A stretch of DNA of 64,000 nucleotides from Sphingosinicella sp. Lineage in GTDB: Bacteria; Pseudomonadota; Alphaproteobacteria; Sphingomonadales; Sphingomonadaceae. The notes under the pieces were generated by a model. The model worked only from the letters and a program-made list of their open reading frames with translations. It had not been told where the DNA came from and did no database searches. The DNA is taken from NCBI GenBank assembly GCA_013816585.1, contig JACDEE010000006.1:1-64000 (forward strand), in the 5' to 3' direction. Shown here in pieces: positions 1 through 64,000 of this stretch; the stretch's first letter is position 1, and each line of letters opens with the position of its first letter. Made by a program: the position numbers and the translations under genes.

Positions 1-23
1 GGCGTTCGCCGCCGAACTCGAAC

Positions 24-55
24 AGCAACGGGCGGGTTTAAACCCGCCCGTTGCT
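24..55. repeat. Perfect 32-bp palindrome, possible bidirectional terminator
   Basis: The two 16-base halves are exact reverse complements with no spacer; the centre is CGGGTTTAAACCCG. As RNA it would form a GC-rich stem with a small TTAA-type loop. No long T-run follows on the + strand. It may be a terminator for a gene lying left of the window, or a junction or recombination site, because it lies just before the truncated methyltransferase remnant. The palindrome is plain; the role is not known. Confidence 0.6.
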
Positions 56-127
56 TCACCTGCGCTCATGCGCGACAATATCGGTCGGTCTCTGGTTGAA
101 GCTGGATGAAAGACGGGGGTCACGTCA

Positions 128-853
128 GAGTATATCAACGGCTTCTCTCGAGCGATCCTATACCTCGCAGATGCCGACCCGGCATTACTTCGAAAGCTTC
201 CACGGGTCACGGATCGTATGCGCCGGCTGCGGGAATATCGCGCACACAGCCGCCGCCCGAGCACTGTTGCCCTAGCTAATTTTCCGACGCGCTTGGGAGT
301 CGATGAGCGCCTGGCTTCCGACTATCTCGTTATTCCAACACTAGTTCGGAGCGTCGCGAGTATATTCCGATCGGATGGCTTGGACCGGATGTCATTGCCA
401 ACCAGAAGCTCAGGATTTTGCCCAACGCTTCCTTGGGGGAATTCGGTATTCTTACGAGCCGAATACATATGGCGTGGATGCGGGCTGTCACTGGACGAAT
501 GAAGTCGGATTACATGTATTCCGTAGGCATTGTGTACAACACCTTTCCATGGGCCGAGGCGACGGCTTCGCAAAAAGCCAAGATCGAAACCCTCGCTCAG
601 GCCGTGCTTGACGCGCGCGAAGCGCATCCAACATCCTGCCTCGCCGACCTCTACGACCCTGACACAATGCCGGGCAATTTGCGCAAGGGACACGCGGCGC
701 TTGATGCGGCCGTGGACAGGCTCTATCGGCTCGCGCCCTTTGCCAGCGATCGAGCATCTCTTCGGCCGCTACGAGGCATTGGTGAACCCGCTCGAGGGCA
801 AAGGTGTCCGCCAGAACAAACGCATCGTTCGAAAAGCGAGCTCGTCGGCCTGA
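128..853 (+). pseudogene. Remnant of an MmeI-like type II restriction-modification/DNA methyltransferase gene (C-terminal part)
   Basis: Three reading frames joined end to end give the C-terminal target-recognition region of the MmeI-type class I SAM-dependent methyltransferase family. Frame 2 (about 128-345) encodes EYINGFSRAILYLADADP and then RLREYRAHSRRPST. Frame 1 (about 346-747) encodes SERREYIPIGWLGPD, then FGILTSRIHMAWMRAVTGRM, YSVGIVYNTFPW and LADLYDPDTMP. Frame 2 returns near 748 with IEHLFGRYEALVNPLEG. The N-terminal nuclease and methyltransferase catalytic domains are absent. The 5' truncation and at least two frameshifts mean this cannot make the enzyme. Family recognition is from remembered sequence patterns. 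Such genes are typical mobile defence cargo, so this is probably an old, decaying insertion. Confidence 0.8.
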
Positions 854-878
854 CTTCTTGGGCGTTCAGAATGACTTC

Positions 879-904
879 AGCCGCGCTTTGATAAAGGCGC
901 GGCT
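879..904 (+). terminator. GC-rich hairpin between the pseudogene and the peptidase gene
   Basis: AGCCGCGC at 879-886 pairs with GCGCGGCT at 897-904 around a 10-base loop. No T-run follows, so it is only a weak intrinsic terminator candidate. It lies 46 bases before the start of the peptidase gene. Confidence 0.35.
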
Positions 905-950
905 GCGGGCTTAGCTCCGCCGCCTCAACCCCCTTGAAAGCTCGTGATTC

Positions 951-3098
951 ATGCGCCTTGCCCTCAGCCTCCTGCTTCTTTCCACCACAGCCTGCGCCAC
1001 GCAGGGTTTCCCGCCCGTCGAAACGGCGGCGCCGCGAGCGGCCGCCATTCAGTATCCGAATACGAAGCGGCAGGAGCTCACAGAAACCCAGTTCGGGGTC
1101 GCGGTCGCCGATCCTTATCGCTGGCTGGAGGATGATGTCCGCGTAAATCCGGAAGTGCGCGAATGGGTCACGGCGCAAAATGCGGTGACCAACGCCTATC
1201 TCGCCACTTTGCCAGAGCGCGGGGCTTTCAAGGCCCGCCTCACCGAGCTTTACAATTTCGAGCGCTACGGAATCCCCGAAAAGGCCGGTGGCCGCTATTT
1301 CTATTCGCTCAACAATGGTTTGCAGAACCAGGCGATTCTTTACGTGCGGGACAGCATCAATGGCCCGGCACGAATGCTGATCGATCCCAACACTTTCTCG
1401 CAGGACGGCGCCACGGCGCTGGCCGAATGGGATCCGTCCAGCGACGGCAAAAAATTGCTGTACAGCATCCAGGAGGGCGGCACCGACTGGCGTGTCGTGC
1501 GCGTGCTGGACGTCGATACCGGCCGGGTTCTGGATGACGAGATCAAATGGGTGAAATTTTCGGCGCTTGATTGGGCCAAGGACGGATCAGGTTTCTATTA
1601 TTCGCGCTTTCCCGAGCCGCAGACGGCGCAGCAATTCCAGTCGCTGAACGAAAATCACGCAATCTATTTTCACAGGATCGGTACGCCGCAGAGCCAGGAC
1701 CGGCTGATCTTCGCCCAGATCGATCGCCCCAGGCTCAGCAACAATGCGCAAGTCTCGGAGGACGGCAAATGGCTGGTCGTCACCAGTTCCGAAGGAACTG
1801 ACGAGCGTTATGACATCACGCTGATCAGCCTGCAGGACCCGCAGGTCGCGCCGCGCCGCTTCATCACCGGGATGGAGCATGATTGGCAATATATCGGCAA
1901 CAAAGGCGACACCTTCTACTGGGCCACCAATAGCCAGGCGCCGCGCCTTCGCATCGTCACCACCGACATCAGAAAACCGGCGACCGAGGCGCGCGAGATC
2001 GTCGCGGAGGACGCGGCCACGCTCAGCGGCGCGTCGATCATCGGCAATCAATTGATCGCGTCTTATCTGGCCGACGCCAAAACCGAGGTCCGGACCTTCA
2101 CGCTGGATGGCCGGCGTACGGGAACGGTCAAGCTTCCCGGTATCGGAACCGCCGGCGGATTTTCCGGTGATTCAAGCGACAATGAGACCTTTTATTCCTT
2201 CGCCAGCTTTAACAGCCCGGGCGCCATTTATCGTTATGACAGCGCCACCGGTGACACGTCGGTTTTCGCGCAGCCGAAGCTTGCCATATCGCCGGACGAT
2301 TATGAGGTGAGCCAGCATTTCTACCGGTCCAAGGATGGAACCCGGGTGCCCTTGTTCCTGGTTCACCGCAAGGATGTGAGGCTGAAGAACCAGCCGACCC
2401 TGCTTTACGGTTATGGCGGCTTCAACGCGAACGAACTGCCTCGATATCAACCCAAATGGATGGCCTGGGTCGATCAGGGCGGTGTCCTGGCGGTCGCCAA
2501 CCTTCGCGGCGGGGGCGAATATGGAAAGGCGTGGCACGATGCCGGCCGCCTCGCCAACAAGCAGAATGTGTTCGACGATTTCATCGCGGCGGGCGAATAT
2601 CTGATCGGGGAAGGCATCACATCGAAGCAGCGGCTGGCGATCGAGGGCCGGTCCAATGGCGGGCTTCTGGTCGGGGCTGCGCTGAACCAGCGGCCGGACC
2701 TGTTCGCCGCCGCGCTTCCCACCGTCGGCGTGATGGACATGTTGCGGTTCGATCGCTTCACGGCGGGCCGCTATTGGGTGGACGATTACGGCTATCCGAG
2801 TCGCGAAGGCGATTTCAAAACGCTTTATGCTTATTCGCCCTACCACAACATCCGGTCGAAAGTGGATTATCCGGCGGTGTTAGTAACCACTGCCGACACC
2901 GACGACCGCGTCGTTCCCGGCCACAGCTTTAAATATATATCGGCGCTGCAGGCGGCCGATACCGATGGAAAACCGCATCTGATCCGGATCGAAACCCGTG
3001 CCGGCCATGGTTCGGGCAAGCCGACCGACAAGCAGATTGAGGAATATAGCGACATGTACGGCTTCATCGCACACCATACCGGCCTCAAGACACGCTGA
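951..3098 (+). CDS. Prolyl oligopeptidase family serine peptidase (S9A), exported
   Basis: 715 residues, the usual size of a prolyl oligopeptidase with an N-terminal beta-propeller (about residues 40-440) and a C-terminal alpha/beta-hydrolase domain. The family cuts short peptides after proline. The catalytic triad is visible: Ser568 in GRSNGG, Asp651 in DTDDRVVP and His686 in AGHGSGKPT. The N-terminus MRLALSLLLLSTTACAT is a hydrophobic export signal that ends in a near-lipobox (TTAC), so the protein may be a periplasmic lipoprotein. The ATG at 951 puts the signal peptide at the very start, but no strong ribosome site is seen. It stands alone between the upstream pseudogene and the repeat protein. 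The family call is firm; the natural substrate is unknown. Confidence 0.93.
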   Translation: MRLALSLLLLSTTACATQGFPPVETAAPRAAAIQYPNTKRQELTETQFGVAVADPYRWLEDDVRVNPEVREWVTAQNAVTNAYLATLPERGAFKARLTELYNFERYGIPEKAGGRYFYSLNNGLQNQAILYVRDSINGPARMLIDPNTFSQDGATALAEWDPSSDGKKLLYSIQEGGTDWRVVRVLDVDTGRVLDDEIKWVKFSALDWAKDGSGFYYSRFPEPQTAQQFQSLNENHAIYFHRIGTPQSQDRLIFAQIDRPRLSNNAQVSEDGKWLVVTSSEGTDERYDITLISLQDPQVAPRRFITGMEHDWQYIGNKGDTFYWATNSQAPRLRIVTTDIRKPATEAREIVAEDAATLSGASIIGNQLIASYLADAKTEVRTFTLDGRRTGTVKLPGIGTAGGFSGDSSDNETFYSFASFNSPGAIYRYDSATGDTSVFAQPKLAISPDDYEVSQHFYRSKDGTRVPLFLVHRKDVRLKNQPTLLYGYGGFNANELPRYQPKWMAWVDQGGVLAVANLRGGGEYGKAWHDAGRLANKQNVFDDFIAAGEYLIGEGITSKQRLAIEGRSNGGLLVGAALNQRPDLFAAALPTVGVMDMLRFDRFTAGRYWVDDYGYPSREGDFKTLYAYSPYHNIRSKVDYPAVLVTTADTDDRVVPGHSFKYISALQAADTDGKPHLIRIETRAGHGSGKPTDKQIEEYSDMYGFIAHHTGLKTR

Positions 3099-3156
3099 AT
3101 AAGGTAGGTGGGTTCCACCGGTTCGCCCCGGCGGCGGGTCATACTGGCGCCGATCC

Positions 3157-3183
3157 CTGAACCTCAGCCAACATGTGGTTCAG
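3157..3183. repeat. 7-bp inverted repeat in the leader of the repeat-protein gene
   Basis: CTGAACC at 3157-3163 pairs with GGTTCAG at 3177-3183 across a 13-base loop, about 70 bases before the ATG of the next gene. It could be a leader hairpin or an operator. Nothing else coding is seen in 3099-3254. Confidence 0.3.
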
Positions 3184-3254
3184 CCGCTCGTCATCGCGAC
3201 TGAAGTCAAACCCTGGGAAGATGCCCGAATCAGGGCAGTTACAGGAGGTTTGCG

Positions 3255-3863
3255 ATGAAAAGATTTACAAGGTTCACGACCGGCACCGTTGCTGCCGCTG
3301 TCGTCGCCCTCACCGCCGCTGCCCCGGCTCAGGCGCAATATCGCGATTATGACTATGACCGTGGACGCGCCGGTACCGGCGATATTGTCCGCGGCGTGGC
3401 CATTGCCGGCGCAGCCGCAGCCGCCGTTGGCGCAATCACCAATGCCGTTCGCGGAAGCGTCTATGGCGGCGGGAATTATGGCTACCCGAACCAGGGCTAC
3501 CCAAACCAGGGCTACCCGAACCAGGGCTACCCGAACCAAGGCTACCCAAACCAGGGGTATCCGAACCAGGGCTATGGCTATGGCAATCAGGGCTATGGCG
3601 AACGTTATGCCGTCGATGCCTGCGCCCGCGAGGCCCAGCGATACGGCCGCATCCAGCTGACCGAGGTGGACCGCAAGGGAAACCGTTCATATCGCGTGAA
3701 GGGTTGGATCGAAGCCGCCGGATATAACGGTGGATACAATAATGGCGGGTATAATCGCGGCTACGGCTATGATCGGAACGACCGCTATAGCCAACGCCGG
3801 TCGTTCAAATGCACGGCGCGCGAGGATGGCCGGGTGACCGATTTCGACACCAATCGCTACTAA
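3255..3863 (+). CDS. Secreted Tyr/Gly/Asn-rich protein with tandem YPNQG repeats
   Basis: 202 residues. A Sec signal peptide ends near APAQAQ (residues 27-32), so the mature protein is periplasmic or surface-exposed. The ATG has a perfect AGGAGG ribosome site. A hydrophobic Ala-rich segment (about 48-65) is followed by six copies of G-Y-P-N-Q (residues 76-105), then a conserved C-terminal block with AVDACAREAQRYGRI and KCTAREDGRVTDFD. The same C-terminal pattern occurs in the small lipoprotein at 54616-54975, so this is a two-member family in this window. Two cysteines (in DAC and FKC) could form a disulfide. Function is unknown; a role in envelope structure is only a guess from composition. 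A strong terminator follows. Confidence 0.8.
   Translation: MKRFTRFTTGTVAAAVVALTAAAPAQAQYRDYDYDRGRAGTGDIVRGVAIAGAAAAAVGAITNAVRGSVYGGGNYGYPNQGYPNQGYPNQGYPNQGYPNQGYPNQGYGYGNQGYGERYAVDACAREAQRYGRIQLTEVDRKGNRSYRVKGWIEAAGYNGGYNNGGYNRGYGYDRNDRYSQRRSFKCTAREDGRVTDFDTNRY
3480..3569 (+). repeat. Six tandem copies of a 15-bp unit (GGCTACCCGAACCAG)
   Basis: Units start at 3480, 3495, 3510, 3525, 3540 and 3555 and differ only at synonymous positions. The period is a multiple of three, so copy-number change would lengthen or shorten the protein without a frameshift. Confidence 0.9.
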
Positions 3864-3890
3864 ACGTCTATAGTCCCTTGCTGGACAGAA

Positions 3891-3927
3891 ATGCGCGCGG
3901 GCCCTACGGCTCGCGCGCATATTTTTT
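3891..3927 (+). terminator. Intrinsic terminator before guaA
   Basis: ATGCGCGCGGGCC (3891-3903) pairs with GGCTCGCGCGCAT (3908-3920), including one G-T pair, around the loop CTAC, and is followed by ATTTTTT (3921-3927). It ends transcription of the YPNQG protein gene only 14 bases before the guaA ATG. It also shows that the in-frame ATG at 3891 is not the guaA start. Confidence 0.85.
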
Positions 3928-3941
3928 GCCCGCGAGAAAAC

Positions 3942-5501
3942 ATGACCGTCCAGCCGTCCGACTGCATCCTCATCGTCGATTTCGGAAGCCAGGTGACCCA
4001 GTTGATCGCCCGGCGCGTGCGCGAAGCGGGCGTTTACAGCGAGATCGCGCCGTTCAACAAAGCAGCCGAGGCTTTCGACCGCCTGAAGCCCAAAGGCATC
4101 ATTCTTTCGGGCGGGCCGTCTTCGGTTATGTGGGAAGACAGTCCCCGCGCGCCCCAGCATCTGTTCGCAGCGGGCCTTCCGATCCTGGCCATTTGCTATG
4201 GACAGCAGACCATGGCGCATCAATTGGGCGGCAGGGTGGCGCCTTCCGACGACCGTGAATTTGGTCGCGCTTTCATCGAGGTGGTGGATGATTCGCCTTT
4301 GTTCGACGGCCTGTGGAAGCCCGGCGAATTCCATCAGGTGTGGATGAGCCACGGTGACCGGGTCGAGGCGTTGCCCGAAGGCTTCAAGGTGGTCGCCCGA
4401 TCCGAGGGAGCGCCTTATGCGATCGCGGTTGATGAAGATCGCCGCTTCTACAGCCTGATGTTCCATCCCGAGGTCGTCCACACCCCCGATGGAGGCAAAT
4501 TGCTGGCCAATTTCGTGCGGCATGTCTGCGGGCTTGCGGGCGACTGGACCATGGCCGAGTTTCGCGAAGCCAAGATCGCGGAGATACGTAACCAGGTCGG
4601 CGACAAGCGGGTGATCTGCGGCCTGTCGGGCGGCGTCGACAGCGCCGTTGCCGCCGTCCTGATCCACGAAGCGATCGGCCACCAATTGACCTGCGTGTTC
4701 GTCGATCACGGATTGATGCGCGCCAACGAGGCCGAACAGGTCGTCACCCTGTTCCGCAACCATTATAATATCCCCTTGGTCCATGTGGATGCCGAAACCC
4801 TGTTTCTGGACGGCCTGGCAGGGCTCAATGATCCGGAGGCCAAGCGCAAGTTCATCGGCAAGACGTTCATCGACGTGTTCGAGGATGAAGCCCGCAAGAT
4901 CGGCGGAGCCGAATTCCTGGCGCAGGGAACGCTTTATCCCGACGTGATCGAAAGCGTCAGCTTCACCGGCGGACCGTCGGTGACGATCAAGAGCCATCAT
5001 AATGTCGGCGGTCTGCCCGAGCGGATGGACATGAAACTGGTCGAACCCTTGCGTGAATTGTTCAAGGACGAGGTGCGCGAACTGGGCCGCGAGCTTGGCC
5101 TTCCCGATGCGTTCGTCGGCCGGCACCCATTCCCCGGCCCTGGCCTTGCCATCCGCATTCCGGGCGAAGTCACCAAGGAACGCTGCGACATATTGCGCAA
5201 GGCGGACGTCATCTATCTCGACGAAATTCGCAACGCCGGGCTCTATGACGCGATCTGGCAGGCCTTCGCGGTATTGCTTCCGGTCCGCACGGTCGGCGTG
5301 ATGGGCGATCATCGCACCTACGAATATGTCTGCGCGCTGCGCGCCGTGACATCGACCGACGGAATGACTGCCGACATCTATCCTTTCGATTCAGCCTTCC
5401 TCAGCCGGGTGGCGACGCGGATCATCAACGAGGTCAGGGGCATCAACCGTGTGGTCTACGATTACACGTCGAAGCCGCCCGGCACGATCGAGTGGGAGTG
5501 A
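3942..5501 (+). CDS. guaA: GMP synthase (glutamine-hydrolysing)
   Basis: Converts XMP to GMP with ATP and glutamine, the last step of guanine nucleotide synthesis in the cytosol. 519 residues from the ATG at 3942, close to the usual 525. The class I glutamine amidotransferase domain carries Cys85 (AICYGQQ) and the His175/Glu177 pair (FHPEV). The ATP-pyrophosphatase domain has the P-loop [10 protein letters not shown] (227-236). The C-terminal dimerisation domain ends in the typical PPGTIEWE. An earlier in-frame ATG at 3891 lies inside a terminator stem and is rejected. The stop codon is one base from the stop of the convergent tetR gene, and the last ~90 bp are duplicated in decayed form at 6880-6968. 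Confidence 0.98.
5412..5501 (+). other. Intact copy of a duplicated guaA 3' end (attL-like)
   Basis: The last ~90 bp of guaA align in the same direction with 6880-6968. Shared blocks include GCGGATCATCAA and ACGATTACAC. The 3' end of guaA is a known integration site for genomic islands. Here the accessory genes start one base after the guaA stop, as expected at an island boundary. No integrase gene is seen, so the element would be a remnant. Confidence 0.6.
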
Positions 5502-5502
5502 A

Positions 5503-6132
5503 TCAGGTGGCCGTCCGCTTCACCAAGGCGTCGATAAGCGTCTGCGACAACCAGATTTCGTAACGCTCCGGCGACCAGCCTGCGTCCCGCACCAGCGAGC
5601 TGTATATCTGGCGGCTGGTATACATCCATAGGATGCGGCGGGCGTCCTCGATCGACAGGCCTTCTTTGGCCAGGCCAGCGGCAAACAGATTCTCGATGCG
5701 CGCCCGCTGCAATTCGTATCGCAAATCCTCGAAGCCTTGCTCGAGTGCCCTAAGCGCGGGTGAGAGCGCCGAGACGCCGAGGATCAGGCCGATCTCCTCT
5801 CGCTCACCGTCGTACACCGCCCGTGCAATGGTGGCAGTCGAACTGATCTGGCGCGCCGGATCCGGCTCCTGGGCGAAGAGTGCGATCGCCGCGCGATAGC
5901 GCGAACCGAACAGCGCCTGCTCCATCAAGGCGCGCAGCACGCCTTCCTTCGATTTGAAGTTCGCAAAGATACCCGAGGCCGACACGCCGGCTTTCTCAGC
6001 AATCTCGGCGATTGTAACCGCTTCCAACCCGCGCGCGGAGAAAAGCGCCCGCGCCGCCTCGATCACTCGAGCTCTCGAATTCGCTGCCGCGTCGGCACGC
6101 TGCCTGGAGATGTAAGGTCGTGACATTGACAT
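5503..6132 (-). CDS. TetR/AcrR family transcriptional regulator
   Basis: 209 residues. The N-terminal TetR helix-turn-helix is clear (residues about 15-60: ARVIEAARALFSARG, then VTIAEIAEKAGVSASGIFANF). The C-terminal ligand-binding half is of the usual size and not assignable. It is divergent from the DUF998 membrane gene, and a perfect 14-bp palindrome lies between the two starts, so it probably represses both genes. Two start codons are possible (6132 or 6126, MSMS). The pair lies between the two guaA 3' ends. Confidence 0.92.
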   Translation of the reverse strand: MSMSRPYISRQRADAAANSRARVIEAARALFSARGLEAVTIAEIAEKAGVSASGIFANFKSKEGVLRALMEQALFGSRYRAAIALFAQEPDPARQISSTATIARAVYDGEREEIGLILGVSALSPALRALEQGFEDLRYELQRARIENLFAAGLAKEGLSIEDARRILWMYTSRQIYSSLVRDAGWSPERYEIWLSQTLIDALVKRTAT

Positions 6133-6139
6133 TTTTCGT

Positions 6140-6153
6140 TGTAGTTAACTACA
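6140..6153. promoter_or_regulatory. Palindromic operator candidate for the TetR regulator
   Basis: TGTAGTTAACTACA is a perfect 14-bp palindrome. It lies 7 bases before the tetR start and 26 bases before the DUF998 start, the usual place and symmetry for a TetR operator. Its use as an operator is inferred. Confidence 0.7.
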
Positions 6154-6179
6154 GTGGAATTTCCAGAGGAGAATGATCA

Positions 6180-6839
6180 GTGGCGATTAATGCGGTGAGC
6201 TCAGACCTTTCAACGATCGCCGCCCGTGGCGCAATCGCAGCAGCCGCGATGGCGATCCTGGCGCTGGCGGTCCTTCATCTCGTTCGGGCCGACCTCCACC
6301 CATCGCGGCACATGATCAGCGAATATGCAATTGGGGCGAATGGCTGGATCATGGGTGTCTGCTTTGCCGCATTCGCGGTGGCCAGCGCGGCTCTTCTGGT
6401 CAGCCTGTTGGGGAGCGTGAACAATGTGGTCGGCTGGCTCGGCCTGGCGGCGCTAGCGGCTGCCGCGATCGGCCTCTTTCTGGGCGGAGCGTTCCCGATG
6501 GATCCGGCAACCGCATCGCCCGAAAATATGAGCTTTTCCGGACGTATGCACGGTGTCGGCTTCATGGTCGGTGTGCCGGGGATGATCCTGGCGGCGCTGC
6601 TGCTGTCCCTGGCCTTGCGCGGCCAGGCGGGATGGAACGGCCCGCAATTGTTGCTGCTCACGGCGGTGATCTGGGTGAGCCTGGCGGTCATGGCTTGGGC
6701 CCTCATGAATTTCATGAAGCAGCCCGACGGACCTACCATCATGGGCTGGGCCAACCGCCTGTTGATGGTGAGCTACGCCGCGTGGATCATGGTCGCGGCC
6801 TGGCCCAAGGCGCGCTGGTCACTCTGGGCTATTTGCTGA
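6180..6839 (+). CDS. DUF998 family integral membrane protein
   Basis: 219 residues starting at GTG (6180) with AGAGGAGA about 9 bases upstream. About six hydrophobic segments are seen. The conserved family block after the first helix is present (HLVRADLHPSRHMISEYAIG). Biochemical function is not known for the family. Divergent pairing with a TetR regulator and a shared palindrome suggest an inducible membrane protein, perhaps responding to a small hydrophobic compound. That is inference. Confidence 0.85.
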   Translation: MAINAVSSDLSTIAARGAIAAAAMAILALAVLHLVRADLHPSRHMISEYAIGANGWIMGVCFAAFAVASAALLVSLLGSVNNVVGWLGLAALAAAAIGLFLGGAFPMDPATASPENMSFSGRMHGVGFMVGVPGMILAALLLSLALRGQAGWNGPQLLLLTAVIWVSLAVMAWALMNFMKQPDGPTIMGWANRLLMVSYAAWIMVAAWPKARWSLWAIC

Positions 6840-6879
6840 CGCGCGGCGGATGAAGGGTGCCGCCGTATCGATCTGAGTA

Positions 6880-6968
6880 GCGATGCGGATCATCAATGAG
6901 GTGAGAGCATGAACCGGGTGGTTACGATTACACCTAAGGGCCGCCGGGCATATCGAGTGAGTGTGATG
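6880..6968 (+). pseudogene. Decayed duplicate of the guaA 3' end (attR-like)
   Basis: This stretch aligns with 5412-5501 at roughly three quarters identity by eye, with three single-base deletions that break the frame. Shared blocks are GCGGATCATCAA, GAGGT, AACCG, GTGGT, ACGATTACAC and GCCGCC. It is in the same orientation as guaA and lies just after the DUF998 gene. It is best explained as the displaced original guaA end left when an element integrated there. The rest of 6840-7081 holds no gene I can support. Confidence 0.75.
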
Positions 6969-7081
6969 CAGGCCCGCCCAATACTCGCAATGGTCCACTG
7001 GACTGCTTCTTTGATGATTCAGGTCGTCCGCTAGCGCAGGGTCATAAGAACGGCATGAAGTGCGTTTCGCGGCGCTTCCAT

Positions 7082-7960
7082 TCAAGGTCGGTCGAGCATC
7101 AGGACGGTGATCCCCTCCATCGCATAGCGCGCGTACAGGAAATCACGGACGCTGCTCACCCGGTCGCCGTCAAAGTCGATCGAGACGAAATAGGCTGGCG
7201 CCCCGAGCGAGACTTCGCGATCGTAGACCAGCATCGCAGCGCGGCCGTCGACCGTGCCGGCGGCAAACGCCCACCGTTCGGTTGCGGCGTAGGCACCGTA
7301 ATATTCGCCGACCTCGGATTTGCCCCGTCGCTGGAGCTTGGTGACGAGGTCGAGCTGCACGTCGTCGGCCAGCATGGCGCGGACTGCGTCGAAATCGCCG
7401 ACCTTAAACCCCTCGACATAAGCCACAAGCCTCGCGCGAACTGCCTTGGACAGGATGGGCGGCGAGGTATCGTCGGGTTCGGCGGCGATTTCGCGCAAGC
7501 GGGCGCGGCCGCGCTGCAGGCCCGATTTCGCGGCGGGCGCGCTTGCGCCGGTAATCGCCGATATCTCATCCAATGAATGGCCGAGCACGTCTTTCAAAAT
7601 CACGGTGCTGCGTTGGAGCGCCGGCAGCCGCAGGAAGGTGCGCAGGCTGGCGGTAATAATATCGGGATCTGGCATGTCGGGGGCGGCTATCGCGGCGAGT
7701 TCATCCTCGGTCAGCGGTTCAGGCACCTCGCGACGGCGGCGTAGAAAATCGAGCGCAGCGTTATGAGCGATACGGAAAAGCCAGCCTTCAGGATTGTTGA
7801 GCGGGCCAACCGATTCCCTTGCGGCGTGTGCCTTGAGCATTGCCTCCTGGACGACGTCCTCACCATCAATCGCCGAGCCGGTCATGCGCGCGCAGTAGCG
7901 ATGGAGCGTCGGGCGCATTGCCGCCAGCATCGTCTCGAAATCGCGCGCATGGGCAGGCAT
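7082..7960 (-). CDS. ECF-type RNA polymerase sigma factor with C-terminal SnoaL-like domain
   Basis: 292 residues from the ATG at 7960 (AAGGA ribosome site); a longer open frame upstream overlaps the SDR gene and is rejected. Region 2 holds EDVVQEAMLKAHAA and WLFRIAHNAALDFLRRRR; region 4 holds LPALQRSTVILKDVLGHSLDEISAITG. A C-terminal extension of about 120 residues has the SnoaL/NTF2-like fold pattern (YVEGFKVGDFDAVRAMLADD), as in SigJ- and ECF41-like groups, where the extension controls activity in place of an anti-sigma factor. It is the last gene of a three-gene operon with an SDR and a monooxygenase-fold protein, a common neighbourhood for these sigma factors. Exact ECF group is not assigned. 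Confidence 0.9.
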   Translation of the reverse strand: MPAHARDFETMLAAMRPTLHRYCARMTGSAIDGEDVVQEAMLKAHAARESVGPLNNPEGWLFRIAHNAALDFLRRRREVPEPLTEDELAAIAAPDMPDPDIITASLRTFLRLPALQRSTVILKDVLGHSLDEISAITGASAPAAKSGLQRGRARLREIAAEPDDTSPPILSKAVRARLVAYVEGFKVGDFDAVRAMLADDVQLDLVTKLQRRGKSEVGEYYGAYAATERWAFAAGTVDGRAAMLVYDREVSLGAPAYFVSIDFDGDRVSSVRDFLYARYAMEGITVLMLDRP

Positions 7961-7970
7961 CGTGATCCTT

Positions 7971-8750
7971 TCATTGGTCGAGCGGCATGATATCGACGCT
8001 GTCTCGGAAGCCGTAGGCGACTCCCGTTTCGTAGCGCGGTTCGGCGAGCAGCTCGGCGACTTGCCGCCCGATCTGCGACGGCAGGAGATGCGAATCGTAG
8101 CGCTTGAGAACATATTCGTCGACGCCGAGCCCCTCGACCTGCGCACAGGTGGCGGCGACAGACCGGCCGAGCTCGGTTCCGGCAATCAACTGACTTGGCA
8201 CCAGCACCTGGAAGCTGATCGCCAGCTTGCGGCCGCGCGAGACAGCATTCGCTTGATGCGCCATGAACCAAATCATCCGCTTCGCGCCGATGTAACCGCC
8301 TGACATGCTCAAGTTGCTGGGATCGATCGCGGGATGGCTCATCACCATTGCTGCGCCACTCGACATGATGGGGGCGCGCGCGCCGGGCCGCATCGGTGTT
8401 CTGAGGGCCGCCTGCACGCCGATCAGCGTCGCCTTCACGTCGGTGTTCCATACCGCCGAGAAACCGGCCCAGTCTTGCTGGTCTATTTCCGCAATCGGGG
8501 CACGTGCGCCAGCATTGAGGATCAGCACGTCCGGATCGATATCAGCAACGATGCGATTGATCAGCTCGGCATCGGTCGCGTCGCCGGCGATGGTCCGGGC
8601 GCCGGCGTCACGAGCAGCGCCGAACTTTGTGTCGTTGCGAGCGATTGCGGTAACATCGGCCCCACGTTCGGCCAACGCCTCGACCATCGCGAGACCTAGG
8701 CCGGCGCTGCCGCCGGTGACGATGACGCGGGAATTTGCAAGATCGGGCAT
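7971..8750 (-). CDS. SDR family NAD(P)-dependent oxidoreductase
   Basis: 259 residues. The nucleotide-binding motif is TGGSAGLG (Gly13, Gly17, Gly19), followed by NAG (79-81). The active-site Tyr153 and Lys157 are in YIGAK, and Ser131 is the likely third residue. A classical soluble short-chain dehydrogenase/reductase; the substrate cannot be told. It sits 10 bases upstream of the sigma factor gene and 14 bases downstream of the monooxygenase-fold gene, so it is cotranscribed. Confidence 0.9.
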   Translation of the reverse strand: MPDLANSRVIVTGGSAGLGLAMVEALAERGADVTAIARNDTKFGAARDAGARTIAGDATDAELINRIVADIDPDVLILNAGARAPIAEIDQQDWAGFSAVWNTDVKATLIGVQAALRTPMRPGARAPIMSSGAAMVMSHPAIDPSNLSMSGGYIGAKRMIWFMAHQANAVSRGRKLAISFQVLVPSQLIAGTELGRSVAATCAQVEGLGVDEYVLKRYDSHLLPSQIGRQVAELLAEPRYETGVAYGFRDSVDIMPLDQ

Positions 8751-8764
8751 GGCTTGTCTCCCGC

Positions 8765-9085
8765 TCAGGCCTGACGCGCATGGGCTACGGCGCCCACGAC
8801 CGAATCGAACGCGGCAAGCGCCGCGATCTTGGGAAAGTAGGCCATCATGCGCGGGTCGGTTTGCATCGCGCTGACCGCCGCCGGATCACGCCATTTCGAG
8901 ATGATGACCACGTGCGAACCGTCCCGGGCGGCGACCAGGTTGGTGGAGGTCCATCCGTCCAGCGTCGTGATCACGGTGTCGATGTTCTGGCGCAGCAGAT
9001 CGACGAGCGTCGCTTGATCCGTTGGGTCACAGGTGAGCACGTTAACGAGGGTAGTCGCGGCCGAATCGCAGATAATGGCGTTCAT
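8765..9085 (-). CDS. Antibiotic biosynthesis monooxygenase (ABM) domain protein
   Basis: 106 residues from the ATG at 9085, preceded by AAGGAGA; the longer frame to 9166 has no such site. The ferredoxin-like ABM fold is suggested by the pattern VNVLTCDPTDQATLVDLLRQ, then GWTSTNLVAARDGSHVVIISKW. Such proteins act on quinones or hydroxylated aromatics, or have unknown small-molecule roles. It is the first gene of the operon that ends with the SnoaL-type sigma factor, so it may be part of its regulon. Confidence 0.8.
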   Translation of the reverse strand: MNAIICDSAATTLVNVLTCDPTDQATLVDLLRQNIDTVITTLDGWTSTNLVAARDGSHVVIISKWRDPAAVSAMQTDPRMMAYFPKIAALAAFDSVVGAVAHARQA

Positions 9086-9361
9086 TTGGCTTCTCCTTGG
9101 GAAGGCCGGAAGTGACCTCGCTTTCAGAGAGACGGCTCGTGGGGTCCAAACGGATCGGCATCGCAAAAATATTTCGCCCTTGCAGACACTGCCTTGAACC
9201 GGCGATGCGGCGGTCTGCTGCGAATCGCTATGCTCAGGCCAGCCGGCCAGCTTTAAATATTTATGAGGGAATGGCCGCGCAGCGCACGATGATGATCAGC
9301 CGAGCAAGGCCGCGAGGAGGGAAAATATTCTCTCTCCTCCATTTTTAAATATAGGCTGCTA
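9086..9361. other. Intergenic region with divergent promoters
   Basis: About 276 bases between the reverse sigma-factor operon and the motif before the flavin monooxygenase. It holds AT-rich patches (TTTAAATATTTATGAG near 9252 and TTTTTAAATATAGG near 9343) that would suit promoters. No small gene with a ribosome site is seen. Confidence 0.4.
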
Positions 9362-9381
9362 GGGGCTTGCTTCAAGACCCC
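9362..9381. promoter_or_regulatory. Inverted-repeat element resembling the rifamycin-associated element (RAE)
   Basis: GGGGCTTGCTTCAAGACCCC is an imperfect inverted repeat (GGGGCTTG against CAAG-A-CCCC). It ends 49 bases before the flavin monooxygenase ATG. Against the actinomycete RAE consensus as I remember it (GGGGCTTGCGGCAAGGCCCC) it matches at 17 of 20 positions. RAE is known upstream of rifamycin-inactivating and tolerance genes. The downstream gene here belongs to the same enzyme class as the rifamycin monooxygenase Rox. The motif is seen; the link to rifamycin is inference. Confidence 0.65.
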
Positions 9382-9430
9382 GCACCCCCCTTAAAAGCTT
9401 TGCCTCTTCAATCACGAATGGGAGGCGCGA

Positions 9431-10942
9431 ATGTCTGGATTGCCAAATAACGACCATCAAGTGGTGATCGCCGGGGGAGGTCCCACCGGGTTGATGCTGG
9501 CGGGAGAATTGGCGCTGGCGGGCATCGACGTCGCGATTGTGGAGCGGCGCGCCGACCAAAGCCTGGCTGGTTCTCGCGCCGGCGGCTTGAGCGCACGCAC
9601 CATCGAAATATTGGATCAGCGCGGTATCGCAGATCGGTTCCTTGCCGAGGGCCAAAAGGCGCAGGTCGCGGGCTTCGGTACAACGCGTCTGGATATCAGC
9701 GATTTTCCCACGCGCCATCCTTACGGCCTGGGTCTGTGGCAGAACCATATCGAACGAATATTGGCCGCCTGGGTCGAGCAATTGCCCATTACCTTCTATC
9801 GCCGCGAGGAGGTGACAGGGCTGGCGCAGGACGAAGAGGGCGTCGACGTCGCCCTCGGCAACGGACGAGCATTAAGGGCCGATTATCTGGTCGGGTGTGA
9901 CGGCGGACGTAGCCTCGTTCGCAAGGCCGCTGGCATCGACTTTCCCGGATGGGATGCGACGACAAGCAGCCTGCTCGCCCAGGTGGAATTTGATGAAATA
10001 CCCGAATTGGGCATCCATCGCGGCCCCCAGGGCCTCTATTCGTTCGGGCGGCTCGAATATGAGATAAGCGACGGCGAAATCATCTACAAAAATGAAGGGC
10101 CGGTGGGGGTGATGGTGACCGAAAGGCAGGTCGGCCACGGCGAGCCCACGCTGAAGGATCTGAGCGACGAACTGATCGCCATGTGCGGAACGGACTATGG
10201 GGTCCGCGATCCGATCTGGATATCAAGGTTCAGCGATGTGTCGCGCCAGGCGGAATCCTATCGCAAGGGCCGCGTTCTGCTGGCGGGCGATGCCGCCCAC
10301 ATCCACTCCCCCGTGGGCGGCCAGGGCCTCAACACCGGCGTGCAGGATGCGGTGAATCTCGGATGGAAGATCGCCCAGCGGGTGAGAGGCATTTCGCCCG
10401 ACGCGTTGCTCGACACCTATCATGATGAACGCCATCCGGTAGGCGCCCGGTTGCTTCGCAACACGATGGCGATGGCCGCGCTCCACCGCGAGGATGATCG
10501 TATAAAAGCTCTAGGCGGAATCATCGCGGAGCTGCTTGCCATGGAAGAGCCGTACAAGCGCTTCGCCGCGATGATGACAGGCCTCGATATTCATTACGAC
10601 CTTGGCGAGGGCCATCCGCTGCTCGGCCGCCGTATGCCCGATCTTGACCTCATCACGGACACAGGACCCTTGCGCGTTTTCACGTTGCTCCATGACGCCA
10701 GGCCGGTCTTGCTCAACCTCGGGGAGCCAAGCGGCTTCGGCATCGCGCCATGGGCGGACAGGGTCCGGCTGGTGCACGCCCGATATGAAGGTCCGTGGGA
10801 GCTTCCCGCGATCGGTGCGGTCAGCGCCCCCTCCGCGGTCCTCATCCGTCCCGACGGCCATGTCGCCTGGGTGGGCGAGCAGACGGATTCCGGGTTGGAG
10901 CAGGCCTTGGCAAAGTGGTTCGGACCACGGACGGCGGCTTAG
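9431..10942 (+). CDS. FAD-dependent class A aromatic monooxygenase, rifamycin monooxygenase (Rox)-like
   Basis: 503 residues. The Rossmann motif GGGPTG lies at 15-20, the DG motif in LVGCDGGRSLVRK (about 158-168) and the second FAD motif GDAAH at 286-290, followed by SPVGGQGLNTGVQDAVNLGWK. The C-terminal thioredoxin-like domain (about 400-500) is kept. This is the PHBH/RdmE/Rox group, which hydroxylates polyketide or aromatic substrates with NAD(P)H and O2. The ribosome site GGGAGG lies just before ATG 9431. The RAE-like repeat upstream favours a rifamycin-type inducer, but an anthracycline-like or other aromatic substrate is equally possible from sequence alone. Confidence 0.88.
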   Translation: MSGLPNNDHQVVIAGGGPTGLMLAGELALAGIDVAIVERRADQSLAGSRAGGLSARTIEILDQRGIADRFLAEGQKAQVAGFGTTRLDISDFPTRHPYGLGLWQNHIERILAAWVEQLPITFYRREEVTGLAQDEEGVDVALGNGRALRADYLVGCDGGRSLVRKAAGIDFPGWDATTSSLLAQVEFDEIPELGIHRGPQGLYSFGRLEYEISDGEIIYKNEGPVGVMVTERQVGHGEPTLKDLSDELIAMCGTDYGVRDPIWISRFSDVSRQAESYRKGRVLLAGDAAHIHSPVGGQGLNTGVQDAVNLGWKIAQRVRGISPDALLDTYHDERHPVGARLLRNTMAMAALHREDDRIKALGGIIAELLAMEEPYKRFAAMMTGLDIHYDLGEGHPLLGRRMPDLDLITDTGPLRVFTLLHDARPVLLNLGEPSGFGIAPWADRVRLVHARYEGPWELPAIGAVSAPSAVLIRPDGHVAWVGEQTDSGLEQALAKWFGPRTAA

Positions 10943-10998
10943 CGCGGCTTTAGAATTCCAGGCCGCCGGAGCTATCCGAGTTAAAGGGAGATCGGCCC

Positions 10999-11433
10999 AT
11001 GTATGTAAGTCAAGAAACCGCTGACCAGACGGACGAAAGGCTGCGGGCGGTGATCGCGGCTTCAGACCTGGTCTGGTATGAAAGCGCTTACGCATTCGAG
11101 GAACGTGCGGTCGATCGGTTTCCGCTCGCGGATATTGTAGATGCTCTTGCCTTTGTGCGCGACGAGCAGGTTTGGAGCGTCCTGAAGCCCGCCGGCCCAA
11201 ATGCCGCCGAGACTTTCGGCCTGTTCGCTTTCCATTTTCCCGACGGGATGGACAATAGCGGCTTCGTCGGCTGGCTCGCATCCACGATGAAGCAGCAATT
11301 GGGAACGGGCGTGTTTGTCGTCTGCGGTCAGAATAGGCAGCGCGGCGGCATTTTCGATTATTGGGGCGTGCCGATCGACTTGAAGGAAGAAGCTGCCGAG
11401 GTGCTGGACCGGCTTCGCGCGCAGACCGCCTGA
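10999..11433 (+). CDS. Conserved hypothetical protein, possibly DUF6196
   Basis: 144 residues, soluble, no signal peptide. Distinctive blocks are YAFEERAVDRFP, FHFPDGMDNSGFVGWLAS and GVFVVCGQNRQRGGIFDYWG. I recall a family of this pattern (DUF6196) but cannot confirm it. It follows the flavin monooxygenase by 56 bases with AAAGGGAGA before the ATG, so it is probably cotranscribed with it. No function is known. Confidence 0.7.
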   Translation: MYVSQETADQTDERLRAVIAASDLVWYESAYAFEERAVDRFPLADIVDALAFVRDEQVWSVLKPAGPNAAETFGLFAFHFPDGMDNSGFVGWLASTMKQQLGTGVFVVCGQNRQRGGIFDYWGVPIDLKEEAAEVLDRLRAQTA

Positions 11434-11494
11434 CGCACAATGCCGAGGCTATGGATTGGCCGACGCTGTGGGCGCAATCTTGATCAGCCTCGCG

Positions 11495-11926
11495 TCAGGG
11501 CGTGCAAGGCCGTCCGCCATTGTCGAATACCCCTTCGTCGCTGACGATCAATCCATCGCGGACCGTGAAGAAATTCATGATGGTAAGGTCGAAGCTGCGG
11601 CCCGGCAGGCGGCTCCGAACCACGAACCGGACGGCGACGCGGTCGCCCTGAACGACATATTCCTGAACATCGGCAATCACGTCCGGAATCGCTTCGAATA
11701 TCCTTTTATAGGTGCGTTTTACGTCCGAGCGTCCATGACGCGGCGCGCAAAAATCAGAAGCCGAGATTATGGCGTCGGTAGAATAGAAAGCCGCGACATC
11801 TTCTATCGAGTGGCGATTGACCGCGTCGAACTTGGCCTCGACGACAGAATGAGGAGATCTGGCCACCTGGCCGGCGGGCGATTGCCCGGAACTTGTCATC
11901 ACGAAGATCAGAGCCAAGCTGAACAT
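11495..11926 (-). CDS. Exported SnoaL/NTF2-like protein
   Basis: 143 residues. A short hydrophobic N-terminus (MFSLALIFVMTSSGQSPAGQ) looks like a signal peptide. The rest is a SnoaL-like alpha+beta barrel pattern: VVEAKFDAVNRHSIEDVAAFYSTDAII, then DVQEYVVQGDRVAVRFVVRS and MNFFTVRDGLIVSDEGVFDN. These proteins are polyketide cyclases, hydratases or ligand binders; which one cannot be told. It stands alone on the reverse strand between the convergent monooxygenase unit and the sulfatase gene. The 5' region has a short CATATGATATG inverted repeat near 11961. Confidence 0.75.
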   Translation of the reverse strand: MFSLALIFVMTSSGQSPAGQVARSPHSVVEAKFDAVNRHSIEDVAAFYSTDAIISASDFCAPRHGRSDVKRTYKRIFEAIPDVIADVQEYVVQGDRVAVRFVVRSRLPGRSFDLTIMNFFTVRDGLIVSDEGVFDNGGRPCTP

Positions 11927-12013
11927 TTTTTGGGTCCCCTCAAAGGTGAGAGAACAATACCATATGATATGTTAGAATGCACCTGCTACCGCCCTGGACG
12001 AGCGGCCTCTATC

Positions 12014-13441
12014 TCAATCGACAGAGCGGGTGGACGCCGGAGTTTCGCCAGCAGGATCCGCTTCCCCGAAGCCGGGGCGAGCAGCGGAGCCGCGCTGTGC
12101 CTTATGGCGAAGGAGGAACCAATCGACCTTGTTCAGAGCGAACTTGTCCTTGGCGGTCCGTTCCCAAAGCGGTGTGTGATGATCACCGACAACCAGGATG
12201 TCGGTCGGAGGCAGGTTCGGGTCCGAAGCGATCGATGCGACTTCGTCCATGACGTCGGCCCAATATTCGCCGAGCTGGCATACCGTTCGATTATCGATGC
12301 GCGGCTGAGATCCCGTGCAGGCGAATTGCCCATTCTTTTTGGGGACGAACGGGACGTGGGAATTAAGAGTCAGCCAGTAGACCATTTTCGGTTTGTCGGA
12401 GGGCGTTAGCATTTCCCGCTTCACCACCGAACCAAGTTCCTTGTCGCAAAGGCCGCTGAACACGCTTCCGCATCGCGAAGGCACCATATTGCCTCGGTCC
12501 CGCTCGATGTCGGCGGCGAAATGCATCCGATTGAATCCGATATTGGGATACCATTGGCCCCGGCTGAACATCGTTGCCGAAAAGCCGTGATAAGAGATGG
12601 TTTCATATCCCCGGGCAGCCAGACGGCGCGGAAGGCAATCATGCTTCCGCTTGCCGAGGTAATCCTGATAATCACCCCACCGTCCGCAAAGTTCGCGCGA
12701 TTCCGCGCCCGTCGTCGATCCGAAATATCTGGACGTCCCGCTTTCGAAGGAAAAGGGAGAGGTTTCGGTTACCTTCTTGAGCGGATCGGCGAGCTGCGCA
12801 CGATCGGCAGGTTCGGCGAATGCGCCCATCCCTTCGACCATGACGATCAGCAGATTATTGCCCCTGCCGGCGATGGCGGGTGCGTTAAAACCGCTCTTCG
12901 ATAGCGCGCTTTCGAACGGAAGGCCGTCGACCTTGCCTTCGATGTAGGGAAAGTTCACCTGCCAGTCGATCAGCACGAACAATCCAGCGATAAGAGTGGC
13001 AAGGCTGGGCGAAGCCGCCCGAAGCATTTCCCGCTGCCGGTTCACGAGGCCCGCGGCGAGCAGCGCCGTGGCCATCACCACGGCGATGACGAGCAGGTAG
13101 AAAGCGGAGGCGCCAATATCGAGCGACGCCATGTAGCGGATCGAATGGAGCGCGGTCCCGAGGGGCAAGTGGAAAGCCGTCATGATGATCAGGCCCAGAT
13201 CGATTAAAGCTGCCATCAGGAATAAGGGATAAGCCGCCCAGCGTGGCAGCCGCAGCGAAACGAGCCCGGCCATCAGATATAGCAAGGGCGCGAGCATTCG
13301 CTCGGCGATGTAAAAAGGCATGACGAGAAGGAACAGGATATTAGGCAGCACGCCGATAACAAGGGCAAGGCGCAAAGCATCGCGGCTGAACGGCCTGAAC
13401 GACGCCTTCGGCTCCCGCGTGATGATCGTCCTGCTTGCCAT
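12014..13441 (-). CDS. Membrane-anchored LTA-synthase/phosphoethanolamine-transferase-like sulfatase-fold protein
   Basis: 475 residues. Four to five membrane helices in the first ~170 residues are followed by a periplasmic alkaline-phosphatase-superfamily domain. The nucleophile region GSTTGAESRELCG fits the catalytic Thr of LtaS/EptA-type enzymes, and the metal-site motif VVGDHHTPLW is present. The family transfers phosphoglycerol or phosphoethanolamine to envelope glycans or lipid A. The C-terminal tail (RGSAARPGFGEADPAG) is low in complexity. It is divergent from panB with an 80-base shared promoter region. Confidence 0.82.
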   Translation of the reverse strand: MASRTIITREPKASFRPFSRDALRLALVIGVLPNILFLLVMPFYIAERMLAPLLYLMAGLVSLRLPRWAAYPLFLMAALIDLGLIIMTAFHLPLGTALHSIRYMASLDIGASAFYLLVIAVVMATALLAAGLVNRQREMLRAASPSLATLIAGLFVLIDWQVNFPYIEGKVDGLPFESALSKSGFNAPAIAGRGNNLLIVMVEGMGAFAEPADRAQLADPLKKVTETSPFSFESGTSRYFGSTTGAESRELCGRWGDYQDYLGKRKHDCLPRRLAARGYETISYHGFSATMFSRGQWYPNIGFNRMHFAADIERDRGNMVPSRCGSVFSGLCDKELGSVVKREMLTPSDKPKMVYWLTLNSHVPFVPKKNGQFACTGSQPRIDNRTVCQLGEYWADVMDEVASIASDPNLPPTDILVVGDHHTPLWERTAKDKFALNKVDWFLLRHKAQRGSAARPGFGEADPAGETPASTRSVD

Positions 13442-13524
13442 CCAAATTCACTAGCCTAAATTTCTTAATGTTGCGTCACGACGCTTTGCTGGCGAAACCG
13501 CCTGGCGGGCGCTAGAAGGCGGAA

Positions 13525-14385
13525 ATGTCCACGACCCACACGCTCGACACATCCACTAGCCGCGCCCATCCGGTGCCATCGCCGATGAAGCGGCTGACGG
13601 TCCCCAAGATCCAGGCGATGAAGGGCGGCGATCCGATCGTGATGCTGACCGCCTACAGCGCCCGCATGGCGCAATTGCTCGATCCGCATTGTGAAATATT
13701 GCTGGTCGGCGACAGCCTTGGACAGGTCATCTATGGATTGCCCTCGACCGTACCGGTGACGATCGAAATGATGTGCGCCCACGGTGCGGCGGTCGTTCGC
13801 GGATCCTATCATTCGGTGGTGGCGATCGACATGCCGTTCGGGTCCTATGAGGCGAGCCCGGCGCAGGCATTCGAAAATGCGGCGCGAATACTCAAGGAAA
13901 CCGGTGCGGCGGCGGTCAAGCTTGAGGGCGGGGAGGCGATGGCCGAAACGGTTACGTTCCTGACCCGGCGCGGCATTCCGGTCATCGGCCATGTTGGCCT
14001 CACCCCCCAGGCGGTGAATGCGCTTGGCGGCTATGGCGCCAGGGGGCGGAACGAGGCCGAGGCGAAGAAGATCGTTGCGGACGCCAAGACGGTGGCTGAA
14101 GCGGGCTGCTTCGCCATGGTGCTGGAAGGCGTGATGGAGGAAATCGCCAACGAGATTACCCGCAACATAGCCTGTCCGACGATCGGCATCGGCGCGTCGG
14201 TCCATTGCGACGGCCAGGTATTGGTGACCGAAGATATGCTGGGCATGTTCGAACGAACGGCGAAGTTCGTGAAGCGTTACGACGACCTGGCGGTTCGCAT
14301 CGACCAGGCCGCCTCTACCTACGCGGCAGAGGTGCGATCGCGCAGCTTTCCGACCGACGACCAGATTTACCGCGCCGGCAAGTGA
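13525..14385 (+). CDS. panB: 3-methyl-2-oxobutanoate hydroxymethyltransferase
   Basis: Adds a hydroxymethyl group from methylene-tetrahydrofolate to 2-oxoisovalerate to make ketopantoate, the first step of pantothenate and CoA synthesis. 286 residues against about 264 in E. coli; the extra part is an N-terminal tail before [14 protein letters not shown], so translation could instead start at the internal ATG (13588). Family motifs are present: [32 protein letters not shown] and [14 protein letters not shown]. It stands alone among non-pathway genes. Confidence 0.96.
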
Positions 14386-14544
14386 AGGGACTTTCGTTTG
14401 TCCTGCCCAGCCGGTAGAGGTTCCACCACGTCTGTTTCCGCCGCCAATCCCCCGTTCATCTTCGATGCTGTTTGAAGGCGCGAAGCTGGTTGAAGGGAAA
14501 GGCGGAGCCGGGAATAACGGCCGCGCTTACTTTGGAGATTTTTC

Positions 14545-15273
14545 TTGGCGTTAAAGCCCGCTGATAACGAGACCTTCTATCGCGAGGTCGATGAAGAGCT
14601 GAGGCGCGAGCGCCTGAGCGGATGGTGGCAACGCTACGGCATTGCCGCGATCGTCGGAATCCTGGTCCTGTTCGCCGTGATCGGCGGAGCGATCTGGTGG
14701 AACAACCAGCAGCGGCAGCAGGCCGGCGAGCGAGGTGAGCAGCTGGCGCAGATCTTCAAGGATATCCAGGCCGGCAAGACCCAGGGGCTCGACACCCGGC
14801 TCGATCAGCTCGCCAATGAAGGCTCGCCGGGCTATCGCGCCGCGGCCCTCCTTACCAAGGCCGATCTCGCGATCCAGGCCGGCAATGATACGGCGGCCAT
14901 CGCTGGTTTCAAGTCCGTGGCCGACGATGGCGATATTCCCGAACCTTATCGCAACCTGGCGCTGATCCGGCAGACCGCGATTGAATATGACAAGATCGCG
15001 CCCGGCGAGGTCATTCGCCGCCTGCAGCCGCTCGCGCAGCCGGGAAATCCCTGGTTCGGAAGTGCCGGCGAGATGGTGGCCGGGGCCTATCTGAAGCAAA
15101 ATCAGCCGCAGCGGGCGGCCCCTATTTTCGCCGCAATGGCAAAGGATGAATCGATCCCACAGACGCTGCGTACCCGCGCAATCCAGATGGCGGGCGCTCT
15201 CGGGGTCGATGCAGTAACAGAAGCGCCGGCCTCCAGCGGAGCCGCCGGCGCAGCGAAGGAAGCTACCCCATGA
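14545..15273 (+). CDS. Membrane-anchored TPR protein of the YfgM type
   Basis: 242 residues starting at TTG (14545) with TGGAGA upstream. One transmembrane helix (about 29-50, IAAIVGILVLFAVIGGAIWW) is followed by a periplasmic TPR-like region (YRAAALLTKADLAIQAGNDTAA). This matches the DUF2133/YfgM family, which works with periplasmic chaperones and sits next to bamB in many proteobacteria. The last four bases (ATGA) overlap the start of the BamB-like gene, so the two are translationally coupled. The tail is Ala-rich. Confidence 0.85.
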   Translation: MALKPADNETFYREVDEELRRERLSGWWQRYGIAAIVGILVLFAVIGGAIWWNNQQRQQAGERGEQLAQIFKDIQAGKTQGLDTRLDQLANEGSPGYRAAALLTKADLAIQAGNDTAAIAGFKSVADDGDIPEPYRNLALIRQTAIEYDKIAPGEVIRRLQPLAQPGNPWFGSAGEMVAGAYLKQNQPQRAAPIFAAMAKDESIPQTLRTRAIQMAGALGVDAVTEAPASSGAAGAAKEATP

Positions 15274-16631
15274 AGCGTATGATTTTAGCCTTGTCCGTTC
15301 TCAGCCTGCTGGGTGGCTGCGGCATCTTCAAAGGCAAGGACAAGCCCACTACACCGACCATCGGTCAACGTATTGCGGTGCTGGCAGCCGAGACGAGCAT
15401 CGAAGTTGATCCGGCGCTCGCCGAGATTGCGGTAACGCTTCCCGAAATCACGACCAATGACGCATGGGCACAGCCTGGCGGCAATGCGGCCAAGTCGATG
15501 GGGCATCTGGCGCTGGGCAGTGCGCTTGGTTCCGCCTGGTCGGCCGATGCGGGGGTGGGCAGCAGCCCGCGTGCGCGGCTGGCCGCCGCGCCCGTCGTCG
15601 CCGGTAACCGCCTGTATGTCGTCGATACCACGGCGACCCTCCGCGCCTTCGACGCGACCACCGGTGCGAAGATATGGGAATCGCCGGTCGGCGATCCCAA
15701 GGATCTTCGCGGCGGCAAAAGCTTCTGGACGGGTGAATGGACCGGAAATGCCGGCCTTTTGTACGGCGGCGGCGTAAGTTTCGACAATGGTCGCCTTTAC
15801 GCGACCAACGGGCTCGGCGACACGGTGGCGTTCGATGCCAATACCGGCGCACAGCTTTGGCGGGTACGTCCGGGTGGACCGTTGCGGGGCGCCCCGACCA
15901 TCGCCAACGACAATGTCTATGTGGTGAGCCAGGACAATCAGATGTTCGCGCTCAACCCGGCCGACGGCAGCCTCCGCTGGACCGGCATCGGCACGCTGGA
16001 ACTCGCGGGCGTGTTCGGCTCCGCCACCCCCGCTGCCGCGCAAGGCACGATCGTGGCCGGTTTCTCATCCGGGGAGCTGAACGCCTATCGTTACGAGAAT
16101 GGCCGCATCCTCTGGCAGGATGCGCTCGCGCGGACCAGCATCTCCACCGCGGTGGGATCGCTTTCGGATATCGACGCGAACCCCGTGATCGATCAGGGCC
16201 GCGTCTATGCGATCGGCCAGGGCGGACGCATGGTCGCAATGGAGCTGACCACCGGCCAGCGTATCTGGGAAATCAACGCGGCGGGTATTTCGACGCCCTG
16301 GGTGGCCGGCGAATGGATTTTCGTCGTAACCGACCAGGCGCAGCTTTTCGCCATCGCTCGTGCCACCGGCAAGGTGCGCTGGATGACCCAGCTTCCGCGC
16401 TATGAGAATGAGAAGAAGAAAAGCGGCCCGATCAGCTGGGTTGGTCCGGTATTGGCCGGCAATCGCCTGATCCTCGGCAATTCGAAGGGCCATCTGGTCA
16501 ATGTCTCGCCCTTCGACGGCGCCGTTCAGTCGACGGTGAACACCAAGAATCCGATCTCGCTGCCGCCGCTCGTCGCCAACGGGACGCTCTACATCCTCAG
16601 CAATACCGGGCGGTTGACCGCCTGGCGATGA
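15270..16631 (+). CDS. bamB: PQQ-repeat beta-propeller lipoprotein, BamB-like outer membrane assembly factor
   Basis: 453 residues. The lipobox LLGGC places the lipid-modified Cys at 17. The body is a run of beta-propeller blades with the pattern LRAFDATTGAKIWE, VAFDANTGAQLWRV, MFALNPADGSLRW and VAMELTTGQRIWE. In E. coli BamB scaffolds the BAM complex that inserts beta-barrel proteins into the outer membrane. The neighbours (YfgM-like gene before, der after) are the classic yfgM-bamB-der order, which supports the name. It is somewhat longer than E. coli BamB (392). Confidence 0.88.
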   Translation: MKRMILALSVLSLLGGCGIFKGKDKPTTPTIGQRIAVLAAETSIEVDPALAEIAVTLPEITTNDAWAQPGGNAAKSMGHLALGSALGSAWSADAGVGSSPRARLAAAPVVAGNRLYVVDTTATLRAFDATTGAKIWESPVGDPKDLRGGKSFWTGEWTGNAGLLYGGGVSFDNGRLYATNGLGDTVAFDANTGAQLWRVRPGGPLRGAPTIANDNVYVVSQDNQMFALNPADGSLRWTGIGTLELAGVFGSATPAAAQGTIVAGFSSGELNAYRYENGRILWQDALARTSISTAVGSLSDIDANPVIDQGRVYAIGQGGRMVAMELTTGQRIWEINAAGISTPWVAGEWIFVVTDQAQLFAIARATGKVRWMTQLPRYENEKKKSGPISWVGPVLAGNRLILGNSKGHLVNVSPFDGAVQSTVNTKNPISLPPLVANGTLYILSNTGRLTAWR

Positions 16632-16696
16632 TTGCTTTTCGTCCGATAGGGCGCTTGTGGTTGACCCTCGGGCGCTGAGGGGGCAGGGCGCGTGCC

Positions 16697-18058
16697 ATGC
16701 CAAGACTGCCCATCGTAGCCATCGTAGGCCGGCCTAATGTCGGAAAGTCGACCCTGTTCAACCGGCTGGTCGGCAAGAAACTCGCGCTGGTGGACGATCG
16801 GCCCGGGGTGACCCGCGACCGGCGTGAAGGCGACGCGCACCTGTTGGGCCTCGATTTTCGAGTGATCGACACCGCCGGCTATGAGGATGAGGATCCCGAA
16901 ACCCTTCCGGGCCGGATGCGCGCCCAGACCATCGCCGCGGTGAAGGAAGCGGACGTCGCCTTGTTCCTGGTCGATGCCCGGGCGGGGATCATGCCGCTGG
17001 ACGAGGAAATCGGGCGCTGGCTGCGAAGCGAGACGACGCCGGTCGTGCTGGCCGCCAACAAGGCGGAAGGGCGCGCGTCCGAAAGCGGTATATTTGAAGC
17101 CTATGCGCTGGGATTTGGCGATCCGATCCCGATGAGCGCCGAACATGGCGAGGGCGTGGTCGACCTGTTCGAACATCTGCGGCCCTTCGTCGAGCGCGAA
17201 GAAGGCGAGACGGAAGAAGACGAGGAGGGCGATCCGACCCTGAAGCTCGCCATTGTCGGCCGGCCCAATGCGGGAAAGTCGACCCTGATCAACCGCATTC
17301 TACAACAGGAACGGCTGATAACCGGGCCCGAAGCCGGCATTACGCGGGATTCGATCGCGATCGATTGGGAATGGAAGGCGCCCGACGGCGAAATCCGCCC
17401 GGTGCGGCTGATCGACACGGCCGGCATGCGCAAGAAGGCCAAGGTCGACGACAAACTGGAAAAACTGGCCGTCGCCGACGCGCGCCGGGCGGTGGATTTC
17501 GCCGAGGTCGTCGTACTTTTGCTGGACGGCACGCGCGGGCTGGAATCCCAGGACCTCCGGATTGCCGATAATGTGCTGCAAGAAGGCAGGGCGCTCATCA
17601 TCGCCATCAACAAATGGGACGTGGCCGAAAATGCCAGTTCCTTGTTCAACGGGATCAAGGCCGCGCTGGAAGAAGGTTTGAGCCAGGCACGCGGGATTCC
17701 CGTGCTGACGGTCTCCGGCAAGACCGGGAAGGGCATTGATGTGATGCTGGGCGCGGCGTTCGAGGCCCGCGAAATCTGGTCCAAGCGGGTGACGACCGGC
17801 CAGCTCAACCGCTGGTTCGAGGATGCGGTGGAACGCAATCCGCCGCCGGCGCCGGGCGGCAAGAGGATCAAGTTGCGCTATATCACGCAGGTGAATACGC
17901 GGCCGCCGTCGTTCGTTCTGTTCGGGACGCGAGTGGACCAGCTTCCCGAAAGCTACATGCGCTATCTGATCAACGGGATGCGCAAGGAACTTGGCTTTGG
18001 AGCGGTTCCGGTGCGCCTCGCGGCCCGCGCTTCCAAAAATCCGTTCGACAGCAATTGA
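16697..18058 (+). CDS. der: Ribosome assembly GTPase Der (EngA)
   Basis: 453 residues, two tandem GTPase domains and a KH-like C-terminal domain, the diagnostic Der layout. G1 motifs are GRPNVGKST and GRPNAGKST, the G3 motifs are DTAGYE and DTAGMR, and the G4 motifs are NKAE (about 119) and NKWD. The protein acts in 50S ribosome maturation in the cytosol. It follows bamB by 65 bases. The linker between domains is acidic (EREEGETEEDEEGD). Confidence 0.97.
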   Translation: MPRLPIVAIVGRPNVGKSTLFNRLVGKKLALVDDRPGVTRDRREGDAHLLGLDFRVIDTAGYEDEDPETLPGRMRAQTIAAVKEADVALFLVDARAGIMPLDEEIGRWLRSETTPVVLAANKAEGRASESGIFEAYALGFGDPIPMSAEHGEGVVDLFEHLRPFVEREEGETEEDEEGDPTLKLAIVGRPNAGKSTLINRILQQERLITGPEAGITRDSIAIDWEWKAPDGEIRPVRLIDTAGMRKKAKVDDKLEKLAVADARRAVDFAEVVVLLLDGTRGLESQDLRIADNVLQEGRALIIAINKWDVAENASSLFNGIKAALEEGLSQARGIPVLTVSGKTGKGIDVMLGAAFEAREIWSKRVTTGQLNRWFEDAVERNPPPAPGGKRIKLRYITQVNTRPPSFVLFGTRVDQLPESYMRYLINGMRKELGFGAVPVRLAARASKNPFDSN

Positions 18059-18145
18059 TCGAAGATTTGCCCGAGGGCGCGCCGGCATCGTCAACCGACT
18101 GTTTACTCCTTCGGGCCTAAATTGCCCTGGGGAAGGACCGAAGCT

Positions 18146-18577
18146 TTGACTGAAGAACCCGGCACGATCATTGATTGGGCGATGTTTTCGCGCACGCGGA
18201 CCGAACTTGGTCCGGCCTTTGTGCGCATCATAGGCTATTTCCGCGAGGATGGCGAAAAATCGATCGCGAAGATCGAGGACGCGATGCAGCGCAAGGACGC
18301 GACGGCCCTGGTCATTCCGGCGCATACGCTGAAATCGGAAGCGCGGCAGTTCGGTGCGGAGCTATTGGGCGAGATCGCCGAGGAAATCGAATTTGCCGCA
18401 CGGCGCGCGATCGAAATGCGCCTGTTTCCCGACAATCTGATCCCGACGGCGGCGCGGCTGCGCCCGGCGTATCACGAGACGATCGCGCTGCTGGAAAAGG
18501 AGATCAACCCCCTGGTCGAGCGCCGGCCAGCCTTCGGCAGGGCCGCCGGCCATAACCAGAATTTCGGCCGCCTTTAG
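18146..18577 (+). CDS. Hpt-domain phosphotransfer protein
   Basis: 143 residues from the TTG at 18146, which has GGAAGGA eight bases upstream; an earlier in-frame TTG at 18122 would place that site inside the gene. The helical Hpt bundle carries the phospho-accepting His60 in AHTLKSEARQFGA. Such proteins pass phosphate between hybrid histidine kinases and response regulators. No kinase is adjacent, so its partners are elsewhere. The end overlaps the end of the convergent DUF418 gene by four bases. Confidence 0.88.
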   Translation: MTEEPGTIIDWAMFSRTRTELGPAFVRIIGYFREDGEKSIAKIEDAMQRKDATALVIPAHTLKSEARQFGAELLGEIAEEIEFAARRAIEMRLFPDNLIPTAARLRPAYHETIALLEKEINPLVERRPAFGRAAGHNQNFGRL

Positions 18578-19830
18578 GCCGCCGCCAAATTCCTTCGCAT
18601 CGGCTGCACTTCCCAGCGCGCCAGACTGCGCCAAAGCCATTCGAACGGCCCGTAGCTAAACCGTTCGAGCCACGGCTTGCTCCAGGCGAGCATCAGCACC
18701 CACATCGCTATCACCAGCAGCCACAATTCGGCGCGACTGAACTCCCCGAACAGATTGGCGCCATAACCGTAGAACAGGCTGGTCATCAGGATGCTGGTGC
18801 CGAGATAATTGGTAAAGGCCGCCCGCCCGGCGGCGGCGATCCGTTCCACCAGCCATCCGCCCCGGCGCGTCAGCAGCATGATGAGGGCGGCCGTGGCCAC
18901 GATCATCGGCGGCCGGGTCAGGACGGTCGCGGCCATTCCCACGGCGACGATCATCGGAACGCTATAATCGGCTTCGACCAAGGCCCAGGCGAGCAAGGCG
19001 TAAGCGGGGATGCCGATCCCAAAGCCGATCAGGGCGGTCTTGCGATAGCGGGCAGCCTCCCATTCGCCTTTGAAGAAGCCGCTCCTGAGGCCGGCCATTC
19101 CAAACAGCATGTAGGCAAGCGTCTCCGCCCCAAAGAAGAGCGTCATCATCGCGGGCATCAGCAAGCCATCGGTAAATTGATGCTCGACGATCCCGGCATA
19201 AGGACCGCGATAAAGCGCCATGGTTTCCGCAAGAGACTGGGCGGAAGGAATGGCAAATTCTCCCTTCATCTCGCCCCATTGGCGAATCGCGTCGGCATCG
19301 GCGCCTGGGGCCGCCGCCGCGGCGCTGGCCGCGTAGAACCCCGCGGTCATCAGGGCCATCAGCAGGAACTGGAGGAGGAGGAGGCCAATGCCCCACTTGA
19401 TCAGCGCCGGCGGCAGCTTGTTGCGGAACAGCCAGGCGATCATTCCAATCAGCGCGTAGCCCGTCAGGATGTCGCCAAACCAGATGAAATAATAATGGAG
19501 GAGGCCGAACAGGAGAAGCCAACCCATGCGCCGGAAATGAATAGCCTTGGCGGATCGGCCCTTGGCGTCGGCGCGCAGGATGACCAGCAGGATCCCCGCC
19601 CCGAACAGGAACGAGAAAAGCCCGCGCATCTTGCCGTCGATGAAGATGAAGCTGACCAGCCACGAGATGAAGTCGGCGCTGGTCTCCATCCCGTAAGCGA
19701 CCGGATTCATATAGGCCTCGGGAGGCATGGCGAAGGCGACGATATTCATCGCCAATATTCCCATCACAGCGATGCCGCGAACGATGTCGAGCGTAGCAAT
19801 GCGCGGCGGCGCTTCGGTTACGGCAGTCAT
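18574..19830 (-). CDS. DUF418 family polytopic membrane protein
   Basis: 418 residues with about ten hydrophobic segments. The start has the typical family block LDIVRGIAVMGILAMNIVAFAMP and the C-terminal half has the DUF418 region (AGRAAFTNYLGTSI, FGYG-like YGYGANLFGEF, and WLRRSLARW-like LWRSLARWE). The family is related to acyltransferase-3-like membrane proteins, but function is unknown. The ATG overlaps the stop of the upstream esterase frame (ATGA), so the two could be coupled. Confidence 0.88.
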   Translation of the reverse strand: MTAVTEAPPRIATLDIVRGIAVMGILAMNIVAFAMPPEAYMNPVAYGMETSADFISWLVSFIFIDGKMRGLFSFLFGAGILLVILRADAKGRSAKAIHFRRMGWLLLFGLLHYYFIWFGDILTGYALIGMIAWLFRNKLPPALIKWGIGLLLLQFLLMALMTAGFYAASAAAAAPGADADAIRQWGEMKGEFAIPSAQSLAETMALYRGPYAGIVEHQFTDGLLMPAMMTLFFGAETLAYMLFGMAGLRSGFFKGEWEAARYRKTALIGFGIGIPAYALLAWALVEADYSVPMIVAVGMAATVLTRPPMIVATAALIMLLTRRGGWLVERIAAAGRAAFTNYLGTSILMTSLFYGYGANLFGEFSRAELWLLVIAMWVLMLAWSKPWLERFSYGPFEWLWRSLARWEVQPMRRNLAAA

Positions 19831-20864
19831 TCGGCTTCCCCCTGGATAGACGGGCAGGCTACATCATCTGGGGATGCGGGCAAAGCGGCCGATACGGGTG
19901 AATGTCCGCAAGGAATAGAAAGCGGGCCTTGAAAGTTATTCGGCTCAATGCCCGCATTTGGCCGCGCCACCGCGCCACCGCGCCACCGCGCCACCGCGCC
20001 ACCGCGCGCCACGAGCCAGGCTTCGAGCGATTGCGGCCAAGCATCTACAGGCAGGCCACGCGCGCGCATGCCGAAGCCGTGCCCTCCCTTCTCGTAAATA
20101 TGCAGTTCGGCGGGCCTTTGTGCCTTGGTCCATTTGCGATGAATCTCGATGCTCTCCTGCGCCGGCACTTGCCGATCGTCTTGTGTTGCGACGAGGAACA
20201 AAGCGGGCGCGCCTTCCGGCGGGTGCTTGTCGGCTGGCAACCCGCCATAAATTGCAGCGGCGAAATCCGGGCGCCTTGCGGCACTTGCATCGACGGCCAA
20301 TTCCATGGTGATCAGGGCTCCGGCAGAAAATCCGATTACACCCACGCGCCCTGACGCCAGCTTATATTCGCTCGCTCTGGATCGGATGAGGCGCAGTGCC
20401 TGGGCAGCATCGGCGATTGCGAGCGCCCGCGCTTCCTGCGCCAATGCGTCCCGTTTCTCGGACGGCGCCTCAACTGGAGGGTGAACGCGATACTTTAGAA
20501 CGAACGCGGTAATGCCGCGGGCCGCCAGCCATTCCGCGACCTCGGTGCCCTCCAGATCCCATGCCAAGGCTCGAAAGGAGCCCCCTGGGATCACCAGCAT
20601 TGCAGTGCCATTCGTGCGCCCGTTCAACGGTCTGTAAATTGTGACAGAGGGTGTCGTGACATTAGTTATGATGTGGACCTTGCCGACACCGGGCAAGTCA
20701 GCGTCCAGCTCGGTTTCCAAATTGCTGCGGGTCTCAGGCGCCGCATCGGACCAAAGGTGCAAGACTTCTTTCGGCACCGACTCATGGGCTCTGTCCGTTT
20801 GCCACGTCCCGCAGGCACTCGTCAGCAACGCTCCCAACGCGGCCATTGCCAATGCTTTCCTCAA
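19827..20864 (-). CDS. Exported alpha/beta-hydrolase (acetylesterase/xylan-esterase-like) with repeat-altered C-terminus
   Basis: 345 residues starting at TTG (20864). The hydrophobic N-terminus MRKALAMAALGALLTSAC ends in a near-lipobox. The hydrolase core has VIPGGSFRALAWDLEG, the nucleophile elbow GFSAGA (Ser), a likely Asp in ATQDDRQVP and His in KGGHGFGMR. The core ends near LEAWLVAR. After it, an 8-bp tandem repeat encodes GGAVARWRGGAVAR and then a tail that looks like translated non-coding DNA. The present repeat number sets a frame that runs on to overlap DUF418; one unit more or less gives a different, mostly shorter tail. Confidence 0.85.
   Translation of the reverse strand: MRKALAMAALGALLTSACGTWQTDRAHESVPKEVLHLWSDAAPETRSNLETELDADLPGVGKVHIITNVTTPSVTIYRPLNGRTNGTAMLVIPGGSFRALAWDLEGTEVAEWLAARGITAFVLKYRVHPPVEAPSEKRDALAQEARALAIADAAQALRLIRSRASEYKLASGRVGVIGFSAGALITMELAVDASAARRPDFAAAIYGGLPADKHPPEGAPALFLVATQDDRQVPAQESIEIHRKWTKAQRPAELHIYEKGGHGFGMRARGLPVDAWPQSLEAWLVARGGAVARWRGGAVARPNAGIEPNNFQGPLSIPCGHSPVSAALPASPDDVACPSIQGEAE
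19964..20003. repeat. Five perfect copies of the 8-bp unit GCGCCACC
   Basis: Units start at 19964, 19972, 19980, 19988 and 19996; a partial unit follows. The repeat is in the 3' part of the reverse-strand esterase frame. A unit that is not a multiple of three means that slippage changes the reading frame, as at phase-variable loci. Confidence 0.9.
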
Positions 20865-20994
20865 GCCCTTGTGTTCCTTCGCTCCTGCCGCTGGCGACGC
20901 AATCCTTCGCGCGGGTTAATCCTGAGGGCCGTACGGCGTTGTGGCCAGTCCAGGCCCTCAAAATCCGCGCGTTAATCGTGCCCTCGTTAAAAGT

Positions 20995-21474
20995 TCACCC
21001 CTCCGCCGGTTTGGACTGGAGCTGGACGTAATTCTGGATGCCCATTCGTTCGATCATTCCGAACTGAGTTTCCAGCGTGTCGACATGTTCTTCCTCATTT
21101 TCGAGGATTTCGGCGAACAGGTCGCGGCTCACATAATCGCGGCTGGTTTCGCAATATTCGATCGCGTTTCGAAGCTGGACCAAAGCCTCGCGCTCGAGCT
21201 CCAGATCGGCGCGCAGGACTTCCTCGACCGTCTCGCCGATGCGCAGGCGCCCCAGCATCTGGAAATTGGGAAGGCCGTCCAGGAATAGAATTCGTTCGGC
21301 AAGCCGGTCGGCATGCTTCATCTCGTCGATCGATTCCTCGCGCTCGAACTTGGCGAGCCGCTCGACGCCCCAATTGTCGAGCATCCGATAGTGAAGCCAA
21401 TATTGATTGACGGCGGTCAGCTCGTTCTTGAGCGCCTCGTTGAGGAATTCGATTACCTTGTCGTCGCCCTTCAT
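20995..21474 (-). CDS. bfr: Bacterioferritin
   Basis: 159 residues, a 24-mer iron-storage haem ferritin. The ferroxidase ligands fit the family numbering (Glu18, Glu51, His54; later Glu and His in [10 protein letters not shown]). The haem ligand Met52 is in [16 protein letters not shown]. It oxidises and stores Fe(II) in the cytosol. It is the second gene after bfd (92-base gap), and the pair is preceded by a Fur-like box. Confidence 0.97.
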
Positions 21475-21566
21475 TCCGGCCTCCCTGTTCGGAAGGTCAG
21501 ATACGCTGGATCAAGCGCGAATGAAACTTAAAAAATGGCGGAAAACTGCGAAAAATTCTGCTTATG

Positions 21567-21737
21567 CTAGGCAGTCGCATTTTCGGACGAGATGATTTGT
21601 CGTGCGAATGAGAAGCATTGGCCGCAGCGAGGTTTCCGGCCCATCTGAGCATAGGCGCTGGACGGACAAGAGGCGCCGCTTTTGGCGGCCTTGCGTACGT
21701 CGGATTCGCGAATCGCGTTGCAGATACAAACGATCAT
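21567..21737 (-). CDS. bfd: Bacterioferritin-associated ferredoxin
   Basis: 56 residues, found by translating the 300-base gap upstream of bfr. The protein begins MIVCICNAIRESDVRKA and has RCGQCFSFAR near its end. Cys4, Cys6, Cys38 and Cys41 (C-x-C and C-x2-C) are the [2Fe-2S] ligands of Bfd, which binds bacterioferritin and reduces its iron core so that iron can be released. Length is close to the family's usual ~64. The start codon follows TTAGGGCGA and lies 17 bases after a Fur-like box. The small size explains why it is easily missed. Confidence 0.92.
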   Translation of the reverse strand: MIVCICNAIRESDVRKAAKSGASCPSSAYAQMGRKPRCGQCFSFARQIISSENATA

Positions 21738-21754
21738 TCGCCCTAAATAAAGCT

Positions 21755-21773
21755 AATGCGATACATTCGCAAT
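21755..21773 (-). promoter_or_regulatory. Fur-like box before bfd-bfr
   Basis: AATGCGATACATTCGCAAT is a 19-bp near-palindrome with TGCGA and TCGCA arms, close to the Fur box variants of proteobacteria that contain AATGCGAAT. It lies 17 bases upstream of the bfd start. Iron control of the bfd-bfr pair fits this. It is a pattern match by eye only. Confidence 0.6.
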
Positions 21774-21781
21774 AGTCTTGG

Positions 21782-22237
21782 TCAGACAGCGGATTGTTTT
21801 CCGAGATATCGTGAGGCTACAAGGGCAATCGGGATGCCGACCAGGATACAATGGGCAAACAAAGCCTCGGCGATTCCCCGTATCGTATGGGGCAGGGGCA
21901 TTTCCGGCCACCGGAGCGGGCGCACGATCCAGTACATGATGATCCAGAGCAGGAAGCCGTAAGCGATCCCCGCGACGATCGGATGGCGCAGCAGCATCGG
22001 GAAATGCGGAGCGACCAGCATATAGACGGTCACCATGCAGGCCATGATCGCGAAATGGACCAGAAGGCCGACTGCAGCCCATCCCGCCGTAGCGGTCGGG
22101 GCGCCGCCAAACGGTCCGCTAGCGACGAACCGTAGCACCCCGAAAACGGTCATGCCGGCCATTCCGGCGAAGACGAATGCGGAGAGGATGTCGAGCGTGC
22201 CCGCAATCGCGGTGGCGACGATAATCGGTTTCAGCAT
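21782..22237 (-). CDS. Small integral membrane protein, unknown function
   Basis: 151 residues with four predicted membrane helices (about 5-27, 50-75, 87-110 and 120-143). The pattern LDILSAFVFAGMAGM and the loop ASGPFGGAPTATAG resemble YagU-like small membrane proteins, but I cannot assign it. It lies just upstream of bfd on the same strand; the Fur-like box lies only nine bases past its stop, so it is probably a separate unit. Confidence 0.75.
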   Translation of the reverse strand: MLKPIIVATAIAGTLDILSAFVFAGMAGMTVFGVLRFVASGPFGGAPTATAGWAAVGLLVHFAIMACMVTVYMLVAPHFPMLLRHPIVAGIAYGFLLWIIMYWIVRPLRWPEMPLPHTIRGIAEALFAHCILVGIPIALVASRYLGKQSAV

Positions 22238-22283
22238 GAATGCCCTCCCTTTGACCGCAGGGTCGTTGCGGGAGCGTAACCTG

Positions 22284-24503
22284 TCAAGCCGCCGCCAATT
22301 CTCCGCGCATCAGGTTTGGAAAGAAGGCTTCGTGAACTTGTCTGAGTTCCCCCAGTTCGATCGATGGCCCTCCGGGAAGGCGGATATCCTTGCCTCCCGT
22401 CGATCCCAGGAAGCTGTGCTTCACTCCGGCCGCGGCCAGGGCGCGCACGACCGGGTCAGAATTACCGGTCGTGACGACATAACGGGCCTGGTCCTCGCCG
22501 AACAGGAAGGCGTGGAGGTCGGCGCGGTCAAAAGTGAGTTTGTCCAACTGGGCGCCCAATCCGCCGGCCAAGGCCATTTCCGCGACGGCGACCAAAAGTC
22601 CGCCGTCCGAAACGTCATGAACCGCAGTCACCAGGCCTTCGTCGATCAAGGTGCGGACGCAGTCGCCGTTGCGGCGTTCTGCCTCCAGGTAGACCGGGGG
22701 AGGTGGGCCTTCCTCGCGGCCCGCAATCTCGCGGAGCCACAGGGATTGGCCGAGGTGGCCGGCGGTATCCCCCACCAGCCAGATATCGTCGCCCACAGCC
22801 TTGAATGCGATGGTCGCCGACCGGGTATAATCGGCGAGCAGGCCGATGCCGCCAATCGCCGGGGTGGGCAGGATCGCAGATCCCGTGCCATCGTCATTCT
22901 TGGTTTCGTTATAGAGCGAGACGTTGCCGCTGACGATCGGCATGTCCAGCGCGCGGCAGGCCTCGGCCATTCCTTCGATGCAGCCGACGAACTGTCCCAT
23001 GATTTCGGGCCGCTGCGGGTTGCCGAAATTCAAGCAGTCAGTGGTGGCGAGCGGCTTGGCGCCGACAGCCGTCAAATTACGATAGCATTCCGCGATCGCC
23101 TGCTTGCCGCCTTCGACCGGGTCGGCGAAGCAATAACGCGGGGTAACGTCGGTGCTGATCGCCAGCCCCTTTTGGGTGCCGTGGACTCGAACGACCGCGG
23201 AGTCTCCGCCCGGGCGCTGGACCGTATCCGCGCCGACCATATGGTCATATTGCTCCCAGATCCAACGCCGGCTGGCGAGATCGGGCGAGCCCATCAGCGC
23301 GACCAGATCCTTGCCGATGTCGGTCGTGAACTCCATCACCGGTAGCGGCGCGCGCTTGGGGGTAGGGACCCACGGGCGGTCGTAAAGCGGAGCTTCGTCG
23401 GCCAGCGGGGCGAGCGGGATGTCGCAGACGATCTCGCCGTTCCAGCGCAGTACCATATGCCCGGTTTCAGTGACTCGTCCGATGATCGCGAAATCCAGCT
23501 CCCACTTCTGAAAAATGGCCTCGGCCTCGGCCTCGCGGCCGGGCTTCAGCACCATCAGCATTCGTTCCTGCGATTCCGAAAGCATCATCTCGTAAGGAGT
23601 CATGCCCTCTTCGCGGCAGGGAACGGCATTCATGTCGAGTTCGATCCCGACGCCGCCTTTGGACGCCATTTCTACGCTCGACGAGGTAAGGCCCGCCGCG
23701 CCCATATCCTGGATCGCGACGATCGCGTCGGAGGCCATCAATTCAAGGCAGGCCTCGATCAGCAGTTTCTCGGTGAACGGATCGCCGACCTGGACGGTGG
23801 GACGCTTTTCCTCGCTATCCTCGGAGAAATCGGCCGACGCCATGGTCGCGCCATGAATGCCGTCGCGGCCAGTCTTCGAACCCACATAAACGATCGAATT
23901 GCCCGGGCCCGAAGCGGCCGAATAGAAAATCTTGTCCTGGTTGGCGAGTCCGACGGTCATAGCGTTGACCAGGATGTTGCCGTCATAGGCCTTGTGGAAA
24001 TTGACCTCGCCGCCGACCGTCGGCACGCCGACGCAATTGCCATAGCCGCCAATGCCGCCGACCACGCCCGCGATCAGATGCCGCATCCTGGGATGGTCGG
24101 GCCGGCCAAAGCGGAGCGCGTTCATATTGGCGATCGGCCGCGCGCCCATGGTGAACACATCGCGCAAGATGCCGCCGACCCCGGTGGCCGCGCCCTGATA
24201 GGGTTCGATATAGCTTGGGTGGTTGTGGCTCTCCATCTTGAAGATGGCGGCCTGACCGTCGCCGATATCGACCACGCCCGCATTTTCGCCGGGTCCGCAA
24301 ATCACCTGGGGGCCAGTGGTTGGAAACTTCTTCAGATGAAGGCGCGACGATTTGTAGGAACAATGTTCGGACCACATGACCGAGAAGATGCCCAGCTCGG
24401 TGAGGTTGGGTTCGCGCCCCATGGCGTGCAGCACACGCTCATATTCTTCGGGGGAAAAGCCGTGTTCGGCGACGACTTGCGGATTGATCGTGGATTGGGT
24501 CAT
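22284..24503 (-). CDS. purL: Phosphoribosylformylglycinamidine synthase subunit II
   Basis: 739 residues, the small-type PurL that works with PurQ and PurS. It converts FGAR to FGAM with ATP and ammonia in purine synthesis. Family blocks are present: [51 protein letters not shown] and [16 protein letters not shown]. Stand-alone here; purS and purQ are not in the window. Confidence 0.98.
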
Positions 24504-24595
24504 GGCGCGCCTCCTAACGAGCCCGGAGCCGCTTGTCTAAATGCTGGCCGAAAGAAGGCGGCGTGCGCAAGACGGACAGGCATTTGAAATGAAAA

Positions 24596-24622
24596 GGCCG
24601 GCGAGACTTGCGTCCGCCGGCC
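24596..24622 (-). terminator. Intrinsic terminator of the MliC-like gene
   Basis: GGCCGGCG (24596-24603) pairs with CGCCGGCC (24615-24622). Read on the reverse strand the stem is followed by TTTTCATTTC, so it terminates transcription of the gene at 24648-25031 before purL. Confidence 0.75.
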
Positions 24623-24647
24623 CTGGATTGATCGGAAGCCTAAAGGC

Positions 24648-25031
24648 TCAGGCTTTGCAGCTCTGCGTCCCCTTTCCGGGAGCGGCGAGGCTGATATTCG
24701 TCGAATTCGAACTCAGCGAATAGCCTTCGGCGACAAATGGCTTGCCCTCGCCTTCGGAAGTCAGCTGCGTCGGTGTTTTCTCGCGACTGCCGAGGCGTAT
24801 GGTGACACTATTGTTGGTGTAGAAGTCGGCATAGACCAGGCTGTTATCCTTGCAGCGATAGGTCCGGCTGGCGGCGATGGCGGGCGGAAGCTCGACCGGC
24901 GCTGCGTTGGAGAGCTGCTCCGCCTGCGGATCGGCGGGGCCGCCGCCGTTCAGCGTATGAGGTTCCGTGTCGCATGCCATGAGCGAGAGCGAGGCCGCGA
25001 TTGCGGCGGTGAAGGAGCGATATGTATGCAT
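24648..25031 (-). CDS. MliC-like lipoprotein (inhibitor of c-type lysozyme family)
   Basis: 127 residues from the ATG at 25031, which puts a lipoprotein signal (MHTYRSFTAAIAASLSLMAC) at the N-terminus; a longer frame to 25058 would bury it. The C-terminal domain has TYRCKDNSLVYADFYTNN, then FVAEGYSLSSNSTNISL and a final CKA, a pattern like MliC, which blocks lysozyme at the outer membrane. The two cysteines of the domain could form its disulfide. Assignment by pattern only. Confidence 0.72.
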   Translation of the reverse strand: MHTYRSFTAAIAASLSLMACDTEPHTLNGGGPADPQAEQLSNAAPVELPPAIAASRTYRCKDNSLVYADFYTNNSVTIRLGSREKTPTQLTSEGEGKPFVAEGYSLSSNSTNISLAAPGKGTQSCKA

Positions 25032-25170
25032 GGCGCGGACAATTCGCGGGTGCAGCATCGATCGTCAAGCACTTTGTTGGCGAACGTCGCTTTCGGCTTT
25101 TTCGGGGTTCGACAAGCTCTGCGGGCTAAGCTAGATTTGCTTTTTCGAGCTTGGGCGGAGGCGGGATAAT

Positions 25171-25437
25171 TTGCAGAACATGCAGCGCGTTCGCATCGGC
25201 CTTACCGGCCTAGCCTTTGTTTTCATTCTGGTTCTGCTCGGCGCGATCTTCAGCCGGGGAAGCGACGAGCGGCCGATCACTCCCGGCATGATTGAGGATC
25301 AAATGATTCCGGCTAGTGAGGGCGATGCGGGAGAGGCCCAGTCGGAGCCCAAGGAACCGCTGGCCGAACTGGGTGTAGCGCCGGGCAATGCCGACAACAA
25401 TGCCAGCGGAAATGAGCAAGCCTCACCTGCCCGATAG
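25171..25437 (+). CDS. Small single-span membrane protein, unknown
   Basis: 88 residues from TTG 25171 (GGAGGCGGG nine bases before), with one membrane helix (about 9-27, IGLTGLAFVFILVLLGAIF) and an acidic, proline-rich periplasmic tail (EGDAGEAQSEPKEP). The 3' end overlaps the start of the next gene by 26 bases, so they form one unit. In gliding-type ABC systems a small partner often precedes a GldG-like protein; here no permease or ATPase is seen. Confidence 0.65.
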   Translation: MQNMQRVRIGLTGLAFVFILVLLGAIFSRGSDERPITPGMIEDQMIPASEGDAGEAQSEPKEPLAELGVAPGNADNNASGNEQASPAR

Positions 25438-26713
25438 TCGAAAGCGTCCCTTTATGAAGCTCAGCGCGGCGGCACTCGCGTTCGCCGCGGCGGAATTGGC
25501 GCTGGGGCTGATCGCCGGCCGCTATTTCGAGTGGGGCCGCGCCGAGGCGTTGTTATTCTTCGCCTTTCGGCCCTGGCTCCTTTTGATTCTGGCAGCCTTC
25601 CTGTCCCGCGAGCCGTGGCACTCCAGAATCGCAGCTTATGCCATTTTCCTTATTCTCGCCGCATCTTGCGAGACATTTCTCCTGCTGGCCCTCGGCGCCT
25701 CCAGCCCTTGGGCCGAAATGCTGCGGGGGGTTGCGGCCGGCCTGGTGATGGTCCTGGTGATCGACCTGGCGCTGCAAAGCGCGAGGCTTCTGTCCGCCCG
25801 GTGGGGCGCGATTGTCGCGGCCTTGGCCCTGTTCATTCTCCTACTGACTCCGTTCGGGCACTTTTTCCATGAAAGGATCATCCTTCCCCCCGAGCGCGGG
25901 GCGGCGAACGAACGCCCCAATCTGATGCTGATGACGGCGCTTCCGATCATCTGGGGCGAAGGCGGTGCGTTCGATCCCGAAAGCCGGCCGGCAGCCTCCC
26001 ATCGAGCCCTTGAACGGGAATTCCGGGTCCGGCCGCTCGACGTGCTGGATGAAGCCAGTCTGAGTTCGGGGAAATTGCTGCTGCTGGCGCAGCCGCCCTT
26101 GCTCGCGCCGCACGAATTGGCGGCGTTCGATGCCTGGGTGAGGCGGGGAGGGCGTAGCTTGATCCTCACCGATCCTTCGCTGACATGGCCCTCGCGCCTT
26201 CCCTTGGGCGACACGAGGCGGCCGCCGCCGACCGGATTGCTCGGGCCCTTGCTAGAACATTGGGGGCTGAGGCTGGAACCGGCGGAAAGACGCGGGCCAG
26301 GCGCTTCACCTATGCCGACCGCGGGCGGAAAGCGCCGGCTGACCATGGAGCAGCCGGGGCGTTTCGCCTCACGCCCCGGTATGTGCCGCATTTCTCCCGA
26401 TCTTCTGGTGGCGCGCTGCCGGATCGGCAAGGGCGAAGCGATCCTGGTGGCCGATGCGGATCTGATGCGCGACGATCTGTGGGTCGCGCCGGGGCGGGAC
26501 GGAGACAAAAGGCATAACCGGCTCTCCGACAATCCGCAGATCGTCGCCGACTGGCTGGACGAGCTGAGCGGCCGCCAAAGAGAAAGACTTGACGGTGAAG
26601 TTGAATGGCTTGCCGAGGATGCGGACCGAGGCGCCGCTTTGCTGCTCGCGCTTCTTCCGCTGATACTCGGAGTCGCGGTAATTTTGATTTTGCGCGCCAA
26701 AACCCGGACCTAA
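25412..26713 (+). CDS. GldG/DUF4350-like ABC-auxiliary membrane protein
   Basis: 433 residues from ATG 25412. About five N-terminal membrane helices (to about residue 155) are followed by a periplasmic domain and a final helix (LLLALLPLILGVAVILILRA). The middle domain has LLLLAQPPLLAPHELAAFDAWVRRGG-like features and LILTDPSL, as in GldG or DUF4350 glutamine-amidotransferase-like auxiliary domains. Function is unknown. It ends 264 bases before mraZ and may lie outside the dcw operon. Confidence 0.65.
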   Translation: MSKPHLPDSRKRPFMKLSAAALAFAAAELALGLIAGRYFEWGRAEALLFFAFRPWLLLILAAFLSREPWHSRIAAYAIFLILAASCETFLLLALGASSPWAEMLRGVAAGLVMVLVIDLALQSARLLSARWGAIVAALALFILLLTPFGHFFHERIILPPERGAANERPNLMLMTALPIIWGEGGAFDPESRPAASHRALEREFRVRPLDVLDEASLSSGKLLLLAQPPLLAPHELAAFDAWVRRGGRSLILTDPSLTWPSRLPLGDTRRPPPTGLLGPLLEHWGLRLEPAERRGPGASPMPTAGGKRRLTMEQPGRFASRPGMCRISPDLLVARCRIGKGEAILVADADLMRDDLWVAPGRDGDKRHNRLSDNPQIVADWLDELSGRQRERLDGEVEWLAEDADRGAALLLALLPLILGVAVILILRAKTRT

Positions 26714-26737
26714 GTCGCTCAAAAGCCTTCCCCAAAC

Positions 26738-26746
26738 TTATCCACA
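26738..26746 (+). promoter_or_regulatory. Perfect DnaA box in the mraZ leader
   Basis: TTATCCACA fits the DnaA consensus TTATNCACA exactly. It is 231 bases upstream of the mraZ start. A second site, TTATCCACT with one mismatch, is at 26865-26873. Together they suggest DnaA-linked timing of the division operon. Binding is not shown by sequence. Confidence 0.55.
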
Positions 26747-26808
26747 GGCCGCAATGGCGGAACGGGCGATGAACAAATGGCGGAACAAACCACGAATATA
26801 CGAGAAAT

Positions 26809-26842
26809 GGCATGAAATCCCCATTGAGGGCATGAAAACCCC
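26809..26842 (+). promoter_or_regulatory. Two 14-bp repeats spaced 20 bp in the mraZ leader (possible MraZ or promoter site)
   Basis: GGCATGAAATCCCC (26809-26822) and GGCATGAAAACCCC (26829-26842) differ at one base and start 20 bp apart, i.e. two helical turns. On the other strand GTGGGATGAAAGGGG follows at once. MraZ proteins bind tandem TGGGA-type repeats before their own gene, so this is a natural autoregulation candidate. A further pair, AATGGCGGAAC, is at 26753-26763 and 26776-26786. Confidence 0.5.
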
Positions 26843-26977
26843 TTTCATCCCACGCCCCATCCTGTTATCCACTGGCCTCTAAAGTTTCGGGGCATTTCCT
26901 AGCTGACGACATGGTCACGCGGATGCGAGCGCGCGTCCGTGAACGGGAAGGCTCTGCGAGAGGAGCGGACAGGGCAA

Positions 26978-27463
26978 GTGGAGCTGGAACATCTCTTCAA
27001 CGGAAGCGCGCTGAGCGCGGTGGACGCCAAAGGGCGTCTGTCCGTGCCGTCGTTCATCCGCGGAGTGATCGAGCGCCGGTCCGACGCCAAGGCGGTCGTA
27101 ATCGGGATGCACGAGGTGTCGCCCTGCCTCAACGCCTATGACCGCGGCTATGCGAAGATCCTCTACGCCGAAAATGAGCGCCGCCGTCTGGTCGAGGAAA
27201 ATGCCGGCGCGGACGTCGGGGTTCATCACGCCAGGGCTCGCCGCACTTTCGGCCTGACCGAGGACGTGCCCTATGACACGAGCGGCCGGATCATCCTGCC
27301 GCCGATGATGCGGCGCAAGGGCGCGATTGAGGACCTGGCCCTGTTCGTCGGCATTGGCGGTACGTTCGAAATCTGGAACCCGAAGCTCGCGCTGGACAGT
27401 GGCGACGAGGAGTTGCGCGATCTCGCCGCCTACCGGCTGGACGAGAAGGGGATCAGGCTGTGA
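26978..27463 (+). CDS. mraZ: Transcriptional regulator MraZ
   Basis: 161 residues from GTG 26978. The alternative GTG at 26939 would add 13 residues with no family match. The first AbrB-like half carries [21 protein letters not shown] and the second [20 protein letters not shown], the two DXXGR repeats of MraZ, which forms rings and represses the dcw operon promoter. The stop overlaps the rsmH GTG start (GTGA). First gene of the dcw cluster. Confidence 0.92.
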
Positions 27464-28413
27464 ACGCTGCCGCCCCGCACGTTCCGGTGCTTCTCCACGA
27501 AGTCATTGCGGGGCTCGATCCCAAAACGGACGAAACCCATATCGACGGCACCTTCGGCGCCGGCGGCTATTCCAAAGCCATTTTAGAAAAGGGCGCGAAG
27601 GTCATTGCCTTCGATCGCGACCCGGATGCCATCCGCGAGGGAAGTAACCTCGTAGCGGAGAGCGGGGAGCGCCTGACGCTTGTGCCGGAGCGTTTTTCCC
27701 GGATGCGTCAGGCGCTGGCCGACCGCGACGTCGATCAGGTAGACGGCGTGGCGCTGGATATCGGCGTCTCCTCGATGCAGCTCGACCGCGCCGAACGCGG
27801 CTTTTCCTTTCAGTCCGACGGACCGCTCGACATGCGCATGGGCCAGGAAGGCCAGAGCGCCGCCGATTTCGTCAACGAAGCCGGCGAAGAAGAGATTGCC
27901 GACATACTCTATCATTATGGCGAGGAGCCGAAGTCGCGCCGCGTGGCCCGCGCGATCGTGGCCGCGCGGCCGATCACCCGTACCGGGGAACTTGCCGCCG
28001 TGGTGCGCAAGGCATTGGGCCATCATGCCGGGATGAAGAAGGATCCGGCGACCCGGACCTTCCAGGCGATCCGGATCCATTTGAACCAGGAATTACAGGA
28101 ACTGGAGGGCGGGCTCGAAGCCGCCGAACAGATTTTAAAGCCGGGCGGCCGGCTTGCCGTCGTCACCTTTCACAGCCTGGAAGATCGGGTTGTGAAGCGT
28201 TTCCTGAAAGCCCGCAGCGGCGCCGTGCCGTCCGGTTCGCGCCATCTGCCGGCGGCGAAATCGACCGGTCCCGCTTCGACGTTCGAGGCGGTGACCAAAC
28301 CGGTTCGCGCCGGAGAGGCCGAAACCAGGCTCAATCCCCGGGCGCGTTCGGCGACCTTGCGCGTGGCGCGCCGGACCGCTGCTTCTCCTTGGACTGAAGG
28401 AACTCCATCATGA
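27460..28413 (+). CDS. rsmH: 16S rRNA (cytosine1402-N4)-methyltransferase
   Basis: 317 residues, start GTG. Methylates C1402 of 16S rRNA. SAM-binding block is [17 protein letters not shown] (motif I) and the family blocks [28 protein letters not shown] and [12 protein letters not shown] are all present. The start overlaps mraZ and the stop overlaps ftsL (ATGA). Confidence 0.97.
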
Positions 28414-29135
28414 TCGCCAGGGGCTTCAAACCGGTAGGCTGGGTCGCGGCCGTCGCGGGCGCCGCGCTCGGCTGCTACATGCTGTCGCTGAATGTCGCCT
28501 CGGAGCGCGCCGATTTGGCCTCGGTTGAACGGCAGATCATTGCCGCCAAGCAGGACATACGCGCGCTGCAGACCGAATTGGGCACGCGCGGCCGGCTGGC
28601 GCAGCTCGAACATTGGAATGCCGACGTGCTGGCCTTGTCCGCCCCGGCCTCCAAGCAGTTCCTGCAGAATGAATTCCGCCTGGCGGGCTTCAGCCAGACC
28701 CCGCCGACGATCGACGAAAGCGCCGCGCAGGTCCGCATGGCATCGGCCTCGATCGAGCCCGAGCAGCCCAGGCCCAGGACCGCCGTCTCTCAGGATTTCG
28801 AGGCGATCGGCAATGCTCAATCGGTCAAGCCGCTGGTAAGGCGGGCAAGCCTGGTCGTGACCTCCAATGACGGTTTCGCGGAACAAGCCGCCTCGCCTCG
28901 GCCTCCGGTTCCGAACGTCAAGCAGGCGGGCATCAAGCAACTTGGCGCCAAGCAGCCGGTGGCAATCGTCCCGATCCGCACTGCGATGGCCAAGGTAAAG
29001 CCCGCGCCCGCCAAGGCGGCGTCGGCAAAGTCCGCCCCGGCTAAGAAACCCCGGTTGATCGACGAAGACGTGCTTGGTGAAATCGGCGCCGTGGCGCGAC
29101 TCGAAAAGCAAAGCGGAGGCACAGGCGCTCGATGA
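28410..29135 (+). CDS. ftsL: Cell division protein FtsL (long form)
   Basis: 241 residues, about twice E. coli FtsL. One N-terminal membrane helix (about 9-29), a short coiled-coil stretch ([20 protein letters not shown]) and the conserved [12 protein letters not shown] block of alphaproteobacterial FtsL. After residue ~110 it is a Pro/Ala/Lys-rich tail ([20 protein letters not shown]), with no folded domain. It bridges FtsQ and FtsI in the divisome. The assignment depends partly on position between rsmH and ftsI. Confidence 0.85.
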
Positions 29136-30808
29136 CCGCAATCGCGGCCCCCGCCTTCGCACAGGAAGCTTCAGGCCAGCGGCAACAGTCGCTGGCCTTG
29201 ATCTATCACCGGCTGATGCTGGTGATGTTGTTGTTCGCCGGCGTGACCGCTTTGATCACGCTTCGGCTGGTCTATCTTCAGCTTTTCACCGATCGCGCAG
29301 TGGCCGCGATCGGCAATCCCTTGCTGCCGGCACGGGGCGATCTGGTCGACCGCAACGGAGTGCCGCTCGCCCGTACGATCGATGCCTGGTCGATTGCGGT
29401 GCACCCCAATAAACTGCTCGGCGATCCGGCGGTCCTGGCAGGCAAGTTGGCCGAATTGATGCCCGAACGGAGCGCCGAGGAATATCGGGCAATCCTGAAT
29501 TCGGGCAAGAATTTCGTCTATCTGAGCCGCCGCGCGGTCCCCGAACTGGTGTCGGCGGTCAACGCGCTGGGCGAGCCGGGTATCGCGTTCGACCGCGAAC
29601 CCGAACGCCTCTACCCGCAGACCGCGCTTGCCGCGCACATTCTCGGCTGGACCGATTTCGACGGCCAGGGCGTCACCGGCATGGAAAAAATCCTGAACGA
29701 CCGGCTGACCGACCCGGACAGGCGCGGCAGCCCGGTCGCTCTGTCGATCGACAGCCGAGTACAGGCTGCGATGGAAAGCGAGCTTGGCGCCGCCATGACC
29801 AAGCATAGCGCCGAGGGCGGCACCGGCATCGTGCTGGACGTCCGCACCGGCGAAATCATCGCTTTGGCATCCTTCCCGACCTTCAATCCCAATGCGGCCG
29901 GCAAATACGCCCCGGATTCGCAGTTCAACCGCGCCACCATGGGCGTTTACGAACTGGGTTCGACCTTCAAGCCGATTACCGTCGCCGCGGCTATGGAGGC
30001 GGGAGTGATCAAGTCCGTCAGCCAGCGTTACCAATCCGGGGCACCGATCCAGATCGGCCGCTTCCGGATTCGCGACGACCATCCGATCCCGGGTTCGGCC
30101 AATATCGTCGAAACCCTGGTTCATTCGTCGAACATCGTCACCGCCCAGATTGCCGACCAGATGGGCGCGGCCCGAATGCAGGCGGCGTTCCGGGACCTGG
30201 GTTTCGACGCCCCGGCGCATATCGAAATCGAAAAAGGCCGTCCGCTCTTCCCGCGCGTATGGAGCCGCGCGACCGTCCTCACCAGCGGCTTTGGCCATGG
30301 CGTCGCCGTCACCCCGCTCCACCTGGCTAGCGCCTATGCCGCCCTGGTCAACGGCGGCGTTTGGCGCCCGGCGACCCTGATGAAGCTCGACAAGGCTCCC
30401 GCGGGGCGGCGGGTCTATTCGGAAGATACCAGCCGCCAGATGCGCCAGCTGTTGCGTCTGGTCGTCATGGAAGGGACAGGCCGGAAGGGGGACGCCCCGG
30501 GTTATCGTGTCGGGGGCAAGACCGGCACGGCCGAAAAGAATTCTGGCGGCGGCTATTCGCGAAAAGTAAACGTCTCGACATTCGCGGCGGCATTCCCAAT
30601 GGACGCCCCGCGTTACGTCGTTATCGCGATGCTCGATGCTCCCAAGGGTACCGCAGATACGTTCGGTTTCACCACCGCTGCCTGGACCGCCGCTCCGGTG
30701 GTTTCCAAGGTGATTTCGCGTAGCGGAGCCATGCTCGGGGTGATCCCGGACGACCGCCGCGACGTGGATCTTTCCATGCTTTCGCTGGTGGCGAAGAAGG
30801 AGCATTGA
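29132..30808 (+). CDS. ftsI: Peptidoglycan D,D-transpeptidase FtsI (PBP3)
   Basis: 558 residues. One N-terminal membrane helix (about 32-50), pedestal domain and a transpeptidase domain with the three active-site motifs: STFK (Ser277-Lys280), SSN (332-334) and KTG (463-465). It crosslinks septal peptidoglycan in the periplasm. The start overlaps ftsL and the stop overlaps murE (TGATG). The antisense frame of similar length is a shadow. Confidence 0.97.
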   Translation: MTAIAAPAFAQEASGQRQQSLALIYHRLMLVMLLFAGVTALITLRLVYLQLFTDRAVAAIGNPLLPARGDLVDRNGVPLARTIDAWSIAVHPNKLLGDPAVLAGKLAELMPERSAEEYRAILNSGKNFVYLSRRAVPELVSAVNALGEPGIAFDREPERLYPQTALAAHILGWTDFDGQGVTGMEKILNDRLTDPDRRGSPVALSIDSRVQAAMESELGAAMTKHSAEGGTGIVLDVRTGEIIALASFPTFNPNAAGKYAPDSQFNRATMGVYELGSTFKPITVAAAMEAGVIKSVSQRYQSGAPIQIGRFRIRDDHPIPGSANIVETLVHSSNIVTAQIADQMGAARMQAAFRDLGFDAPAHIEIEKGRPLFPRVWSRATVLTSGFGHGVAVTPLHLASAYAALVNGGVWRPATLMKLDKAPAGRRVYSEDTSRQMRQLLRLVVMEGTGRKGDAPGYRVGGKTGTAEKNSGGGYSRKVNVSTFAAAFPMDAPRYVVIAMLDAPKGTADTFGFTTAAWTAAPVVSKVISRSGAMLGVIPDDRRDVDLSMLSLVAKKEH

Positions 30809-32223
30809 TGCGGCTGGGAGCGCTGATCGGCGGTGACCATTCCGCGACAGTGACCGGATTCGCGATCGACCACAGGAAGATTGCCCCCGGCACGGTTTTT
30901 GGCGCGTTCCGGGGCAACATGTTCAACGGTGAAGATTTTATCGATCAGGCGGTGAAAGCCGGAGCGGTCGCGATCGTCGCCCGTCCCGACGCCCGGGTGG
31001 ATGGCGTAGCCCATGTGGCGGCCGAAGAGCCCCGGCGGGAATTCGCGCGGCTCGCGGCGCATTTCTTCCGGCCCTTTCCCGAAACCCTCGTCGCCGTCAC
31101 CGGCACCAATGGCAAGACCTCCACCGTCGAGCTGACGCGGCAGCTTTGGCGAATGGCGGGGCATCCTTCCGCATCGATCGGAACGCTGGGCGTCACCACC
31201 GCCGACGAACAGGTGACGACCGGCCTCACCACCCCCGATATCGTCACCTTCCTTTCCAACATGGCGGGCCTCGAGCGAATGGGTATCACCCATGCGGCGT
31301 TCGAGGCGTCGAGCCATGGTCTGTCGCAATATCGGACCGAGGGACTGCCGGTTCAGGCGGCGGCCTTCACCAATTTCAGTCGCGATCACCTCGATTATCA
31401 TTCAAGCATGGAAGAATATTTCGACGCCAAGATGCGCCTGTTCCGCGATGTGATGGAGCCCGATGGCGCCGCTGTCGTGTGGACCGACGATCCCAAGTCC
31501 GACGAAGTCATTTCGATTTGCGAGGGAAGCGGCCTGAGGCTGCTGACGGTGGGCCGGCGCGGCGAAACCCTGAAGCTGGTGGACCGCGCGCCGAGCCAGC
31601 TCGGCCAGACGCTGACCGTCGAAGCGAGCGGCAAGGCGCACAAAGTGGCTCTGCCACTGATCGGGGCCTATCAGGCGGCCAATGTGCTGACCGCCGCCGG
31701 GCTCGTGCTGGCGACCGGCGGCGAGCTTGGCCAAACCTTGGCCAATCTGGCCCGCCTGCAGCCGGTGCGCGGCCGGCTGGAACGCGCCGTCATCACTCCC
31801 GCCGGCGCGCCGGTCTATGTCGATTATGCCCACACGCCCGATGCCCTGGTCTCGGCGATCGAGGCGCTTCGGCCGCACGTCAGGGGGCGACTCATCACCA
31901 TGTTCGGCGCCGGCGGCGACCGGGATGTAGGCAAAAGATCGCTAATGGGCGAAGTCGCCGCGCGGCTTTCCGACGTCGTGATCGTGACCGACGACAATCC
32001 CCGAAGCGAAGACCCGGCGGCTATCCGCCGTGACGTGCTTGAAGGCGCTCCGTCAGCGATCGAGATTGGCGGCCGCCGCGAGGCTATCGCCGCCGCCATT
32101 AAACAAGCGGAGGCGGACGACATCGTCCTGCTGGCCGGCAAGGGTCACGAACAGGGCCAGATCGTCGGCGACCGGGTGCTTCCATTCGACGATGTCGTGG
32201 TGGCGCGGGAATGCGCCGCATGA
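30808..32223 (+). CDS. murE: UDP-N-acetylmuramoyl-L-alanyl-D-glutamate--2,6-diaminopimelate ligase
   Basis: 471 residues from ATG 30808 (AGGAG site upstream, overlapping the ftsI stop; a TTG one codon earlier is also possible). Adds meso-diaminopimelate to the peptidoglycan precursor. P-loop TGTNGKTST (about 96-104), DDNPRSEDP in the C-terminal domain, which is the DAP-type DNPR motif, and LAGKGHEQGQ near the end. A 106-base gap with an inverted repeat separates it from murF. Confidence 0.97.
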   Translation: MRLGALIGGDHSATVTGFAIDHRKIAPGTVFGAFRGNMFNGEDFIDQAVKAGAVAIVARPDARVDGVAHVAAEEPRREFARLAAHFFRPFPETLVAVTGTNGKTSTVELTRQLWRMAGHPSASIGTLGVTTADEQVTTGLTTPDIVTFLSNMAGLERMGITHAAFEASSHGLSQYRTEGLPVQAAAFTNFSRDHLDYHSSMEEYFDAKMRLFRDVMEPDGAAVVWTDDPKSDEVISICEGSGLRLLTVGRRGETLKLVDRAPSQLGQTLTVEASGKAHKVALPLIGAYQAANVLTAAGLVLATGGELGQTLANLARLQPVRGRLERAVITPAGAPVYVDYAHTPDALVSAIEALRPHVRGRLITMFGAGGDRDVGKRSLMGEVAARLSDVVIVTDDNPRSEDPAAIRRDVLEGAPSAIEIGGRREAIAAAIKQAEADDIVLLAGKGHEQGQIVGDRVLPFDDVVVARECAA

Positions 32224-32240
32224 TCTGGGGCATCTCACGC

Positions 32241-32311
32241 TCGTCCCGAGCGAAGTCGAGGGACGCAGGCTCGGGCTTCTCAGGAGCGCCCCTCGACTTC
32301 GCTCGGGACGA
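32241..32311. repeat. 22-bp perfect inverted repeat between murE and murF
   Basis: Left arm 32241-32262 (TCGTCCCGAGCGAAGTCGAG then GG) and right arm 32290-32311 are exact reverse complements, with a 27-base spacer. The arm sequence GAGCGAAGTCGAG with CTCGACTTCGCTC is a familiar repeat in sphingomonad genomes (REP/MITE-like), as I remember it. It is the only break in the otherwise overlapping murE-to-ftsA chain and would fold as a long hairpin in the mRNA. Confidence 0.85.
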
Positions 32312-32329
32312 ACGACAGGGGGTCGCTAT

Positions 32330-33709
32330 ATGAGCCCGCTCTGGACCTCCGAAGAGATCGCTCAAGCCGTTGGGGGAAATGCGGATGGCGTCTTCGAGGC
32401 CAAGGGCGTCACGTTCGATTCCCGCGAAGTCGGCGAAGGCGATCTGTTCATTGCGATGAAGGGCGAGGCGGCCGACGGCCATGCCTTCCTCGATAAGGCC
32501 TTTGCCGCGGGCGCGGCCGGCGCGTTGGTCAGTGAAGCGATTTTCCAGCCCAATGTGCGCGTCGCCGACACGTTTCAGGCGTTGAATGATCTTGGCCGGG
32601 CTTCTCGCGCCCGAAGCCATGCGCGAATTGTGGGCGTAACCGGATCGGTGGGCAAGACCGGTACCAAGGAGGCCTTGTTCGCGGCGCTCGACCGGTCGGC
32701 GCCGGGGCAGGCGCATCGGTCGGTCAAAAGCTATAACAATCACACCGGGGTGCCGCTTTCGTTGGCGCGCATGCCAAGGGAAGCCCGCTACGGAATTTTC
32801 GAAATGGGCATGAACCACAAGGGCGAGCTCGCCGAGCTTACTCAATTGGTTCGGCCCCATGTCGCCATCGTCACCGCCATCGCCCCGGCCCACCGCGCCT
32901 TTTTCAAGAGCGACGAAGAGATTGCCGCTGCGAAGGGCGAGATATTCCAGGGCTTGCAGGAAGGCGGCACCGCCCTCATCCCCCATGACAGCCCGCATCG
33001 CGACCGGCTGATCGAGGCTGCACGGCCTTATGCCGGCACGATATTGACCTTCGGGCTTGGCGACGGCGCCGACATACAAGCGCGCGACATCATACCCAAT
33101 CAGCCGGGCGGGACCCTGGTCACCGCCTTGCTTCCGAACGGCGACCTCAATTTCTGCCTGTCGCAGCCTGGCGAACATTGGGTTTCGAACGCGCTGGCGG
33201 TGCTGGGGGCGGTCGAGGCGATGGGCGGCGATCTCGCCGCCGCCGGCCTTGCTTTGGCAGAGCTTGGCGGCCTGAAGGGAAGGGGCGAGCGCCACTGCAT
33301 CCAGATCGCGGGTGGTGAGGCGCTTTTGATCGACGAAAGCTATAACGCCAATCCGTCCTCAATGCGGGCCACGTTGAAAGTGCTGGGCGCGGAATCCGTG
33401 TCCGGACGCCGCATTGCCGTGCTGGGCTCCATGCGCGAGCTGGGCGAGGATAGCGACGCCTTTCACGCCGGTCTGGTGGAACCCATCGAAGCGGCCGACG
33501 TCGAATATGCGATACTGGTCGGCCAGGAAATGGAAGCGCTCGCAAAAGCGCTTGGCCCAAAGATCAAAATGGCGCATGTGCCGGACGTGGCGTCGGCGCT
33601 TGGAGCGGTTCGCGAAGCGGCTCGTCCAGGAGACGCCATACTCGTCAAGGGATCAAACAGCATTGGACTTGCCGCCCTTGTCGAGGCGCTGGCGAGCGGG
33701 GAAAACTGA
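32330..33709 (+). CDS. murF: UDP-N-acetylmuramoyl-tripeptide--D-alanyl-D-alanine ligase
   Basis: 459 residues from ATG 32330 (AGGGGG ribosome site). The frame is open upstream, but that part overlaps murE and the inverted repeat and has no family match. Adds D-Ala-D-Ala to the precursor. Motifs: [15 protein letters not shown], the P-loop variant [33 protein letters not shown]. Stop overlaps mraY. Confidence 0.97.
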
Positions 33710-34782
33710 TGTTTCTATGGATTGCGGAACAGCTGGGTTTCCCTGGGGTCCTGAACCTTATCCGCTACATCACCTTTCGTGCGGGCGCGGCGACCGCCAC
33801 CGCTTTGTTCATCGGCCTGCTGATCGGGCCTAAATTCATTGGCTGGCTGCGCGTGCGCCAGGGCCGCGGCCAACCGATCCGCGCCGATGGCCCGCAAACC
33901 CACCTGTCCAAGCGCGGCACGCCGACCATGGGCGGGCTGATGATCCTGACCTCGGTCTCGATCGCCATGATCTTGTGGATGGACTTCAAGAACCCTTATC
34001 TCTGGGCCTGCCTGTTCGTCACCGTCGGCTTCGGCCTGATCGGTTTCCTCGACGATTATGACAAGGTCACCAAGAAGAGCCACAAGGGCGTTCCGGGCAA
34101 GACGCGTCTCGTCGCGGAGTTCCTGGTCGCCGGCGTCGGCACCTGGGCCATCATCCAGGGAACCGGCACCGATCTGTACCTTCCCTTCGTCCAGGGACCG
34201 GTCGCGGACATCGGGCCGGTGGCTTATATCCTTTTCGGGTCGTTCGTGATTGTCGCCTTCGGCAATGCGGTGAACCTCACCGACGGGCTCGATGGCCTTG
34301 CGACCATGCCGGTGATCATCGCCAGCCTTGCCTTCCTCCTCATCACCTATCTGGTCGGCAATGCGGTTTTTGCCGGGTATCTCGGCGTTCCACATGTACT
34401 TGGAGTGGGTGACCTCACGGTGTTATGTTCTGCTATAATCGGCGCCGGCCTGGCTTTCCTCTGGTTCAATGCGCCACCCGCCGCGGTGTTCATGGGTGAT
34501 ACCGGCAGCCTGGCGCTCGGCGGAGCGCTCGGAGTCATAGCCGTAGCCGCGCGACACGAATTCGTGCTTGCGATCATCGGCGGCCTGTTCGTGATCGAGG
34601 CACTGTCCGTGATCGTGCAGGTGTTTTTCTACAAACGGACCGGAAGGCGCATCTTCAAGATGGCGCCGATCCACCACCATTTCGAACAGATCGGATGGTC
34701 GGAGCCGACCGTTGTCATCCGTTTCTGGATCATCAGTTTCGTGCTCGCGCTTGCGGGCCTCTCCACCCTCAAGCTCAGATGA
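33709..34782 (+). CDS. mraY: Phospho-N-acetylmuramoyl-pentapeptide-transferase
   Basis: 357 residues, about ten membrane helices. Makes lipid I from UDP-MurNAc-pentapeptide and undecaprenyl phosphate in the inner membrane. Motifs: [23 protein letters not shown] (catalytic Asp pair), [34 protein letters not shown]. Start overlaps murF stop; stop overlaps murD start (ATGA). Confidence 0.98.
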
Positions 34783-36062
34783 TCGTCAGCCCCGCCTTCG
34801 CCGGCAGGAGCTATGCCGTGCTGGGGCTTGCCCGTTCGGGCCAGGCCACCGCCGCGGCCCTGGCCGCGAGCGGGGCCAAGGTCATGGCGTGGGACGACCG
34901 CGCCGAAGCTCGCGCAGCGGTCGAGGGCGATGGCGTCCGGATCGCCGACCCGATGGTGAGCGCGCTCTACGGGCTGGACGGGATCGTGGTGTCACCCGGC
35001 GTGCCGCTCAACCGCCACCCGATCGCGGAGCGCGCCCGGCAGGCCAAAGTTCCGGTCATTGGCGATATCGAATTGTTCGCCCAGGCGCGTGCATCCCTGC
35101 CTTCGCACAAAGTGGTGGGGATTACCGGCACCAACGGAAAATCGACCACTACGGCCTTGATCCATCATATATTGAAGGTCGCCGGCGTCCCGACGGCGAT
35201 GGGCGGCAATATCGGCCTTCCGATCCTCAGCCAGGCTCCGTTGCCAGAAGGCGGCGTCTATGTGCTCGAACTTTCCTCTTACCAGATCGACCTGACCCAC
35301 AGCCTCGACTGCGATGTCGCCTTGCTCCTGAATGTCACTCCGGATCACCTCGATCGCTATGACGGGCTGGACGATTATGCGGCGTCCAAAGCACGACTGT
35401 TCGCCATGCAATCACCCGACCATGTAGCGATTGTCGCGGCCGAGGATGATTATACCAGGGCGATCGCCGGGCAGTTGACCGGCAAGCGCATCCTGGTCGA
35501 GGCAAGCCACGTCAAAGATCAATCGCGCTGGCCATCGCTTCAGGGGCCGCACAATGCGCAAAATGCCGCCGCCGCGGCCGCGGCCGCCCGCGCTTTGGGT
35601 ATCGCGGACGACGTAATCGCTTCCGCGCTCATTACCTATCCCGGGCTGCCCCATCGGATGGAGCGGGTCGCGGAGCGAAAAGGCGTATTGTTCGTCAACG
35701 ACAGCAAGGCGACCAATCCGACTTCAACCGCTCCGGCGCTTGCCGCTTATCCGGCGGTTCACTGGATCGTCGGCGGCCTGCCCAAGTCCGATGATCTCGA
35801 CGCTTGTGCGCCTTATTTCGGGCATGTCCGCGCCGCCTATACGATCGGCGAGGCGGGTCCGCTGTTCGCCAGCCTGCTTTCCGACAAATTACCCAGGGTC
35901 GAACATTCGATCACGCTCGAACATGCGGTGAAGAGTGCGTCCGATACCGCTCAGGCGGGCGAGACAATATTGCTTTCCCCGGCCTGCGCCTCGTTCGACC
36001 AGTTCCGCGACTATGAAGCGCGCGGCGAAGCATTTCGCGCTGCGGTCGAGGCGCTACCATGA
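34779..36062 (+). CDS. murD: UDP-N-acetylmuramoylalanine--D-glutamate ligase
   Basis: 427 residues from ATG 34779 (overlaps the mraY stop; the longer frame runs into mraY). Adds D-glutamate. Motifs: [64 protein letters not shown]. Stop overlaps ftsW. Confidence 0.97.
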
Positions 36063-37273
36063 ACGCGATCCAGCAGGAAAGGCAGCCTTCCCGCAAGCCG
36101 GCACCGGCGCGCCTCGGCCGCTCTGACCGAAGCGCGCTTGGCCGCTGGTTCTGGGAAATCGACCGGGTTCTTTTGCTGCTGGTCGCGGTTCTGATCTCGA
36201 TCGGGCTGATCGCGGTCGCGGCGGCGTCGCCGGCGGCCGCCACCCGATATTCGGGCGGCGACGTCAATTTCGCGCCGCTCCATTATTTCTACCGCCAGAT
36301 GATGTGGATCATGGTGGCGATACCGGTGATGATCGGCGTCTCCATGCTTCCCAAAACCACCGCGCGGCGCCTTTCGATCACTGGCGCGATCGTCTTCACG
36401 ATCCTGCTCGTCTTCGTGCCGATCTTCGGCAATGAAGTGAATGGTGCCCGCCGCTGGCTCGGCATCGGCTTTGCCCAGTTCCAGCCGTCCGAATTCCTGA
36501 AACCGATGTTCATTGTCACCATCGCCTGGATCCTTTCGCTTCGCGAAAAAGACACGACTTTACCCGTGGTGCCGCTCACTGGACTGCTGACGGCAATCGT
36601 TGCCTTGCTGTTGATGAAGCAGCCCAATTTCGGCGAAACGATCATCTTCGTTGCGGCCTGGGTCATGCTGCTGACCCTGTCCGGAGTTTCGATGCGGATA
36701 TTGGGCGTGCTTGGCGCGGGCGGAGCGGCGGGCGTGGTCCTGGCCTACCTCTTCTACCCGGTGGCTACCACGCGCATCGACGCCTTCCTGTTCGCCACCG
36801 GCGACACCGACACTTATCAAACCGATTCAGCCCTGCGAACGCTGACTTCGGGCGGGCTGTTCGGGGCGGGGCCGGGCGCCGGCACGCGCAAATTCTCGCT
36901 TCCCGAACCGCATACCGACTATATCTTCTCCGTGATTGGGGAGGAATTCGGGCTGATCGCCTGCCTCGCTATCGCCTTGCTTTATCTGTTCATCGTGGCG
37001 CGGGTGCTGATCCGACTGCTGCACGAAGAAGACAGCTTCACCGTCTTCGCGACGGCCGGCCTCGTCTGCCAGTTCGGGCTTCAGGCGCTGATCAACATGT
37101 CGGTCAACGTGCAGATCGCCCCGTCCAAGGGCATGACCTTGCCGTTCATTTCCTATGGCGGTTCGTCGATGGTGGCGCTGTCGATCGGGATGGGGCTGTT
37201 ATTGGCCTTCACCCGGAAGAACCCCTATCTCCATCGATCGCCCTATGTCGTGAAATGGAGCAATCGAGGATGA
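36059..37273 (+). CDS. ftsW: Septal peptidoglycan polymerase FtsW
   Basis: 404 residues, ten membrane helices of the SEDS family. Polymerises lipid II at the septum with FtsI. Motifs: NGARRWLGIGFAQFQPSEFLKP and SYGGSSMVALSIGMG-type end; the long periplasmic loop holds DAFLFATGDTDTYQTDSALRT. Start overlaps murD, stop overlaps murG. Confidence 0.97.
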   Translation: MNAIQQERQPSRKPAPARLGRSDRSALGRWFWEIDRVLLLLVAVLISIGLIAVAAASPAAATRYSGGDVNFAPLHYFYRQMMWIMVAIPVMIGVSMLPKTTARRLSITGAIVFTILLVFVPIFGNEVNGARRWLGIGFAQFQPSEFLKPMFIVTIAWILSLREKDTTLPVVPLTGLLTAIVALLLMKQPNFGETIIFVAAWVMLLTLSGVSMRILGVLGAGGAAGVVLAYLFYPVATTRIDAFLFATGDTDTYQTDSALRTLTSGGLFGAGPGAGTRKFSLPEPHTDYIFSVIGEEFGLIACLAIALLYLFIVARVLIRLLHEEDSFTVFATAGLVCQFGLQALINMSVNVQIAPSKGMTLPFISYGGSSMVALSIGMGLLLAFTRKNPYLHRSPYVVKWSNRG

Positions 37274-38438
37274 GCGCCGGCATCATTTCGCGCCACTTCG
37301 TGCTCGCCGCCGGAGGGACCGGCGGTCATATGATCCCGGCCCACGCGCTGGCCGAGGAATTGATCGACCGTGGTCACAAGGTTTCGCTGATCAGTGATGC
37401 GAGGGGCGCCAACATCCCCTGCCTGTTCGACGGCGCCGAAATCCATATCATGCCTGCGGGCAGGGTAAGCGGCGGCCCCGTCGGCTGGTTCCGCGCAGCC
37501 AGGAATATCTGGACGGGCAGGTCCATGGCCCGTCGGCTCTATCGCGGCGACCGCCCGGCGGCTGTAGTGGGCTTCGGGGGATATCCGGCGCTTCCGGCTT
37601 TGCTCGGCGCGCACAGCATGGGCATCCCGACCCTTGTTCATGAACAGAATGCCGTACTGGGCCGGGTCAACCGCCTGGTCGCCCGAAAAGTCGATGCGAT
37701 CGCCACTGCCTATCCCAATGTCGAACGGCTGAAACGCCAATATGGCCGCAAGGTGCATCTCGTCGGCAATCCGGTTCGAGAGCAAGTGCTCGCTCTTCGT
37801 TCCGAGCCGTTTCCGCTCCTGACCGAGGATGGCATTTTTCGAGTGCTGGTGACGGGCGGTAGCCAGGGCGCGACGATCCTTTCGACCGTAGTGCCTGAGG
37901 GCCTCTCTATGCTTCCGCAGGAATTTCGCAGACGCCTTCAAGTGACGCAGCAATGCCGGGCCGAGGATATCGAGCGCGTCCGCGCCCAATATGCCCAATT
38001 CGGGATTCCGGCCGAGCTCGCCACCTATCTGCCTGACCTCCCGGCCCGCCTGGCCTGGTCGCACCTGTTCATCGGGCGGGCGGGTGCTTCGACCATCGCT
38101 GAACTGACCGCCGCTGGCCGCCCTGCGATCCTCATCCCGCTACCCATCGCAACCGACGACCATCAAACCGCCAATGCGCGCGAAATGGCCAGGGAAGGCG
38201 GCGCCAGGATGATCCCGCAATCGCAATTCACCCCGTCCGAACTTGCCGCGCAGATGCAGCATCTGGGCCTCGACCCGATGGCGCTCGCCAATGCGGCGGC
38301 GCATGCGCGGGCGATCGGACGGCCCGACGCCTCGCGCGATCTTGCCGATCTGGTCGAACGGATCGGGCGGACCCCCGCGGCCGACCCGCTGACCGTGGGC
38401 CAAATCAGGACGGAATCCGTCCCCAATGGAGCATTTGC

Positions 38439-38442
<4 letters not shown>
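37270..38442 (+). CDS. murG: UDP-N-acetylglucosamine--N-acetylmuramyl-(pentapeptide) pyrophosphoryl-undecaprenol N-acetylglucosamine transferase
   Basis: 390 residues from ATG 37270, which overlaps the ftsW stop. Turns lipid I into lipid II on the inner face of the membrane. Motifs: [65 protein letters not shown]. Slightly longer than E. coli (355) at the C-terminus. Confidence 0.97.
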
Positions 38443-39847
<1,405 letters not shown>

Positions 39848-39851
<4 letters not shown>

Positions 39852-40750
39852 GCCTCCGGACGCTTGAGCTCCCGCGGCTCGACGGCAATACCGAACCGGG
39901 CGGCTCTTTGGCCGATTTCATCTGGTTTCGTACCGGCGGACCCGCCGAATGGTTGGTCCGGCCGGCCAATGTCGCCGATCTGTCGAGCTTCCTATCGGCC
40001 CTCGATCCGACGATTCCGGTGATGCCGGTGGGCGTTGGTTCCAATCTGATCGTCCGCGACGGCGGCGTGCCCGGAGTGGTCGTCCGGCTGCCCAAGGCTC
40101 TGGCCAAGGTCGAGGCAAAGCCCGGCAACCGGGTGCGCGCCGGTGCCGGAGCGATGGGCATCACCGTCGCCAGCAAGGCGCGCGACGCCGGGATCGCCGG
40201 CCTGGAATTCCTGCGCGGCATTCCCGGCACCGCCGGAGGCGCTGTGCGGATGAACGCGGGTGCCTATGGCCGTGAAGTCGCGGATATATTGATCGAGGCC
40301 ACTTTGGTTCTTCGTGACGGCAGCGTCGAAACCTGGCCGGCGGAGCGGTTCGGTTTCACCTACCGTCATAGCGAAACGCCCGAGGGCGCCGTGGTCGTCG
40401 AAGCCGTTTTCGAAGGGACATCCGGGGATCCGAAGACGATCGGCGCGGAGATGGATCGAATCGCCGAAGAGCGCGAAGCGAGCCAACCGTTGAGGAGCCG
40501 CACCGGTGGATCGACTTTCAAGAATCCCCCCGGCAGCAAGGCCTGGAAGGAAATCGACGACGCCGGCTGCCGCGGGCTTCGGATGGGCGATGCACAAGTT
40601 TCTGAAAAACACTGTAACTTCCTGCTGAATCTCGGCAATGCGAGTTCGGCCGAGATCGAGGCGCTGGGGGAAGAGGTCAGGCGGCGGGTGCTGGCCAACA
40701 GCGGTGTCGAGCTCGAATGGGAAATTCAACGCGTGGGTGTGCCTCAATGA
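39848..40750 (+). CDS. murB: UDP-N-acetylenolpyruvoylglucosamine reductase
   Basis: 300 residues from ATG 39848 (overlap with murC). FAD enzyme that reduces enolpyruvyl-UDP-GlcNAc with NADPH. Type II MurB features: [62 protein letters not shown] (catalytic Ser region) and the final [17 protein letters not shown]. Confidence 0.97.
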
Positions 40751-41664
40751 GTAAGCTTCATGTCGCAGTGCTGATGGGCGGCTGGTCGGCGGAACGCGAA
40801 GTATCGCTGATGAGCGGCGAGGGCGTGGCCAAGGCACTGGAGAGCCTCGGCCATCAGGTGAGCCGGGTCGACATGGACCGCAACGTGGCGCAGGTCCTGG
40901 TCGGGATCCGCCCCGATCTGGTGTTCAACGCCTTGCACGGGACTCCCGGAGAGGATGGCACCATCCAGGGCATGCTCGATTTGATGGACCTCAAATATAC
41001 CCATAGCGGCCTCGTCACTTCGGTGATCGCGATCGACAAGGAACTGACCAAGCAGGCGCTACTGCCGCACGGCATAAGGATGCCCGGCGGGCATATTGTC
41101 GAAAGCGAAAGCCTCCATGCAGGCGACCCGATGCCGCGGCCTTATGTGCTGAAGCCGGTCAATGAAGGATCATCGGTCGGCGTTGCGATCGTCTGGGACG
41201 AGGGCAATTACGGCAATCCCATCGGCCGCGACGTCGAGGGGCCGTGGAAGCATTTCGACCGGCTGCTTGCCGAACCTTTCATCAAGGGACGGGAACTGAC
41301 CGTCGCGGTCCTGGGCGGCGAGGCGCTGGCGGTGACGGAGCTTCACACCAAGACAGGCTTTTACGATTATGACGCCAAATATACGGACGGACTGACCGAA
41401 CATGTCTGCCCGGCCGAAATCCCCGACGAGATACGCGATGCGGCGCTCGCCATGGCGTTGAAGGCGCATCAGGTGCTCGGCTGCAAGGGCACGTCGCGTT
41501 CCGACTTCCGCTGGGACGACGAACAGGGCCTTGATGGTCTCTATCTGCTGGAAGTGAACACCCAGCCCGGAATGACTCCGCTGAGCCTGGTCCCCGAACA
41601 GGCCAAATATCGCGGAATGTCCTATGCCGAACTGGTGCAGAAAATCGTGGTCGAGGCTTTGTGA
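40747..41664 (+). CDS. ddl: D-alanine--D-alanine ligase
   Basis: 305 residues from ATG 40747. ATP-grasp enzyme that makes the D-Ala-D-Ala substrate of MurF. Motifs: LMGGWSAEREVSLMSG, NALHGTPGEDGTIQG, KPVNEGSSVGV, GCKGTSRSDFRWD, LEVNTQPGMTPLSL. Overlaps murB and ftsQ. Most similar to DdlB-type genes found in dcw clusters. Confidence 0.97.
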   Translation: MSKLHVAVLMGGWSAEREVSLMSGEGVAKALESLGHQVSRVDMDRNVAQVLVGIRPDLVFNALHGTPGEDGTIQGMLDLMDLKYTHSGLVTSVIAIDKELTKQALLPHGIRMPGGHIVESESLHAGDPMPRPYVLKPVNEGSSVGVAIVWDEGNYGNPIGRDVEGPWKHFDRLLAEPFIKGRELTVAVLGGEALAVTELHTKTGFYDYDAKYTDGLTEHVCPAEIPDEIRDAALAMALKAHQVLGCKGTSRSDFRWDDEQGLDGLYLLEVNTQPGMTPLSLVPEQAKYRGMSYAELVQKIVVEAL

Positions 41665-42575
41665 GCGCCAGGATCGCCCGTGGATCGCCGGCGCGGGGCC
41701 GGCCTAAAAGCAAGACCAAGGGCCGAAAGGCCAGGCAACCGGGGATGCTCGATGCGCTGCCGCTGCCCGCCGGATCGATCCGGCGCTTTGGCGGCTGGAT
41801 CGCGTTCGGAATGGTCCTGGCGGTGGCGATAGCGGTGGGCGCCGTGATGCGAGTTCCGCAAATGGTGGGCACCGCGGTCGGGGAATCGATCGGCGAAGCC
41901 GGATTTGCGGTGAAGCGCGTCGAGATAAAAGGGCTCGACCGGATGCAACGGCTGCCGGTCTACGCCGTCGTGCTCGATCAGGATTCCATGGCCATGCCGC
42001 TGGTGGATCTGGACGAGACGCGAGATCGCCTGCTCCGCTTCGGCTGGATCAAGGAGGCGCGGGTATCCCGGCGCCTTCCCGATACTTTGGTGGTCGACAT
42101 CGTCGAGCGGCAGCCGACGGCGATTTGGCAGCATGAACAGAAATTGACCTTGATCGACAATGAAGGAGTCATGCTGGAACAGGTCAAACTGGAAGCGATG
42201 CCGGATCTTCCGTTGGTGATCGGCCGCGCCGCCAATCGCCAGGCGGGAAGGCTCGCTCTGCTGATCGACGCCGCTCCGGCGCTGAAGCCGATGCTGGCGG
42301 GAGCGACTTGGGTCGGTGGCCGGCGATGGGATCTTCGTTTCCAGTCGGGTGAAGTGCTGGCGCTGCCCGAGGGACAGATTGCGGCCCAAAAGGCCCTGGT
42401 GCATTTCGCCCGCATGGATCAGGCCGCCCAATTGCTGGGCCGGGGCCTCGTCCGGTTCGACATGCGCGTGCCGGGCAAGTTCATCGTCCGCGTATCGCGC
42501 GAGCCCGGCAGCGTGGTTCCGTTGATCGATCCGGCCACCAATCCGGGCAGCCCCGACCCCGCTACCACCATCTGA
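41661..42575 (+). CDS. ftsQ: Cell division protein FtsQ
   Basis: 304 residues, start GTG. A basic cytoplasmic tail (KSKTKGRKARQ), one membrane helix (about 54-76), POTRA-type domain (AGFAVKRVEIKGLDRM) and the FtsQ/DivIB domain (LFRFGWIKEARVSRRLPDTLVVDIVERQPTAIW). Part of the FtsQLB complex that activates FtsWI. Stop overlaps the ftsA ATG. Confidence 0.95.
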   Translation: MSARIARGSPARGRPKSKTKGRKARQPGMLDALPLPAGSIRRFGGWIAFGMVLAVAIAVGAVMRVPQMVGTAVGESIGEAGFAVKRVEIKGLDRMQRLPVYAVVLDQDSMAMPLVDLDETRDRLLRFGWIKEARVSRRLPDTLVVDIVERQPTAIWQHEQKLTLIDNEGVMLEQVKLEAMPDLPLVIGRAANRQAGRLALLIDAAPALKPMLAGATWVGGRRWDLRFQSGEVLALPEGQIAAQKALVHFARMDQAAQLLGRGLVRFDMRVPGKFIVRVSREPGSVVPLIDPATNPGSPDPATTI

Positions 42576-43843
42576 TGAAACGCCCGGGTCCTCCTCCCAC
42601 CCGCAAATTGGTCACCGCGCTCGACGTGGGGTCCTCAAAAGTGTCCGCGCTCATCGCCGAGCCGGGCGAAGACGGCTCACTCCGCATCCTCGGCACCGGC
42701 CAGCGCGAAAGCCGCGGTGTCCGCCGCGGCTTCATCGCCGATATGGAAAGGACCGAAGTCGCGATCCGCGAGGCGGTCGAGCAGGCCGAACGGATCGCGG
42801 CGACCAATGTCGAGCAGGTCTTCGTCGGCTTTTCCGCAGGCGGCCTGGTCAGCACCGTCGCCAGCGTCGAGGTCGATATCGGGGGCAAGAGGATCGAAAA
42901 GCACGATATCGATCAATTGCTGACGGTGGGCCGGGATTCGATCGATTCCGAAGGCCGGATGATCCTCCACGCTATGCCGGCCCTCTACACGCTCGACGGA
43001 TTGCAGGGGGTGAAGAAGCCGCTCGGCCTGCACGCCGATAAGCTGGCGGTCGACATCCATGTCATCGCCGCCGAGCCGTCGCCGGTCCGCAATCTCGACC
43101 TGTGCGTTCGCTCCGCGCACCTCGGGGTCGAAGCGATCGTCGCCTCCCCGGTCGCCGCGGGCAAGGCCTGCCTCAGCGAGGAAGAACGCGAACTGGGCGT
43201 GGCTTTGGTCGAACTTGGCGCCGGCGTCACCAACGTCTCCGTTTTCGTCGGCGGAATGTTGGTCGGGCTGATATCGATCGGCATTGGCGGCATCGATATT
43301 ACCGACGACATCGCCTCCGCCTTCGGCACCCGCCGGGTCGAGGCCGAGCGGATGAAATGCTTCTACGGGTCGGCGACCACTTCGCCGCGCGACAATCACG
43401 ACATGATCGAGCTGGCCCCGATGGCGGGCGGCGAGGAGGCAACGGAGGCGACCCGCATCACCCGCGCCCAATTGATCCATGTCATCCGCCAGCGGCTCGA
43501 ACATCTGATGGGCGAGATCGCCGCGGCGCTGAAGGAGCTTGGATTTGCAGGGCCGTTTGGCCGCCAGGTGGTGATTACCGGCGGCGGATCAGAACTGAAG
43601 GGGATGGCGGATTATGCTCAAGGCGTGCTGGGCCGCGCCGTCCGCGTCGGACGCCCCCGCGTTCCGGGGCTTCCCGAAGCCCATGGCGGTCCTGCCTTTG
43701 CTACCCTGGTCGGTCTCGCGCAGTTTGCGGCCTCCAACGAATTGGACTTAAGGCAAGTACGGTCCCCCGGCGCCGCTCCTCTTAGAACGACCGGCGGGAG
43801 CGTCGTTCAGCGCATGATTTCGGCCTTTCGAAGCGGATATTAG
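42575..43843 (+). CDS. ftsA: Cell division protein FtsA
   Basis: 422 residues, actin-fold ATPase that ties FtsZ to the membrane. The N-terminal phosphate-binding block TALDVGSSKVSALIAE, the SHS2 insert, ELGAGVTNVSVF and the VITGGGSELKGMADYA block are seen. The C-terminal amphipathic helix VVQRMISAFRSGY is the membrane anchor. Followed by a 109-base leader before ftsZ. Confidence 0.97.
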   Translation: MKRPGPPPTRKLVTALDVGSSKVSALIAEPGEDGSLRILGTGQRESRGVRRGFIADMERTEVAIREAVEQAERIAATNVEQVFVGFSAGGLVSTVASVEVDIGGKRIEKHDIDQLLTVGRDSIDSEGRMILHAMPALYTLDGLQGVKKPLGLHADKLAVDIHVIAAEPSPVRNLDLCVRSAHLGVEAIVASPVAAGKACLSEEERELGVALVELGAGVTNVSVFVGGMLVGLISIGIGGIDITDDIASAFGTRRVEAERMKCFYGSATTSPRDNHDMIELAPMAGGEEATEATRITRAQLIHVIRQRLEHLMGEIAAALKELGFAGPFGRQVVITGGGSELKGMADYAQGVLGRAVRVGRPRVPGLPEAHGGPAFATLVGLAQFAASNELDLRQVRSPGAAPLRTTGGSVVQRMISAFRSGY

Positions 43844-43952
43844 AGAAAAAGATTCAAGCTGTTAACTTTTCGCTGGAGCCGGCGAATCGCATAGTGCAAA
43901 AGAGTCTTCGAAGCGTCCGGTACGCGTTGAATCAACAGGGGGAGATTTACCC
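43844..43952 (+). promoter_or_regulatory. ftsZ leader / likely promoter region
   Basis: The longest gap in the cluster after the mraZ leader. It holds AAGCTGTTAACTTTTCGC, which contains one TTAAC, and GGGGGAGA just before the ftsZ ATG. A separate ftsZ promoter is likely by analogy with other alphaproteobacteria; I cannot point to -35/-10 boxes with confidence. Confidence 0.4.
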
Positions 43953-45446
43953 ATGAGCATCGATTTCATCCGGCCCGAAGTGGACGAACTGAGGCCCCGG
44001 ATCAGCGTGATCGGCGTCGGCGGAGCGGGCGGCAACGCCATCGCCAACATGATCGCCAGCGATGTTCAGGGTGTCGATTTCATCGTCGCCAACACCGATG
44101 CCCAGGCGCTGAACGCATCGGCCGCCGACCAGCGCATCCAGCTGGGGCTCAAGATCACGCAGGGGCTGGGCGCGGGATCCCGCCCTGAAATCGGCAAGGC
44201 CGCCGCCGAGGAAACGATCGCCGAGATCGAACAGGCGCTGGAAGGCGCGCATATGTGTTTCATTGCGGCCGGAATGGGCGGCGGCACCGGCACCGGCGCA
44301 GCCCCGGTCATCGCCAAGATCGCCCGCGAAAAGGGCATATTGACCGTCGGCGTCGTGACCAAGCCGTTCAGCTTCGAGGGTAATCGCCGTGGGCGTTCGG
44401 CGGACGCGGGCATCGAAGAGCTGCAGCAGCATGTCGATACGCTGATCGTCATTCCCAACCAGAATCTGTTCCGCATCGCCAATCCGAACACGACCTTCAA
44501 GGAAGCGTTCCAGATGGCGGATGAAGTCCTGCAGCAGGGCGTTCGCGGGATCACCGACCTGATGGTCATGCCTGGCCTCATCAACCTCGATTTCGCCGAC
44601 GTCCGCTCCGTCATGGGCGAAATGGGCAAGGCGATGATGGGTACCGGCGAAGCCGAGGGCGATAACCGCGCGATCGAGGCCGCCGAAAAGGCGATCGCCA
44701 ATCCATTGCTCGACGGGGTCAGCATGAAGGGCGCCAAGGGTGTCATCATCTCCATCACCGGCGGCGAGGATATGCGCCTGATGGAGGTCGACGAGGCCGC
44801 CAATCACATCAAGGATCTGGTCGACGAGGACGCTAACATCATCTGGGGTTCGGCGTTCAATAACGACCTGGAGGGCAAGATCCGGGTTTCGGTCGTGGCC
44901 ACCGGCATCGATGCCGACGCGCTGCACCAGGCGCCGCCGGTCCCGGCCAAGGTTTTCACCTTCCCGACCGCGACCCGTGCCGCCGAGGCGCCCGCCCCGC
45001 TCGAGCCCGAACTCCCGGTAAACGAGGAAGTCACGGCCGAAGCCGAGCCGCTCCGCGAAGTCGCCGAAGATTCCAGCGCCGACGATTATAGCGCGCCCGA
45101 GGAGATCGAAGCGGCGGAGGACGAACTCAGCCTCGACGCCTATGCCGAGGAAGACGAAGCGAGCGACGAACTGGTGCTGGGAGAAGGCATGACCGATCCC
45201 GAGGAGCCTGCAAGCTTCGTCGACGATGTGGAAGAAGAGCCCAAGACCAGCTCCGGCACGCGGCCGTGGCTTCAGGAGCCGGCTCCCGCACCGCGCCCGG
45301 CGCGCGAGGGCGGCACCTTGTTCGAACGCATGTCCAATATCGCCCGGGGCGCCGCCAAGGCGCAGGTCGATGAGGATAGTCCGGAACGGACCGAGCGCGA
45401 TCCGCTGGACATTCCACGCTTCCTCAACCGTCAGAATAACCAATAG
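43953..45446 (+). CDS. ftsZ: Cell division protein FtsZ
   Basis: 497 residues, tubulin-like GTPase that forms the Z ring. The tubulin signature GGGTGTG is at 109-115, with NTDAQAL and the T7-loop region [12 protein letters not shown] long acidic linker (about 325-470, e.g. [20 protein letters not shown]) leads to the conserved C-terminal peptide [12 protein letters not shown] that binds FtsA. GGGGGAGA ribosome site. Last gene of the dcw cluster. Confidence 0.98.
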
Positions 45447-45527
45447 GCTTTTTCGCGGTTCGGAAAGCGTGCTCGCCGGTTCGTCGTCGGTGCGCACCAT
45501 TCCAACGCGAATTGGGAAGGTTGGACA

Positions 45528-47330
45528 TTGCCGGTAAAGGTTGAGGGCGATCTATCTCGTCCCATGACCTTGTCCGGATCGACGCTCTTTCCCCGTCTTG
45601 CAGCCTTGGCCGCGATCTTGGTGGCTTCGCCCGCTGCTGCCCTGCAGGCACCCTATCCGATAGCCCGGCCGGGGGTTGCGCCCTATGAGGAAAGCGCTTC
45701 CAACGCGCTCGCGCGCCATGTGCGTTCACTCGCCGCGTCACCGCGAAGCCTGCCCGCCTTGCTAGGGGCCGCCAATGCGGCGCTGGAGCTTGGCGACACG
45801 CATGCGGCGCTGACCTTTTTTGCCCGCGCCGAAGAGGTCGCTCCGCGTGACGGCCGGGTGAAAGCCGGCATGGGCTCCGCTTTCGTCCAGACAGAACAGC
45901 CACAGGCCGCGCTCAAATTCTTCGCGGACGCGATGATGATGGGCGCGCCGATCCATGCGGTGGCGAAGGATCGGGGGCTCGCCCACGACATGCTTGGCGA
46001 CCAGAGGGGCGCCCAGGCGGATTATGCCCTGGTCCTCGCCTTGGGCAGCGATCCCGAAACCGAGCGGCGTCTGGCCCTTTCAAAGGCGATTTCTGGCGAC
46101 CGCGAGGGTGCGCTCGCGCTATTGGAACCACAGGTGCGCCGCCATGAAACCGCGGGGTGGAGGACCCGCGCCTTCGTTCTGGCCCTGACCGGCGACACTA
46201 AAGAAGCGGTGACGGCGGCGGCCGCCGTCATGCCGCAACAGCAAGTGGGAGCCATGGAGCCGTTTTTGGCGCTGCTGCCGAGGCTCACCCCGGCCGAGCA
46301 AGTGATGGCGGTACATTTTGGCCGCTTCCCGCAAAATGCCGCCTCCCGCCCGGGCGCTCAATATGCGGCCGTTGCTCCGGCCACGCCAAGAAAGCCCGGC
46401 GCGCGCGCGGCCGCGGACAGTCGCGGCGAACGCCGGACCGGCCGGCCTTCGCGCTCAAAGGGCCGATCTGAATTCCCCTCCAGCAGGGACAGGGGATCCG
46501 ACGAGGCGGCAAGGTCTTCGAGCGCGACCCAAACCCGGTCAGCGCCAACGCAGCAGGAAAACAGGCCTGCGCCGACGCCCTCGGCGAGCGTTGCGCCTCT
46601 GTTGACAGCTCCTCCCCAAATTCGGCCAAGGCCGGTCGAAACTGCCCAGGTGCAAGACTCGACGGGCATTGCTCCGCGGCAAACGCAAATAGCCCCGATC
46701 CAGACCGCGGAGACGCAGACTATCGCGTCCCAGCCGGTGCAGAAGCAGCAGCAGGAGGCTTCCCTTGTTCCTGCATCGCCCCCTTCGTCCACTATTGCCT
46801 TGGCCGAACTGGCGCCTTCGCAGGTAGCCTCCGATCTGGCTTCCCCCGTGGCGATGACCAACCCGCCCGCGCCGGCTTCGCGTGACGAGATCGATTTTGC
46901 TGACATCGCGGCCGAGATATCCGCGATGCAGGTAAATGAAGCCGCCACCCCGGCCCAGGAAATGCGGTCGCCGGCGCCGGTTGACGCCAAAGCCAAGACG
47001 GTGGCCAAGCCTAAACCTGTGCCGGCGAAGAAGACGGAGCCCGCCAAGCCCAGGGAACCGAGCCGCATCTGGGTCCAGCTTGCCGCCGCGCAGGACAAGA
47101 ACGCCTTTCCGGGCGAATATAGGCGGCTGAAGACCAAGGCCGGAAAATTGCTATCGGACAAGACGGCATGGACGGCGCCGCTCCGGGCGACTAACCGGCT
47201 TCTCGTCGGTCCCTTCAAGACCGACAAGGAGGCAAGGGATCTCGTGAACGAACTCTCCAAGCTAAAAATCTCCAGTTACGCCTGGACCAGCGAGGCGGGT
47301 CAGACGATCGAGAAATTGCCCGCCAGGTGA
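45528..47330 (+). CDS. Exported TPR and SPOR-domain protein
   Basis: 600 residues from TTG 45528 (GGAAGG seven bases upstream; ATG 45564 is an alternative). A signal peptide (LFPRLAALAAILVASPAAALQAP) is followed by TPR-like helices (about 60-250) and a long low-complexity Pro/Gln/Ala region. A C-terminal SPOR domain (about 520-600: RIWVQLAAAQDKNAFPGEYRRL, LLVGPFKTDKEARDLVNELSK) binds denuded septal peptidoglycan. Next to ftsZ, so a divisome-related role is likely. The stop overlaps dgt. Confidence 0.85.
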   Translation: MPVKVEGDLSRPMTLSGSTLFPRLAALAAILVASPAAALQAPYPIARPGVAPYEESASNALARHVRSLAASPRSLPALLGAANAALELGDTHAALTFFARAEEVAPRDGRVKAGMGSAFVQTEQPQAALKFFADAMMMGAPIHAVAKDRGLAHDMLGDQRGAQADYALVLALGSDPETERRLALSKAISGDREGALALLEPQVRRHETAGWRTRAFVLALTGDTKEAVTAAAAVMPQQQVGAMEPFLALLPRLTPAEQVMAVHFGRFPQNAASRPGAQYAAVAPATPRKPGARAAADSRGERRTGRPSRSKGRSEFPSSRDRGSDEAARSSSATQTRSAPTQQENRPAPTPSASVAPLLTAPPQIRPRPVETAQVQDSTGIAPRQTQIAPIQTAETQTIASQPVQKQQQEASLVPASPPSSTIALAELAPSQVASDLASPVAMTNPPAPASRDEIDFADIAAEISAMQVNEAATPAQEMRSPAPVDAKAKTVAKPKPVPAKKTEPAKPREPSRIWVQLAAAQDKNAFPGEYRRLKTKAGKLLSDKTAWTAPLRATNRLLVGPFKTDKEARDLVNELSKLKISSYAWTSEAGQTIEKLPAR

Positions 47331-48490
47331 GCAATCTCGGCGCTTGCGCTTCCGATCCCGCGCGTTCCCGCGGGCGACGCCATTCCGAACGCAGCGATGC
47401 CAGCCGGGGGCCGCGCGACGCGTTCCAGCGCGACCGCGACCGCATCATCCATTCGATCCCCTTTCGCCGCCTCCGGCACAAGACGCAGGTCTTCGTAGCG
47501 CCGGACGGCGATCATTTCCGAGTGCGGCTGACCCACAGTCTGGAGGTGGCGCAGATCGGGCGCACGCTGGCGCGGGCGCTGGGCCTTAACGAGGATCTGA
47601 CGGAAGCGCTTTGCCTTGCCCACGATATCGGACATCCGCCCTTTGGTCATGCGGGCGAGGATGCCTTGCAGGAGGCTATGCGGAATTCCGGCGGCTTCGA
47701 TCATAACGCGCATACCCTGCGGCTGCTTACGAGGCTTGAGACACCTTATCCGACCTTTGACGGCCTCAACCTCGGTTGGGAAACGCTGGAGGGCCTCGCA
47801 AAGCATAATGGCCCGGTGGCCCGGCCGGGCTGGGCGCTGACCGAGGCCGATTCCGAATTCCCGCTTGATCTTGCCACCTGGCCGAGCCTGGAGGCGCAGG
47901 TCGCTGCGGTCGCCGACGACGTGGCTTATGACAATCACGATATCGACGATGGCCTGAGGGCCGGGCTGTTCAGCCTGGAACAGTTGCTCGCGGTGCCGAT
48001 GGTCGAACGCTGCTGGCGCGACGTCCGGGATCGATATCCAGGGGTCGCCCAAGGCCGGCTCGTCTCCGAGCTAATACGTGACCAAATCGGCCGGATGGTC
48101 AATGACCTGTTGCAGGAAACCAGGCGCCTGGTCGTCGATGCGGGTGTAACAAGCGCGGACGAAGTGCGCGCCGCGGGCCGGCCGCTCTCGGGCTTTTCGG
48201 AAACTATGGCGGCCGACGAACGGCAGCTGAAGCAATTCCTGTATGCGCATATGTATAACGCCGCGCCGGTGACCGCCGTGAAGGAAAGGGCGCAGGAAGT
48301 GCTGGCCGGGCTTTTCGAGGCCTATCAAAGCAATCCAGCGCTGCTGCCCGCTTACTGGCAGGTGGAATCCGGCGATCCGCTTTTGGTCACGCGCCGGATC
48401 GGGGATTTCATCGCGGGCATGACCGATCGCTATGCGATCACTCAATATCGCCAGCATGTCGGCCCGGTGGAACTCCCCGAGGGGTTTTAG
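47327..48490 (+). CDS. dgt: Deoxyguanosinetriphosphate triphosphohydrolase-like protein
   Basis: 387 residues, start GTG overlapping the previous stop. HD-domain metal enzyme of the dGTPase family, short (type 2) subfamily. The HD ligands lie in VRLTHSLEVAQIGR and LAHDIGHPPFGHAGE; a later Asp is in VADDVAYDNHDIDDG. It likely cuts dNTPs to nucleoside and triphosphate. The strict dGTP preference is not established for this subfamily. Confidence 0.93.
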   Translation: MSNLGACASDPARSRGRRHSERSDASRGPRDAFQRDRDRIIHSIPFRRLRHKTQVFVAPDGDHFRVRLTHSLEVAQIGRTLARALGLNEDLTEALCLAHDIGHPPFGHAGEDALQEAMRNSGGFDHNAHTLRLLTRLETPYPTFDGLNLGWETLEGLAKHNGPVARPGWALTEADSEFPLDLATWPSLEAQVAAVADDVAYDNHDIDDGLRAGLFSLEQLLAVPMVERCWRDVRDRYPGVAQGRLVSELIRDQIGRMVNDLLQETRRLVVDAGVTSADEVRAAGRPLSGFSETMAADERQLKQFLYAHMYNAAPVTAVKERAQEVLAGLFEAYQSNPALLPAYWQVESGDPLLVTRRIGDFIAGMTDRYAITQYRQHVGPVELPEGF

Positions 48491-48568
48491 CCTCGAAGCC
48501 CCGTTGCCCCACTGGACCTGCGCCGCCGCACTCCGCTACAGCATCGGCTTCATCAGGTGGATTTAGAA

Positions 48569-50299
48569 GTGACCCTTTACGCCCGTTTTTCCGCGCATAT
48601 CGACGCCATTCTCGACACGCTGGAGGCCGAAGGCAGCCTCGCGCCCGGTATCGGGAGAAACAATGTCGCGGTGGAGCCGCCGCGCGACCCTTCGCACGGC
48701 GATCTCGCCACCAATGCGGCGATGGTGCTCGCCAAGCGTGCGGAGACCAATCCCCGGGCCCTGGCCGGCCTCATTGCCCCGAAACTGCAGGCGCTGGACG
48801 AGGTCGAAAGTGTCGAGATTGCCGGTCCGGGCTTCATCAACCTGCGCCTCAATCCAGACCTTTGGACCGACGAATTACGCGAAATGCTGGAGAAGGGCGC
48901 GGAATATGGCCGCTCGACCCTTGGCGGGGGCGCCCACGTGAACGTGGAATATGTTTCGGCCAACCCGACCGGACCAATGCATATGGGCCATTGCCGCGGC
49001 GCGGTGGTGGGCGATGCCCTCGCAACCCTGCTCGAACACGCCGGATACCGGGTGACCCGCGAATATTATGTGAACGATGCGGGAAGCCAGGTGGATACGC
49101 TCGCCCGTTCGGCCTTCCTTCGCTACCGCGAGGCCTTGGGCCACGACATAGGCGAAATTCCCGAAGGTCTTTATCCGGGCGACTATCTGAAGCCCGTCGG
49201 CGAGAAACTGGCGGCCGAATATGGCGAAAGCTATCTGGAATCGCCCGAAAGCGATTGGCTGGATCTGTTCAAGCAGAAGACCGTCGAGGCGATGCTGGAG
49301 TTGATCCGCGCCGATTTGGCTTTGCTGGGCATTCACCATGACATCTTCGCCTCTGAAGCTGCGCTTCAGGAAAGCGGCGCCGCCAATCGCGTGCTCGAAA
49401 CGCTCCGGTCCAAAGGCCTTATCTACCAGGGCTTGCTGGAAGCGCCCAAAGGCGAGATTTCCGAGGATTGGGAGCCGGTCGAGCTGACCCTGTTCCGGTC
49501 GACCCAATTTGGCGACGACCAGGACCGGCCGATGAAGAAGTCCGACGGAAGCTGGACTTATTTCGGAGTCGATGCGGCCTATCATCTGCAAAAAGCCGAA
49601 AATGCCGACGCGCTGATCAACATCTGGGGCGCCGACCATGCGGGCACGGTAAAGCGCGTCCAGTCCGCGGTGACCGCGCTGACCGATGGCCAGAAGGAAC
49701 TGGACGTAAAGATCGTCAACATGGTCCGCCTGTTTCGCGCAGGAGAGCCGGTCAAGATGTCGAAACGTTCGGGCAGCTTCGTGACCCTCGCCGATGTGGT
49801 CCGCGAGGTCGGCAGGGATGTGGTCCGGTTCATGATGCTCACTCGCCGGGCCGACGCTCCGCTCGACTTCGATTTCGCCAAGGTGGTTGAAGCGTCGAAG
49901 GACAATCCGGTCTTTTATGTCCAATATGCCCACGCGCGCATTTGTTCGCTGCATCGAAAGGCCCAGGAAGAAGGCTTCGACCTCTCGGCCGGAGCCGATC
50001 TCAGCCTGCTCGACCAGGACGAGCTGGGCCTCATTAAATTCGCCGCGCAATTCCCGCGACTGGTGGAGGCAGCGGCGCTCGCGCACGAGCCGCATCGTAT
50101 CGCCTTCTATCTGGGGGACCTGGCGGCGGCGCTGCACGCGCAGTGGAACAAGGGAAATGACGATCCCACGAAGCGTTTCCTGCTGACGGAAGAGCCGAAG
50201 CTGACGCGGGCAAGGCTGGAACTGGCGTCGGCGGTGGCGCAGGTCATCCGTAACGGCCTTGGCATCATGGGCGTGAAGGCGGCGGAGGAAATGCATTGA
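48569..50299 (+). CDS. argS: Arginine--tRNA ligase
   Basis: 576 residues from GTG 48569, which has AGGTGG eight bases upstream; GTG 48557 is also in frame but would overlap that site. Class I synthetase with HMGH (in NPTGPMHMGHCRGA) and KMSKRSGSF. The length fits E. coli ArgS (577). An N-terminal Add-1 domain and a C-terminal DALR anticodon domain are at the expected places. Confidence 0.97.
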   Translation: MTLYARFSAHIDAILDTLEAEGSLAPGIGRNNVAVEPPRDPSHGDLATNAAMVLAKRAETNPRALAGLIAPKLQALDEVESVEIAGPGFINLRLNPDLWTDELREMLEKGAEYGRSTLGGGAHVNVEYVSANPTGPMHMGHCRGAVVGDALATLLEHAGYRVTREYYVNDAGSQVDTLARSAFLRYREALGHDIGEIPEGLYPGDYLKPVGEKLAAEYGESYLESPESDWLDLFKQKTVEAMLELIRADLALLGIHHDIFASEAALQESGAANRVLETLRSKGLIYQGLLEAPKGEISEDWEPVELTLFRSTQFGDDQDRPMKKSDGSWTYFGVDAAYHLQKAENADALINIWGADHAGTVKRVQSAVTALTDGQKELDVKIVNMVRLFRAGEPVKMSKRSGSFVTLADVVREVGRDVVRFMMLTRRADAPLDFDFAKVVEASKDNPVFYVQYAHARICSLHRKAQEEGFDLSAGADLSLLDQDELGLIKFAAQFPRLVEAAALAHEPHRIAFYLGDLAAALHAQWNKGNDDPTKRFLLTEEPKLTRARLELASAVAQVIRNGLGIMGVKAAEEMH

Positions 50300-50318
50300 G
50301 CGGAGCGGAGGACAGGAA

Positions 50319-50969
50319 TTGAGCGGACCCAGCGACGAAGATCGGCTCCCCTGGCTGGAACCTGTCGAAGAAGAGGAGGTGCGTTCCGGCGGGCCTTCTT
50401 TAGGCAAGATGATCATGCTCGTGATCCTTGGTCTCGTCGTGCTCGGCGCGGGCATCGGCGGCTATAATATGTGGTCGCAGCTCGGCGCGACGGAAGGCCA
50501 TGGCGAATTGATCGCTGCCGAGGCCGGCCCCTACAAAGTAAAGCCCGACGATCCAGGTGGAATGGAGGTAGAAGGCGAGGGCGATGCGGCCTTTGCGGCA
50601 AGCGAAGGCGCGGAGCCCCAGGGCCGGATCGATACCGGCGCGGTTTCGGAAGAGCCGATGGTCGCGCCGAAGCCCCGCGAAAAACCCGCCATTCCACCCG
50701 AAGAAGCTAGCGACCTGATCGCGCCGCGCGGTCCCGCCGGGGCTGCGGGAACGATCCAGCTCGGCGCCTTTTCCAACGAGGCCAGCGCCAATTCGGCCTG
50801 GAAGACGCTTGCCGAGCGCTTCGCCTATCTGGCGTCGCTCAATCATTCGATATTTGCGGTCAAGAACGGCGAAAAGACGCTGTATCGGTTGCGGGCCAGC
50901 GGGGCCGATGCCGCCAGCTTGTGCGGCCGTCTGCGCGTGGCCGGGGAATCCTGTGTAAGCGTGAATTGA
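50319..50969 (+). CDS. Inner-membrane SPOR-domain protein
   Basis: 216 residues from TTG 50319 with GGAGG just upstream. Cytoplasmic tail, one membrane helix (about 30-50: MIMLVILGLVVLGAGIGGYNMW), an acidic linker and a C-terminal SPOR domain (about 140-216: TIQLGAFSNEASANSAWKTL, then ASLCGRLRVAGESC). It binds septal peptidoglycan. Lies between argS and nagZ in the same direction, probably one operon. Confidence 0.85.
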   Translation: MSGPSDEDRLPWLEPVEEEEVRSGGPSLGKMIMLVILGLVVLGAGIGGYNMWSQLGATEGHGELIAAEAGPYKVKPDDPGGMEVEGEGDAAFAASEGAEPQGRIDTGAVSEEPMVAPKPREKPAIPPEEASDLIAPRGPAGAAGTIQLGAFSNEASANSAWKTLAERFAYLASLNHSIFAVKNGEKTLYRLRASGADAASLCGRLRVAGESCVSVN

Positions 50970-50978
50970 GGAAGAAAG

Positions 50979-51986
50979 ATGCAGCCGGCAATCTATGGAA
51001 TGGCGGGCACCAGCCTTAGCGAAGACGAGCATGCTTTCTTCCGCGACGCCGACCCGGCCGGCTTCATATTGTTCAAGCGTAATTGCGAGAGCAGAGGTCA
51101 GGTCAGGGCCCTGACCGACGAACTTCGGGCGCTTTCCGGCCGGGACCATGTTCCGATCCTGATCGACCAGGAAGGCGGGCGCGTGGCCCGGTTTCAGCCG
51201 CCCGAATGGCCCGAATTTCCAGCGGCGCAGAATTTCGCCAGGCTTTACCGCAAGGCTCCGGCCAGCGCGATCGAAGCCGCGCGCGCCAATGCCCAGGCGA
51301 TCGCATTGGTGTTGAAGGAAGCCGGCGTGAACGTGAATTGCCTGCCCCTGCTCGATGTCCGGCAGGAAGGCGCGAACGATATCATCGGCGACCGCGCCCT
51401 TGGCAGCGATCCGATGCAGGTCGCGGCGCTCGGCCGCGCGGTGATCGAAGGTCTGGCTGCGGGCGGCGTGGTCGGCGTGGCAAAGCATATGCCGGGCCAC
51501 GGCCGTTCGATGAGCGACAGCCATCTGGAACTCCCGGTGGTGGATGCGTCGGAAGACGCGCTGGAGATCGACCTCGAACCCTTCATCTCGCTTCACAACG
51601 CGCCGATGGGGATGACCGCGCATGTCGTTTACACCGCCTGGGATGATGCCCGCTGCGCCAGCCTGTCGCCGATCGTGATTGATTCCATCATTCGCGGACG
51701 GATCGGCTTTGACGGCCTGCTCATGTCCGACGATCTGTGCATGCACGCGCTCAGCGGCGATTTCGCGCAGCGGGCGCGCGGCGTGATCGAGGCCGGATGC
51801 GACCTGGGGCTGCATTGTTCGGGTGACATGGTGGAAATGGTATCGACCGCCTCCGGTCTCGGCACAATGACCGCCAAGGCGACGGAGCGGCTGCAGAGCG
51901 CCATGGCCACGATTGCGGAGCCTTGCGGCGGCGCGGATTTTGTGGAACTGACCGCCAAGCGCGACGCCTTGCTCGCTTACGCCTGA
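50979..51986 (+). CDS. nagZ: Beta-N-acetylhexosaminidase NagZ
   Basis: 335 residues, glycoside hydrolase family 3. Removes GlcNAc from anhydro-muropeptides in the cytosol during peptidoglycan recycling. The diagnostic loop KHMPGHGRSMSDSH (169-182) with HLELPVV is complete; the catalytic Asp is in LLMSDDLCMHAL. GAGGAA ribosome site before ATG. It follows the SPOR gene by nine bases. Confidence 0.96.
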   Translation: MQPAIYGMAGTSLSEDEHAFFRDADPAGFILFKRNCESRGQVRALTDELRALSGRDHVPILIDQEGGRVARFQPPEWPEFPAAQNFARLYRKAPASAIEAARANAQAIALVLKEAGVNVNCLPLLDVRQEGANDIIGDRALGSDPMQVAALGRAVIEGLAAGGVVGVAKHMPGHGRSMSDSHLELPVVDASEDALEIDLEPFISLHNAPMGMTAHVVYTAWDDARCASLSPIVIDSIIRGRIGFDGLLMSDDLCMHALSGDFAQRARGVIEAGCDLGLHCSGDMVEMVSTASGLGTMTAKATERLQSAMATIAEPCGGADFVELTAKRDALLAYA

Positions 51987-52095
51987 ACCTCGCCTTCCTC
52001 TGTCCAGGGTACCGGTCTGGCTTATGTCGTGAGAGCCCCGGCAACCATAGCCAGCACCCGATCATTGAGCCTCCACAACAGGATGGAGACGCGAC

Positions 52096-52485
52096 ATGGG
52101 TATTTTCAGTTCGATCAAGGAAGCGATTTTCGGCCGCAAGGCAAAGGCGGCGCCGACGCCCCAGCCACAGGCGGGGGCGCAGCCCCAGGCCATGCCACAA
52201 ATCACCCCTGCCGCTCAGTCCGCGGCGCCGGTGGACGTAGACCAAATACTCGCGGACCTTGCGTCTGAAAAGGGCCAGCAGCTCAATTACAAAACTTCGA
52301 TCGTTGACCTGATGAAGCTGCTCGACCTTGATCCCAGCCTCGCCAATCGCAAGGAACTGGCCGAGGAACTCGGCTATTCCGGCGAGAAGGATGGCAGCGC
52401 TGAGATGAATATCTGGCTGCACAAGGCGGTGATGACGAAGCTCGAAGGAAATGGCGGCAAGGTTTCGGCCGAACTGAGGGACTGA
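52096..52485 (+). CDS. DUF3597 domain-containing protein
   Basis: 129 residues. A short N-terminus (MGIFSSIKEAIFGRKAK), a Pro/Gln/Ala linker, and a C-terminal helical domain (VDVDQILADLASEKGQQLNYKTSIVDLMKLLDLD, then NIWLHKAVMTKLEGNGGKV). The domain is known as DUF3597 (formerly LysM-linked in some proteins); function unknown. CAGGATGGAGA upstream contains the ribosome site. Single gene. Confidence 0.88.
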   Translation: MGIFSSIKEAIFGRKAKAAPTPQPQAGAQPQAMPQITPAAQSAAPVDVDQILADLASEKGQQLNYKTSIVDLMKLLDLDPSLANRKELAEELGYSGEKDGSAEMNIWLHKAVMTKLEGNGGKVSAELRD

Positions 52486-52526
52486 CGACGTGGCTGCCGG
52501 GCGGCTCCCGCCCGGCAGTTCGGGTC

Positions 52527-53585
52527 TCAGGGAATGACCCGTCGGTCGCGGAGGTCCGCAAAGATGTCCAGGAACATCTCTCTCGTATCGACGTATTCGT
52601 GAAAGCCGTGGCGCCTTGCCTTCGATCCATCGGCAATCACGTCATAATCCCACGCGAAAACGAAGTCGCCAAACCGCCACGACGAAACGTCGCCATAGCT
52701 GTTCCTGGCCAGATCGTGTCGCTCGACCATGGCATTCCACAAGGGCTCCTTGTCGGACATGATATCGTCCAGATTCATGGGAAGGGGCGGCGCGGCTTCG
52801 AGGCCGAACGCCTCAGCAATGGCCGGCCACATTTCGCTCCAGCGAAACAGATCGCCATTGTTGATGTTGAAGGCCTGGTTGGCGCAGCCGGGATCGGTCG
52901 CCGCCCAGATCGTGGCGCGGGCAAGAAGACCTGCATCGGTCATCTCCACCAGGCTGTGATAGGCGCCTGGCTTTCCCGGAAAGCGTAGCGGGACCCCCAA
53001 CTCCTTCGACATGGAGGCGTAGACTGCAATCACCATCGCCAGGTTCATCGGGTTACCGAGCGCGTAGCCGCAAACCACCGAGGGCCGGATGGCGGACCAT
53101 GTCCATGCCTTCCCGGCCTGTCGCGCTTCCAGCCATTGCTGCTGGTCAACGTTGAATTCGGGCGGCATATGCCCTGCATCCTCTTCACGCGCCGGCGTCT
53201 TGAAGGGTCCCAGATGCGCGCCGTAGACCTTATACCCCTGCATCAGGCTGACATGGCTGAGGCCAGGCGCGACGGCCTCAATGGCCGTCACTACATTCAC
53301 CAGCATCTGCACATTGGGCTCCACCAACTCGGCCCAACTCGGCCGGTCCTGGAAGGCGGCGTAGAATATGTGCGTGACGTCCTTCAATCCGGCAAGCGCG
53401 GCTTCCGTCGCCGCCACGTCGAGTAGGTCGACGGCAATGTGCCTCACGCGCGGTGCGGGCGCCCCGCCGCGGCGAGAAATCCCGAAAACGTTCCAATCGC
53501 CCAGGCCTTGCAGATGCTCGACCAGGTTCCGGCCGATCACTCCTTGCGCTCCGACCACCAGGGCTGTCTTGCGTACTTCTTCCAT
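52527..53585 (-). CDS. PRISE-type SDR / NAD-dependent epimerase-like reductase
   Basis: 352 residues, extended SDR fold. N-terminal nucleotide site VVGAQGVIGRNLVEHL, and the PRISE pattern around GYKVYGAHLGPFKTPARE with the catalytic Tyr, and FNVDQQQWLEARQ. PRISE enzymes (progesterone 5beta-reductase/iridoid synthase-like) reduce activated enones. Divergent from the LysR gene, which probably controls it. Substrate unknown. Confidence 0.88.
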   Translation of the reverse strand: MEEVRKTALVVGAQGVIGRNLVEHLQGLGDWNVFGISRRGGAPAPRVRHIAVDLLDVAATEAALAGLKDVTHIFYAAFQDRPSWAELVEPNVQMLVNVVTAIEAVAPGLSHVSLMQGYKVYGAHLGPFKTPAREEDAGHMPPEFNVDQQQWLEARQAGKAWTWSAIRPSVVCGYALGNPMNLAMVIAVYASMSKELGVPLRFPGKPGAYHSLVEMTDAGLLARATIWAATDPGCANQAFNINNGDLFRWSEMWPAIAEAFGLEAAPPLPMNLDDIMSDKEPLWNAMVERHDLARNSYGDVSSWRFGDFVFAWDYDVIADGSKARRHGFHEYVDTREMFLDIFADLRDRRVIP

Positions 53586-53655
53586 CTTCTGTCTCCTCCC
53601 GCCTCATATCGCTTGTGCAGCTTCGGTTGAGGAGGCGATAGGTTTGCACTATTGA

Positions 53656-53671
53656 TGTGCATGCATGCACA
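53656..53671. promoter_or_regulatory. 16-bp palindrome overlapping the lysR start codon
   Basis: TGTGCATGCATGCACA is a perfect palindrome, and the ATG of the LysR gene (53665) lies inside it. An overlapping T-N11-A type site (TGCAC-TATTGA-TGTGCA) is at 53645-53661. Possible LysR binding site that controls its own gene and the divergent reductase. Confidence 0.55.
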
Positions 53672-54591
53672 GCAGGATCGACTGGACCGACCTTCAATAT
53701 GCCCTGGTCCTCGCGCGCCGGGGCAGCCTGGCTTCGGCGGCGCGTGCTTTGGGGATCAGTCACACGACGATCCTGCGGCGGGTTGCGGCGCTGGAAACGT
53801 CGCAAGGAGTGAGGCTGTTTGATCGGCTTCCCTCGGGCTACAAATTGACGGCCGGCGGGGAGGAGATGCTGGCGGCGGCCCAGGAGGTCGCGGATGCCGT
53901 AACCGATCTTGAACGACGGCTTGCCGGGCAGGATTTGCGCCTGGAAGGGCTGGTCAGAATTACCACGACAGACACTTTGATGGCGTCGTTGCTTCCCAGG
54001 ATACTCTTCGAATTCCAGGAGCTGCATCCGGCAGTACGGCTTGAAATCACGACCTCGACCGACCTTGCCAACCTGGCCAGGCGCGATGCCGATGTCGCAA
54101 TCCGCGTGTCGAGCAACCCGCCCGATCATCTGGTGGGGCGTCGGATCGCTTCGGTCGGACAGGCTATTTACCAATCACGGGATGACGCGCGGCCCCGGCG
54201 CGGCATCGATATTCTGGCGAAAGAGCGATGGGTCGGCCCGTCGGAAGCGCTTCGTGCCACCAATATCGCGCGATGGATGAACGAACATGTTCCGGATGAA
54301 TGCGTGATGTTCCGCGCCAGCAGCCTGTCCAATATGGCGGAAGCCGCAGCGGGAGGCCTCGGCCTCGCCGCGCTTCCCTGTTATTATGGAGATTCCCTGC
54401 CCGGGCTTCGCCGGGCGTCGGTGAAGACAATAGGTCAAAAACCGCAAGGCGATTTGTGGGTGTTGACCCATCCAGACCTTCGGAACAGCGCCCGTATTCG
54501 TGCCTTTACGGCCTATGTAGGGGACGCGCTGGCGCTGACGGCACTCGCGATTAAAGGAAATCGGGATCAGCCCCACCAGAGTAGGCGCTGA
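53665..54591 (+). CDS. LysR family transcriptional regulator
   Basis: 308 residues. The N-terminal winged helix-turn-helix is typical (WTDLQYALVLARRGSLASAARALGISHTTILRRVAALE) and is followed by a periplasmic-binding-protein-like effector domain (residues about 90-290). ATG 53665 has no clear ribosome site and lies inside a palindrome. Divergent from the PRISE-type reductase, the usual LysR target layout. Effector unknown. Confidence 0.92.
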   Translation: MHSRIDWTDLQYALVLARRGSLASAARALGISHTTILRRVAALETSQGVRLFDRLPSGYKLTAGGEEMLAAAQEVADAVTDLERRLAGQDLRLEGLVRITTTDTLMASLLPRILFEFQELHPAVRLEITTSTDLANLARRDADVAIRVSSNPPDHLVGRRIASVGQAIYQSRDDARPRRGIDILAKERWVGPSEALRATNIARWMNEHVPDECVMFRASSLSNMAEAAAGGLGLAALPCYYGDSLPGLRRASVKTIGQKPQGDLWVLTHPDLRNSARIRAFTAYVGDALALTALAIKGNRDQPHQSRR

Positions 54592-54615
54592 TCCCGAATA
54601 ACGCGTTGCCGCGCC

Positions 54616-54975
54616 TTAGATGTCGAAGTCGGTGATCCGGCCGTCGCTACGGTAGCTGCATTGGAAATTGCGGTTTCCATAATTGGACCCGACAGTGCCG
54701 TAAACTCGCAACGTGCTGCTGCTTTGCTGGCGCACATCGCTAACGGAAACCTGCCCGTAGCGAGAGGCCTCATTGCCGCAAGCATTGACCGCCGCCTGCT
54801 GGAAATTTCCGCTGCCGTATCCGCCCTGGCTGCCGCCATATCCGCCTTGGCTACCGCCCAGGACGCTGCCGAGGACAGCCTCCAGAGGGCCGCCCATGCC
54901 GCCATAAGGATTAGTCGCACAGGCGCCGAGGCCAAGGGTCGCAACGCAAAGAAGGGGTGCTAAGGATTTACGCAT
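54616..54975 (-). CDS. Small lipoprotein, paralogue of the C-terminal domain of the YPNQG protein
   Basis: 119 residues. Lipoprotein signal MRKSLAPLLCVATLGLGAC (lipobox LGAC). A Gly/Ser/Tyr-rich stretch (GGSQGGYGGSQGGYGSG) precedes a C-terminal block AVNACGNEASRYGQV and FQCSYRSDGRITDFD, which matches AVDACAREAQRYGRI and FKCTAREDGRVTDFD of the protein at 3255-3863. Two cysteines are kept. Unknown function. Confidence 0.78.
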   Translation of the reverse strand: MRKSLAPLLCVATLGLGACATNPYGGMGGPLEAVLGSVLGGSQGGYGGSQGGYGSGNFQQAAVNACGNEASRYGQVSVSDVRQQSSSTLRVYGTVGSNYGNRNFQCSYRSDGRITDFDI

Positions 54976-55105
54976 CGAGGAGCTCCATATATCGTTCCGC
55001 CCACCGGCCGCTCATCCGTTACGGGTACAACCCAGATACTCGCTTTGCGTTCCAGTCATTTTGTCCTGACCCTGAATCGTGAGCGCGTGCGAGAGGGGTG
55101 AGAAA

Positions 55106-56287
55106 TCAGGAGCCGGGCCTGTTTGCACGCGGATATTCTAGCTGCATGGCGACAAGATCAGCTGTGCGTCGCCCGTAACGAGCCTCGATCTCGCGGAGGC
55201 TGTGGTCCAGCGCCTCCGCCGGCTTCCGGTCCCCGATCGGCGTGAGCGCCTGACCGGTCCAATTCGCCCAGATCCTGTCGGGCACCACGCGCATGCCATT
55301 ACGGGTCTCCACTATTTTGCCCGGCGCGATGGTCAGCGCGCGAGAGCGATAAGTGCGCGACCAGGCGTCCGCCACCAGGGCGAGCGAGACCTCGTCGATG
55401 CCGGGTTCGATCTGGATGCCGAGCTCCTCGTGGTTCCAGAAGGCGAGACGGTTGCCGATCACGGCCAATGCGAAGGGTCGCGTGAAACGAAATTGGTCGC
55501 TGGCGTGCCGCACATCCCAATGGCCGACGCCCAAATTGCGCGCGACCGAAGCGGCCTTTTCGCGGCCGGTGATCGCCTCGATCAAGGTAAGCGACATCGG
55601 CATGGATGCGCTGACCCCCGTTGTGGTCGCGACGCCCCGATCGACCACAACGCGCCGGTCGGCGACATAATGGATGGCGGGATGCTTTTCCCGCATCTCA
55701 TCCAGATAATACCAGTGGGTGGTGGCGCGCCGGCCGTCGAGCAATCCGGTGCTGGCGACGACTTTGGCCCCAGCACAAACACCGATGATGATCGCGCCTT
55801 TGCCTGCCTGGCCCTTGATCCATCGCAATACGGCCGGATCGTCGTCGCGGTGCATGGCCGGCACGATCACATAATCGGCGCCGTCCGGGTGCCGCGCGTC
55901 GAAATCGGCGATCGTCGCGTCCGGCAAGGCCTTTAACGCCGGATAGAGCCTTACCGGCCCGGGTCGGGTCGCAAGCGCCATCACGTCGGCGACGTCGGCC
56001 CGCCGGAGGATGCCATAGGGCATAAGGTAGTCGGTGGTCTCGGTCCCCTCATTGACGCCGATAATGGCGATCAGAGGCCGTTTGCGCTTTGGCGGCTTCA
56101 GTGCGGCCAGCATGGCATCCGTCTCTTCGCCTGTGATCGGGGGCAGGGCGCTGGCGGCAGGGCTTGAAGGCAGCGAGAAAATCCATCCCGCCCCTCCCAG
56201 CGCGAAAAGCGCGATCAGGACCAACAGGCCCCATATTAACATCCCGCCCATCGACCGCCGCCTAACCTGCCCTGAAATCGTCGTCAC
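55106..56287 (-). CDS. Membrane-anchored DJ-1/PfpI superfamily (GATase1-like) protein
   Basis: 393 residues. One N-terminal helix (about 15-37), then a DJ-1/PfpI domain with the nucleophile Cys171 in GVCAGAKVVASTGLLDG and THWYYLDEM next to it, as in GlxA-type regulators, but the AraC DNA-binding part is absent. The C-terminal half (from about 250) is not recognised. Enzyme activity or ligand is unknown. Divergent from the LytTR gene. Confidence 0.78.
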   Translation of the reverse strand: MTTISGQVRRRSMGGMLIWGLLVLIALFALGGAGWIFSLPSSPAASALPPITGEETDAMLAALKPPKRKRPLIAIIGVNEGTETTDYLMPYGILRRADVADVMALATRPGPVRLYPALKALPDATIADFDARHPDGADYVIVPAMHRDDDPAVLRWIKGQAGKGAIIIGVCAGAKVVASTGLLDGRRATTHWYYLDEMREKHPAIHYVADRRVVVDRGVATTTGVSASMPMSLTLIEAITGREKAASVARNLGVGHWDVRHASDQFRFTRPFALAVIGNRLAFWNHEELGIQIEPGIDEVSLALVADAWSRTYRSRALTIAPGKIVETRNGMRVVPDRIWANWTGQALTPIGDRKPAEALDHSLREIEARYGRRTADLVAMQLEYPRANRPGS

Positions 56288-56399
56288 GAAAGGCCTCCGT
56301 CCACGCCTGACGATTGGATTGGTGCGTTGAGCGAGCCGGCGCTATATCCGGGATCGCAAGCGGTGCTTCTGTTTCGTGAATGGTGCAATATTGGGCAGA

Positions 56400-57182
56400 A
56401 TGACCATCGGTTTGGAAGGTCGGGAAGGCCACGATACCTTCGTCAAAGTGGCGGGCGACGCCGCGCTGCTCGTCGTTGTCGGCATCTTTCTGGGCCTCAT
56501 CGGACCTTATGGGATCGCGCGCGAACCCGCATTGGCCCGCTATGCTTTCTGGCTGCTGATCACCTTGTCGGGCGGATTGGCCGCCATCATTGTTGAACGC
56601 GCCCTCCGGCGTCGGATCCGCTCGGAATGGCTGCGTACCGCGGCGGCCTCGGCGGCCATCACCCTGCCCATGGCGTATCTGGTGCTTGGCGCAATGGTCG
56701 TCCTGCTCGGCCACGCCCATGGCTGGTCGGGGCCGATTTTCGTCAATCTTATCTGGCAGGCGTTCGTCATAAACATCGCTTTGATGGCGGTTAGGATGCT
56801 GGTTCATCGCCCGCCATTGCGAATCGTTGAATCCCGCACGATCATCGCTCCGCCGCTTCCCGACGCCGAAGCCAGGCTGCGCAGCCGCCTTTCGGCCCGG
56901 CGGCGTGCGGCAAAGCTGATCGCGATCGAGGCCCATGATCATTATGTGCGGGTCCATACCGGGGCCGGGGTCGAGCTGATCGGGCTCCGCTTCGCCGACG
57001 CGGTGGCGGAGCTTGCCGGGGCGCACGGCTTCAGGGTGCATCGGTCCTGGTGGGTGGCTGCGGATGCCATCAAGGATGCCCGCTGGCGCCGAGGCAGCGG
57101 CGAATTGCGGCTGGAGGACGGCCTTGCCGTGCCGGTCAGCCGAAGCGGCGCGCCTGCCCTGCGAATGGCAGGATGGCTATGA
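56400..57182 (+). CDS. Membrane-bound LytTR-family DNA-binding regulator
   Basis: 260 residues from ATG 56400 (an in-frame GTG at 56376 would add eight residues; neither has a clear ribosome site). Four membrane helices (about 20-130) and a cytoplasmic C-terminal LytTR domain (about 165-260: KLIAIEAHDHYVRVHTGAG, ELAGAHGFRVHRSWWVA). The LytTR fold binds DNA as tandem repeats. A membrane sensor plus DNA-binding domain in one protein is a one-component system; targets unknown, possibly the divergent DJ-1 gene. Confidence 0.85.
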   Translation: MTIGLEGREGHDTFVKVAGDAALLVVVGIFLGLIGPYGIAREPALARYAFWLLITLSGGLAAIIVERALRRRIRSEWLRTAAASAAITLPMAYLVLGAMVVLLGHAHGWSGPIFVNLIWQAFVINIALMAVRMLVHRPPLRIVESRTIIAPPLPDAEARLRSRLSARRRAAKLIAIEAHDHYVRVHTGAGVELIGLRFADAVAELAGAHGFRVHRSWWVAADAIKDARWRRGSGELRLEDGLAVPVSRSGAPALRMAGWL

Positions 57183-57243
57183 ATCTTTTGCCTGACGCGA
57201 GGGCGCCGACGGAACATTTTTCGAAGTCCGATTTGCATACCTC

Positions 57244-57798
57244 GTGAAGCATGGCCTGACCCTTATCGTTGCCCTGCTCGCCGGCTGCGCGCCTGTGACG
57301 CACCCGGTACGTCCGCCCGGGAGATCCGAAAAGGTCCGTCCGGGCTTCGACCCGGCGCGGGTACGGGCGGACTTGGTAAAGACGGCGCGCGAGAGGTTCG
57401 GGGCGCAGATGACCGACGAGGCGCTGGGATCGGACGCCTTCCTGCTGATCGAACATTATCAGGGACTATCGCTACCGCCGATCGTCGAGCCGAACGGCAG
57501 TTACCGATATCCCGATCCGCCATTCGCCATGCTGATCCGCCGCGACGGTCAGTGGATGGTGGCCAAGAGCGGAAGGGGGTTCGTCGCCCTCGCGCCGGAA
57601 AGGGCCATGGCGCTGCAGGCCGCTTTGCGCGACCGCTCCTTCTGGAGGAAACCAGCTTATGTGGCGCCCGAGTGCACTGATGCCGGGTTGAGCCTCTTAT
57701 GGTTGAAAATTCCGCGCAAGCCCGTGCTTATTCGCCAGGGCTCGTGCGGCGGGACCAAGCTTGGCCAGCGGCTGATATTCCTGGCACTCGATTCCTAG
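57244..57798 (+). CDS. Hypothetical lipoprotein
   Basis: 184 residues from GTG 57244. Perfect lipobox LLAGC at the N-terminus (MKHGLTLIVALLAGC). The rest is soluble, with IVEPNGSYRYPDPPFAML and two late Cys residues (VAPECTD and GSCGG). I do not recognise a family. It lies 61 bases after the LytTR gene on the same strand. Confidence 0.7.
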   Translation: MKHGLTLIVALLAGCAPVTHPVRPPGRSEKVRPGFDPARVRADLVKTARERFGAQMTDEALGSDAFLLIEHYQGLSLPPIVEPNGSYRYPDPPFAMLIRRDGQWMVAKSGRGFVALAPERAMALQAALRDRSFWRKPAYVAPECTDAGLSLLWLKIPRKPVLIRQGSCGGTKLGQRLIFLALDS

Positions 57799-57896
57799 CG
57801 ATCTGCGCGTCAGCCGTTGCTTAACTTCTTGCTGTTATGGCCTCATGAAGAGCGCCCGGCATATGGGGATGCCGTCCAGACGCCACGAGGATGAGA

Positions 57897-58100
57897 ATGA
57901 TCGAAGTCGAGGTTCAGAACGAAACCGACCAGACCGAGCGGAAGCTCAAATTCGTCACGGTTCCCAGAATCGGCGAAGGCGTGCGTCTGGTCGATGAGAA
58001 GGGATTCAAGGCATCTTATGACGTGCTGGACGTCTGGTATCAGGAGGCCGAGTTCGGGGGAATATGGATCCCCTATATTCACGTCCGCAAGACGCCCTAG
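57897..58100 (+). CDS. Small hypothetical protein
   Basis: 67 residues from ATG 57897 (GAGGA just upstream; ATG 57891 would overlap it). Beta-rich, soluble: MIEVEVQNETDQTERKLKFV then GEGVRLVDEKGFKASYDVLD and WIPYIHVRK. No family recognised, but codon use and ribosome site look genuine. Confidence 0.6.
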   Translation: MIEVEVQNETDQTERKLKFVTVPRIGEGVRLVDEKGFKASYDVLDVWYQEAEFGGIWIPYIHVRKTP

Positions 58101-58133
58101 GTCATTTCCATAAGTAATCAGTAACCAAATAGG

Positions 58134-58676
58134 CTATATTAGCGGCAGATATCGATGCATGATGTGGAGGCCGACCCGTCCGTGGTGCGGATGGTCGAAC
58201 GCTTCGGGTACCGTTCCAATGATCTGGAACCCCAGGGATTTCCACAGTTTCACCGCGCGCGTGTTAGTTTCGACGACAGCGTTGAACTGGACGGCGCTGA
58301 AACCTTCGGATCGGGCCCATTCGAGCATGTATCGCCCGAGCATTCTTCCGGCTCCCTTCATGCCGGTAGATGGATCGACCATGAAGCTGGCATTGGCCAC
58401 ATGCGATCCGGGACCAGCCTGATTGCGGGCCATTTTGGCAGTCCCAAGGACACGGCCATCGGGACCAGTTGCGACAATTGTATGACCGGGTGGCGCGAGT
58501 AACCAAAGCTTGCGCGCTTCCTCCTCCGAAATATCCCGGTCGTAAGTGTAGGTTTCGCCCTCTGCCACGATCCTCGACAGGAACGGCCAGATAAGCGGCC
58601 AATGCTCGTCCCTGGCGGGGATGATCGAAAATATCCTGCGGGATAGTGGACATAGTTTTAACTCGTTTGGGCGCAA
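58134..58676 (-). CDS. GNAT family N-acetyltransferase
   Basis: 180 residues. Acetyl-CoA-binding GNAT fold: ETYTYDRDISEEEARKLWLL, then GTAKMARNQAGPGSHVANASFMV and the V-x-P-x-x-x-G-x-G motif as VDPSTGMKGAGRMLG, followed by FNAVVETNTRAVKLWKSLGF. Resembles amino-acid or antibiotic acetyltransferases such as phosphinothricin-type enzymes, but the substrate is unknown. The start is uncertain; the first ~15 residues (MRPNELKLCPLSRR) may not be translated. Confidence 0.85.
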   Translation of the reverse strand: MRPNELKLCPLSRRIFSIIPARDEHWPLIWPFLSRIVAEGETYTYDRDISEEEARKLWLLAPPGHTIVATGPDGRVLGTAKMARNQAGPGSHVANASFMVDPSTGMKGAGRMLGRYMLEWARSEGFSAVQFNAVVETNTRAVKLWKSLGFQIIGTVPEAFDHPHHGRVGLHIMHRYLPLI

Positions 58677-58818
58677 GCCTGAGTTCGGGCCTGCTGCTTT
58701 AGGTCTTAGGTCAGCTGTCCGTCGCTGTCAGCAGGCGGACGACAGAAGCTGGCAACCAGAGCTCGATGCGGCTATGGGCGCCTGCCCGGGCAAGGTCCTG
58801 GCACGATGGAGGAATTGA

Positions 58819-59196
58819 ATGCCGGATGCCAAGCTGGAGTCGCGTCGGATTCTGGTCGTCGAGGATTCGCCGGTCATTGCGGTGGTTCTGGAAGACATGC
58901 TGCAGGATTTTGGCTGTGTCGTGGTGGGTCCAGCCGGCAATATGGCCGTGGCCCTGGAGCTTGCCGCCAGCGACGACATCGACGCCGCGATCCTCGACAT
59001 AAACATCAGGGGCGGAAAAATCTATCCGGTGGCGACCATGCTCGCCGACCGCGACGTGCCGTTCCTGCTGGCCAGCGGCTATGCGGATTGGACGCTTCCG
59101 CCCGAGCTGATGGATCGTCCCCGCCTGGTGAAGCCCTTTTCCGCCGAGGATGTGGAGCAGAAGCTTGCCGAGCTGCTTCGCCGGGACGCACAATAG
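58819..59196 (+). CDS. Single-domain response regulator (receiver)
   Basis: 125 residues, only a CheY-like receiver. Glu15/Asp16 form the acidic pocket, Asp60 (ILDINI) is the phospho-acceptor, Ser86 and Lys105 (VKPFS) complete it. GGAGGAATTGA ribosome site. No output domain, as in many alphaproteobacterial phosphorelay proteins that serve with Hpt partners; the Hpt protein at 18146 is far away. Confidence 0.92.
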   Translation: MPDAKLESRRILVVEDSPVIAVVLEDMLQDFGCVVVGPAGNMAVALELAASDDIDAAILDINIRGGKIYPVATMLADRDVPFLLASGYADWTLPPELMDRPRLVKPFSAEDVEQKLAELLRRDAQ

Positions 59197-59271
59197 CAGC
59201 TCCGCCTTTTACCCACAGGATGAAGCCTGGGAGCCTTTTCGGGCTGCGCCGGCGGGGCTAAGCTCCTCTCC

Positions 59272-60033
59272 ATGGAATTTGAAGATTCGTTCGAAGAGCA
59301 GCCGGCCGTGGCGGAAAGCCAACGGCTGACCCTGGATCTGGACGGCTGGGAAGGGCCGCTGGACCTGCTGTTGACGCTCGCACGGAACCAGAAGGTCGAT
59401 CTCGCCAAAATCTCCATCCTGGCGCTGGTCGAACAATATCTGGCGTTCATTGCGGATGCAAAGAAGCTCAGGCTGGAGATAGCGGCCGATTATCTGGTGA
59501 TGGCCGCCTGGCTCGCTTACCTTAAATCCTGCCTGCTGCTGCCCAAGGACGAGCAGGCCGATCCCAGCCCGGAAGAGCTGGCGATGCGGCTCCAGCTCCG
59601 GCTCCAGCGGCTGCACGCCATGCGCGAGGCCGGCGCTCGCCTTCTGGCGCGCGACCGGCTGGGCCGCGACGTATTCGCCCGCGGCGCTCCGGAGGGCCTG
59701 AGAGTCATTCGAAAGGCCGCCTGGCGGGCTGATTTGTACGACATCATTTCGGTCTACGGATCGATACGCGCTCGGGGCGAGCCGGCCATTCACGTGGTCG
59801 GGCGGCGCCCGGTGATGACGCTGGAGGAGGCCCTGCTTCGCGTCGAGCGGCTGCTGGGGATCACGATGGAATGGGCGTCGATCGAAAGTTTCCTGCCCGA
59901 AACCCAGGACCCGGAATTTCGTAAATCGGCGCTCGCCTCCAGCTTTGTCGCGGCGCTTGAGCTGGCGCGGCAGGGCAAGGTGCAAATGGAGCAGAAGGCT
60001 GCCTTTGCGCCGTTGCTGATCCGCGCCGCATGA
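59272..60033 (+). CDS. scpA: Segregation and condensation protein A
   Basis: 253 residues, kleisin subunit of the SMC-ScpAB complex that compacts and segregates chromosomes. N-terminal block LTLDLDGWEGPLDLLLTLARNQKVDLAKI and the C-terminal winged helix are as expected. Stop overlaps scpB (ATGA). Confidence 0.95.
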   Translation: MEFEDSFEEQPAVAESQRLTLDLDGWEGPLDLLLTLARNQKVDLAKISILALVEQYLAFIADAKKLRLEIAADYLVMAAWLAYLKSCLLLPKDEQADPSPEELAMRLQLRLQRLHAMREAGARLLARDRLGRDVFARGAPEGLRVIRKAAWRADLYDIISVYGSIRARGEPAIHVVGRRPVMTLEEALLRVERLLGITMEWASIESFLPETQDPEFRKSALASSFVAALELARQGKVQMEQKAAFAPLLIRAA

Positions 60034-60635
60034 GGGAGGTTGAAGACGATATCCGCGCCGTGGAGGCGGTTCTGTTCGCGTCGGAGGTTCCGATGAGCAT
60101 CGGCGAGATCAGGGATCATGTCGGCCAGGATGTGGATGTACCGGCCTCCCTTGCCGAACTCGCCGGCCATTATGTGGGGCGAGGCATCGAATTGGTCGAG
60201 CGGGGCAAAAGCTGGCATTTCCAGACCGCGCCGGACCTTGCCCATTTCCTGAGGCGCGAGCGCGACGAGAGCCGGAAATTGTCGCGCGCCGCAGTCGAGA
60301 CCCTGGCCATAATCGCCTATCACGAACCGGTCAGCCGCGCCGAGATCGAGGCGATACGCGGCGTCCAGATATCGAAGGGTACGCTGGACGTGCTGATGGA
60401 ATCCGGCTGGGTTCGGCCCGCCGGCCGCCGCGAGGCGCCGGGACGTCCGCTCACCTACGCGACTACCGCCTCCTTCCTCGCCCATTTCGGGCTGCAGAGC
60501 CGCCGCGATCTTCCCGGCATCGATGATCTGAAGGCGGCGGGTCTGCTCGATCCGATCGATGCCGCGATGGAACAGCTTGGCGGACAGGATGACGAGGGCG
60601 AGCTAGAACTGGAAAGTGAACGCGATGAGGATTAG
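60030..60635 (+). CDS. scpB: Segregation and condensation protein B
   Basis: 201 residues, two winged-helix domains. [22 protein letters not shown] starts the first; [44 protein letters not shown]-type features mark the second, with [19 protein letters not shown] after it. Acidic tail ([15 protein letters not shown]). Coupled to scpA. Confidence 0.95.
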
Positions 60636-60685
60636 GGGTCAGGGAAAGGGCCGGTGCCGCTCGGCACGGTGAAGGAGTAATTGAT

Positions 60686-60937
60686 ATGGGTGGTTTCAGC
60701 CTCTGGCATTGGCTCGTCGTCGGAGTCATCATTTTGCTGCTGTTCGGCAAGGGCCGCTTTTCGGACATGATGGGCGACGTCGCCAAAGGCATCAAAAGCT
60801 TCAAGAAAGGGATGAGCGAGGACGAGGATAAGCCAGCCGTTCCGCCCCGCCGCCTGGAAAGCGACCGCAGTCAGACCCCCGAAGGCGGTCGTACTGCCGA
60901 CGTCGACCTGACGCCCGAAGACCGGCGGGAGCCCTGA
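60686..60937 (+). CDS. tatA: Sec-independent protein translocase subunit TatA
   Basis: 83 residues: one N-terminal helix ([15 protein letters not shown]), the hinge [12 protein letters not shown] and amphipathic helix [13 protein letters not shown], then an acidic tail. Forms the pore of the twin-arginine export system for folded proteins. AAGGAG ribosome site. First gene of tatABC. Confidence 0.96.
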
Positions 60938-60962
60938 TCGCCTGCCAGCCCAAGGCGCGTAG

Positions 60963-61355
60963 ATGTTCGACATAGCCCCAACTGAGCTGCTGATCGTGGC
61001 GCTGGTCGCCTTGGTGGTGATTGGCCCTAAGGATTTGCCGCGCGTCATGCGCACCGTCGGCAATTGGGTCGGCCGCGCGCGCGGTATGGCGCGCCATTTC
61101 CGATCCGGCATCGACACGATGATGCGCGAGGCAGAACTGGAGGAAATGGAAAAGAAGTGGCGCGACGAAAATGATCGGATCATGCGCGACCATCCGATGC
61201 CGCCTGAAATAGAAGAATATAACCCGCCTCCGCCGCCGTCACTACCGGCGGCAGACGCACCCGGCACCGACGAATCACCGGCGCCTGAGGGTGACGGGCT
61301 GGACGGCGACATGTTCGACGGTGGCGCGTCACCCGGCCAGAACGACCGCCCGTGA
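60963..61355 (+). CDS. tatB: Sec-independent protein translocase subunit TatB
   Basis: 130 residues. [33 protein letters not shown] is the classical TatB start (helix plus conserved Glu8 and GPKDLP), then a long charged helix ([16 protein letters not shown]) and a Pro-rich tail. Binds twin-arginine signal peptides with TatC. Stop overlaps tatC start (GTGA). Confidence 0.96.
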
Positions 61356-62122
61356 GCGACATGGACGAAACGCGTGCGCCCTTGATGGACCATCTGATCG
61401 AGCTCCGGCGGCGCCTGATCTGGTCGTTCGGTGCCTTGCTGCTGTGCTTTGCCGTCTGCTTCTATTTCGCCGACAAGATCTTCGCTTTCCTGGCGCAACC
61501 GCTCATCGCGGGCTTTGGCGAGGGGCAGGGGCGGCTCGTCTATACCAAATTATACGAGGCGTTTTTCGTGGAAGTGCGGGTGGCTTTCTTTGCCGCTTTC
61601 TTCCTCGCTTTCCCGATCATAGCCAATCAAATCTGGGCGTTCGTCGCACCGGGCCTTTATGCCAAGGAAAGGCGCGCCTTCCTTCCCTTCCTGATCGCCA
61701 CTCCGATCCTTTTCCTGGGCGGCGCCGCGCTCGCTTATTATGTCGTGATGCCAAGCGCGATCCGCTTCTTCTTGGGCTATCAAGGGCAGATACCCGGCAT
61801 CCAGCAGGAGGCGCTGCCGGCGATGGGAGAATATCTGTCCTTCGTGATGCATTTCATTCTGGCGTTCGGGATCGCCTTCCTGCTGCCGGTCTTGCTGATG
61901 CTGATCGAGCGGGCCGGGCTCGTGACCCGTGACCAATTGAAGCGGGGCCGCCGCTATGCCGTGCTGGTTGCCTTCATTGTGGCTGCGGTCGCCACGCCGC
62001 CCGACGTGGTTTCCCAATTCATGCTCGCGATCCCGCTTATCCTTCTCTACGAAATTTCGCTGATCGCGATCTGGTTCACAGAGCGCCGCCGTGCCGCCCA
62101 GGCGAAAGCGGCAGGCGAATGA
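61352..62122 (+). CDS. tatC: Sec-independent protein translocase subunit TatC
   Basis: 256 residues, start GTG. Six membrane helices. Family blocks: [40 protein letters not shown] (with the periplasmic FVAPGL), and [22 protein letters not shown]. Core receptor of the Tat system. Stop overlaps the PLD gene (ATGA). Confidence 0.97.
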
Positions 62123-63909
62123 CGGCGGGAGCCCGGCCGCCATTCCTCGACGCAAGCAACGCCATGTGCGGGGTGAAGGACGGACCCGATTGGACCCGTC
62201 CGATACCCCCGCGCACGGGGTGCAAGGTGACGCCGCTGATTGAAGCGGCCGACATGTTTCCGACGCTGGAGCATCTGTTGCTGGATGCCAAGGAGAGCAT
62301 CTGGCTTTCGTTTCGCATATTCGATCCGGAAACCAAGACCCGCTCCGACCGGTGCAAGAAACTTGGCCTGAAGGATTGGGCCGCACTCATCAATCATGTC
62401 GTTAGAAGCGGCGTCGAGATCAGGATTCTGCTTGCGGATTTCGAGCCGGTGCTGGCCGATCATTTGCATGCCGGTTCCTGGAGTACATACAAAAGCATTC
62501 GCAAGATCGTCGAGAAGCTGGACGAGGCGGACCGCGGCCGCCTGCAGTTGATAATCATCCAGCATGAAGGCGAGATAGGTTGGGCTTGGCGGCAATTGCT
62601 GCGGCTTTCGCTCCGCAGCCGCGTCCGCAAGCTGGTCGGAAAATTGCTGAGCAAGCGCAAGCATGAAGATGGCGGGCTGGACACGCGGCCGGGGCTCTGG
62701 CGCTACCTCCATTGGGATGGGGGCAAGCCCCGATCGTGGAAGGCCGCGCCCCCGCCCAAATTGTGGCCCGCCACCTATCATCAGAAATTCGTGTCGGTCG
62801 ATCGCAAGACCGCAATTATCGGCGGACTGGATCTGGACGAGAGGCGCTGGGACGATCGCCGCCACCGTCGGAGCGCGAACGAGACCTGGCACGATATTTC
62901 GGCCTTGGTCGAAGGAGCGGCGGCCGAAGACGCAGCCACCCATTTTGCCTTTCTCTGGAACAGGGAAATGCCCCGTTACCGTGCAATCGTGGAGGAATGG
63001 ACCAGCCCGGCCGGGCGTCAGCTGATGCTTGATCCGCTGACGCCGATCGCCAAGGCGCGACGCTCCGGTATTTCAGGCGCCAGCCAATCTAAATCCAGCC
63101 AGTCTAAATCCGGCAAGGCTCCAAAATCGGGCCAGGCCGTGGTGCAACTGGCACGCACCCAATCGCGCAAATCGGGGGCGCTATTCGCGAAGGGCCCGGC
63201 CCAAGGCATCAGGGAATTGAAGGCCGCACACCGCGAGATCATCCTCTACGCCCGCCGGCAGCTTTATATCGAGGCACAATTCTTCCGGTCCGACGAGGCG
63301 GCTTCCTGGGTGGAACAGGCGATTCGGGCCAGCCCGGAGCTGGAAGTCATCATATTGGTCGCCAACACGCCCGAGGAGATCGCGTTCGAGGGCCAGGAGG
63401 ATAATCTTGCTCACCGCCACGGCGAATATCTGCAGGCGCGGGCGCTGGGCCGGCTGCTTCGGAAGGCAGGCCCCGACCGGGTCGGTCTGTTCACGCTCGC
63501 CAAGCAGGAACCGGTCAAGGGCGACGAAAAGAAATACGAGAAGACCCGCGGTACCGCTTACGGATCGGGCCTGATCCATATTCACGCCAAATTGCTGATC
63601 GCGGATGACGCGGCTTGCCTGCTTTCATCGGCCAATATTAACGGGCGAAGTTTTGAATGGGATACCGAGCTGGGCTTTATCTGGCGCGAGGAGGGCAAGT
63701 CGATTGCCGATTTCCGCCTGCGCCTCTGGGGGCAATTGTTCGGAAGCATAGTAACGCCCGATATGGGCCTCGCCGAATGGCGCGACATCGCCCGGTTCAA
63801 TAGCGAAGCCGAGCCTGAGGACCGAAAGGGCTTCGTCCTTCCTTATCAGCTGGGCCGCGCCCGGCGTTACGCCCAGCCTTATTTCTTCATTCCCGACGAT
63901 TTGGTCTGA
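62119..63909 (+). CDS. Phospholipase D-like protein with two HKD motifs
   Basis: 596 residues. HKD motif 1: His221, Lys223, Asp228 (HQKFVSVDRK), followed by GGLDL. HKD motif 2: His489, Lys491, Asp496 (HAKLLIADD) followed by SSANINGRSFEWDTE, the expected order for phospholipase D, cardiolipin synthase and related phosphodiesterases. There is no clear signal peptide or membrane helix. A linker at about 316-340 has the repeat SQSKS (SGASQSKSSQSKSGK). Start overlaps the tatC stop, so it is coupled to the Tat genes. Substrate unknown; a phospholipid-acting enzyme is most likely. Confidence 0.88.
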   Translation: MTAGARPPFLDASNAMCGVKDGPDWTRPIPPRTGCKVTPLIEAADMFPTLEHLLLDAKESIWLSFRIFDPETKTRSDRCKKLGLKDWAALINHVVRSGVEIRILLADFEPVLADHLHAGSWSTYKSIRKIVEKLDEADRGRLQLIIIQHEGEIGWAWRQLLRLSLRSRVRKLVGKLLSKRKHEDGGLDTRPGLWRYLHWDGGKPRSWKAAPPPKLWPATYHQKFVSVDRKTAIIGGLDLDERRWDDRRHRRSANETWHDISALVEGAAAEDAATHFAFLWNREMPRYRAIVEEWTSPAGRQLMLDPLTPIAKARRSGISGASQSKSSQSKSGKAPKSGQAVVQLARTQSRKSGALFAKGPAQGIRELKAAHREIILYARRQLYIEAQFFRSDEAASWVEQAIRASPELEVIILVANTPEEIAFEGQEDNLAHRHGEYLQARALGRLLRKAGPDRVGLFTLAKQEPVKGDEKKYEKTRGTAYGSGLIHIHAKLLIADDAACLLSSANINGRSFEWDTELGFIWREEGKSIADFRLRLWGQLFGSIVTPDMGLAEWRDIARFNSEAEPEDRKGFVLPYQLGRARRYAQPYFFIPDDLV

Positions 63910-63917
63910 ACGTGAAA

Positions 63918-63943
63918 AAGGCGCCGCATGATGGCGGCGCCTT
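63918..63943. terminator. Bidirectional intrinsic terminator
   Basis: AAGGCGCCGC (63918-63927) and GCGGCGCCTT (63934-63943) form a perfect 10-bp stem with loop ATGATG. Followed by CCTC on the + strand and by TTTTTCACG on the - strand (from the A-run GAAAAAG), so it suits a reverse gene ending at 63967 better, and the PLD gene weakly. Confidence 0.75.
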
Positions 63944-63966
63944 CCTCAAGCTAAACGAAATGCGGC

Positions 63967-64000
63967 TTAGCAGGTTTTGCCTTCGACGCAGTCGGGAACG
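63967..64000 (-). CDS. 3' end of a reverse-strand gene (partial)
   Basis: Reading from the window edge, the last codons VPDCVEGKTC and a TAA stop (63967-63969) are open on the reverse strand, 24 bases upstream of the terminator. Only about 10 codons are visible, so no function can be given and the frame is a judgement from the terminator position. Confidence 0.3.
   Translation of the reverse strand, partial: VPDCVEGKTC

Follow-up and report, generated by a model that had tools for sequence, protein, structure and literature searches.

The window, a 64,000-nucleotide stretch of Sphingosinicella sp. DNA, contains an intact open reading frame of 503 codons with an imperfect inverted repeat upstream. 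The repeat, GGGGCTTGCTTCAAGACCCC, ends 49 bp before the ATG (Table 1). Allowing up to three mismatches, it was found at a single place in the window, on the forward strand, and at none in shuffled sequences. The exact pattern GGGGCTTGNNNCAAGNCCCC occurs once in the 2.82-Mb genome, namely at this site. The first-pass annotation had likened the repeat to the rifamycin-associated element (RAE), and the repeat proved real, exactly as written and unique in the genome. In actinomycetes the RAE is a short element upstream of drug-induced rifamycin-defence genes; Spanogiannopoulos reportedly described it in 2014. Against the actinomycete RAE 20-mer, 17 of 20 positions are identical. Three Arthrobacter/Pseudarthrobacter loci (L075, L076, and L084) have this actinomycete 20-mer, letter for letter, upstream of the same enzyme.

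Table 1. Features of the RAE-bearing promoter and its gene in the window.
Feature	Position	Strand	Basis
Conserved block upstream of the RAE, CTCTCCTCCATTTTTAAATATA in the window (consensus CCTnCCacTTTCAnnTnTAT)	9332..9353	.	alignment
Predicted antisense -10, TATATT, 16-bp spacer	9348..9353	-	promoter scan, aligned columns
RAE-like imperfect inverted repeat, GGGGCTTGCTTCAAGACCCC	9362..9381	.	16 of 16 specified positions of GGGGCTTGNNNCAAGNCCCC
Predicted sense -35, TTGCTT, within the RAE	9367..9372	+	columns of TTGCgG in aligned promoters
Predicted antisense -35, TTGAAG, in the other RAE arm	9370..9375	-	promoter scan
Predicted sense -10, TAAAAG, 19-bp spacer, no T at position 6	9392..9397	+	best sense column
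Shine-Dalgarno-like GGGAGG	9420..9425	+	sequence
Group A FAD monooxygenase, 503 aa, NCBIfam NF005303 (PRK06834), sister family of Rox	9431..10942	+	profiles, tree, fold

The encoded enzyme contains the FAD_binding_3 and Rng_hyd_C domains. It belongs to the PRK06834 family, with 857.5 bits against a curated cut-off of 625; against the Rox profile NF033145 (rif_monoox) it reached 459.2 bits, below the cut-off of 800. In the phylogenetic tree, a quick search without bootstrap, the Rox clade (100% SH-aLRT) excluded the window enzyme, which clustered inside a separate 99-row clade (99% SH-aLRT); phyla were intermixed across the tree. The enzyme shares 44-45% sequence identity with four curated rox loci. 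Fold comparison placed it equally near OxyS, PgaE, and Rox, and did not separate Rox from OxyS. The window enzyme resembles Rox/RIFMO (PDB 5kow, 5kox, 5vqb, and 6brd) in fold and FAD domains, but differs by its score and its distinct, well-supported clade, which together ruled out that it is Rox itself. The description of the gene as a Rox-type flavin monooxygenase thus held in part: it is an FAD monooxygenase of the sister family of Rox, but lies outside the curated rifampin monooxygenase family. Likewise, the enzyme did not group with the rifamycin clade, which in part counts against the first-pass reading; the family to which it belongs, sister to Rox, also bears the element. The PRK06834 monooxygenase is a probable rifamycin-inactivating enzyme.

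Relatives of the enzyme were collected from species genomes of many phyla, and the best 80 of 150 were analyzed. A site was counted when at least 13 of the 16 specified RAE positions matched within 450 bp upstream. By this threshold the RAE precedes 60 of the 80 relatives (57 at 14 or more of 16), whereas a downstream control stretch of equal length gave 0 of 80, and mononucleotide shuffles reached the threshold in a mean of 0.7 of 80. Nine loci of Bradyrhizobium and one of Devosia have a 20-mer identical to that of the window. No site at this threshold was found within 450 bp upstream of the other 20 relatives. Ten Arthrobacter loci without RAE (L039, L040, L042-L047, L063, and L082) contain close relatives of the enzyme in a common conserved neighbourhood, as if the gene there stood under another promoter. 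The copy on pSymA, the symbiotic megaplasmid of S. meliloti 1021 (L231), a 69% relative of the enzyme, has no clear RAE (11 of 16); by eye, a LysR-like frame lies upstream of it.

The whole genomes of 40 of the 80 hosts were then searched with the pattern GGGGCTTGNNNCAAGNCC. It was present in 29 genomes at 33 places, one place in 25 of them and two in four, while the reversed control was present in 1 of 40. Most places (27 of 33) are the enzyme promoter itself, 26 by sequence identity and one from the motif. The other six comprise an ARR gene, a 47-codon frame, an MFS/ECF interval, and three unexplained places (G449:C136, within a long ORF, G453:C187, and G438:C32).

Gene-blind scans, whose draws overlapped, used a 20-base pattern on 396 genomes of the order and a 19-base pattern on 385 of the class and 398 of the phylum. 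The motif was found in 3, 4, and 6 genomes, and the reversed control in 0, 3, and 7, respectively; the class and phylum control counts are as read from the columns. For the class and the phylum, genomes with the motif are no more numerous than those with the control, so the evidence rests on placement: the departure from chance is the position of the motif, not its frequency. Over the three scans the exact site was present in 10 different genomes, including the source genome. Among the nine other proteobacterial genomes, it stands before a gene of a rifamycin-enzyme type in six. These are a monooxygenase gene in G819, G1180, and G1231; an ARR gene in G226 and G466 (210 and 199 bits, curated cut-off 130); and a glycosyltransferase gene in G1319, whose best family is Rgt (481.5 bits, below the cut-off of 800). 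The sites in G622 and G1111 resemble intrinsic terminators. In the sphingomonad G284 (L159:3519), an exact pattern site lies 44 bp before yajC, with no extended promoter frame by eye. The enrichment of the motif before such genes, on which the first-pass reading depended, was therefore found: it is clear among the relatives against their control, and the blind scans reach two further enzyme types.

As an actinobacterial reference, 149 genomes from the phylum of an RAE-bearing Arthrobacter were searched. Four contain a gene above the curated Rox cut-off. Upstream of three of these four lies an RAE (15, 15, and 14 of 16) whose promoter frame matches that of the window; the fourth has none. The motif is thereby tied to rox. 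Among the 396 genomes of the order, 25 hold ARR genes, at 27 loci in all. Five of these loci have an RAE-like site (12 or more of 16 positions) with a similar leader, and 22 lack one; beyond these, two further ARR genes and one Rgt-like gene have an RAE. Arr (NF033144) accordingly carries a similar RAE frame in sphingomonads, another alphaproteobacterium, and a gammaproteobacterium, and for Rgt (NF000354) a similar frame stands before the one Rgt-like gene, which scores below the curated Rgt cut-off. Both enzymes have folds unrelated to the window monooxygenase, and their genes are absent from the window. The rifamycin-defence gene groups with an upstream RAE are thus PRK06834, rox, ARR, and Rgt-like genes.

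Two of these other loci deserve description. In the uncultured Xanthomonadaceae genome G437, a gammaproteobacterium, a second RAE (L157:3146) precedes the start of an intact ARR gene (227 bits) at 3071 on the minus strand; together with the RAE-monooxygenase of the same genome, this suggests a rifamycin regulon of two genes. In a Chloroflexi MAG (L160:1033), an RAE in the usual frame is followed by a 47-codon ORF with an Rgt-type glycosyltransferase-like start. No family match was found for this frame, which looks like a decayed gene whose promoter is retained.

Alignment of 85 RAE promoters, all selected for having the site (74 monooxygenase, 3 rox, 6 ARR, and 2 glycosyltransferase; 69 non-redundant), showed a common frame of CCTnCCacTTTCAnnTnTAT, the RAE, and GGtCgTGCCGCAnAATCGC. 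In the non-redundant set, the best sense -10 column lies 19 bp from the RAE TTG (mean log-odds 4.10, next 0.94); on the antisense side the leading column has the same 19-bp distance, measured from the other arm's TTG (3.47, next 1.04). The 19-bp sense column ranked top in the alphaproteobacterial, other, and rox promoters. It was third in the gammaproteobacterial monooxygenase promoters, after two columns of the upstream block, and outside the best three in the eight ARR and glycosyltransferase promoters, where the 19-bp antisense column was second. The 19-bp antisense column was top in rox and in the mainly actinobacterial 'other' FMO group. The preferred antisense spacing was 18 and then 16 bp in alphaproteobacteria, with 19 outside the best three, and 16 and then 19 bp in gammaproteobacteria. 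The GGGG/CCC flanks of the repeat are conserved beyond any -35 hexamer, which suggests some binding factor.

In the window, the RAE covers the sense -35 of TTGCTT-19-TAAAAG, an assignment by sequence only. A consensus promoter scan of positions 9090-9450 with spacers of 16-18 bp found only the antisense TTGAAG-16-TATATT (0.2 expected). The palindrome is thus predicted to hold both -35 hexamers, forming back-to-back promoters. The predicted antisense promoter points toward a divergent cluster on the minus strand at 7085-9085, which encodes an ABM-domain protein, an ECF sigma factor carrying a SnoaL-like tail, and a short-chain dehydrogenase.

All ORFs of 70 aa or more lying up to about 4 kb from the 80 loci and from the window gene were clustered into families. 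No neighbour is common to most loci: no family occurred in more than nine RAE-bearing loci, and the family that reached nine resembles, by eye, a generic short-chain dehydrogenase. A neighbouring regulator as the general rule for the palindrome was thereby ruled out. A regulator gene adjoins an extra site in one case. In Devosia insulae (L155:2766), a second RAE is flanked on one side by an opposed ECF sigma factor gene and on the other by an MFS efflux gene of the DHA2 family (TIGR00711, 307 bits), whose start is about 305 bp from the RAE. The same control might possibly extend here to a rifamycin exporter or to a candidate regulator.

These analyses suggest that the repeat is most likely a rifamycin-associated element outside Actinobacteria that was acquired together with its gene. 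The promoter very probably spreads horizontally and responds to rifamycins, and from the distribution of the element, the switch seems to move along with the genes that it governs. The first-pass annotation had proposed a rifamycin circuit outside Actinobacteria, either acquired or convergent. At the sequence level the circuit is supported by the element before three enzyme types, and acquisition by horizontal transfer fits better than convergence, because phyla are intermixed in the tree and actinobacterial rox has the same promoter frame. A comparison of window positions 9300-9500 with plasmids found no match. One viral contig contains the stricter pattern GGGGCTTGCNNCAAGNCCCC, with no resistance gene nearby by eye.

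In the reading that we consider probable, the RAE is the operator-like core of a rifamycin-inducible promoter, the gene encodes a rifamycin-inactivating monooxygenase, and the two form a horizontally acquired one-gene resistance cassette. In the absence of drug, the sense promoter would be nearly silent, since it combines a -35 inside the palindrome with an unfavourable 19-bp spacer. Rifamycin at RNA polymerase would lift a block at the RAE, or cause activation, and the enzyme would be made. The enzyme might then hydroxylate the naphthoquinone/naphthol core and so inactivate the antibiotic. We infer this inducibility, the silent and induced states, the substrate, and the chemistry. The counter-evidence comprises the RAE-less relatives, the S. 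meliloti pSymA copy, the ARR loci without a site, and the three of nine scan sites that are of other kinds. It also includes the Rox score and clade of the enzyme, its fold equally near OxyS, the score of the Rgt-like enzyme below the Rgt cut-off, the lower rank of the 19-bp sense column in the gammaproteobacterial, ARR, and glycosyltransferase promoters, and the missing T in the sense -10 of the window.

Several other explanations were weighed against this cassette. A chance palindrome before an unrelated catabolic hydroxylase would agree with the raw per-genome motif frequency, which for the class and the phylum is not above that of the reversed pattern; the contrast between the relatives and their control stretches, and the identical 20-mer in Bradyrhizobium and Devosia, make chance barely credible. 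The repeat might also act in the leader RNA as the hairpin of an intrinsic terminator or attenuator and not as a DNA element, given that it is GC-rich and that two off-target scan sites resemble true terminators. In the window, however, no T run follows the repeat, which is not among the hits of the terminator scan, on which ground the terminator reading was rejected; moreover, the -10 spacing is conserved relative to the repeat, which an RNA hairpin would not need. This explanation is very improbable.

An unlikely but more substantial alternative is that a conserved but unlinked transcription factor, which senses aromatic polyketides in general, acts at the palindrome, the enzyme detoxifying a tetracycline- or angucycline-like compound other than a rifamycin. 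The flanks kept beyond any -35 hexamer agree with such a factor, and the fold, equally near OxyS, PgaE, and Rox, agrees with such a substrate. An unknown factor is also considered in a review (PMC10719064) and in a 2026 paper (PMC12802891). The presence of the same element before ARR, Rox, and Rgt-like genes speaks against a factor general to polyketides, and so does the neighbour clustering. To our knowledge, ARR acts on rifamycins only. Another alternative, possible though doubtful, takes the RAE as a portable sensor without a dedicated regulator: its overlapping outward -35s would be occupied by one RNA polymerase at a time, at either the sense or the antisense promoter, and RNA polymerase itself would be the sensor, rifamycin shifting the competition senseward. 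Such a mechanism would account for the presence of the element, with no travelling regulator, before resistance enzymes of three unrelated types in many phyla. With no linked regulator, the sensor should either occur throughout these phyla or be RNA polymerase, and the spread across phyla hints at the latter. The Devosia ECF gene beside an RAE and the weak antisense signal in ARR promoters lower the odds of the regulator-free mechanism.

The cassette reading can be compared with known systems. In the relevant parts of several papers the RAE is described as actinobacterial with its regulator unknown (PMC10719064, PMC12802891, and PMC8655204) or is mentioned in passing (PMC10194278 and PMC7283461), and the pair of rph and RAE is stated in part of another to be seen only in Actinobacteria (PMC13176060). 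Among the matches listed in a literature search, no report of a proteobacterial RAE was found; the founding PNAS paper or the M. abscessus HelR paper may possibly mention one. As described in these partial accounts, the actinobacterial RAE is a 19-20 bp imperfect palindrome over the sense -35, before rifamycin-inactivating genes, and the window site is alike. The extended frame of three of the four curated rox genes also matches the window promoter. The RAE described here differs in occurring in a sphingomonad and in several non-actinobacterial phyla, in its link to a different monooxygenase family, and in being a single site in most site-bearing host genomes; its centre is mostly CTT/TTC in alphaproteobacteria, compared with CGG. 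In mycobacterial helD, according to part of a review, the RAE lies over the -35 of the sense promoter and deletion of its upstream half abolishes rifampicin induction, with the caveat that the deletion also took out the -35 (PMC10719064). The B. subtilis rifampicin alarm (helD and pps), as partly described in PMC12802891, resembles the arrangement predicted for the window in having sense and antisense promoters in a small region before a defence gene. Its promoters are convergent and its helD has no RAE, whereas the two promoters predicted in the window are divergent, back to back, with overlapping -35s in a palindrome.

An RAE promoter recurring across phyla provides a simple bioinformatic marker by which rifamycin-resistance genes of environmental bacteria can be flagged. 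It also singles out PRK06834, labelled just 'hypothetical protein', as a probable family of rifamycin monooxygenases; this sister family of Rox is the commonest RAE cargo in the examined loci, which were largely chosen via that enzyme. The reader of the RAE must either be RNA polymerase or occur in actinobacteria as well as in both alphaproteobacteria and gammaproteobacteria, and the sensor question is thereby made testable. Downstream of the monooxygenase in the window, a gene for a DUF6196 protein (10999-11433, plus strand) begins 56 bp past the stop codon. It is not a widely common neighbour among the relatives, and may be co-transcribed with the monooxygenase.
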